DNA from: Sorangium sp.
GTDB taxonomy: Bacteria; Myxococcota_A; Polyangia; Polyangiales; Polyangiaceae
Length of the DNA stretch: 33,964 nt
Reading direction: 5' to 3'
Assembly (NCBI GenBank): GCA_019695485.1
Contig: JAEUAF010000646.1
Span: 1-33,964, forward strand
Below the pieces are notes generated by a model. The model saw only the letters and a list, made by a program, of their open reading frames with translations. It ran no database searches and was not told the DNA's origin. Of this stretch, positions 1 to 33,964 are shown piece after piece (within the stretch, counting starts at the first letter, position 1; every line of letters begins with the position of its first letter). The position numbers and the translations under genes are program-made.

Positions 1-651
1 AATGTCGCCGTCCGGCTCGGCGCGCAGCAGCTGCTTGACCGCGCTCACGACCTGTTTCTCGAGGGGGCGATCGTCGGGCGTAGGCAAGTGCTCGATGTCG
101 ACCGCAAACATGCGGCCCTCGCTGCGCACGCGCGAACATCCCCCTAAGAATGCGGCGACCGGCTCGGCGTCGAGTGTCGCGCTCATGACGAGCAGCGCCA
201 GATCGGGCCTGCTCGTCTGCTTCAATCGCCAGAGCAGCGCCAGGAGCAGGTCTGTATCCAGGTGCCGTTCGTGAAACTCGTCCAGCACGACGGCGCCAAT
301 CCCGCGCAGCTTGGGGTCGCTCAGTAAGCGCCGCACGAGCACGCCTTCGGTCGCGTAAAACACCTTCGTGCTGGGTCCCGCGACCTCTTCGAAGCGGACG
401 CGGTAGCCGATCTGCCGGCCGAGCGGCTCGCCGAGCTCGCTTGCCACGCGGCCGGCCGCCATTCGCGCAGCCAGACGGCGCGGCTCGGCGACCCAGACCT
501 CGCCGCCACGGCTCAGCCCGGCTTGATGAATCGCGATGGGTACCCGCGTGGTCTTGCCCGCGCCCGGGGGCGCTTCGAGGACCAACGCGCCCGTCGCCGC
601 AAGCTTCTCGCACAACTCGGGGAGAACTGGATCGATGGGCAAATCCTGCAT
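1..651 (-). CDS. hrpB: ATP-dependent RNA helicase HrpB, N-terminal part (runs off the window edge)
   Basis: This reading frame is open on the minus strand from an ATG at 651 to base 1 and is missing from the ORF track because it has no stop in the window. The 217 visible residues carry the DEAH/HrpB series in order: Walker A APPGAGKTTRV (about residues 28-38), an EPRRLAARMA block, GYRVRFE, TEGVLVRRL, the DExH box VVLDEFHERHLD, and MSATLD (motif III). HrpB proteins are DEAH-family NTP-dependent helicases of about 800 residues; their physiological role is poorly defined. The rest, including the helicase C-terminal and HrpB-specific domains, lies outside the window. The start codon is only 12 bp from the divergent HAD gene. 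HrpB rather than HrpA is inferred from the short N-terminus (Walker A within the first 40 residues) and the DEFHERH form. Confidence 0.9.
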   Translation of the reverse strand, partial: MQDLPIDPVLPELCEKLAATGALVLEAPPGAGKTTRVPIAIHQAGLSRGGEVWVAEPRRLAARMAAGRVASELGEPLGRQIGYRVRFEEVAGPSTKVFYATEGVLVRRLLSDPKLRGIGAVVLDEFHERHLDTDLLLALLWRLKQTSRPDLALLVMSATLDAEPVAAFLGGCSRVRSEGRMFAVDIEHLPTPDDRPLEKQVVSAVKQLLRAEPDGDI

Positions 652-663
652 GGCGGACTCGGA

Positions 664-1356
664 ATGCGCTATGTGGGGAGCGTGACACGCCGCGCAGCAC
701 TGTTCGACATGGACCGGACGCTGCTTGCTACCAACACTGCGCTCTTATACACGCGCTACCGACGCGATCGAGGTGAGATCGGCTGGCTCGGTATGGCGCG
801 GGTGGTCTATTGGCTGTTCCGCTATGGCCTCGGCATCATTGACGCGGAGAAGGTGGCCCTGGCCGCGCTGCGAGAGTTCAACGGCAAGAGTGAGCGCGCC
901 CTGCGGGAGAACAGCGAAAGCTGGTTCAGGGACTACGTGCTGCCCCATGTGCGGCGCCAAGCACGCGCTGTCGTCGAAGCGCATCGGCAAGCGGGGGATC
1001 ATCTCGCCATCGTGACTGGCGCGACGCCCTACGCTGCGGAGCCACTCGCGCGCGAACTCGGGATCCCGCATCTTGTGTGCAGTGAACTCGAGGTCAATAG
1101 TGGGGGGTGCCTGACGGGGCGTCCCGTCGATCCGCTCTGCTACGGCGCTGGGAAGTTACGTCGCACGGAGAGCCTAGCGAAGGAGCTCGGTTTCGAGCTC
1201 GCTGACGCCGTATTCTACTCCGACAGCATCACCGATTTACCGCTCCTCGAGCGGGTGGGCACGCCAGTCGTCGTGTGTCCGGACCGCCGCCTGCAGCGAT
1301 TGGCGCGGCGTCGTGCTTGGCGTATCGAAGATTGGAGCCGCGACGGCGTAGGCTGA
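664..1356 (+). CDS. HAD-IB family hydrolase (SerB-like phosphatase superfamily)
   Basis: The protein has about 230 residues with all four HAD motifs: motif I FDMDRTL near the N-terminus (nucleophile and acid/base Asp), motif II IVTGAT, a motif III Lys in GAGKLRR, and motif IV FYSDSITDLPLL. The helical cap between motifs I and II and the ending VGTPVVVCPD are typical of subfamily IB, which includes phosphoserine-phosphatase-like and lipid-phosphate phosphatases. The substrate cannot be read from the sequence. The ORF track starts at 523, but the first 47 residues would lie on top of hrpB and are not family-like. I chose the ATG at 664; the GTGs at 673 and 682 are also possible because motif I follows almost immediately. 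The stop codon is one base from the stop of the convergent FAD gene. Confidence 0.85.
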   Translation: MRYVGSVTRRAALFDMDRTLLATNTALLYTRYRRDRGEIGWLGMARVVYWLFRYGLGIIDAEKVALAALREFNGKSERALRENSESWFRDYVLPHVRRQARAVVEAHRQAGDHLAIVTGATPYAAEPLARELGIPHLVCSELEVNSGGCLTGRPVDPLCYGAGKLRRTESLAKELGFELADAVFYSDSITDLPLLERVGTPVVVCPDRRLQRLARRRAWRIEDWSRDGVG

Positions 1357-1357
1357 A

Positions 1358-2674
1358 TTAGCGGGCAGCGTTGGCGTCGAACGCGCTCGACACCGCCGCG
1401 CGGCCAAAGAGCAGCGCGTCCTCCATCGACGAGTAGTTCCAGCCACCATAGCGCCCGGTCGACAGCACGCCGTGCGCCGCGAGGAACGGCCGAATCACGG
1501 ACAGCGCCTGTTCGTAGTCGTGGTCGTAAATCACGTAGGCGTGGTCGAGTCGGCGCAGGCGCGCGAAGGCGATATCCGAGCTCTTGCCAAGCACGCCCAT
1601 CTCAATCAATCCCGGTGTCACCTCGGCGAGCAGCCGCGCGAGCGGCGGCTCTTCGCGCGCGGAGAGCTCGACGTAGAGGCTCGCCTTGCCGGGCGGCGCC
1701 AGTTCGGGAGAAAAGTGTGAATAGCAGCCCACGCGGTAGAAGGGGTACTTGGGCTCCGGCACGTAGGCCCAATGAAAGCCCTTGGGGTTTGGGCCGTTCA
1801 ACGCCACATCCAAGTAGTAAAGGTGCGTCGCCCGCAGTTTTCGCGCTGCATCGCGAACGTCCGCGGGTAGTTCGTCGCAGAGCGACAGCAGCGTTGGGAG
1901 GGGGATGCTGCTGATCAGGGTGTCGTAGCCGAGCGTGCCCTGTTCGAACCAAAGCTCACGCTTAGCGAGGCGGATTTGCCGGGGAGCGCTCGAACGCTCC
2001 AGATTCGGCACGCGCTTGGCAAGCGCCTCCGGAAGCGCGCCGATGCCCCGACGTGGGTAGAGAAAGCGCGCATTGTAGCCGAGCGCTGGCGGATCGACGC
2101 CGAGCGCGCCGCGCATCACGTCTTCGAGCTTCGGTAACGGTACGAAGCGCTGACACCACGTGGCGCTGATTTCGCGGGCCGAAACCCCCCACAACTTCTC
2201 GTTGTAGGGCCGCATGAAGTGTTCGGTGAAGCCAGGCCCGAAATGAGATAGCGAGAATTCTTCGAAATTCTGGGGTGAGCCGAGCTTAGGCTGGGTGAGC
2301 GTCGCCAAGAAGCCCATCAAGCAGTCGTAGGCGACTGCAGGCGGGAGCCCGTGCGTGTTCGCTTGAAACGGGTAGCGCGTGTAGACGCCGTGAGAGAACA
2401 CCACGCTGCGGCGTTCGATCGCCAAGCAATCGTGGTCGAGCCACTCGAGCACCTCGTTGCGCAAGGCATCCGAGCGCAGGTGGAGCAGGTGCCCAGTCCG
2501 ATCGAAACGATAGCCGGAGTCTTCGATGGTGATCGCGTGGCCTCCGACTGTCGCGCTCTTCTCGAACACTCGGTACGTCGCGCGGCGCCGCTCGAGTTCG
2601 AGTCCTGCGCTGAGCCCGGTCAAGCCTGCGCCCAGCACGGCGACCTCTAGGCGCGGCGGCCACTTTGCGCTCAT
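1358..2674 (-). CDS. FAD-dependent NAD(P)-binding oxidoreductase (UDP-galactopyranose mutase / protoporphyrinogen-oxidase-like)
   Basis: The 438-residue protein begins with a dinucleotide-binding fold, VAVLGAGLTGLSAGLEL, followed by the second Rossmann signature (VGGHA, then RTGHLLHL), as in the amine-oxidase/UGM/PPO group. Central segments such as NEKLWGVSA and YPRRGIG, and the C-terminal STGRYGGWNY flavin-contact region, match proteins often annotated as FAD-dependent or HemG/UGM-like. There is no signal peptide, so it is probably cytosolic or peripheral. UDP-galactopyranose mutase activity would suit polysaccharide synthesis, but the substrate cannot be assigned. The ATG at 2674 is the first start before the Rossmann fold. 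It is divergent from the lipoprotein gene at 2796, with 121 bp between them. Confidence 0.8.
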   Translation of the reverse strand: MSAKWPPRLEVAVLGAGLTGLSAGLELERRRATYRVFEKSATVGGHAITIEDSGYRFDRTGHLLHLRSDALRNEVLEWLDHDCLAIERRSVVFSHGVYTRYPFQANTHGLPPAVAYDCLMGFLATLTQPKLGSPQNFEEFSLSHFGPGFTEHFMRPYNEKLWGVSAREISATWCQRFVPLPKLEDVMRGALGVDPPALGYNARFLYPRRGIGALPEALAKRVPNLERSSAPRQIRLAKRELWFEQGTLGYDTLISSIPLPTLLSLCDELPADVRDAARKLRATHLYYLDVALNGPNPKGFHWAYVPEPKYPFYRVGCYSHFSPELAPPGKASLYVELSAREEPPLARLLAEVTPGLIEMGVLGKSSDIAFARLRRLDHAYVIYDHDYEQALSVIRPFLAAHGVLSTGRYGGWNYSSMEDALLFGRAAVSSAFDANAAR

Positions 2675-2696
2675 CGGAAGACCATTCTGGGCGGCA

Positions 2697-2709
2697 ACTG
2701 ACGATCAGT
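2697..2709. promoter_or_regulatory. Short inverted repeat in a divergent intergenic region
   Basis: ACTGA-CGA-TCAGT is a perfect 5-bp inverted repeat in the 121-bp gap between the two divergent starts (2674 minus, 2796 plus), 23 bp upstream of the FAD oxidoreductase start. It could be an operator half-site pair. A repeat this short can occur by chance. Confidence 0.2.
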
Positions 2710-2795
2710 CATGGGGCGTGTTCTTGCCGGCGTTCTAGCACGAGTGTCGCTTTGTAGGCCTTGCGTTCGCGCTGGCTTTCGACTCTGTTCGAAGC

Positions 2796-3569
2796 GTGCT
2801 GCGAAGGCGTTCGAGTTCGTTCGGTCGAGTCGCGTGGTCGTGCGGCGTGCTTGCGGCATGTGCGGCGTCGCCCGCGCCGCCGAGGGCAGAGAGCGAAACC
2901 AATGCGTTGGCTCGACCTCAGCCTCCAGCGGCGCGAGCCGAAGCGGGGGAGCCGTCGCCCCGCGCGGAGGTCGGCCCCGTCCTGCGTGTGACACGTCGGA
3001 TTTCCGCGAGCAGCTATGCATGCAATCTCGTGCTTGGATCGTCGACGATCGCCGAGTGGTATCCGAGCTTCGAAGCCAGCGTCGGCAGCGCGCGCTGGGA
3101 GGCCCTGGCTGTCCCGCACACGCTACTCGAGGAATGGGGGGATCCCGGGGCAGCTGCGTGGTCTCGGCCGCTGCTCTCGCCCTGTGAACTCCAACCAGCG
3201 AGCCCTGACCGCATCGTCTTCTTTGCGGGGGAACGTCGCTACAAGAGCGAGAACGATTGGATCACGGGGCTCACCGCCGCCGTGAATGCACTGCGGGCGC
3301 GCTACCCGAGCGCCCGCGAGATCGACCTCTTGACGGTGTTGCGCGGGCCGAGCAACGCACCCTGCGGCGAGGCGCAGAGCTTCATCGAGCCCTTCGTCGA
3401 CCGCGCGATGGCGCGAGTCAGCGCGCAGTTCGAAGGCTTGGTGCAGGTGGGTCCCAAGTTCGAGGCTTCGAGCTGCGGCGTGTTCGCGTCGGGCGGCGCG
3501 AGTTTGAGTGCCCGAGGTCGCAGCGAAGTTGCGCACCAAATCGCGGATTTCTTCCAGAACGAGCTGTAA
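2796..3569 (+). CDS. Secreted lipoprotein with SGNH-hydrolase-like fold, active-site residues apparently changed
   Basis: The 257-residue protein starts at a GTG preceded by GAAG. The basic N-terminus (LRRRSSSFGR) and a short hydrophobic stretch end in a lipobox, VLAAC, with Cys at about residue 22, so it should be a lipoprotein. A low-complexity Ala/Pro/Glu linker follows to about residue 60. The mature part resembles SGNH esterases in layout: NLVLGSSTIAEW occupies the GDS block, IVFFAGER the GxND block, and GASLSARG near the C-terminus the D-x-x-H block. At these points the usual Asp, Asn and His are not obvious. Three Cys in SPCEL, APCGE and SSCGV may form disulfides. I infer a structural or altered member of the SGNH group. 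The function is unknown and the family call is tentative. Confidence 0.6.
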   Translation: MLRRRSSSFGRVAWSCGVLAACAASPAPPRAESETNALARPQPPAARAEAGEPSPRAEVGPVLRVTRRISASSYACNLVLGSSTIAEWYPSFEASVGSARWEALAVPHTLLEEWGDPGAAAWSRPLLSPCELQPASPDRIVFFAGERRYKSENDWITGLTAAVNALRARYPSAREIDLLTVLRGPSNAPCGEAQSFIEPFVDRAMARVSAQFEGLVQVGPKFEASSCGVFASGGASLSARGRSEVAHQIADFFQNEL

Positions 3570-3783
3570 GGGCCACGCCGCTCGGGCCACCTTCGCCAAG
3601 CGCGGCGCCGATAAGGGGCTCCTTCCGAATTGGCGGAGTTTCCTCGCCGCCTGAGCGGGCGCCGTTCGTTGCGGATTGAAAAGGGATCTTACATTCTCTC
3701 GGCTGAACGAGCGCGCGAAGTAAACAGGACGACGCGGTCCCCGATGCATTGAATCGCGAGCCGTTCACGGTAGGCTGATCGCG

Positions 3784-5651
3784 ATGTCTGCGATCAATGA
3801 ATTCCTCGTGCGCAACGGGCTGACGCTCGCCAAGAATCCCTGCATTTCACCTGACTTCTGCCTCGATTGGAGCAAGCTCGCGCGCGACCTCGCGCTCAGT
3901 GAGTCGATCGTCGTTCACGAGAAGAGCACGGTCGGGACTCGGATTGGAGCTATCACGCTCGCCGAAAACGCCGTGGGCGACCACGCCTTGTTGCTCACTC
4001 CGCAGCCAGGCGTCGGGGTTGTCGATTGCGGCCTCAGCGATGGTGTCACGTTGCCCTCGGGCAAGCTCGCCTTTCCGGCGACGTTCGAGAACGTGCTCTC
4101 ACTCAAGAACCTGATTCAAGAGTTCGACCCCGCCTCGACCGTCTTTCCGAGCGCCGTGGGCGGCCTCGAGTACCGAAGCCTGGGCGTTGGCGCGCGTTTC
4201 ACGACGCTGCATTGGCCCGCCGTCGAGTGGGCCATGGCGGCGCTCGATCTGAGCATGACGGCCAACCAGAACAGCATTCCGCGCGAACTCGTGTACGACG
4301 TCGACGCCATGCTGGCAGGGCGCCTCGAGGGCGTGCCTTTTCCGTTCATCGGCTGCGACGTGCCCGAAGGTCACCAAGGGCAGAGCGTGCAGGGGATGAG
4401 CCTCGGCGCGGTGCTGTCCAAACTGAAGAGCGGCTTTCATCGGCGCAAGATTGCTTGGGGCTTCAACGCCGACCATCAACCGATCGGTGGCAAGTTCGAC
4501 ACGCGCGAGAGTGAGCTCGTCGCCGGCTGCATTCTGGCAAGCTACATCACCTTCGACCTCTCGCCTGAGCTCAGCGTAACTCAGAAGCCGAGCGCCCCGA
4601 GCGCTTGGTGCGCCGCCAACGTGCCTGCGACGGTGTTGCAGCGTGTGCAAGCGCGCGTGCGCGAGCTCGGCATCGAGCTCGACGAGGCCGCATTCTCCGA
4701 GCTCATCGCTGTCGTCTGGCCCGCCATCGTCAAGATGCAGCGCCGAGATCGGCTATACGCCGAGGCCCGTGCCAGCGCGTTACTACGCCGGTCGGGCGCG
4801 CCTATTTCCGCGAGCTCTCGATTGACGAGCTGCCGGGCCTCACTACTCCCGCCACTCTGGCCAGCATGCTCGCACTCTGCGAGGCGCTCGACATGCGCAT
4901 TCACTTCGTCGCGCCGGCCTTTGGGTTTCAGAAGAATTTCCCGTTCGAAGACGACGTCGAACTCGAGCGCCGCGTGTCGGCCGCGTGGGCCGTGTGCCGC
5001 GCTTTCGGGGTCTCGATTGGGTTTCACTCCGGCTCGGGCAAGAGCGAAGCCAACTACCGCTTGTGCGGGCGGGTCACCGGCAGCCGCCTCGAGATCAAGA
5101 CGAGCGGTAGGTACACGTACGAGATGGGCCGCGCGCTGGCTACCTCGAGCGACGCCAAAGATCGGGCGCTGTTCTCCGACTGGTACGACTTCACGCGCAC
5201 TCTGGCCACAGCGAGCGCGTTCAGTGCGAACGAGGATGAGCGCGTGTTCGCGCGCCGATTCATCGTCGATTCGCTCGAGCACGCGCGGCAATCCGTCGAG
5301 GTTTTTGCGAGTCGGGAGAGCTGTGAGCGTGCGCTCGCAGCTTTGTCGCCGAACCCCGACCACATGTTCTGGTTCGAATACAACTTCCTCTTCGTGCTCG
5401 CCGCCGGCGGGCGAGCAGAGAAGCAAGCACTCGGAGATCACACCGTGGTCGGATACCGACAGCGTGCTCGATTTTATGCCGTGAGCTCGCAGGGAAAACT
5501 CGGTTATGCTCGCAACGTGGCCGAGTATTTGTGCTTCCTCGCGGAGGCGACCGGCATGGTGACCGCCGAGCAATGCGAGCGTGCGCGCGCGAAGCTCCGG
5601 TCGTACACGAGTTACGAGGAGCTGCTTCGGGCGATTTCTCCCAGCGAGTGA
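3784..5651 (+). CDS. Tagaturonate epimerase (UxaE)-like protein, reading frame broken by an apparent one-base deletion near 4794
   Basis: Two ORFs together make one protein of about 622 residues. Frame 1 from the ATG at 3784 is good to about ALLRRSG (near 4797); the sensible sequence then continues in frame 0 (GRAYFRELSIDELPG onward) to the stop at 5651. Beyond the switch the original frame becomes Arg/Ser-rich shadow sequence. Adding one G to the GGG at 4794-4796 restores continuity. Segments FNADHQPIGGKFD, FHSGSGK and LEIKTSGRYTYE resemble the H- and K-containing core motifs of UxaE, the metal-dependent C4/C2 epimerase of hexuronate metabolism, but the protein looks longer and the match is from memory. 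The ROK gene follows after 27 bp, probably in the same operon. Alternatives are an uncharacterised epimerase/isomerase or a true pseudogene. Confidence 0.5.
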
Positions 5652-5678
5652 GCTGGGGTCGCGCGCGGTCGACGACGC

Positions 5679-6560
5679 ATGCTGATAGGGGTGGACTTTA
5701 CGGGCGCAACGCTCGCAGCGGGCGTCGTCGATGGATCCCGGCTCTTGCGATCGGCCTCATTGGATGTGCCAGGCAGCGCCGCGCCTGGGGACATTTTGGA
5801 CGCGTTGGCACAGCTGGTGCGCTCTTTGGGTGAGGTTCCGGACGCCGTTGGGGTCGCCATTCCTGGGCAAGTGAACCCCGAAGGGCGCTGTTGGCGGCTA
5901 CCCAATGCCCCGACCTTCGAGGGGGTGCCCATCGCCGAAGAAATCGGCTTACGCCTCGGGTGCCCAGTGGCAGTCGAGAATCGCGCGACCGCCGCGGCGC
6001 TCGCGGAGCGACTCTTTGGCCATGGCCGTGCCTATCCGAGCTTTCTGCTGATTACTCTCGGCACGGGCGTCGGCGGTGGCCTCGTGATCGGTCACCAACT
6101 CTACCCTGGCGCCAATGGGTTTGGCGCAGAGATCGGCCACTTGTGCGTCGACGCGAGCAGCGATGCGCCCGCGTGCGCCTGCGGTCGACGCGGTTGTCTC
6201 GAAGTGTTTGCCGGCGCGCGCGGTGTGCTGAAGAAGTTCTCGGAGCATGGCGGTCTCGGCCTCCGCTTGAGTCAAGTCGCGAACAGCGCGCGGCGCGGTG
6301 AGACCGCCGGCCTGCTCACTCTGGAGGCGCTGGCGCGCGTGCTCGGCCGAGCGATCGCCAGCATCCAGAACCTCGTCGACCTCAACGCCGTCGTGTTGGC
6401 GGGGCCGCTTTCGGGGACCTATGACTTGTTCGAAGTGGGGCTGCGTGCCGAGCTCCGCGTGGGAACCTTCGCGCCGTTGCTGGCCGAGGTGCCGGTGGTC
6501 GTCAGCAACTTGGGAGAGAGCAGCAGCATCGTGGGCGCCGCCTACCTGGCAACCCTGTAG
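5679..6560 (+). CDS. ROK-family protein (glucokinase-like) with substituted catalytic Asp
   Basis: The 293-residue protein has ROK/ASKHA architecture: an N-terminal phosphate-binding loop VDFTGATLA, the second phosphate loop LGTGVGGGLVIG, the metal/sugar motif GAEIGHLCVD, and the ROK zinc motif CACGRRGCLE. These are complete enough for a firm family call. ROK kinases normally have EN-D-A-N, where the Asp is the catalytic base. Here the segment reads ENRATAAALAE, so Asp is replaced by Arg and Asn by Thr, and the first loop has GAT instead of GGT. No DNA-binding N-terminal domain is present, so it is not a NagC/Mlc-type repressor. It may be a sugar-binding pseudokinase or a divergent kinase. 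It lies 27 bp downstream of the UxaE-like gene and converges on the LarA fusion with 24 bp between stops. Confidence 0.85.
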   Translation: MLIGVDFTGATLAAGVVDGSRLLRSASLDVPGSAAPGDILDALAQLVRSLGEVPDAVGVAIPGQVNPEGRCWRLPNAPTFEGVPIAEEIGLRLGCPVAVENRATAAALAERLFGHGRAYPSFLLITLGTGVGGGLVIGHQLYPGANGFGAEIGHLCVDASSDAPACACGRRGCLEVFAGARGVLKKFSEHGGLGLRLSQVANSARRGETAGLLTLEALARVLGRAIASIQNLVDLNAVVLAGPLSGTYDLFEVGLRAELRVGTFAPLLAEVPVVVSNLGESSSIVGAAYLATL

Positions 6561-6584
6561 GCTGCGCGGTCGCGGCGCGAGCGC

Positions 6585-8300
6585 TCAAATTGTGCCCTCG
6601 AACTGGCGGCGGAGTCCCCACAAACCGAGCGCCGGGTTCGGCACGAAGAACACTTCTTCGCCATCGGCGAGCGTATTCATACCGGGGCGCAGGCGTGTGG
6701 GGTCGTAGCGTTCGAGCGTGTTCTCGAGATCGTAGGCGTCGTAGCCAACTTGGCCAATCTCTTCCCGCGACAGCGCACCGCACGCGTAGGCGACGCGAAA
6801 GCGTCCCTCCGACGAGCCATGGATCAAGTGGGCGGCCGCGGACAGCGAGGTCGCGAGCTCGGGGTCTTCACGCACGGCTCTGAGGGTGCGCGGGGTGCCG
6901 TGGTAGCCATGCCGCCGGATCAAACGATCGATATCAGGATCCTCACCGAAGCGTGCGATGCCAGGCCCGATGACGATGAGCTCACCCTGATCGGCGAGCG
7001 CCATGCGCGTTCGATAGATGGCTTTGTTGCCGAGCCAGGTCGACTTGAATTCGCTGGGATCCAAGTAGACGACGACCTTTTTGAGTGGCTTCTCGAATAG
7101 CTCGAGGTTGCAGGCCTGGACGAGCGGTGCGCCAGCCGTGAAACACGCGAAATCGTCGCCCGCGAATAGGCCACGCGTCACGAGCTTTCCGCTCTGAACG
7201 CGCTCGCGCACGCTGAGCAGATGCGTGATCGGCAGCGCGACACCAAGTGATCCCGCCATGTAGCGCAGCACATCGCGCACGGGGGAGTGGGCGCGGCCCA
7301 TCACGGACTCCATCCCGCACACCGCGCCCAAAAAGTGGGTGCGATCGATCACGTCCTTGCCGCCGGTGCCGACGAAGATGTTCTTGTCGTGGCTCGCGAT
7401 GCCGATCACCTCGTGTGGCACGAGCTGCCCGATCGAAATGATGCGATCCCAGCCAGCCAAGAGCCGTGCGTCGACTTCGCAACGGATCGAGTAGTCGAGC
7501 ATTTCGTTCGAAACCGCGCGCACGAACGACGCGGGCACGTCGCCCAAATGCGTGAGGCCGCTGCGCCACTCGTGGATGCGGAAGCAACTTGAGGGTACGC
7601 CCGGGAACATCTGCGCGATCTCCGCCTCCGTCATCGGCGCATGCGTGCCGAGCGCCGGCAGCACTTCGACCGTGGCCTGCCGCGCCAAACGCGCGTAGAG
7701 CAGGCTGGTGAGCTCGCCCGCGCCCGAGTGAAAGCGCGTGAAATCCGGCGGAATCAAGAGGACGCGGCGTAGCGGGCCGAGCTTCTTCAGCAGTTCGTCG
7801 ACGAGCTCGCCGAGCTTCGGCGAGTCGAAGTCCGCGTTCCGCGCGCCCTCGGCGAAGTGGAGTCGCGAACCGCCGGGGTGTCCGCGGCGAACCAGGTGGC
7901 GTATCGCGCGCTCGACAATCTCCGTCGATGACAGCGTGGCGGCAACTACGAAGGCTTCCGCTGGCGGTCGCCAAGCGTCGAACGCTCGTCCGAGCTGAGC
8001 GAGGGCTTCGCTCGCCGCGTCGTCCGCAGAGGTTGCACGGATCCGCCGCTCAGCCTCTTCTCGGCTTAGCTCGAGCGCAATCACGCAGGCGTCGGGGCCC
8101 CGGCTTTGAACGAGCTCGGCGGCTAGGCTCGACGTCGACACCGCTACCACCTGGGCCGCGGGCGTTGCTGGGTTCGCGGCGCTCGGACGCAGGTCGGAAA
8201 GCGACGCTGCCTCGACGAAGGGAACACCGAGTCGGCGACTGAGCGCGCTGCCGAGCGTTGTCTTCCCCGAGCGAGGCACGCCGGTCACGACGATCAACAT
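6585..8300 (-). CDS. Fusion of an N-terminal P-loop kinase-like domain and a LarA-type (DUF2088) nickel-pincer racemase domain
   Basis: The protein has 571 residues. Residues 1-135 form a small P-loop NTPase resembling gluconate/shikimate-kinase-like proteins, with Walker A GVPRSGKTT at 7-15. Residues about 150-571 match the LarA/DUF2088 family: DFTR at 186-189 corresponds to the D-x-x-R of LarA, GTH at 218-220 to the catalytic His region, and GGK at 313-315 with nearby His to the Lys that anchors the pincer nucleotide. LarA racemises lactate with a nickel-pincer cofactor made by LarB, LarC and LarE; relatives act on other 2-hydroxy acids. No larBCE gene is visible here. The gene lies 88 bp downstream of polA on the same strand and converges on the ROK gene. 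The substrate is unknown; a hydroxy or sugar acid fits the context (inference). Confidence 0.8.
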   Translation of the reverse strand: MLIVVTGVPRSGKTTLGSALSRRLGVPFVEAASLSDLRPSAANPATPAAQVVAVSTSSLAAELVQSRGPDACVIALELSREEAERRIRATSADDAASEALAQLGRAFDAWRPPAEAFVVAATLSSTEIVERAIRHLVRRGHPGGSRLHFAEGARNADFDSPKLGELVDELLKKLGPLRRVLLIPPDFTRFHSGAGELTSLLYARLARQATVEVLPALGTHAPMTEAEIAQMFPGVPSSCFRIHEWRSGLTHLGDVPASFVRAVSNEMLDYSIRCEVDARLLAGWDRIISIGQLVPHEVIGIASHDKNIFVGTGGKDVIDRTHFLGAVCGMESVMGRAHSPVRDVLRYMAGSLGVALPITHLLSVRERVQSGKLVTRGLFAGDDFACFTAGAPLVQACNLELFEKPLKKVVVYLDPSEFKSTWLGNKAIYRTRMALADQGELIVIGPGIARFGEDPDIDRLIRRHGYHGTPRTLRAVREDPELATSLSAAAHLIHGSSEGRFRVAYACGALSREEIGQVGYDAYDLENTLERYDPTRLRPGMNTLADGEEVFFVPNPALGLWGLRRQFEGTI

Positions 8301-8388
8301 GCGCGGGTCTTATCACACGATTCGAGGTGCCGCGCTGCGTTGCCGGCTCGAATTCGCGCTCCGGTTGGGAGTAAGGATTCCTAACAAC

Positions 8389-11127
8389 TCAATGCGCCGC
8401 GTTCCAATCGTTGCCATGGCCCGCGTCCACGACCAGGGGCACATCCAAAGGGAAGGCGCTTTCCATCCGCGACTTAATCAGCGGGAGCGCCTCCGCGACT
8501 TCCACTTTGGGCACCTCGAACACGAGCTCGTCATGGACGCTCAACACCATCCGCGAGCCTTTCGTGACGGGCTCCACGAACCTCAGCATTGCTAGCTTCA
8601 AGATATCCGCTGCCGTGCCTTGGATCGGCATGTTCATCGCGACGCGTTCGGCGGCCAGGCGCTCGGCGCGGTTCGCGCTGCGGATCGTTGGCACGAGCCG
8701 CCGCCGCCCGAGCAGGGTCTTCACGGCTTCGCCGGCGCGGGCGCGCTCCAGGGTCTCGTTCATGAAGCGCCGTACGCCCTCGTAGCGTCGGAAATAGGCC
8801 GCGATGAAGCTGCTGGCTTCGGCGCGAGAGATCCCGAGCACCTTGGCAAGCCCGCTGTCACCCTGCCCGTAGATGACGCCGAAATTCACCGCCTTGGCGC
8901 GCGTGCGATGCTCGCGAGTCACGGCCTCCGCCCCGACCTCGAAGATCTCCATTGCGGTGCGCGTGTGGATGTCTTGCCCGGTACGAAAGGCGTCGAGCAA
9001 AACCGGATCTTGCGACAAGTGAGCCAGCACGCGGAGCTCAATCTGTGAATAGTCCGCGCTCACGAGCTCGCAGTCGGGGGGCGCCGTGAAGGTGGCGCGA
9101 ATTTTTCGCCCGAGCTCGGTGCGGATCGGGATATTTTGGAGGTTGGGGTCGGACGAGGACAGGCGTCCCGTCGCGGCCACGGCCTGTTCCCAAGACGTGT
9201 GGATGCGGCCCGTCTCGCGATCGACCAACATCGGCAGCGCGTCGATGTAGGTGCCCTTCAGTTTCGCGAGTTGACGAATCTCCAGGATGATTTTGGGGAG
9301 TTCGTGTTGATCGGCCAATGCCTCGAGCGTGGCCGCGTCGGTCGAGCGCGAGGTCTTCGTGCGCTTCAGCGGCTTCAGCCCAAATTCGTCGAACAGCAAG
9401 GCTTCGAGCTGCCGCGGCGAGTTGACGTTGAAGGCGTGACCGGCCACCTCGTGGGCACGCTTTTCGAGGAGCTCGAGTTCACGTTCGCAATCCTTGCCGA
9501 TCGCCGCCAATACCCCAAAGTCGATGCGCACGCCGGTGAGTTCGAGCTTGGTCAAGAGCTCCGCCAGCGGCAGCTCGACCTCGCGATAGAGCTTCTCGAG
9601 TCCCTCCTCGTTGACGCGCGGCAGCAGGCGCGCCTCGAGACCCAACACGAACTCCACGCTCGAGGCCGCATAAGGCAGAAGCTCCTCTGGAGTCAGCTCG
9701 TCCAAGCCGAGTCGTTTGGCGCGACCGGGTTTCGTGAGCTCGTCATAGCTCGTGGCGACGATGCCGAGCTCGCGCTTGGCGAGCGAATCTCGATCGTGCA
9801 TCGCCTCAGGATCGAGTAGGTAGCTTGCCAACACCGCGTCGAACGTGAATCCCAGAAGCGGCATCCCGGCGCGCTCCAGTGCCACGGCGCTGCGCTTCAA
9901 ATCCAAGCCGAGCTTCGCGAGCGAGCGATCGCAAAGCAGGCCGGAAAGCAGCTCGCGCGCTTGCGCAAGCGGAATCTGCGCACCGCTGCCCAGGTGTCGA
10001 TGCGTGAGCGGGACGTAGGCGGACTCGGCGCTGTCGACCGCCAACGCGATCCCCACGAGATGGCCGTGTGTGGGGCTCGGCTGATCCGTGAAGGCTTCGA
10101 TGGCGAGCCTTCCCGTGCTTTTTGCGCGCAGCACGAGGGCGCGCAAGTCTTCGACGTCCCGAATCAGGCGCTGGGCGCTGGGGGCGCTGACAGTCGGTGG
10201 CGCCACGACCGCTCCGACGTCGTGGGCTCCGGACGCCGAGGGCGCCGGCTCGTTGTCGAGCTGCGTGAGCTGCCGCTGGAAGCCGAGCTCGGTGTAGAGG
10301 GCACGGAGCGCGCTGACGTCCCGCTCCTTGCGGGTGAAGAGAGCGCGCTCGAAGTGGATGTCACAGTCATCCTTGAGTGTAACGAGGCGCTGGCTCAAAA
10401 ACGCTTGGTCGCGGTTCGCGGCCAGGGTTTCACGCAGCGCCTTCCTTTGAACCTCGGCGAGGTGCTGGTACACGCCGTCGAGCGTGCCATACGCCGCCAA
10501 GAGCTCCTTGGCCGTCTTTGGTCCTACGGAGGGCACCCCCGGGACGTTGTCGGAGCTGTCACCCGTCAGCGCCAGCACATCTCGGATCTGATCGACGCGG
10601 ACGCCAAAGCGCTCCTCGACCTCCGGCACGCCAAACACCCGATCGCGCATCGTGTCGTAGAGCACGACGTCATCGCCAACGAGCTGCATCAAGTCCTTGT
10701 CCGCTGCGACGATCACCGTGCGCACACCGCTCGCGCGGGCCTGTTTTACGCACGTCGCGATCAGATCGTCCGCTTCGACGCCGTCCTCTTTCAAGACCGG
10801 AACTTGGAACGCGCGCACGATCTGTTCGAGGCGTCTGAGCTGAACTTTGAGGTCGTCAGGAGCGGGCGGGCGATGCGCCTTGTATTCGGCGTAGATATCC
10901 TTGCGAAAGGTGGCGCGGCCGCTATCCATCGCGATGGCGAAGAGCGTCGGGCGACGTTCACGCAGCAGCCGCTCCAACATGCTCACGGTGCCGTGAACGG
11001 CGTGGGTGGGCTCGCCCGAAGGGCTCGAGAGCGGCGCTATCGCGTGGTAGGCGCGCAGCACGTAACTCGAGAGGTCCACGAGATAGAGCACATCGGGGGA
11101 GCCGGGGGGAAAGAGCTCGGTTGCCAT
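8389..11127 (-). CDS. polA: DNA polymerase I (5'-3' exonuclease and polymerase intact, proofreading site degenerate)
   Basis: The protein has 912 residues from the ATG at 11127; the track's 57-residue extension is Arg/Pro-rich and not family-like. The 5'-nuclease domain (1-290) has LVDLSSYVLRAYHA, EDGVEADDLI, AADKDLMQLV and LTGDSSDNVPG. The 3'-5' exonuclease region (about 320-510) keeps the fold but not the metal ligands: where E. coli has FDTET this protein has AIEAF (342-346), the NLKYD equivalent is DLKRS, and YAAED becomes YAASS. The polymerase domain has motif A SADYSQIELR (690-699), motif B RAKAVNFGVIYG (743-754, Phe at the E. coli F762 position) and motif C LSVHDELVFEV. It would fill gaps and remove primers without proofreading. 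It is divergent from ppx/gppA, with 227 bp between them. Confidence 0.97.
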   Translation of the reverse strand: MATELFPPGSPDVLYLVDLSSYVLRAYHAIAPLSSPSGEPTHAVHGTVSMLERLLRERRPTLFAIAMDSGRATFRKDIYAEYKAHRPPAPDDLKVQLRRLEQIVRAFQVPVLKEDGVEADDLIATCVKQARASGVRTVIVAADKDLMQLVGDDVVLYDTMRDRVFGVPEVEERFGVRVDQIRDVLALTGDSSDNVPGVPSVGPKTAKELLAAYGTLDGVYQHLAEVQRKALRETLAANRDQAFLSQRLVTLKDDCDIHFERALFTRKERDVSALRALYTELGFQRQLTQLDNEPAPSASGAHDVGAVVAPPTVSAPSAQRLIRDVEDLRALVLRAKSTGRLAIEAFTDQPSPTHGHLVGIALAVDSAESAYVPLTHRHLGSGAQIPLAQARELLSGLLCDRSLAKLGLDLKRSAVALERAGMPLLGFTFDAVLASYLLDPEAMHDRDSLAKRELGIVATSYDELTKPGRAKRLGLDELTPEELLPYAASSVEFVLGLEARLLPRVNEEGLEKLYREVELPLAELLTKLELTGVRIDFGVLAAIGKDCERELELLEKRAHEVAGHAFNVNSPRQLEALLFDEFGLKPLKRTKTSRSTDAATLEALADQHELPKIILEIRQLAKLKGTYIDALPMLVDRETGRIHTSWEQAVAATGRLSSSDPNLQNIPIRTELGRKIRATFTAPPDCELVSADYSQIELRVLAHLSQDPVLLDAFRTGQDIHTRTAMEIFEVGAEAVTREHRTRAKAVNFGVIYGQGDSGLAKVLGISRAEASSFIAAYFRRYEGVRRFMNETLERARAGEAVKTLLGRRRLVPTIRSANRAERLAAERVAMNMPIQGTAADILKLAMLRFVEPVTKGSRMVLSVHDELVFEVPKVEVAEALPLIKSRMESAFPLDVPLVVDAGHGNDWNAAH

Positions 11128-11354
11128 CGGGTGCGGCAGCCTATCGCAGGGCCGCGGTCCCGGAGCCCCGGGCGCTTTCTGCGCTGATTTTCGCTGCAAA
11201 CCACGCCGCTCGGGGAGCGACCAGGGCTGTGGAGCTCGTTTGGCGCCCCGTGCGGCGTTCCGTTCTTGCTGAAGCGGTCGGCCGGTCTTGTCATACAATC
11301 GGCACGTTGGGGGCGCCTGGCTGCCACGTCGGCGCGCGATGGTGTGTCACCACG

Positions 11355-12290
11355 ATGAATCTCGCGGCGCTCGATCTCGGCTCCAATTCCTTCCACTTAC
11401 TGGTGGCGCGCATGAGCGCTGGTGGCGGGGTCACGAAGCTCGCGTCCCACAAGGAGGTGCTGAAGCTCGGCGGCGTCGTTCAGGCCCACGGCCACTTGCC
11501 GCGTGCGTCCTTCGAGAGCGCTAGCGAAGCCGTCGGGAAGATGGTGGCCGTGGCGCGTGCCTTCCGCGCCGAGCGTTTGGTAGCAGTGGGCACCAGTGCG
11601 CTTCGCGACGCCGCGAATGGCCCAGAGTTTTGCGAAGCAATGCGGGAGCGTTTCCATCTCCCGGTCGAGCTGATGTCGGGGGAGGAAGAGGGGCAGGTCG
11701 TGTATCGCGGCGTTCAGAGCGCGTTTCCCAACTTGCGAGGGCGAGTGGCAGTGCTCGATCTGGGGGGAGGCTCCGTAGAACTCGCGGTCGGCGACGGACA
11801 GCGCGCAAGTCTCGTCGAGAGTCTTCCGCTCGGCTTCCTGCGCCTCGGGCAAAGGCTGAAGGCGACGCCCGGAGGCTCGCAGGAGCTTCTCACGAGCTGG
11901 GTGCAGGCCGAGAGTGCGGAGGTGCGCGAGCGGCTCCGCTGGCTGAAGCCGGATGCGTGGGTGCTGTCTGGCGGAACGGCGCGCGCGTTCGGCAAGTTGG
12001 TGTTGTCGGGTGCCAGCGGGCTCAGCGCCGCGACTGTGCGGCGGGTGAGCCGGGAAGTCTCACAAGCGACGACGGCGGAGCTCTTGACCCTCGGCGTCGA
12101 TCCGACGCGGGTGGACACCCTTGGGCTTGGGGTTCTGGTGTTGGACGCGCTCGTGTCGGTGTTCGGGATCGCGTCGCTTCGTATCTCCCCGCGGGGGATC
12201 CGCGAAGGGCTTCTGCTGCGCGAGGTCGATCGCATGGGACCCGCCGCACTCGGACGACTGAGCAGCGAACCGTCCCAGCTCGTCGGGTGA
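11355..12290 (+). CDS. Ppx/GppA family phosphatase (exopolyphosphatase / pppGpp phosphohydrolase)
   Basis: The 311-residue protein begins MNLAALDLGSNSFHLLVAR, the hallmark N-terminus of Ppx/GppA proteins; the track ORF starts 78 codons too early. The characteristic ASKHA motifs follow: VGTSALRDA (79-86), the catalytic-Glu segment LMSGEEEG (106-113) and the phosphate loop VLDLGGGSVELAVG (133-146). It ends after the two N-terminal ribonuclease-H-like domains and lacks the HD-type C-terminal domain of the long E. coli enzymes, as in the short form known from Aquifex. It would hydrolyse inorganic polyphosphate or the gamma-phosphate of pppGpp; the sequence does not separate the two. The upstream gap shared with polA contains a TACAAT (11294-11299) that could serve as a -10 element, without a well-spaced -35. 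Confidence 0.9.
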   Translation: MNLAALDLGSNSFHLLVARMSAGGGVTKLASHKEVLKLGGVVQAHGHLPRASFESASEAVGKMVAVARAFRAERLVAVGTSALRDAANGPEFCEAMRERFHLPVELMSGEEEGQVVYRGVQSAFPNLRGRVAVLDLGGGSVELAVGDGQRASLVESLPLGFLRLGQRLKATPGGSQELLTSWVQAESAEVRERLRWLKPDAWVLSGGTARAFGKLVLSGASGLSAATVRRVSREVSQATTAELLTLGVDPTRVDTLGLGVLVLDALVSVFGIASLRISPRGIREGLLLREVDRMGPAALGRLSSEPSQLVG

Positions 12291-12304
12291 ACGGGCGTGA
12301 GGAG

Positions 12305-12328
12305 TCCGCCGAGTTCAGCCTTGGCGGA
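12305..12328 (+). terminator. Hairpin after the ppx/gppA gene
   Basis: TCCGCCGAG-TTCAGC-CTTGGCGGA forms a 9-bp stem (one G-T pair) 15 bp after the stop. It has no T tract, so it is a possible weak or Rho-aided terminator or transcript-stability element. Confidence 0.35.
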
Positions 12329-12416
12329 ACTTCGCTGCGCTCTACTCCCGACCGAGCCGAGAGCCTCGTGAAGAGGAGTGGCAACCCGCCCGCGAAGCGG
12401 CTAGCCTCGTACGCTG

Positions 12417-13841
12417 GTGGCAGACAACCCCGAACCGCCCCGCGCGCTTGTTGCTGGTAAGTACCGCCTTTCCCGCCTGCTGGGCCGCGGGGGCATGGGC
12501 TCCGTGTGGGAGGGGGTTCACGCCACGCTTGGCACGCGCGTCGCGGTGAAGTTCATCGAGTCCGAGCACGCCAACAGTACTGAAGCGCGCAACCGTTTCG
12601 AGAACGAAGCGCGCGCTGCCGCCAGCCTGCGCAGCAAGTACGTCGTAGAGGTCTACGATCACGGAGTCGGGGAGGACGGGCGCCCGTTCATCGTGATGGA
12701 GTATTTGGCAGGTGAGCCACTCGACAAGCGACTCGATCGCGTCGGGCGGCTGCCTCCCAAAGATACCGCCTTCATCTTGCAGCAGGTGTGTCGCGCGCTT
12801 TCCAAAGCCCACGCGGCGGGCATCGTGCACCGCGATCTCAAACCCGAGAACGTGTTCTTGGTGTGGGACGACGAAGACGGCGCTGACGTCGCCAAAGTGG
12901 TCGACTTTGGCATCGCCAAGTTCACCGACGGCTCACTGGGCCCTTCTTCCGCGACGCGCACCGGGTCGGTATTGGGAACGCCGTATTACATGAGCCCTGA
13001 GCAGGCGCGGGGCTTGAGGTCCGTCGACTACCGCACCGATATCTGGTCGCTCGGGGTCATCGCCTATCGCTGCATCGTGGGCACGTTGCCCTTCGACGGC
13101 GAAGCCGTCGGCGACCTCCTCGTCAAACTCTGCACTGCGCCGATTCCGGTCCCCTCTCAGTTAGCGCCCGATGTTCCGCCGGGTTTCGACGCCTTCATCT
13201 TGCGCGCTTTGGCGCGCGAACCGGGCGAGCGCTTCCAGTCCGTGCAGGAGTTCGGGGCTTCGCTGGCCGCCGTATGCGGCATTAGCGTTCGCGCCTATGG
13301 CACCGGCGAGCAGCCGCAGTACATGAACGCTTCTGGGACGGGTCCGTTCCCCACCGTGGTGGGCACGCCGACTCAGGTGGCACATCCCTCCGAGCTCGCG
13401 GTCGCGACCGGTGCGCCGCTCAGTCAAACCAAGACACCGGGCGTTAGCGGCTCTTCAGGGACTCGTCCGAGCGCGATCGTGGCGGCCACCTTGGCAGCTG
13501 TGGTGGTGCTGGCAATTGGCGTTGGGGTGGTCGCTAAAGTTCTCGGTAAGTCTGACGGGGACGTGATCGCGCTTGCCAGTAGCTCATCCGGTGTCGCCTC
13601 GGCCCTGCCCGGGGCTGCGACGACTCCGAGCGTTCCCACTGCAGTGAGCGCGCCCAGCGTGACCCCCGTCCTGCCGCAGGCGCCCGCGCCTCGGCCGAGC
13701 GCGTCGCCTGCTGCCGCTCCCCATGCGCCTGCGCCCCACGTCGCTGCGGCCCCACCGCGGCCTCAGGCGGCGCCGATTTCTCGGCCCCGCCCGCCGACCC
13801 CTGCGCCGGCGGGTAAGAAAGAAATCGACGTCGGCTATTGA
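12417..13841 (+). CDS. Transmembrane Ser/Thr protein kinase (PknB/Hanks type)
   Basis: The 474-residue protein starts at a GTG, with the kinase core following at once. The domain (about 15-290) has the Gly loop LGRGGMGSVWEG, VAVKFIE (catalytic Lys at 45), HRDLKPENV (catalytic Asp at 140), DFGIAKF (163-169) and GTPYYMSPEQAR, so all catalytic residues are present and it should be active. The GTPYYMSPE activation segment has Thr/Ser that could be autophosphorylated. A linker runs to one membrane helix (about 353-375, AIVAATLAAVVVLAIGVGVV). The outside part is a Pro/Ala-rich stretch ending in GKKEIDVGY, with no recognisable sensor domain. Large families of such kinases are typical of myxobacteria. 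The TPR/PEGA gene starts about 100 bp downstream and may be co-transcribed. Confidence 0.95.
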   Translation: MADNPEPPRALVAGKYRLSRLLGRGGMGSVWEGVHATLGTRVAVKFIESEHANSTEARNRFENEARAAASLRSKYVVEVYDHGVGEDGRPFIVMEYLAGEPLDKRLDRVGRLPPKDTAFILQQVCRALSKAHAAGIVHRDLKPENVFLVWDDEDGADVAKVVDFGIAKFTDGSLGPSSATRTGSVLGTPYYMSPEQARGLRSVDYRTDIWSLGVIAYRCIVGTLPFDGEAVGDLLVKLCTAPIPVPSQLAPDVPPGFDAFILRALAREPGERFQSVQEFGASLAAVCGISVRAYGTGEQPQYMNASGTGPFPTVVGTPTQVAHPSELAVATGAPLSQTKTPGVSGSSGTRPSAIVAATLAAVVVLAIGVGVVAKVLGKSDGDVIALASSSSGVASALPGAATTPSVPTAVSAPSVTPVLPQAPAPRPSASPAAAPHAPAPHVAAAPPRPQAAPISRPRPPTPAPAGKKEIDVGY

Positions 13842-13945
13842 AGGGCGACTTTGGCGGGTGAACTCGGCAACTTGACCCTCGCCGTCGTCACGCCCTAGAA
13901 GTAGGCATCACGTCTTTTCGATTCGCGTCGGCGCCGCCCGCGTGG

Positions 13946-15235
13946 GTGGGCGCACTCTTTTCGGTGGTGCTCACGAGCACCCCTGTGCTTGGGCAGTCGG
14001 CGGCCGACGTCGCCACGGCCCGAAAGCTCGCACAAGAGGGTATCGAGCTCTATAGCGCCGGTAAGTACCAGGACGCGCTCGATCGGGTGCAGCGTGCGGA
14101 GGCCATCTTCGATGCCCCTGTGCATCTGCTCTACATTGCGCGCTGCCAAGCTCAGCTTGGTTTGATGGTCGAGGCTTCCGAGAGCTATCGCAAGCTTGCG
14201 CGCGTGGAACTCGAGGCGAATGCCCCCGAGGCATTTCGCGAAGCAGTGAGCGCAGGTAAGCGTGAGGGCGCCGACGTCGAAGCCAAGGTCCCGGCCCTAC
14301 GCCTCGAGATCGACCCCGCAGGCGTCAAGGACTCGAAGCTCAGCATCGACGGTCAGTCCGTGCCGACGGCAGTAGTCGGCGTCGATCGCCCTGCCAACCC
14401 TGGCAAGCACACGCTGCGCGCCGAGGCGGGGGGCTACCGGGCCGCCGAAGCCAGCGTGGAACTTCACGCTGGCGAGAAGCAGGAAGTAAAGCTCTCTCTG
14501 TCGCCCGATCCCTCTGCTGCGGTCGCGGTGCCACCCAGCACGACCCCGAGCGGCGCAGCGGCGCCGTCAAAAGGCGGCGGCCTGAGCTTTTTTGTCGGCC
14601 TTCGGTTAGGCGGTGTGATCCCGGCGGGCAAGCTCTACCAATCGTCGGGCCAGGCCGTCGCCATGTCAGACTATGCCGGCGGCGGCGCTACGGCGGAGCT
14701 TCAAGCAGGCGTGCGCTTCGCACGCTACTTCGCGGCCAAGCTGTACCTCGAAGGGTACGCCATGAACGCGGGCCAATGGCTCACCGATCAGGCTCGCGAC
14801 GCAGGGCTCGAGCCAAAGAACTCAGTGGGCGGACAGGGCTTCGGACTTGGCGCCATGGTCGGGACACCGCCCGGACAGCTGGGCGGCTTTGGTGAGTTGG
14901 GCATCACGGCCATCCACAAGTTCCGCGTCACGCGTGACTTCGACCCGGACACGACCGCGTGTGGCGATTCGTCCCAAGACCTCACGCTCAGCGGCGTCGC
15001 CTTTCGGATCGGCGGGGGCGCGCACATTCCCCTGTCGCGGCTGTTCCAGCTGACTCCCTACATGCTGGCCACGTTTGGGCAGTTTACCAACGTCGACAAT
15101 AGCAGCGCGTGCTCGGACGTGACCGGCGGGACCACCCGCTTCCCAGCGAGCGGCGACATTGCCAGCGGCGATCGCCTTGGGCATCAGCTCATCATCATCG
15201 GTGTGGGCGGGGACCTGCTGCTCGGCGTTCACTGA
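13946..15235 (+). CDS. Secreted TPR/PEGA-domain protein with a C-terminal outer-membrane beta-barrel-like region
   Basis: The protein has 429 residues from the GTG at 13946. The N-terminus is a hydrophobic export segment (ALFSVVLTSTPVLG, then QSA), a TPR-like helical region (about 15-110, GIELYSAGKYQDAL and later HLLYIARCQAQLG), a PEGA-like beta-sandwich (about 115-195, ending in a beta-rich HAGEKQEVKLSL), a Pro/Ala linker, and a C-terminal beta-rich domain with alternating aromatic and Gly strands (FFVGLRLGG, YFAAKLYLEGYA, LLLGVH) like a small outer-membrane barrel. This TPR-PEGA-barrel layout is common in myxobacteria and of unknown function. The start is uncertain: with this GTG the signal peptide has no basic residue, whereas extending in frame to an ATC at 13907, with GAAGTAGG just before it, would add SFRF (see findings). 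Confidence 0.75.
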   Translation: MGALFSVVLTSTPVLGQSAADVATARKLAQEGIELYSAGKYQDALDRVQRAEAIFDAPVHLLYIARCQAQLGLMVEASESYRKLARVELEANAPEAFREAVSAGKREGADVEAKVPALRLEIDPAGVKDSKLSIDGQSVPTAVVGVDRPANPGKHTLRAEAGGYRAAEASVELHAGEKQEVKLSLSPDPSAAVAVPPSTTPSGAAAPSKGGGLSFFVGLRLGGVIPAGKLYQSSGQAVAMSDYAGGGATAELQAGVRFARYFAAKLYLEGYAMNAGQWLTDQARDAGLEPKNSVGGQGFGLGAMVGTPPGQLGGFGELGITAIHKFRVTRDFDPDTTACGDSSQDLTLSGVAFRIGGGAHIPLSRLFQLTPYMLATFGQFTNVDNSSACSDVTGGTTRFPASGDIASGDRLGHQLIIIGVGGDLLLGVH

Positions 15236-15236
15236 A

Positions 15237-15268
15237 AGCCCGGGCCGAACCTTCGGCTGAAATGGGCT
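15237..15268 (+). terminator. Nested inverted repeat after the TPR/PEGA gene
   Basis: An outer AGCCC/GGGCT pair encloses GCCGA-ACCT-TCGGC directly after the stop codon. There is no T run, so it is a weak candidate. Confidence 0.22.
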
Positions 15269-15449
15269 GGCGTGTGCGTTGAGCCGTTCACCGCGTTTCT
15301 CGCGGGTTCCTCGGCCGCTGTGGCATCGGTTTCACTCTGCGAGGTGGCCAAGTTTTTCGCTATTTCGTGGGAAAACCGCGGCTTACACGACACCAACGTG
15401 CAACGTTTTACATTTGTGTGACAATCGCGGCAGACGTGGGTGTTACGGC

Positions 15450-16967
15450 ATGAATCGGCCCATGTACGTCGCACTCGTCGTCGTTTACGCGTCTATCCTC
15501 CTCGTCCTCTGTGCCTATGGCGTGCATCGCGCGCACTTGGCCTATTCCTGCGTTCGGCACCGCCGAAAGCTCGTAGGGCTGAGCCGCCGGGTGGAGCTTG
15601 GGGACGGGCAGCCGTTGCCCACCGTGACGATTCAGCTGCCGTTGTTCAACGAGGCCACCGTGGCTCGGCGCCTGATCGAGGCCACCGGCCAAATGGACTA
15701 CCCGCGTGACCGGCTCGAGATTCAGGTCTTGGACGACTCCACGGACGAGACAGTGTCGATCGCGGCCGCCGCGGTGCAAAGCCTTCGCGATCAGGGCATC
15801 GACGCTCACTACGTGCGTCGGCCCGATCGGGACGGCTACAAGGCGGGCGCGCTCGACTACGGCCTCAAAACTGCGAAGGGCGAGCTGGTTGCGATCTTCG
15901 ACGCGGACTTCGTGCCGCAGCCGAGCTTCTTGCGTGAGGTAGTGGGGCACTTCGGCGACGCTCGCACCGGCATGGTCCAGACCCGCTGGGATCACCTGAA
16001 TCGGAACGCCTCGCTGCTCACCTCGATTCAGGCCCTGATGCTCGACGGGCACCATTTGGTCGAAAACCGCGCTCGCTACGCGAACGGCTGTATGTTCAAC
16101 TTCTCCGGCACCGGCGGCATCTGGCGTCGCTGCGCCATCGAAGACGCAGGCGGCTGGCAGCACGATACGCTGACCGAGGACCTCGACCTCTCGTATCGCG
16201 CTCAACTTGCCGGCTACACCTTCGTCTATCGGGCGGACGTCTGCACGCCAGCGGAGCTACCCGAGGATATGTCGGCGTTTCGCGCCCAACAGTATCGTTG
16301 GGCAAAGGGCACGGTCCAAACGGCGCGCAAGCTGCTCGGCCGCGTTCTCGGCGCGCCGATTCGCCCATCACAGCGCATCGAGGCCGCCTTCCACATGCTG
16401 CCGCACTTCGCGTACCCGTTGATGGTGATGCTGACGCTGGTCTTGCTGCCAGCGCTGGTGTTCATGCCCGCGACGGACATGCGTACGCTCTTGCTCGTCG
16501 ATGTGCCGCTCTGCTTGGGCGCCACTGGCTCGCTCGCCACGTTCTACACGATGGCCGAGGTCGCTCAAGATCGTTCGGCCTGGCAGGCGATCCGCAAGCT
16601 ACCCGCTCTGATCGCGCTCGGTGCGGGTCTCGCCCCGCACCTCAGTCTCGCGGTGTGGGATGGCTTGCACTCGATGGCGGGTGAGTTCGTGCGCACGCCG
16701 AAGCGCGGCGCGATGCAGGGGCGCTACCGTCAATACGCGAAGCTCCCATTGGCTGAGCTCTTCTTGGCAGTGGTGAGCGCGGCGAGCGTCGTCGCCGCGC
16801 TGCGCACCGGGCACTGGCTCGCCGCGCCGTTCGCGTCGCTCTTCTGCGCCGGCTACTCCTACGTGGCGGTGCTGGTTTTGCGCGAGCAGTTCTTGGGGAG
16901 GCCGGCCAGTGCGCCGGTGCTCACCGAGAGCGCGAGCGACGCAGCGGAGATGGCGCGCGCCGCCTGA
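15450..16967 (+). CDS. Processive GT2 glycosyltransferase (cellulose-synthase/CslA-like), membrane-bound
   Basis: The 505-residue protein has an N-terminal membrane helix (about 5-24), a cytosolic GT-A domain, then several C-terminal helices (about 318-342, 347-366, 384-402, 428-450, 455-475). The GT2 D,D,D,QxxRW signature is complete: DDSTD (95-99), DADF (151-154), TEDLDLS (242-248) and QQYRW (280-284). It should polymerise or transfer sugars from a nucleotide sugar at the inner membrane. It lacks a PilZ domain and resembles the CslA/glucomannan-type or stand-alone GT2 proteins rather than BcsA. No polysaccharide export genes are adjacent. The ATG at 15450 was chosen because the track's 57 upstream residues are not membrane- or family-like. 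Confidence 0.9.
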   Translation: MNRPMYVALVVVYASILLVLCAYGVHRAHLAYSCVRHRRKLVGLSRRVELGDGQPLPTVTIQLPLFNEATVARRLIEATGQMDYPRDRLEIQVLDDSTDETVSIAAAAVQSLRDQGIDAHYVRRPDRDGYKAGALDYGLKTAKGELVAIFDADFVPQPSFLREVVGHFGDARTGMVQTRWDHLNRNASLLTSIQALMLDGHHLVENRARYANGCMFNFSGTGGIWRRCAIEDAGGWQHDTLTEDLDLSYRAQLAGYTFVYRADVCTPAELPEDMSAFRAQQYRWAKGTVQTARKLLGRVLGAPIRPSQRIEAAFHMLPHFAYPLMVMLTLVLLPALVFMPATDMRTLLLVDVPLCLGATGSLATFYTMAEVAQDRSAWQAIRKLPALIALGAGLAPHLSLAVWDGLHSMAGEFVRTPKRGAMQGRYRQYAKLPLAELFLAVVSAASVVAALRTGHWLAAPFASLFCAGYSYVAVLVLREQFLGRPASAPVLTESASDAAEMARAA

Positions 16968-17020
16968 TCGGCCGCTGTTTTGCGACTACATCGCCCCGGA
17001 TGCGTGACCGCGGGCGCGTT

Positions 17021-17038
17021 GGGGCGGGCTCGCGCCCC
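17021..17038 (+). terminator. GC-rich hairpin between the GT2 gene and ihfA
   Basis: GGGGCG-GGCTCG-CGCCCC is a 6-bp perfect stem about 55 bp after the glycosyltransferase stop, followed by CCACCGAAAAACT rather than T residues. It is a possible weak terminator. The rest of the 224-bp gap holds an AGCCCT/AGGGCT inverted repeat (17058-17088) and presumably the ihfA promoter, which I could not place. Confidence 0.28.
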
Positions 17039-17191
17039 CACCGAAAAACTGTCCCTGAGCCCTAGGAAGTCTCGCCATCCCGAGGGCTTACGTATGGACT
17101 TCCCGATGTGCCCGTGGCTACTATCGAGGTTGCGGCGTGGAAACCGCTCCGCGGGCAGAGCTGCTCGCGGGGCCATCACACAGGCAGCCCG

Positions 17192-17530
17192 ATGACAAAG
17201 GCCGACATCGTCCAGGCGGTCTACACCCGGCTCGGCGGCTTCTCGAAGAAAGAATCGGCCGACTTGGTCGACCTCGTTTTCGAGACCATGAAAGAAACCC
17301 TTGGCCGAGGCGAGAAGATCAAGATCTCTGGCTTCGGGAACTTCGTGCTGCGCGATAAGCGCCAGCGCCAAGGTCGAAATCCACAAACCGGGGATCCCAT
17401 CGTGATCACGGAGCGGCGGGTGTTGAACTTCAAAGCCAGCCAGCTGCTCAAGCAGGCGCTCAACGACGATTCGCCAACCCCCGCAGCCGACGGCAAGGAC
17501 GGCGCGGACCTCAGGGGCGACTCGCTCTGA
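17192..17530 (+). CDS. ihfA: Integration host factor alpha subunit / HU-family DNA-bending protein
   Basis: The 112-residue protein begins MTKADIVQAVYTRLG, continues with SGFGNFVLRDKRQRQGRNP, and has the beta-arm Pro in GRNPQTGDP and ITERRVLNFKASQLLK, all standard for IhfA. The core is about 92 residues; the acidic C-terminal tail (SPTPAADGKDGADLRGD) is extra. It binds and bends DNA with IhfB and acts, among other roles, as a co-factor for sigma-54 promoters. The track's 28-codon extension is a shadow. The MerR gene begins 26 bp after the stop, an ihfA-merR order I recall as common in deltaproteobacterial lineages. Confidence 0.93.
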   Translation: MTKADIVQAVYTRLGGFSKKESADLVDLVFETMKETLGRGEKIKISGFGNFVLRDKRQRQGRNPQTGDPIVITERRVLNFKASQLLKQALNDDSPTPAADGKDGADLRGDSL

Positions 17531-17556
17531 CTCGGCTCTCACCGAGCAATTAGGCC

Positions 17557-17963
17557 GTGGCAGACGAGACGGACGTTCCGGTCAAGCTTTACTACCGCAT
17601 CGGGGAGGTCTCCCAGTCGTCGGGGTGGAGCCGCACGTGCTCCGCTATTGGGAGACCGAATTTCGCTCGATCCGCCCCCAAAAGTCCCGCAAAGGGCAGC
17701 GCATCTACTCGCGTCGGGACGTCGATCGCCTGCTCAAGGTGAAAGACCTCCTCTATACCCACGGATTTACGATCGCCGGCGCCCGCAAGCGGCTGCGCGA
17801 CGTCGGGTCGGAGGCCGAGACGGAGCGCGCCGCTCTGCCAGCGGCGGCTGCGACACCGGCCGAGGAGGCCGTCGGGCCCGGGCCACAGCTGCGTGGCGTG
17901 CTTCTCGAGCTCCGCGCCGAGATTCAGAAGATGCTGGGCGAGCTCGACGACCCGTCGTCCTGA
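17557..17963 (+). CDS. MerR-family transcriptional regulator, reading frame broken by an apparent one-base deletion at 17622-17625
   Basis: The N-terminus is in frame 1 from a GTG at 17557 (ADETDVPVKLYYRIGEVSQSSG) and the rest is in frame 0 (VEPHVLRYWETEF onward). Joined with one extra G at GGGG (17622-17625) it reads YYRIGEVSQSSG-VEPHVLRYWE, a textbook MerR helix-turn-helix plus wing (SIRPQKSRKGQRIYSRRDV), then KDLLYTHGFTIAGARKRL. The joined protein is about 135 residues: a DNA-binding domain, an Ala/Pro-rich linker and a short C-terminal helix (RGVLLELRAEIQKMLGEL), with no effector domain or metal-binding Cys. This short type often sits beside ihfA. The track fragment 17625-17963 would lack the first recognition helix. 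The target genes cannot be read. Confidence 0.85.
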
Positions 17964-17970
17964 CCGCGGG

Positions 17971-17987
17971 CGGATCGCTTCGATCCG
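17971..17987 (+). terminator. Compact hairpin after the merR gene
   Basis: CGGATCG-CTT-CGATCCG is a perfect 7-bp stem with a 3-base loop, starting 8 bp after the merR stop and 8 bp before the TTGACT -35-like element of ssb. There is no T run. It may end the ihfA-merR transcript weakly or form part of the ssb control region. Confidence 0.35.
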
Positions 17988-17994
17988 AGCTCGC

Positions 17995-18018
17995 TTGACT
18001 TCCCGAGGTCGTACGACC
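17995..18018 (+). promoter_or_regulatory. Putative ssb promoter element with a 12-bp palindromic operator
   Basis: TTGACT (17995-18000) fits a -35 hexamer, and GGTCGTACGACC (18007-18018) is a perfect 12-bp palindrome just downstream, where a repressor would block RNA polymerase. A good -10 is not obvious. The ssb start is 35 bp further on, with a strong ribosome-binding site AAGGAGGG at 18039-18046. The palindrome does not match the LexA sites I know, so the regulator is unknown. Confidence 0.35.
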
Positions 18019-18053
18019 ACATGCGGTAGGTCCAAACCAAGGAGGGCCATCTC

Positions 18054-18533
18054 ATGGCCGACGGGCTGAACCGCGTGATGCTGTTAGGAAACCTGGGCGC
18101 CGACCCCGAGCTTCGCATGACTCCAAGCGGGCAGGCGGTCCTCAAATTGCGGCTCGCCACCAGCGAGAGCTACCTCGATCGCAACAAGGTCCGTCAGGAA
18201 CGCACCGAGTGGCACAGCGTCGTGGTTTGGGGGAAGCGCGCCGAGGGGCTAAACAAGATCCTTTCGAAGGGGTCGCGCGTGTTCGTTGAGGGTGGTCTGC
18301 GTACCTCGAGCTACGACGATCGCGAAGGCCATAAGCGCTACAAGACCGAGGTCGTGGCGAACAACATCCTGCTCGCCGGCGGGACGCGCGGCGGCGGTGG
18401 CGCTCCCCGCGGCGGCGGCGATGATTACGGTGGTCCGCCCGAGCCAGCTGCCGGCGGCGGAAGCAGCGCACCCGCGGGTGGCGGCTACGACGAGGCGGAC
18501 TACGGCGGCGGGGACGACGACATCCCGTTCTGA
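18054..18533 (+). CDS. ssb: Single-stranded DNA-binding protein
   Basis: The 159-residue protein has an OB-fold at about 3-108 (LNRVMLLGNLGADPELR, GQAVLKLRLATSE, EWHSVVVWGKRAE, KGSRVFVEGGLRT), then a Gly-rich disordered linker and the conserved acidic tip DDDIPF, which recruits repair and replication partners. It is a typical tetrameric SSB. The ATG is preceded at 7-8 bp by AAGGAGGG, the strongest Shine-Dalgarno sequence I saw in the window, as expected for an abundant protein. The next gene starts 35 bp after the stop. Confidence 0.97.
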   Translation: MADGLNRVMLLGNLGADPELRMTPSGQAVLKLRLATSESYLDRNKVRQERTEWHSVVVWGKRAEGLNKILSKGSRVFVEGGLRTSSYDDREGHKRYKTEVVANNILLAGGTRGGGGAPRGGGDDYGGPPEPAAGGGSSAPAGGGYDEADYGGGDDDIPF

Positions 18534-18568
18534 GCTTCGCGGCGGCAGGCGCCAAAAGCGTTGCTTTC

Positions 18569-20251
18569 ATGATGAGGGTTCGGCTTCCGCGCGCGAGAGT
18601 GATTGCACTCCTCGCGTGTTCGATGCCTGTGGCGTGCCACAAGAAGGCACAACCCACGGCGGCAGGGTTGACCCTCAGCATGCCTGCGCCTGCGCGACCC
18701 GCCGAGGTTCTGGCCGAGCTCTGCGTCCCGAGTCCAAGCGCTGTCTGGCCCGCGTTGCGCGGACTGCTGGGGGATCTTGGCAGTCTTGCGCCGAGCTCTC
18801 CAGAGCTCGCGCTCGCCAGCTGGCTTTCCGTTCCGGCGCTGAGCGCCAACTCATTCGACTTTGGCTCGCCGCTCGTCGCGGTCTGGTCGACCGGCGACCA
18901 CGGCGGCTGGGTCGTCGGCGTTCACCTGGAGAGCGGCCCCGAGTTCGTCGCCAAGCTGACGACCGGTTCGGCTCCCTCGCATCGCCTCGAGAACAAGGCG
19001 GGGTTGAGCCTGTTTCGCCCCATCAGCGGTGCCGCCGCGAGTGGTCCCGCCGTGCTCGCGGTCGTGAGTGACACGCTGTTGCTCGGGCCCGAGCGCGCGG
19101 TCGAGCGCGCGGGGCTGTACGTGGCCCGCGGCTTGGCTCCGGCGGCTCGCCGCAGCGGCCCCATTTCACTGCTCGTCCCTGGCGCGGCCTGGCGAGCGAG
19201 CGCGATCCCGCTCCTGCGCGCGGCTTGGGCGGGGCGCCGCCATGTACTCGAACAAGCTCTCGTCGAGGAGCAGCAACAGCGCGGCCGCCCCGCCGACTTG
19301 GCCGATCCAGCGGTGGTGCTGAGCTCGCTCGATGCACTCGCCGAGTCGACGATTTCGACGCTGAACAGCGTCGAGGAACTGCAGGGCGAGCTCGCCTTGG
19401 CTAACGACCAAGTCGAGCTTTCGATTTCGCTCAAGCCGACGCCCCGGGGCGCCGCGGCGGCGTTAGGGGAGGGTCTTGCGCTGGGGGGCCAAGAGCCGCT
19501 GCGGGAGTTGCCCGCGAACACTGCCGTCGCGCTTCTGGTCCGACGCGAGCGGGTTTTGGTGCCGAGCCCGCCTGACTTCCTGACAGGCCTGTTCGGCTCG
19601 CGTTTGAAGGCGTCGGATACCAAGGCCGTCGCCGAGGCCTGGCAGTCGATTCAGCTCGGGGCCGGGGGAGGGGTCGCCTACGCCTTGCTGGACGATTGGG
19701 GCTGGCTGATCCACGGCGAAGTTTTGGATTCCGAACGTCTGCGACGAGGCATTGGCGAAGGGCTTGGCCTCCTCGAACGCGCGCCCTTCTCGTCACTGCT
19801 CGGCCGATTTTGGGGCCAGCCGCGCATCAACCGTAAGGTCGCCGCGACGAGCGGGCGCGATGCGGGCGTCGAGCGCACCCTCATTCAGTTCGCACCCCGG
19901 GCGGGCGCGGTCCGTCGTAAGGTCGCGCCCTTTGAAATCGATAGCCTGGTGGAGCCGACGCGCTTCGTCGTAGCTGCCGCGGGGGGCGGGGAGCCGCCGC
20001 TCGCGCGGGTTCGCGGAAACGATCGCTCCCCAGCGCTGCTCGAGGAGAACGCGGCGTTGACGCGCTTGCTCGGCTCGCGAAAGGTCGCCTACTTGGCGTT
20101 TGCCGATCTGGCGCGCCTTGGCGCGCCGACAGGAGGCCAAGCCGCGCCGGTCGTGCTGGCTCTCGGTGCTCGGGAGCGGGTTCCCGAGCTATCCTTTGCC
20201 GCAACCTTTGCGGCCTTTCGCGGCCTCGTGATGTGGGAGCTGTCGCCGTGA
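18569..20251 (+). CDS. Large lipoprotein of unknown function
   Basis: The 560-residue protein begins with a basic signal peptide (MMRVRLPRARVIALLACSMPVAC). Either Cys could be the lipidation site: LLAC at 17 or PVAC at 23, the latter followed by HKK. The mature sequence has many short hydrophobic beta-like segments (FGSPLVAVWS, GGWVVGVHLES, PAVLAVVSDTLLLG, VELSISLKPTP) and two AVALLVRRE/RFVVAAAGG-like blocks, suggesting a repeated alpha/beta fold, but I recognise no family. It may be an outer-membrane-anchored envelope protein. Its stop overlaps the GTG start of the next gene (GTGA), so it is translationally coupled to the SDR-like gene. Confidence 0.75.
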   Translation: MMRVRLPRARVIALLACSMPVACHKKAQPTAAGLTLSMPAPARPAEVLAELCVPSPSAVWPALRGLLGDLGSLAPSSPELALASWLSVPALSANSFDFGSPLVAVWSTGDHGGWVVGVHLESGPEFVAKLTTGSAPSHRLENKAGLSLFRPISGAAASGPAVLAVVSDTLLLGPERAVERAGLYVARGLAPAARRSGPISLLVPGAAWRASAIPLLRAAWAGRRHVLEQALVEEQQQRGRPADLADPAVVLSSLDALAESTISTLNSVEELQGELALANDQVELSISLKPTPRGAAAALGEGLALGGQEPLRELPANTAVALLVRRERVLVPSPPDFLTGLFGSRLKASDTKAVAEAWQSIQLGAGGGVAYALLDDWGWLIHGEVLDSERLRRGIGEGLGLLERAPFSSLLGRFWGQPRINRKVAATSGRDAGVERTLIQFAPRAGAVRRKVAPFEIDSLVEPTRFVVAAAGGGEPPLARVRGNDRSPALLEENAALTRLLGSRKVAYLAFADLARLGAPTGGQAAPVVLALGARERVPELSFAATFAAFRGLVMWELSP

Positions 20252-21345
20252 CACCGTGCGTGACCTTGGTGACCGGGTTTCCCGCCTTACGTGCGGCCCA
20301 CATCGTGCGCGCCTTGTTGCGCGAGGCGCGCTCGGACATCGTCGCTCTCGTCCATCCCGAGCGCCTGGAGGAGGCTCAGTCTTTGCTGGAGAAGTGGGAT
20401 CTTCCGCAGGGGCGAGTCAGCCTGGTTGAGGGTGACGCTGCGGCCATCGACTTCGGCCTCGACGGTGCAAATTACGTCGCCCTGGCGAGTTCGATCGAGG
20501 TCGTGCACGCCGCCTATTCGGTCACCGACGTTCCGGTCACCGAAGAGCTGGCGTTCGCCGTGAACGTCGGTGCTGCCCGCGAACTCGTCGAACTGTCGCG
20601 GGTTGCCAAGAGCCTGCGCCAAATAGCGCTCTATTCGAGCGTCTTCGTGAGCGGTCAGCGCGTGGGGCGCGTCGAGGAGCAAGAGCTTGTAGCGGGCCAA
20701 TCCTTCCACGGCCCGGTCGAGCAAACCCTGGCGATCGCCGAGCGAATGCTCAACAAATCGGGGGCCCCGCACATTGTCCTACGCGCCGGGCACTTGCTGG
20801 GCGACAGTGAACAGGGCGTCGTCGAGCACCTCGCCGGGCCGTATTGGCTGATCGCCTTCATTGCCAGCGCCGTCGGCGAGGCCGCACTGCCGTTGCCGCC
20901 GGGCGCCGAGGCGCTCCTCGCGCTTACTCCCGTGGATTACCTGGCTCGCTTCGGCGCGTTCGCAGTGAACGCCGCCAAGCCCGGCGCGACGCTGCACGTA
21001 ATCGACCCCAGCCAGCCTTCGCTGCGGCAATTTCTCGAGCTGGTTGCCGAGCGCTGCGGCCGCAAGCTCGAAACCGGCTTCAACCCGTCGGCGTTCACGC
21101 GGCTGTTCCTTGGAAATCCTGCGCTTCGTGCGCTGCCGCAGCAAGTGCGCGGCATTTTTGAGGTCCTGACCTCCGCCGCGGAGTACGCTATGCAAGGTGC
21201 GAACGAACTCGTGGCGCAGGGCGCACCCGCTTGCCCCACGCTGGCGAGCTACCTCGACCGACTCCTCGAGCATGTCCGACAAAGGAACGAAAGCGGCAGC
21301 CTCTACAGCGAGCGACGACTCTCCGCGCCGTTCCTCGTCAGCTGA
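20248..21345 (+). CDS. Degenerate extended short-chain dehydrogenase/reductase (NAD-epimerase/thioester-reductase-like)
   Basis: The 365-residue protein starts at the GTG in GTGA overlapping the preceding stop, with GGGAG 9 bp upstream; the track start at 20233 is less likely. It has the SDR layout: an N-terminal beta strand VTLVTGFP, a long helix AAHIVRALLR, the D-x-x-x segment VEGDAAAID, SIEVVHAAYSVTD in the position of YHLAA, NVGAARELVELSR and IALYSSVFVSG. The nucleotide-binding glycines are nearly lost (TGFPALRAAH instead of TGATGFLGxH), and the YxxxK catalytic pair is not found where FHGPVEQTLAIAE stands. It may bind a ligand without being a dehydrogenase. It shares an operon with a lipoprotein and an SGNH hydrolase. 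Overlap with the next gene is 74 bp. Confidence 0.7.
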   Translation: MTPCVTLVTGFPALRAAHIVRALLREARSDIVALVHPERLEEAQSLLEKWDLPQGRVSLVEGDAAAIDFGLDGANYVALASSIEVVHAAYSVTDVPVTEELAFAVNVGAARELVELSRVAKSLRQIALYSSVFVSGQRVGRVEEQELVAGQSFHGPVEQTLAIAERMLNKSGAPHIVLRAGHLLGDSEQGVVEHLAGPYWLIAFIASAVGEAALPLPPGAEALLALTPVDYLARFGAFAVNAAKPGATLHVIDPSQPSLRQFLELVAERCGRKLETGFNPSAFTRLFLGNPALRALPQQVRGIFEVLTSAAEYAMQGANELVAQGAPACPTLASYLDRLLEHVRQRNESGSLYSERRLSAPFLVS

Positions 21346-22705
21346 AGAGTCGGCTCGAAGCAGGCGCCGGCTCGTCGAAGCCTTGCTCGGCGCGTTCGCT
21401 TCGCTGCTGGCCGCAGTCGTCGCCATTACGTGCGCCGACTCGGGCGCGATCGCCAAGAGCAAGACCCCCGCCGTCGTCGCGGGCACGCCGTCCCACGCCC
21501 GCACACCGGAAATCGCTCCGCCGGCCGCGCGCGACGTGAAGTCCAGCTCTGCCCTGGATGCCGCGGGCGAGCAGCCCGCGCGTGCTGCCGAACTTGGGCA
21601 TTTCTTCGCGGCCCTCGAGGCGCTCGCGCGAGGGGAGCGCAAAGAGTCGGTGCGCATTCTCTGGTTTGGGGATTCGCACACCGCCGCGGACTATTGGACT
21701 GGGGCGGTACGTGCGCGTCTCTCGGAGCGCTACGGCTCCGGCGGCCCGGGCTTCGTGCGCGTTGGCGTCAGCCCGTGTCGACACGACCTCGCCGTGCTCA
21801 ATCGCACGGGGCGCTTTCGCGTCGAGCCCGAGCCGCCCGCGCGTCGCTCACTGCAGGACGATGGCGTCTTCGGGCTCGGGGGGATCCGCGTCGGGCCGAG
21901 TGCCGAACCGGTGCGCATGACGCTCAAGTTGCCAGCTCATGCGCCGACCGCTCGGGTGCACTTCACGGTGCTCTTCGATCTGCCCGATCCGAGCGCCACC
22001 GTGTTCCTGAATCTCGGCACAGAATCGGTCACGATTCAAAACGCGAACCAAGCCGCGCGCGTGCCCAACAGCCCGATTTTGCGTAAAGAGCTGAGCGGCA
22101 CCTCGACCGACGTACTGACGCTCGAGACGCGCCGCGGTCGTCCGCGCTTCTACGGCGTGCTGGTCGAAACGGATGCACCCGGCGTCGTGCTCGACACCCT
22201 CGGCATCGACGGCGCGCGCATCGCCACCACTTTGGCTTGGGCGGAGCTGCCCTTCGTGGCGGAGGTTGCGGCTCGCAATCCGGAGCTGTTCGTGGTGGCG
22301 TTTGGTACGAACGAAGCCTTCGACGAGCTCGATGTGACGGCCTACGACCGCCAGTTGTCAGAGCTTGTCGCGCGCTTGCGACGCGGCGCACCGCATGCAG
22401 ATTGTCTGGTTTTAGGGCCGCCCGATGCGCTGCTGTCGAGTGGTGAGCCGGCGCCGCGCGTCGCGCGCATCTCCGCGGTCTATGCCGAGGTGAGCCGCCG
22501 CCTAGGCTGCGCGTTCGCGAGCGCGCAGCAATTGATGGGCGGCCCGGGCAGCTTCGCGACTTGGTTGCGCGAGGATCCTCCGTTGGCGCGCCCGGATCGC
22601 ATTCACTTTACCCCTAAGGGTTATCGTGCGCTCGGCGAACTCGTGGCCGTGCGCGCGCTCGGGCTCGCGCCAGCGACGCCTGCCTTGCCCAAGAATTCGC
22701 CGTAG
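21272..22705 (+). CDS. SGNH/GDSL-type hydrolase, membrane-anchored (paralogue 1)
   Basis: The 477-residue protein starts at the ATG at 21272, within the 3' end of the SDR-like gene. After a Ser/Arg-rich cytosolic tail, a helix at about 33-54 (LVEALLGAFASLLAAVVAIT) anchors it, and the catalytic part is periplasmic. Block I is ILWFGDSHTAADY (Ser nucleophile at about 135), a Gly block follows (GSGGPGFV), block III is VVAFGTNEAFD, and block V is RPDRIHFTPKGY with the Asp-x-x-His pair, so the active site appears complete. A beta-rich insert (about 190-300) looks like a carbohydrate-binding-like domain. It probably adds or removes O-acyl groups on an extracellular polysaccharide or peptidoglycan; the substrate is inferred only from the superfamily. 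It is a close paralogue of the convergent gene at 22621-24159. Confidence 0.85.
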   Translation: MSDKGTKAAASTASDDSPRRSSSAEESARSRRRLVEALLGAFASLLAAVVAITCADSGAIAKSKTPAVVAGTPSHARTPEIAPPAARDVKSSSALDAAGEQPARAAELGHFFAALEALARGERKESVRILWFGDSHTAADYWTGAVRARLSERYGSGGPGFVRVGVSPCRHDLAVLNRTGRFRVEPEPPARRSLQDDGVFGLGGIRVGPSAEPVRMTLKLPAHAPTARVHFTVLFDLPDPSATVFLNLGTESVTIQNANQAARVPNSPILRKELSGTSTDVLTLETRRGRPRFYGVLVETDAPGVVLDTLGIDGARIATTLAWAELPFVAEVAARNPELFVVAFGTNEAFDELDVTAYDRQLSELVARLRRGAPHADCLVLGPPDALLSSGEPAPRVARISAVYAEVSRRLGCAFASAQQLMGGPGSFATWLREDPPLARPDRIHFTPKGYRALGELVAVRALGLAPATPALPKNSP

Positions 22706-24159
22706 CGCTGCATCAACGCGCGGAAGATCCAGGTTCCGATCAGGTCGGAGCCCTCCGCGCTCGGGTGTGTCAGATCGGCCTGGCCAAGCCCGCGTCGCAC
22801 CCATTTTGGCATCGATCCATTGCCACCCATCGCCCGATAGGTGTCGAAGAAGGCGCAGCCGACCTCCAGCGCGGCCTTGCGTTGCTCCTCGATCAGATGC
22901 GAAATGATCGCGAGGCTCGTGAGCTCGCTGCCGGTTTTGGTGGCGCGGTCCATGGCCCCAATCACCAAACAGCTGGAGTTTGGGAGTGCACGGCGGCCTT
23001 GGGCCAGCACTTCCTTCATGGTGCGGTGGTACTCGGGCATCGGGTACATGAGCCCGTCGGCGCTCTCGTTCGCCCCGAATTCGTAGATCAAGAGCTGCGG
23101 GCTGCGTAGCGCGAGCTGCTCTGCCCAGTGCGCGTCGTCTTGTTTGTCGAGAAAGCGTATTCGCGCGCCCTGAATGCCGATAGCGTCGAGCACGACGCCG
23201 GGGCCGTCGCGCTCCAGGGTCACGCCGAACAGGCGCGACGCGCCGCGTTTGGTGTAGACCTCGAATTCGTGCGGGCCGTCTGGGACCTGCACCAGCTGAA
23301 CTTTCGAGGTCGTGGCCTCGGCGTGGGTGTCGACCATGGTGTGTGGCGCGCCATCCACCGAAATCTGAAACGCACCGCCGCCGGGGCTGGCCAGGTAATA
23401 GACGCTGAAGCGCGAGACTTGGCGCCCGAACTCGCCCTTCTTGGGCGTCGAAAAGCGCGCCAGCACGTTCTTCTCCGCGCGGAACGAGACACAGCCGAGG
23501 CCGTAAAGGCCGTCCTCTGCGAGCGGCCCCACCACGCGGCTCACCTTCCAGCCCGCGGTCGCGTAGCGCTCGATGTCGTTGTGGAAGTAGGCCGGCCAAG
23601 CGTTGGCGATCAGCGTGAAGCCATGACCGGCGTCCCCGAAGCGCTCCTGAAAGCGTCGCCTGAGCGTGCCCGAGACGTAGTCGCTCGCCACCACGGAATC
23701 ACCAAAGTGCGTGATGCGCGTGACGGCTCCGGCTTCTTTCCGTCGCGTGCGTTCGAGCGCTCCGAAGAATCCAGTGAGCGCGCCGTCTGCAGCGACGAGC
23801 TCCACCTGGGGCGCGCGATCGACGAGGTCGTTCGGAACCGGATCAGTCGAAGTCCCGATCAGCGCGGCGCGCTTTGGGGTGCGCGCGGGCGCCGCGTCGA
23901 GCCCATCGCCGTGCCCCTGGGTCTCTTGTTGGAGCTCGGCTTCGCCCATCGCCACGCTGGAAGCGGGCTTCGCGGCTGGTTGTACGGCCTCCGGCCGCGC
24001 CGAAAACACGCGCAGCCGGGCGAAAGCTGGGATCCACTCGGCGAGCGCAGCCAGCACGAGCGCACCGATTACCGCGAGCACGGGTCGGCTCAGGAAGACT
24101 TCGCGCGGGCTCTCCACTTCGCGGCCACGCGCGTCGTCGAGGGGCCTCTGCTGTTCCAC
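22621..24159 (-). CDS. SGNH/GDSL-type hydrolase, membrane-anchored (paralogue 2)
   Basis: The 512-residue protein begins at a GTG only 9 bp after the stop of the FHA gene, so the two are one operon. A membrane helix lies at about 26-46 (PVLAVIGALVLAALAEWIPAF region). Active-site blocks are ITHFGDSVVASDY (Ser at 155), GDAGHGFT, LIYEFGANESADG, and QADLTHPSAEG with D-x-x-H. The insert and the line GPGVVLDAIGIQGARI correspond to APGVVLDTLGIDGARI in paralogue 1, showing common descent. The C-terminal tail (GASPSARTATSSPSAR) is low-complexity and lies in the 85-bp overlap with paralogue 1 on the other strand. A role in envelope polysaccharide acylation or deacylation is plausible, not proven. Confidence 0.85.
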   Translation of the reverse strand: MEQQRPLDDARGREVESPREVFLSRPVLAVIGALVLAALAEWIPAFARLRVFSARPEAVQPAAKPASSVAMGEAELQQETQGHGDGLDAAPARTPKRAALIGTSTDPVPNDLVDRAPQVELVAADGALTGFFGALERTRRKEAGAVTRITHFGDSVVASDYVSGTLRRRFQERFGDAGHGFTLIANAWPAYFHNDIERYATAGWKVSRVVGPLAEDGLYGLGCVSFRAEKNVLARFSTPKKGEFGRQVSRFSVYYLASPGGGAFQISVDGAPHTMVDTHAEATTSKVQLVQVPDGPHEFEVYTKRGASRLFGVTLERDGPGVVLDAIGIQGARIRFLDKQDDAHWAEQLALRSPQLLIYEFGANESADGLMYPMPEYHRTMKEVLAQGRRALPNSSCLVIGAMDRATKTGSELTSLAIISHLIEEQRKAALEVGCAFFDTYRAMGGNGSMPKWVRRGLGQADLTHPSAEGSDLIGTWIFRALMQRYGEFLGKAGVAGASPSARTATSSPSAR

Positions 24160-24168
24160 GTGTGATGC

Positions 24169-25533
24169 CTAGAACGGGGTCTCGCGCACGAGCGTCGACC
24201 CCGTACCCTTCGGCGTCGGTGACTTGGCCGGTGTCGCCCGCGGCAACGCAGGGCGAGCAGCCGCAGCAGCGATGCTCGGTGCGCTTGGCTCGCTCGGGGT
24301 TGCGCTATGTCGCGTCGGCGAAGCGGAGGCGTCCTCCTCGGGCGTGTTGGGCAGATCCGTGACGTTCACGGCCTGGCTCGAGAGCGCCGCCAACTGCTCG
24401 AGCGCCCGATTGCGACGGCCCGCGTCGACCGTCGGCGAGCGCGCTATCTGATCGAATAGCGCGCGCTTGTCAGCGGGGTCCGTGGCCTTGTCGGCTTCCG
24501 CGAACAGGAAGTCCGCGTATGCCGCTTGGATGATGCGAAAATCGCTTGTTTCGCGGGCTGCTGCGCCTTGCGGGATCTGCATGGCCTTCTCGTAGGCGCC
24601 GCGCGCATCGCCCTGCGCCAGTAGGCGCTTGGCTGCATCGATCGACTTCTCGGCCTGCGTGGTGACCGCGTCCTTGGCGTTCGCCAAGTCGGCCGGCGCC
24701 GTGCGCCGCGCTACCACCACGAAGCCGACACCCAAAAGCAGTAGCACGCCGATGCCGAGCCCCCATTTCAGGCCCGTTGAGCTGCCGAGCGCCTGCCCGA
24801 GGCCGCTCTCTTCCGCTTCTTGGCGGCGGGCGGCACCGATTGCCGCGATCTGAAGGCTCTCGTCCGCGCCGGGTGTGTAGGTTTGGCCGGCGGGGATGAA
24901 CTTCAAGATCACGTCCCCGAGCTCGATCACGTCGCGTGCATCGACGAAGCTTCGTGGGAGTTCAACGCCATTGATGCGCACGCCGTTCGCGCTTTGGCGA
25001 TCCAGAATTTCGTAGCGACCGTCGCCCAGCGCATGCATTTCCGCATGGATTCGGCTGACGGAGGCGTGGTTGAGCGAAATTTCGCAATCCTCACCGCGGC
25101 CCACCAACATGCGACCCGAGGTGAGGGCGAATTCTGCCCCGGGTGTGGGGCCCATCAGCATCACCAGTCGATCGACGGCCGCGCTCGGCGCGACGCGTGG
25201 CGCTGGCACCGTCGCCGTAGCGTCCTGCGTGCTGGCCGCGAGCACTTCGTTCTCGAGCGAGAGCCGGTAGTCGCCGACTTGAATCAGATCGCCGTGCGCT
25301 ACGTCTTGCGCCGTGGCGACACGCTGGCCATTCACATAGCAGCCGTTGTAGCTCGACAAGTCGCGCAGCGACCAATGCTCGTTCTTTCGCTCGAGCTGCG
25401 CGTGGAGACGCGAGATGTTGCGTTCGGTAAGCCGAATCGCGTTCTCCTCGGCACGTCCGAGGCCGTACTCTTCGCGTACTAGATGGACGACCGTCTTGTT
25501 GGCCTGGTCGTCCTCAATCGTCAGCTTCCACAT
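24169..25533 (-). CDS. Membrane protein with two N-terminal FHA domains
   Basis: From the ATG at 25533 (MWKLTIEDDQ, a start I recall for myxobacterial FHA proteins; the track GTG at 25551 adds six residues) the protein has 454 residues. FHA1 (about 2-96) has GLGRAEEN, SRLHAQLE and SYNGCYVNG; FHA2 (about 125-220) has LVGRGEDCEI, SRIHAEMH and SANGVRING. Both keep the Arg, Ser, His and Asn-Gly phosphothreonine-binding residues. A membrane helix (GLKWGLGIGVLLLLGVGFVVV) leads to an outside region with TPR-like helices and a Pro/Ser/Ala tail. It probably reads Thr phosphorylation by a Hanks kinase, possibly the one at 12.4 kb (inference). It sits between the serine hydrolase and SGNH genes on the same strand. 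Confidence 0.9.
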   Translation of the reverse strand: MWKLTIEDDQANKTVVHLVREEYGLGRAEENAIRLTERNISRLHAQLERKNEHWSLRDLSSYNGCYVNGQRVATAQDVAHGDLIQVGDYRLSLENEVLAASTQDATATVPAPRVAPSAAVDRLVMLMGPTPGAEFALTSGRMLVGRGEDCEISLNHASVSRIHAEMHALGDGRYEILDRQSANGVRINGVELPRSFVDARDVIELGDVILKFIPAGQTYTPGADESLQIAAIGAARRQEAEESGLGQALGSSTGLKWGLGIGVLLLLGVGFVVVARRTAPADLANAKDAVTTQAEKSIDAAKRLLAQGDARGAYEKAMQIPQGAAARETSDFRIIQAAYADFLFAEADKATDPADKRALFDQIARSPTVDAGRRNRALEQLAALSSQAVNVTDLPNTPEEDASASPTRHSATPSEPSAPSIAAAAARPALPRATPAKSPTPKGTGSTLVRETPF

Positions 25534-25601
25534 CGGTCGGGTGCGAACCACTCTAGCGTGGTGTTGCGCAGGGTGAGGTTATCCGAATTTTGCATGGTCG
25601 A

Positions 25602-26780
25602 TCATTTCGGACCAGTCCGATTTTCAAACTCGGCAAGCGGGCCGGCGCAGAGCTCCCGTGCGCGCCCGAAGAGCGCCTCGTGAACGCGTGGCCGGCAAGC
25701 CCGAATCCGGGTGTTTCCGCGGCTCGGAGACACGCGATTCGTCAGCAGCACGCTGACTGCGTCGGCCGCCGGGTCGCACCAGAGACTGGTTCCCGTGAAG
25801 CCAAGGTGCCCAAATGTGTGTGAACTCGCACTCTCCCCTGCGGAGCTCGAACCCGTGGCGCGTCCATCGAAGCCGAGGCGCAGTGTGCCGCCAGGTCGCT
25901 CGCGCAGCATGAAGCGCAGCGTTTCGCCGCTCAGCCAGCGGTCGCTTCTGCCGGCCAGAGCATCCAGGAGCGCGATGCCGAAGCCGAGCACGTCGTGAAC
26001 CGTTCCAAATAGTCCTGCCTGGCCGGCGAGGCCGTGTCCGGCGAAAGCCCAGGCATTTTCGTCGTGCACGACTCCGCGCAGCGCGCCCCCGCGAAATGCG
26101 ACGACCTCCGTCGGCGCGACGCGCGAGGAGAACGTGGAATCTCGTCGCAGCCAGTGCCTGGCGGAGGCGGCGCCAAGTCCGAGCGGCCCCGTCACTTCGC
26201 CCGCGACGAGCTCGTCGAGCGGGAGACCCGTGGCCACAGTGAGCGCCTCGCCGGCCAGGAGATAGCCCAAATCACTGTAGATCGGCGCGAACGTTTCCGC
26301 TGCAGCGAGCCCGTGCGTGCGAGCGGACGCCGCGGTCACGAGGGCCGCGTGGCGCTCCAGCGCGCGACCGCGCTCGAGCGGCGCGAACAGCGGCAGGTGC
26401 GCGTCGAGTCCCGCGCGGTGCGACAAGAGCGCCTCGAGACTTGCGCTTGCGCTAGGCGTCCCGAGCGCCTCGGGAACCAGGCTTCCAAGCTGCGTGGTGC
26501 GCTCGAGGGCGCCCCGTTGTAGGAGCCGCCCGAACGCGCAGGCCACGAACGGTTTGGACACAGAGGCCAAGTCGAATGGCGTTTCGTCATCGGCCGCAGC
26601 GCGCCCAGTGTGGCCGCCGGCGCCTACTTCCACGGCCCAGGCCCCACTTCGCCACACAGCGAGTCCGAGCGCGGCCGCCGGGGCGACCTCGGCATTTACC
26701 ACCGCATCGCGAGCGAGCGCGTCCAGGCGAGCACTGCGGGTGCCTAGATGTTGGAGGGGCTGGGGAGTCGTCGGAGACAA
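25602..26780 (-). CDS. Class C beta-lactamase-like serine hydrolase
   Basis: Counting from a TTG at 26780 (GGGAG 7 bp upstream), the protein has 392 residues; the longest ORF begins at 26921. The first motif, DLASVSKPFVA, contains the S-x-x-K (about 73-76). FAPIYSDLGYLLAGE gives the Y-x-D/N motif (about 168), and HLGFTGTS near the C-terminus stands in the K-T-G position. The hallmark segments of the beta-lactamase/transpeptidase-like family are present, so it is probably active on a peptide or ester. No signal peptide is evident with this start. The extra 47 residues of the longer ORF look unlike the family and would cover the pilC promoter. FHA and SGNH2 follow on the same strand. Confidence 0.82.
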   Translation of the reverse strand: MSPTTPQPLQHLGTRSARLDALARDAVVNAEVAPAAALGLAVWRSGAWAVEVGAGGHTGRAAADDETPFDLASVSKPFVACAFGRLLQRGALERTTQLGSLVPEALGTPSASASLEALLSHRAGLDAHLPLFAPLERGRALERHAALVTAASARTHGLAAAETFAPIYSDLGYLLAGEALTVATGLPLDELVAGEVTGPLGLGAASARHWLRRDSTFSSRVAPTEVVAFRGGALRGVVHDENAWAFAGHGLAGQAGLFGTVHDVLGFGIALLDALAGRSDRWLSGETLRFMLRERPGGTLRLGFDGRATGSSSAGESASSHTFGHLGFTGTSLWCDPAADAVSVLLTNRVSPSRGNTRIRACRPRVHEALFGRARELCAGPLAEFENRTGPK

Positions 26781-26854
26781 TGAAACGCTCCCAGGTTCGG
26801 CGGCCGAGGGCTGGGCCAGCAGTGTGCCCCGAGCGGGTACCTTCAGGCGAACTT

Positions 26855-26884
26855 TTGACCCGGGCTTTGCTCGGGGGCTATTCT
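26855..26884 (+). promoter_or_regulatory. Sigma-70-type promoter for the pilC-pilS operon
   Basis: TTGACC (26855-26860) and TATTCT (26879-26884) are separated by 18 bp. The predicted transcript would start near 26891, about 50 bp before the pilC ATG. This is the clearest housekeeping-type promoter I found in the window. Confidence 0.5.
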
Positions 26885-26941
26885 CGCCTTGCTCTCGAGA
26901 AGAGCGGACCGCGATCGTCATGAGAACCTCGGACCTAACGG

Positions 26942-28156
26942 ATGGCTGAATTCACCTGGGAAGCCCGCGCCCGCACGGGCGAGCTGCGCAAAGGGGTGAT
27001 GGAGGCGGACAACGAGGACGCCGTCAATCAGCGTTTGCGCCAGCAGCAGCTGAGCCCCGTCAAGGTCGGGCGTAAGCGCAGTCTCGGCAGCATGAGCTTC
27101 GGCTCGGGTGTTTCGACTAAGGACCTCGTCACCTTCACGCGCTTGTTCGCGACCATGATCGACGCTGGCTTGCCGCTCGTTCAATGCCTCGAGATCCTGA
27201 GCAACCAGCAGCCGAATCAGCACTTTGCGGGGGTGCTCAAGGATATCCGCGGTTCTGTCGAGGGTGGCTCGACTTTCAGTGAGGCGCTGCGTCGCCACCC
27301 CAAGGTGTTCGACGAGCTCTTCGTGAACCTGACCCACGCCGGCGAGGTCGGCGGCATTCTGGACAGCATCTTGAACCGGCTCTCGGTTTACCTCGAGAAG
27401 CGCCAAAAGCTGATTCGGCAGGTGCGCGGCGCGCTCGTTTACCCGTCCATCGTCGTCGTGATCGCTGGCGGCGTGATGACGGTCCTGCTCACGTTCGTGA
27501 TTCCGGCGTTCGAGATGATGTTCAAGGACTTCGGCGGCGGCAAAGAGAACCTGCCGAAATTGACGCAGATCGTCGTCGACACCTCGCACTTCTTCGTGAC
27601 CGCGCTGCCCGCGCTGTTGGTTGGTGGCTTGCTCGCCGCGGTCGGCCTTGTCTACGGATATCGCACGCCGCGTGGAAAGCGCTTCGCTCATCGCTCGATG
27701 CTGAAGCTGCCGGTGATGGGTTCCGTGCTGCGAAAGATCGCCGTGGCGCGCTTCACCCGTACGCTGGGCACGCTGCTCCAGTCGGGCGTGCCGATCCTGG
27801 ATGCCCTCGAGATTTGCGCCAAGACCTCCGGCAACGTGATCGTCGAGAGCGGCATCATGTCCGTGCGCCAAGCCATCAGCGAGGGCCGCAACATGGCCGA
27901 GCCGTTGATGCAGACCCAGATCTTTCCAGACATGGTCGTGCAGATGATCGCCGTCGGCGAGCAGACCGGCGCGCTCGACCAGATGCTCAATAAGATCGCC
28001 GATTTCTACGAGGAAGAGACCGACGTCGCGGTAGCGGCCATGACCGCTGCCCTCGAACCGATCATGATGGTCGGCGTGGGCGGCATGGTCGGAGTCGTGC
28101 TGGTCTCGATGTACCTACCGATCTTTTCACTCGCGGGTAACATCAAGGCCGAGTGA
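26942..28156 (+). CDS. pilC: Type IV pilus / type II secretion inner-membrane platform protein (PilC/GspF)
   Basis: The 404-residue protein has the two repeated T2SSF domains: the first with FTRLFATMIDAGLPLVQCLEIL (about 63-84), the second with FTRTLGTLLQSGVPILDALEI (about 273-293). Three membrane helices are visible: about 174-196 (YPSIVVVIAGGVMTVLLTFV), about 215-240 and about 370-395 (MVGVGGMVGVVLVSMYLPIF). The N-terminal MAEFTWEARARTGE matches PilC more than GspF. It anchors the assembly machine and is driven by PilB/PilT ATPases, none of which lies in this window. It is followed by the pilS-like gene with a GTGA overlap. Confidence 0.93.
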   Translation: MAEFTWEARARTGELRKGVMEADNEDAVNQRLRQQQLSPVKVGRKRSLGSMSFGSGVSTKDLVTFTRLFATMIDAGLPLVQCLEILSNQQPNQHFAGVLKDIRGSVEGGSTFSEALRRHPKVFDELFVNLTHAGEVGGILDSILNRLSVYLEKRQKLIRQVRGALVYPSIVVVIAGGVMTVLLTFVIPAFEMMFKDFGGGKENLPKLTQIVVDTSHFFVTALPALLVGGLLAAVGLVYGYRTPRGKRFAHRSMLKLPVMGSVLRKIAVARFTRTLGTLLQSGVPILDALEICAKTSGNVIVESGIMSVRQAISEGRNMAEPLMQTQIFPDMVVQMIAVGEQTGALDQMLNKIADFYEEETDVAVAAMTAALEPIMMVGVGGMVGVVLVSMYLPIFSLAGNIKAE

Positions 28157-29496
28157 AGCGCATCCCGCTCGGGCTCCCGGAAATCGTCAGCTCAGGTCCT
28201 CTGGCTCGCCGTCTGGCTTGGCTGACGGGTGCGCGCCTTTTGTTTCTCACCATCGCGCTCGCGCTCGTGGGCATGTTCTACCTGCGCGATGTGTACGATA
28301 CGGGTTCCTACACGCTGCGCGTGAGCCTCGCGACTCTTGCCTTGTCGTTTGCCGTGGCCGCCGTGTATGCCGGCGTTCTTCGCAGCGGTCGCGGGCTCGA
28401 GCGGCTCGCCTACGTCCAGGTCGTGCTGGACCAGGTCACCTGGACCGTCGTCGCCTATTTGACGGGCGGGATTACCAGCGGGGCCACCTCGTTTTATGGA
28501 CTGAGTTGCCTGTTGGGGGCGAGCCTGAGCGGGATGCGCGGGGCAGCCGCCGCTGCTGTCGGCGCCGGCATCTCGTATGGCGGGCTCGTCTTGGCGCTGC
28601 AGCGGGGTTGGCTGAAGCCGCCCGTCGATCAAGCCTCGAGCCTTTATCTCGTTTCGTCGGATGAAGTCTCGTTCTACGTCATCGTCAACCTGCTCGTGTT
28701 GGTGGTGGTCTCGCTGCTGGCGGGGACCTTGGTCGAGCGCTTGCGCTGGACAGGTGGTGAGCTCGTACTGGCGACGGAGCGGGCTGATCGTGCCGAACGC
28801 ATGGCGGCGCTCGGTAGGCTCGCGACCGGCTTGGCGCACGAGATCAGAAATCCCCTCGGCTCGATCGCCGGCTGCATCCAGCTGCTCAAAACTGCTCCGA
28901 GCCTGTGCGAAGAGGACCGACGGCTCTGCGACATCATTCAGCGCGAAGCGGCTCGCCTGAATGATCTGGTCACCGACATGGTGGATCTGTCGCGGCCGCG
29001 TACGCCGCTGCTGGTAAACGTCGACGTCGCCAGCATCGCGCGCGAGGTCGTCGTTCTGGCTTCGGGGTCTGGGCGCGCCGTGTCCGACGTCAACGTGCGC
29101 TACGAGGGGTTGAGCTCCGCGCCGGTGCGCGCGGACGGTGCCCAGCTGCGTCAGCTAGTGTGGAACTTGGTGCGCAACGCGGTGCAAGCCTCGCGCCCCT
29201 CGGACACCGTCGTCGTGGCCACGCGACGCACGGAGGCCGGCGTCATCGAACTCAGCGTGGTGGATCAGGGACCCGGCATCGACGATGCTGCCCGAGAGCG
29301 ACTCTTCGACGCGTTCTTCACGACTCGGTCGCAAGGCACAGGCGTCGGACTCGCGGTGGTCAAACGTATCGCCGACGACCACGGCTTTACAATCCAGGTG
29401 GATAGCTCGGCAGGTCAGGGGGCGGCTTTTCGCGTGACTTTGGAAGGGCCGCGCAGCGAACCGCCACCCCCGGGGGACGCGATTCAGCTCGGCTGA
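28153..29496 (+). CDS. PilS-like membrane sensor histidine kinase
   Basis: The 447-residue protein begins at a GTG overlapping the pilC stop (GTGA). It has about six membrane helices in the first 195 residues (WLTGARLLFLTIALALVGMF, LATLALSFAVAAVY, LVLVVVSLLAGTLV among them) and no periplasmic or PAS sensor. The kinase core has the H-box ATGLAHEIRNPLGS (phospho-acceptor His at 229), N-box LVWNLVRNAVQAS, G1 VDQGPGI, F-box FDAFFTT and G2 GTGVGLAVVK, so it should be active. PilS pairs with the sigma-54 activator PilR to drive pilA. No response regulator follows it here; instead a sigma-54-type promoter lies about 120 bp downstream. PilS-like is a family-level call. Confidence 0.85.
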   Translation: MKRIPLGLPEIVSSGPLARRLAWLTGARLLFLTIALALVGMFYLRDVYDTGSYTLRVSLATLALSFAVAAVYAGVLRSGRGLERLAYVQVVLDQVTWTVVAYLTGGITSGATSFYGLSCLLGASLSGMRGAAAAAVGAGISYGGLVLALQRGWLKPPVDQASSLYLVSSDEVSFYVIVNLLVLVVVSLLAGTLVERLRWTGGELVLATERADRAERMAALGRLATGLAHEIRNPLGSIAGCIQLLKTAPSLCEEDRRLCDIIQREAARLNDLVTDMVDLSRPRTPLLVNVDVASIAREVVVLASGSGRAVSDVNVRYEGLSSAPVRADGAQLRQLVWNLVRNAVQASRPSDTVVVATRRTEAGVIELSVVDQGPGIDDAARERLFDAFFTTRSQGTGVGLAVVKRIADDHGFTIQVDSSAGQGAAFRVTLEGPRSEPPPPGDAIQLG

Positions 29497-29507
29497 CAGC
29501 ATTTCGT

Positions 29508-29539
29508 GGGGCGTTACTGTGCGCGAGGGGCGACGCTGT
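29508..29539 (+). repeat. Tandem direct repeats GGGGCGNNNCTGT, possible activator binding sites
   Basis: GGGGCGTTACTGT (29508-29520) and GGGGCGACGCTGT (29527-29539) differ only in a 3-base centre and start 19 bp apart. Their centres are about 131 and 112 bp upstream of the start predicted from the sigma-54-type promoter at 29618-29634, the usual range for enhancer-binding protein sites. Confidence 0.45.
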
Positions 29540-29617
29540 AGCGATTCGTTCACGACCGGCCTTCGAGTGGAAACGACAGATCTCGCGCGAATGGAGGGCG
29601 CGCGTTGAAGGAAGGGC

Positions 29618-29634
29618 TTGGCATCCCCCTTGCG
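29618..29634 (+). promoter_or_regulatory. Sigma-54-type (-24/-12) promoter upstream of mlaC-like gene
   Basis: TTGGCATCCCCCTTGCG matches the consensus YTGGCACGNNNNTTGCW with the invariant GG at 29620-29621 and GC at 29632-29633, exactly 10 bp apart. The predicted start is near 29645, about 24 bp upstream of the MlaC-like ATG, with GAGG as ribosome-binding site. It needs a bacterial enhancer-binding protein; tandem repeats that could bind one lie upstream. Confidence 0.65.
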
Positions 29635-29668
29635 TATATCCAGATGACTCCTAGATTCCCGAGGTCCC

Positions 29669-30268
29669 ATGAAAACGCATCGCCTTCGTGCTGTTGCTCT
29701 CTCCGCTGCCCTGATGCTGCTGGCTCCGTTCGCGCATGCGTCGCCCGCTGGCGACTTCGTGCGTGCCAAGCAGACCCAGCTGCTCGACTACATGCGGCAC
29801 GCGAAGACCGCGGAAGACGAAAAGAAGGTACAGGCAGCCTTCGATTCCGCCCTCGACTACGACACGCTCGCCAAGGAGTCCCTGAAGGAAGCTTGGGACG
29901 GCCTCAAGCCTGAAGAGCGCACTGAATTCCAGGGGATTTTGACGAAGCTCGTGCGCGCTGCCTACCGCAAGAGTCTCAAGCGGATTCGCGACTACGACGT
30001 CGAATATGTCGGCGAGTCGAAAGAAGACTCGCGCGCGATCGTGCTCACCCGGGCCAAGAGCACCACCGATAATCGTGAGGAGCCGGTTACCATCAACTAT
30101 GTGGTGAGCCAGGCTTCCGGCGCCTGGCGGATCGTGGATATCGTGACCGAAGGCTCGAGTTTGGTCGGCAATTACCGCAGCCAGTTCCGCCGTATCATCA
30201 AGAAGCAAGGCTTTCCCGAGCTCATCCGGCGCATGAAGACCAAGCTCGAAAAGGGCGACGTCGACTAG
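29669..30268 (+). CDS. MlaC-like phospholipid-binding periplasmic protein (toluene-tolerance Ttg2D family)
   Basis: The 199-residue protein has a clear Sec signal peptide (MKTHRLRAVALSAALMLLAPFAHA, cleaved after AHA at about 24). The mature protein has the MlaC fold marks: a helix around DYDTLAKESLKEAW, the FQGILTKLVRAAYRKSL helix, an antiparallel beta sheet (DVEYVGE, RAIVLTRAK, EEPVTINYVV, AWRIVDIVTEGSSLVGNY) and the closing FRRIIKKQGFPELI. MlaC carries phospholipid between the outer-membrane MlaA complex and the inner-membrane MlaFEDB transporter. No mlaABDEF is in the window, so it is a lone copy here. A sigma-54-type promoter sits directly upstream, which is unusual for a gene of this kind. 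Confidence 0.88.
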   Translation: MKTHRLRAVALSAALMLLAPFAHASPAGDFVRAKQTQLLDYMRHAKTAEDEKKVQAAFDSALDYDTLAKESLKEAWDGLKPEERTEFQGILTKLVRAAYRKSLKRIRDYDVEYVGESKEDSRAIVLTRAKSTTDNREEPVTINYVVSQASGAWRIVDIVTEGSSLVGNYRSQFRRIIKKQGFPELIRRMKTKLEKGDVD

Positions 30269-30270
30269 CG

Positions 30271-30322
30271 GGCGGCCAAAACACCCGCTGATTCGGGTTG
30301 TTTCGCGCCCGACTTGGCCGCC
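30271..30322 (+). terminator. Nested-hairpin terminator after the mlaC-like gene
   Basis: An outer perfect 9-bp repeat GGCGGCCAA (30271-30279) / TTGGCCGCC (30314-30322) encloses a smaller hairpin AACACCCG-CTGATT-CGGGTTGTT (one bulge) followed by TTC. The inner stem plus T-rich end fits a factor-independent terminator. The outer arms could form a competing structure. Confidence 0.6.
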
Positions 30323-30353
30323 GGGGGGTTAGCCCTGGTACGATTTCGGCCCC

Positions 30354-32234
30354 TTGGTACCCTCGGCCCACAGCCCCAGCGTCCCCCCCGAGGCGGAACC
30401 CAATTCCGCCTCGGCGAAAGCCATTCTGGCTGAGGACCAGCGCGTTCCCCTGCGCCTGACGGCCCAACGGGGAATGCTGGGGCTCGAGCTCTACGAGACG
30501 GTCGAAATTGGGCCGCTGACGGTCAAGAAGCTCGCGCTAACCCTGCCGGGGTTGACCTTTCCTCTCGATCTTTCGGGGGGCGTGCCCAAGTTTCGGCATC
30601 GCCGGGGGGAGCTCGAGCACCTGACCCTGAGCGTCGAGTTGTCGACCTTGGCTCGCTGGGCGGGGCGCCGAATGGGCTCCGTCTTTGAGCTGCACGGTCG
30701 TCCCCCCGCGCTGTTCCCAGTACCGGGCGGGCTCGGGGTCGGTCTGGTCGGCCCGGGGCAGGCGCTGGCCTTCGATTTGTTGTGGGCCCCGAGCGGGGGC
30801 GATGGGCGTTTCGTGGTGGCACGCGCGCGCGGTGTCGGGTTCGAAGTACCCGCCCTGGCGGTCGCGCTGCGCGTCGTGGGAGCGGTGCTCGGCAAGCTCG
30901 CGAGCCCTCGTGGCCGCAGCGTGCGTTTCATCGACGTGGGTCGGGAGCTCGGCCGAATCCTACTACCTGCCGTTGGGGCCCGCGCGCCATCCGCGGACCG
31001 AGTGCACTTTGCGGGCTTGGTCGTCGCGCGTGAGCACATCGAGGTGGCGCTCGACTCCGCCGCGACCGCTCCAGAGCTCGCCGCGGAAGTCACGCGCGCG
31101 GCCGAGCTCGCCGAGCTTTTGCGCGAGGCGGATGAGCGGCTCGGCGTGGGGGACATCGAGGCTGCGCGCCGCGCCTACGTCACAGCGCTCGAGCAAGCGC
31201 CGCGGCACCCGGAAATCGTGCGCTTGGTCGCCGAAATCGACGCCAAGGTGCGCGGTCGCGCCGAAGCCGCGCTCGGCCTGGTGGTGGAGTGTTTGCCCGC
31301 GACGCAAGCTGGGTTGGTGGGCGCGGAGCTCTTGGCCCAAGTTGGCGACTACAGCGGTGCGCGTCAGGCCGTCGAGGCCGCCGTCAGCAACGAGGTGTTT
31401 GCGCCGCTGGCAGCGCTCAGCTGGCTCAGGCTCGCCGAGCTTCACCCAGACGTCGTCGTGCGCGTCGAAGCGCTGGACCGCGCCGTTGCGCGCGCGCCGG
31501 GCTTGCCTGAGCCACGCTGGGCGCGCTTCGCGGCGCGCGTGGAGCGTGGGGATCTGGAACGTGCGCTATCGGATGCCGAGCACCTCGAAGCCGTCGAGAG
31601 CGGCGCGCGCGCCCGGCATGATGTGTGTCGGCGCGCGGCTCGGCTGCTGCTCGATGCCGGTCATGTTCGCGACGCGGGTCGGCTATTCGAGCGCGCGCTT
31701 CGCTACCTGCCCGATGACGCCACCGCAACGGCCGGGCTGGCGCGCGCGCTTTCCGCGGGTGGGCGCGCGGATCGCGCGCTCGCGCTGTTCGAACGAGCCG
31801 TCGAACTCGGCGAGCACTCGGGGCGCTTCGATGCCGAAGCGCTGATCGACCTCGCGCGCTTGCTCGCCGACCACGCCAAGGATTTGCCGCAGGCGGTTGC
31901 ACGCTTGCGCCAGGTGTCGGCCGCCTCCGAGCGGGTGGTCGAAGCGCGCTACCTGGAGGGGAGCTATCGGGCGCGGCTCGGCGACCGCTCCGGCGCTGCG
32001 CTCGCGTTCGGTCGGATGCGCGAGGCGATCGAGCTTGGCTCGCCGACCGCGCGTGGCCTCTCGGCGTGGTTGCTAGAGGCCGCGGAGAATTCGCTCGGAG
32101 TCGACGACGACGCTCCGGCCGCGGAGCGCCACTTGGCGGTTGCGCTGCGCCTTGCGCCTAGCGACGAGCGCATCGCCCAGCGCTATCGTGAGGTGGCCGC
32201 GCTACTCGCGGATCGGCGCCGTCCCCGACGCTGA
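30354..32234 (+). CDS. Large TPR-repeat protein with an unassigned N-terminal domain
   Basis: The 626-residue ORF starts at a TTG at 30354; an ATG at 30474 (preceded by CGGGGA) is an alternative. Residues about 40-230 form an unassigned beta-rich domain (GLELYETVEIGPLTVKKLAL, LPGLTFPLDLSGGVPKFRHR, LFPVPGGLGVGLVGPG), apparently conserved among myxobacteria. From about 260 on there are repeated TPR-like helix pairs (IEAARRAYVTALEQAPRHPE, DAGRLFERALRYLPDDATA, RALALFERAVELGEHSG) to the end. There is no signal peptide or membrane helix, so it is probably cytosolic and a scaffold. Codon third positions are mainly G/C throughout, including the first 40 codons, which argues mildly for the upstream start. 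The gene is separate from mlaC by the terminator. Confidence 0.75.
   Translation: MVPSAHSPSVPPEAEPNSASAKAILAEDQRVPLRLTAQRGMLGLELYETVEIGPLTVKKLALTLPGLTFPLDLSGGVPKFRHRRGELEHLTLSVELSTLARWAGRRMGSVFELHGRPPALFPVPGGLGVGLVGPGQALAFDLLWAPSGGDGRFVVARARGVGFEVPALAVALRVVGAVLGKLASPRGRSVRFIDVGRELGRILLPAVGARAPSADRVHFAGLVVAREHIEVALDSAATAPELAAEVTRAAELAELLREADERLGVGDIEAARRAYVTALEQAPRHPEIVRLVAEIDAKVRGRAEAALGLVVECLPATQAGLVGAELLAQVGDYSGARQAVEAAVSNEVFAPLAALSWLRLAELHPDVVVRVEALDRAVARAPGLPEPRWARFAARVERGDLERALSDAEHLEAVESGARARHDVCRRAARLLLDAGHVRDAGRLFERALRYLPDDATATAGLARALSAGGRADRALALFERAVELGEHSGRFDAEALIDLARLLADHAKDLPQAVARLRQVSAASERVVEARYLEGSYRARLGDRSGAALAFGRMREAIELGSPTARGLSAWLLEAAENSLGVDDDAPAAERHLAVALRLAPSDERIAQRYREVAALLADRRRPRR
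30388..30414. repeat. 11-bp perfect inverted repeat near the start of the TPR gene
   Basis: CCGAGGCGGAA-CCCAA-TTCCGCCTCGG lies within the first 20 codons of the ORF from 30354, or in the leader if the ATG at 30474 is the true start. A stem this long and GC-rich could affect translation or transcription. Confidence 0.5.
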
Positions 32235-32262
32235 TTTTGCGCGGCGCATGCCCGCGCGGCGA

Positions 32263-32283
32263 GGCAATCGCGAAGCGATTGTC
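32263..32283. terminator. Hairpin between convergent TPR and lysC genes
   Basis: GGCAATCGC-GAA-GCGATTGTC is a 9-bp stem (one G-T pair) with a 3-base loop in the 72-bp gap between the two stops. It lacks a T tract on both strands and may act bidirectionally with Rho. A second stem, GCGCGG/CCGCGC, lies at 32239-32257. Confidence 0.4.
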
Positions 32284-32306
32284 GACGTCAAATCACCTGC
32301 GGCGCA

Positions 32307-33503
32307 CTAGGCGGCCTCGACGAACAGCCGGTGCCACGCGCGCTCTGACGCCGCGAGCTCCGCTCGCCGCACCAAAACGGAGAGTCGTAGCCCGCTTCGC
32401 AAGCTGAGTAGCGGTGTGCTCGGCAGCGCGCGCAGAGCCTGAGCCGCGAGCGCATTGAGTTGTTCGCCAGGGCCCACGGCATTGAGCTCCGCGTAGTCTT
32501 CACTGATCTCGAGTTCGGGCACCCCGCGCCGCTCGAGCGCGCGTCGCGCCGCCGGAAAATCGGGCACCGAGGTTAGCGGTACCGTTGCCGTGACGCGCGT
32601 GCCCTGGTCGAGCACATCGCGCACGAAGAGCCCCGCGGTCGAGGCGGCCGCGAGGAGCTCGTCTACGGAGCTCGGGGCTGCGGCGAGCACGGCAAGCTTC
32701 GGGTTCGTCACCACCGCGGCCGTGCGAATTTGCGGGCAATCGGAGATCACGGTTTCTCGACCGCCACCCCCGCGGGCGAAGTCGTCGGTGCGCCGGGCGT
32801 GGATTCGCACCTGATGATCGCGACCCCAGGCGACCGCGCGAGCGTTTAGGACGCGCGCCCCTGCCTCGGCCATCTCGTGTAAGGTTCCGTAGTCGATGGC
32901 CGCGAGGTGGCGCGCGCCGTCGACTTGGTGCGGATCGGCCGTGTAGACACCATCGACATCGCTGTAGATTTCGCAGCGTTGTGCGCCGAGTGCGGCCGCC
33001 AACGCAACGGCGGTCGTGTCCGAGCCGCCGCGGCCGAGCGTGGTGATCTCTCGGTGCGCGCTCACGCCTTGATAACCGGCCACGATGACGACCTGGTTCG
33101 CCTGCAGGGCGGCCTGCACGCGGCCCGGTCGGATGTCGCGGATACGCGCGTCGAAGTGCTCGGGGCTGGTGAGGATCCCCGCCTGAGAGCCCGTGAAGCT
33201 GATGGCTGGTACGCCGCGCGCCTGAATCGCGATCGACAGCAGCGCCATGCTGACACGCTCGCCCGTCGTGACGAGCATATCGAGTTCCCGACGTGGGAGC
33301 TCCGCTGGCGCCCGGGATTCGGTCCGCGCCGAGACTTGGCGAGCGAGCTCGAGAAGCCCCTCTGTGGTTTTTCCCATGGCGCTGACCACGACGACCGGCT
33401 GCTCGCCAGCGGCGCGCGTTCGCACGACCAGATCGGCGACACTGCCCAACTTCTCGAGGTCGCCGAGCGACGATCCGCCGAATTTTTGAACGACGACGGT
33501 CAT
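32307..33503 (-). CDS. lysC: Aspartate kinase
   Basis: The 398-residue protein starts at the ATG at 33503 (MTVVVQKFGGSSLGD), with AAGAGA upstream; the track's 30-residue extension is a shadow. Kinase motifs are VVVQKFGGSS, LVTTGERVS (about 84-92), TTLGRGGSDTTAVALA and EIYSDVDGVYTADP. The C-terminal part (about 265-398) contains two ACT-like regulatory halves (KLAVLAAAPSSVDELL, VPELEISEDYAELN) that normally bind Lys or Thr. It catalyses the first step from aspartate to lysine, threonine, methionine and diaminopimelate. Its leader (142 bp, shared with a divergent lipoprotein) contains a GCCGCC/GGCGGC hairpin (33586-33604) but no recognisable lysine riboswitch core. Confidence 0.95.
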   Translation of the reverse strand: MTVVVQKFGGSSLGDLEKLGSVADLVVRTRAAGEQPVVVVSAMGKTTEGLLELARQVSARTESRAPAELPRRELDMLVTTGERVSMALLSIAIQARGVPAISFTGSQAGILTSPEHFDARIRDIRPGRVQAALQANQVVIVAGYQGVSAHREITTLGRGGSDTTAVALAAALGAQRCEIYSDVDGVYTADPHQVDGARHLAAIDYGTLHEMAEAGARVLNARAVAWGRDHQVRIHARRTDDFARGGGGRETVISDCPQIRTAAVVTNPKLAVLAAAPSSVDELLAAASTAGLFVRDVLDQGTRVTATVPLTSVPDFPAARRALERRGVPELEISEDYAELNAVGPGEQLNALAAQALRALPSTPLLSLRSGLRLSVLVRRAELAASERAWHRLFVEAA

Positions 33504-33645
33504 TCTCTTTTCATACGAGCCGACATGACCACGGGCCAACTTTCGTTCTCCGGGCCGGGCGAGCCCGCGGCTGGTTTTGCCCGTAGCCGCCACCCTTGGG
33601 CGGCGGTAGGCTTCCGGCGCTTTCAGAATTCACGGGGCCTAGACG

Positions 33646-33964
33646 ATGACTCGCTCGATTCTCGCGTTGTGTGTGGTTGCCGCACTCTCGGTCGGTTGCA
33701 AAAACGATCAGGAATGTGACCGGGCGCGTCTGGCTTTGAGCAAGACCTGGCATGGGCTTACCGAGTCGGCTGCACGCCGCCAGCTGGCAGGCATCGATAT
33801 CGAAGGCTGGAAGTTCGTCCAAGACCGGGCGGGTCTTCTCGAAAGTTCCTTCATGACGACGCAGGTCACCTGGGATAGCGCCGACAAGGCTCGCAAGGAG
33901 CTTTCGGCGCGCGTCCCGCATCTCGAGAGTGACGCCGTAGCCAACGTGAACGGCTATCGGCGCT
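33646..33964 (+). CDS. Small lipoprotein, C-terminus outside the window
   Basis: This gene is absent from the track because it runs off the end. From the ATG at 33646 it reads MTRSILALCVVAALSVGC, a signal peptide with the lipobox LSVGC (Cys at 18), followed by KNDQECDRARLALSKTWHG and about 88 further residues. The mature part is helix-rich and charged (DIEGWKFVQDRAGLLES, WDSADKARKELSARV). No family is recognised. Probably an outer-membrane-anchored protein. It is divergent from lysC. Confidence 0.7.
   Translation, partial: MTRSILALCVVAALSVGCKNDQECDRARLALSKTWHGLTESAARRQLAGIDIEGWKFVQDRAGLLESSFMTTQVTWDSADKARKELSARVPHLESDAVANVNGYRR

Follow-up and report, generated by a model that had tools for sequence, protein, structure and literature searches.

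MlaC-family genes usually occur in mla operons. In the Sorangium sp. DNA analysed here, a gene of this family instead stands inside a type IV pilus locus, directly behind a PilS-type sensor kinase gene, and the question is whether it has a promoter of its own there and which regulator would act on it. A sequence-only reading had proposed a sigma-54 promoter with tandem upstream repeats between the two genes and, from it, a link between pili and outer-membrane lipid asymmetry. The window, that is, the whole stretch of 33,964 nucleotides that was analysed, corresponds to a single contig (C487) from a 7.7 Mb draft genome that is 84% complete and has 66% G+C. Comparisons were made within the family Polyangiaceae; Sorangium, Polyangium, and Minicystis are among its named members.

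The pilus locus and its kinase

The following genes of the window, all on the forward strand, make up the locus.

26942 to 28156, forward strand: pilC, the myxobacterial PilC, inner-membrane platform protein of the type IV pilus
28153 to 29496, forward strand: PilS-type sensor histidine kinase gene (PF00512 HisKA, PF02518 HATPase, six-transmembrane-type N terminus)
29669 to 30268, forward strand: mlaC-like gene (PF05494, E 2.8e-30; HpnM, E 7.7e-27)
30354 to 32234, forward strand: TPR-repeat gene, 3' of mlaC, an order kept in most pilS-linked loci

PilC matched NF052606 with an E value of 3e-168 and 560 bits (under the model's cut-off of 700) and GspF with an E value of 7e-112, and it is 61 to 84% identical among the family loci. 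The gap between pilS and mlaC measures 172 bp (29497 to 29668). Of 98 family genomes, 94 yielded an mlaC homologue, and the order pilC-pilS-mlaC occurs family-wide: among 69 tested loci, 50 had pilS directly upstream of mlaC, usually with pilC ahead of it. A GC-rich inverted repeat seen by eye between mlaC and the TPR gene (30270 to 30330) is a possible terminator, and mlaC may therefore be transcribed alone. Elsewhere in the window, two GDSL-type hydrolase genes with about 30% mutual identity converge and overlap (21197 to 22705, forward strand; 22621 to 24159, reverse strand), and this pair is retained in many relatives.

That a PilS-type kinase precedes mlaC, as the sequence-only reading had it, was borne out both by domain matches and by the linkage across the family. 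The six-transmembrane PilS domain (PF25323) matched the window kinase weakly, with an E value of 0.022; of five other family members scanned for it, two exceeded the cut-off. No PAS domain was matched at an E value of 1 or below in the 447 residues of the window kinase, and the PilS proteins of sister families, also encoded after pilC, are 536 to 594 amino acids long, about 90 to 150 residues more. No response regulator or activator gene stands directly beside pilS in the family loci. A neighbouring activator was considered as the partner of pilS and set aside; the few activator-like matches were kilobases off and differed between loci.

In several genera, the PilS open reading frame continues in frame across a hydrophobic segment that resembles a lipobox and on into a 3D domain (PF06725). 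These fusions, of 706 to 741 amino acids, are as follows.

L375, 3967 to 6087, reverse strand: PilS-3D fusion
L377, 4406 to 6631, forward strand: PilS-3D fusion
L378, 3616 to 5757, reverse strand: PilS-3D fusion
L381, 4355 to 6541, forward strand: PilS-3D fusion

Each is apparently a sensor kinase fused to a periplasmic domain of the cell-wall type. Three of the four genomes have mlaC at another place, and none was found in the fourth (G024).

A -24/-12 element before mlaC

Two features of the intergenic region bear on the promoter itself.

29618 to 29633, forward strand: sigma-54 -24/-12 element TTGGCATCCCCCTTGC, with a conserved extension, GTA, at 29634 to 29636
29645, forward strand: predicted transcription start, placed from the position and spacing of the -12 element

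The element reads TTGGCAT-N5-TTGC. Its GG (29620 and 29621) and GC (29632 and 29633) are spaced exactly 10 bp apart, and the predicted start at about 29645 lies 24 nucleotides 5' of the mlaC ATG at 29669; on these coordinates and on the spacing to the start, the earlier reading agrees with ours. The match by itself is weak and, in a single window, close to chance: TGGCAC-N5-TTGC with up to two mismatches occurs 35 times in the window against 34.4 expected, as many as in shuffled sequence. Within its own mlaC upstream region the element has a p value of 0.01, using a sigma-54 matrix that is our own approximation of the consensus. Genome-wide, TTGGCAY-N5-TTGC has 14 sites, compared to 4 for the reversed control. 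The genome also contains 61 matches to the sigma-54 activator domain (PF00158), which imply that it has an rpoN gene.

The count within the window would also suit a chance match, in which case mlaC would be transcribed as an extension of pilC-pilS or from a promoter of the sigma-70 type. The two genes are co-directional across their short gap, and in two relatives of genus g19 no sigma-54 site was found before mlaC, where a TATACT box is visible by eye instead. What argues against this explanation, and makes it very improbable in our judgement, is the distribution of the element among relatives.

Conservation across Polyangiaceae

For each gene start, we scored the 230 bp that surround and precede it, kept the best sigma-54 site, and counted the sites with a p value of 0.02 or below. 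Such a site was found in 30 of 50 pilS-linked mlaC upstream regions, compared to 1 of 42 pilC starts, 2 of 50 pilS starts, and 0 of 40 TPR gene starts, in counts where related species are not independent. The element thus recurs across many genera against three negative controls. Its long form, TTGGCAY-N5-TTGCGTA, is rare genome-wide, with 13 occurrences in 13 genomes, 9 of which are mlaC promoters, and none for the reversed control. The remaining long-form sites were also considered and set aside, as they share no common gene type and no palindrome was seen upstream of them. Furthermore, although mlaC and pilS are separated in several genera, the sigma-54 site remains in front of mlaC at loci without an adjoining pilS, as in genus g38 (L046 and L027) and in genome G039 (L054), whose mlaC and pilS are more than 3 kb apart.

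Variant forms accompany this pattern. About a third of the pilS-linked loci have no clear -24/-12 site by our matrix. In the Polyangium genus g15 (L017, L018, L022, L023, L025, and L044), TGGCACGGAAGGTGAATAAACG precedes mlaC in strictly conserved form and reads GA rather than GC at -12 (GG-N10-GA), a form that we read as an altered or decayed sigma-54 promoter. A distant mlaC clade (L089, L362, L363, L364, and L365) has the form GGCATGAATCNNGC before mlaC, a degenerate GG-N10-GC whose -12 part is unusual. In genus g21, the complete genomes (L349, L350, and L351) have no sigma-54 site before mlaC, and pilC, pilS, and PilR are missing from them; mlaC there adjoins the serine hydrolase gene that in other loci usually diverges from pilC. 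Two loci of the window's own genus (L369 and L370, from genomes G088 and G095) run pilC-pilS-TPR with no intervening mlaC, and both genomes encode a distant MlaC, 34 to 35% identical, elsewhere.

Because the element is conserved before mlaC, and not by virtue of the match in one window, we consider it convincing and real. A search of orthologous loci had been suggested with the original proposal, for both the GG-N10-GC and the repeats: the former proved to be conserved, and the latter were absent from the upstream regions of relatives.

Upstream elements

Two further features lie upstream of the -24/-12 element.

29508 to 29539, forward strand: tandem copies of GGGGCGNNNCTGT, at chance level, not conserved, and outside the mechanism proposed below
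29538 to 29553, forward strand: candidate enhancer GTAGC-GATTCG-TTCAC, an instance of the conserved palindrome GTRRY-N6-TTCAC

The tandem copies had been put forward as the enhancer. Both are present, at 29508 and 29527, and both are exact in the ten specified bases, which speaks for them as activator sites. Yet when the intergenic region was shuffled 300 times, 76 of the shuffles contained an equally good 13-mer pair, and no repeat of this type was seen in the mlaC upstream regions of relatives. The conserved element is the palindrome beside them, which overlaps the end of the second copy. That the GGGGCGNNNCTGT copies themselves serve as activator sites is therefore most unlikely, and the enhancer role assigned to them falls away.

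The palindrome was examined in intergenic sequence only and then gap by gap. GTTCAC half-sites occur in mlaC upstream regions of 7 genera, compared to 1.2 expected. The full pattern, GTRRY-N6-TTCAC, occurs in 9 genera against 0.06 expected, an expectation that is optimistic because some of these sequences had also served to refine the pattern; any other gap gave 0 or 1 genus, and this contrast, specific to a gap of 6, is not explained by refinement on shared data. The distance from the palindrome to the -24 element varies from 57 to 222 bp. Across 3.09 Mb of loci, the palindrome with a -24/-12 element downstream occurred only at mlaC, save for one loose match. From pattern and position, the palindrome is a likely candidate for the activator-binding site of the mlaC promoter. 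Conservation across the family supports the sigma-54, enhancer-type promoter first proposed for mlaC, and the intergenic region (29497 to 29668) probably serves the mlaC-like gene, within the pilus locus, as a sigma-54 promoter of its own that is activated from an enhancer.

PilR and the identity of the activator

PilR is known to activate the sigma-54 promoters of pilA in Myxococcus xanthus and Pseudomonas aeruginosa (PMC6211767, PMC6058289), and pilA, pilR, pilS, and other T4aP genes are scattered in Sorangiineae (PMC6060248). The present genome has a PilR orthologue at positions 775 to 2202 of contig C335, and the orthologue is conserved in the family (60 to 81% identical in most genomes). 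In relatives, PilR precedes the pilin genes, and in the loci examined its immediate neighbours do not include a kinase gene. Pilin loci were taken from the present genome (contig C237, L305), L306, L307, and L282 to L304; the pilins lie 3' of pilR in L306, L307, and most of L282 to L304 and on the separate contig C237 in the present genome. The pilB-pilT locus was considered as the home of PilR and rejected, there being no activator gene among those called at that locus. The pilin promoters carry sigma-54 sites and, 65 to 147 bp upstream, the palindrome GTGAC-N7-GTCAC, which is probably the PilR operator of Polyangiaceae.

The absences of PilS and PilR coincide (Fisher p = 0.0026 in all genomes and 0.0015 in those at least 95% complete), although the independent losses behind this are few, two or three in number (in genus g21, in G004, and perhaps in G075). 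Because of this coincidence, the data suggest that PilS and PilR are a split pair. In genus g21 and G004, where both are lost, mlaC has no sigma-54 site. In G039, no PilR orthologue was found, though PilS and the mlaC sigma-54 site are present.

A direct route would then be for PilS to phosphorylate PilR and for PilR to activate both the pilins and mlaC, which would place mlaC in the PilSR regulon. The kinase with a PilS-type transmembrane domain and no adjacent regulator, and the conserved PilR with no neighbouring kinase gene ahead of pilins with sigma-54 promoters, fit this route, as do the joint losses, the mlaC genes that have no sigma-54 site where both proteins are gone, and the contiguous pilC, pilS, and pilR of two more distant families (L322 and L324). 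The half-sites are also alike, GTGAC at the pilins and GTTCAC at mlaC. However, the mlaC palindrome is one base shorter (N6 rather than N7), and the pilin operator GTGAC-N7-GTCAC is not above chance at mlaC promoters (Fisher p = 0.66); a pilin-type operator with a gap of 6, 7, or 8 was likewise considered and showed no enrichment there. G039, which keeps PilS and the promoter, and the genera in which mlaC is apart from pilS also speak against this route. Because the mlaC promoters do not have the pilin-type operator, we do not favour direct control by PilR. It would be possible, with a real but lesser share of the probability.

Product of the mlaC-like gene

The mlaC-like gene is single copy, and no second MlaC-family gene was found in the draft genome. 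Its nearest named family is HpnM, below the cut-off. Solved relatives were found by sequence, and in the structure model (pLDDT 88.9) the twelve best fold matches all belong to the MlaC/Ttg2D family; the product is, by this model, a periplasmic lipid-binding protein of that fold. MCE (MlaD) proteins occur in 2 to 4 copies per genome, unlinked to mlaC. No PF04333 match, i.e., no MlaA, was found in seven family genomes, in a search that was positive in the Escherichia coli and Caulobacter controls. A periplasmic lipid-transport role for the product is a reasonable expectation. Retrograde transport and lipid asymmetry are not established, because MlaA was not found, and the outer-membrane lipid asymmetry of the original proposal was an overstatement.

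Discussion

The sequence directly gives the promoter element and its recurrence among relatives, the conserved palindrome, the arrangement of the genes, and a fold prediction; from these we infer the use of the promoter, DNA looping, the activator's identity, and the lipid-transport role. In the mechanism that we propose, sigma-54 RNA polymerase would wait as a closed complex on the -24/-12 element at 29618 to 29633. A dimeric activator of the NtrC family would bind the palindrome at 29538 to 29553, about 80 bp upstream, and would open the promoter across a DNA loop by ATP hydrolysis, raising the amount of a putative periplasmic lipid carrier of the MlaC/Ttg2D fold. The likely partner of the PAS-less PilS, which has no adjacent regulator, would be the PilR encoded elsewhere, beside the pilins in relatives. 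PilR itself may act at mlaC, but the sites would be better suited to a related activator whose own operator has a different spacing. PilS may control mlaC, as the sequence-only reading proposed. We suggest tentatively, and regard as rather doubtful, that the PAS-less PilS senses the state of the pilin or the membrane and sets the level of the lipid carrier via a sigma-54 activator, coupling the pilus to envelope repair. The PilS-3D fusion would provide a second route from the PilS sensor to the envelope.

Like known pilA promoters, the mlaC promoter combines a -24/-12 element and a candidate upstream site in a locus that contains pilS, and the pilins of the family also have sigma-54 sites. Unlike the pilA system, its target is a periplasmic lipid carrier, the half-sites of its candidate operator are spaced differently from those at the pilins, and the PilS and PilR genes are apart. 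The predicted PilR regulon of Geobacter sulfurreducens includes cell-envelope genes, according to the available part of the summary in PMC6058289, and in this respect offers a parallel, in which a regulator of pili is connected with non-pilus sigma-54 promoters; that part of the summary does not name mlaC. The link in Polyangiaceae differs in resting on a conserved locus and promoter and not on PilR site matches. Compared to the Mla system, the protein belongs to the same family and fold as MlaC, Ttg2D, and HpnM (PF05494), but mlaC lies outside an mla operon, MlaA was not found, and the MCE (MlaD) genes are elsewhere. The term mlaC has no occurrence in the text of PMC6060248, and a literature search for mlaC with sigma-54 or PilR returned nothing relevant and no account of an mlaC promoter in this suborder, within a coverage that most subscription papers fall outside.

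For a group in which pilus regulation has been little studied, the analysis provides two candidate operators, GTRRY-N6-TTCAC at mlaC and GTGAC-N7-GTCAC at the pilins. A family-wide promoter of the enhancer type means that the lipid carrier is probably made on demand. With mlaC inside the pilus locus, a link between the pilus and the envelope is directly testable in cultured Sorangium and Polyangium.
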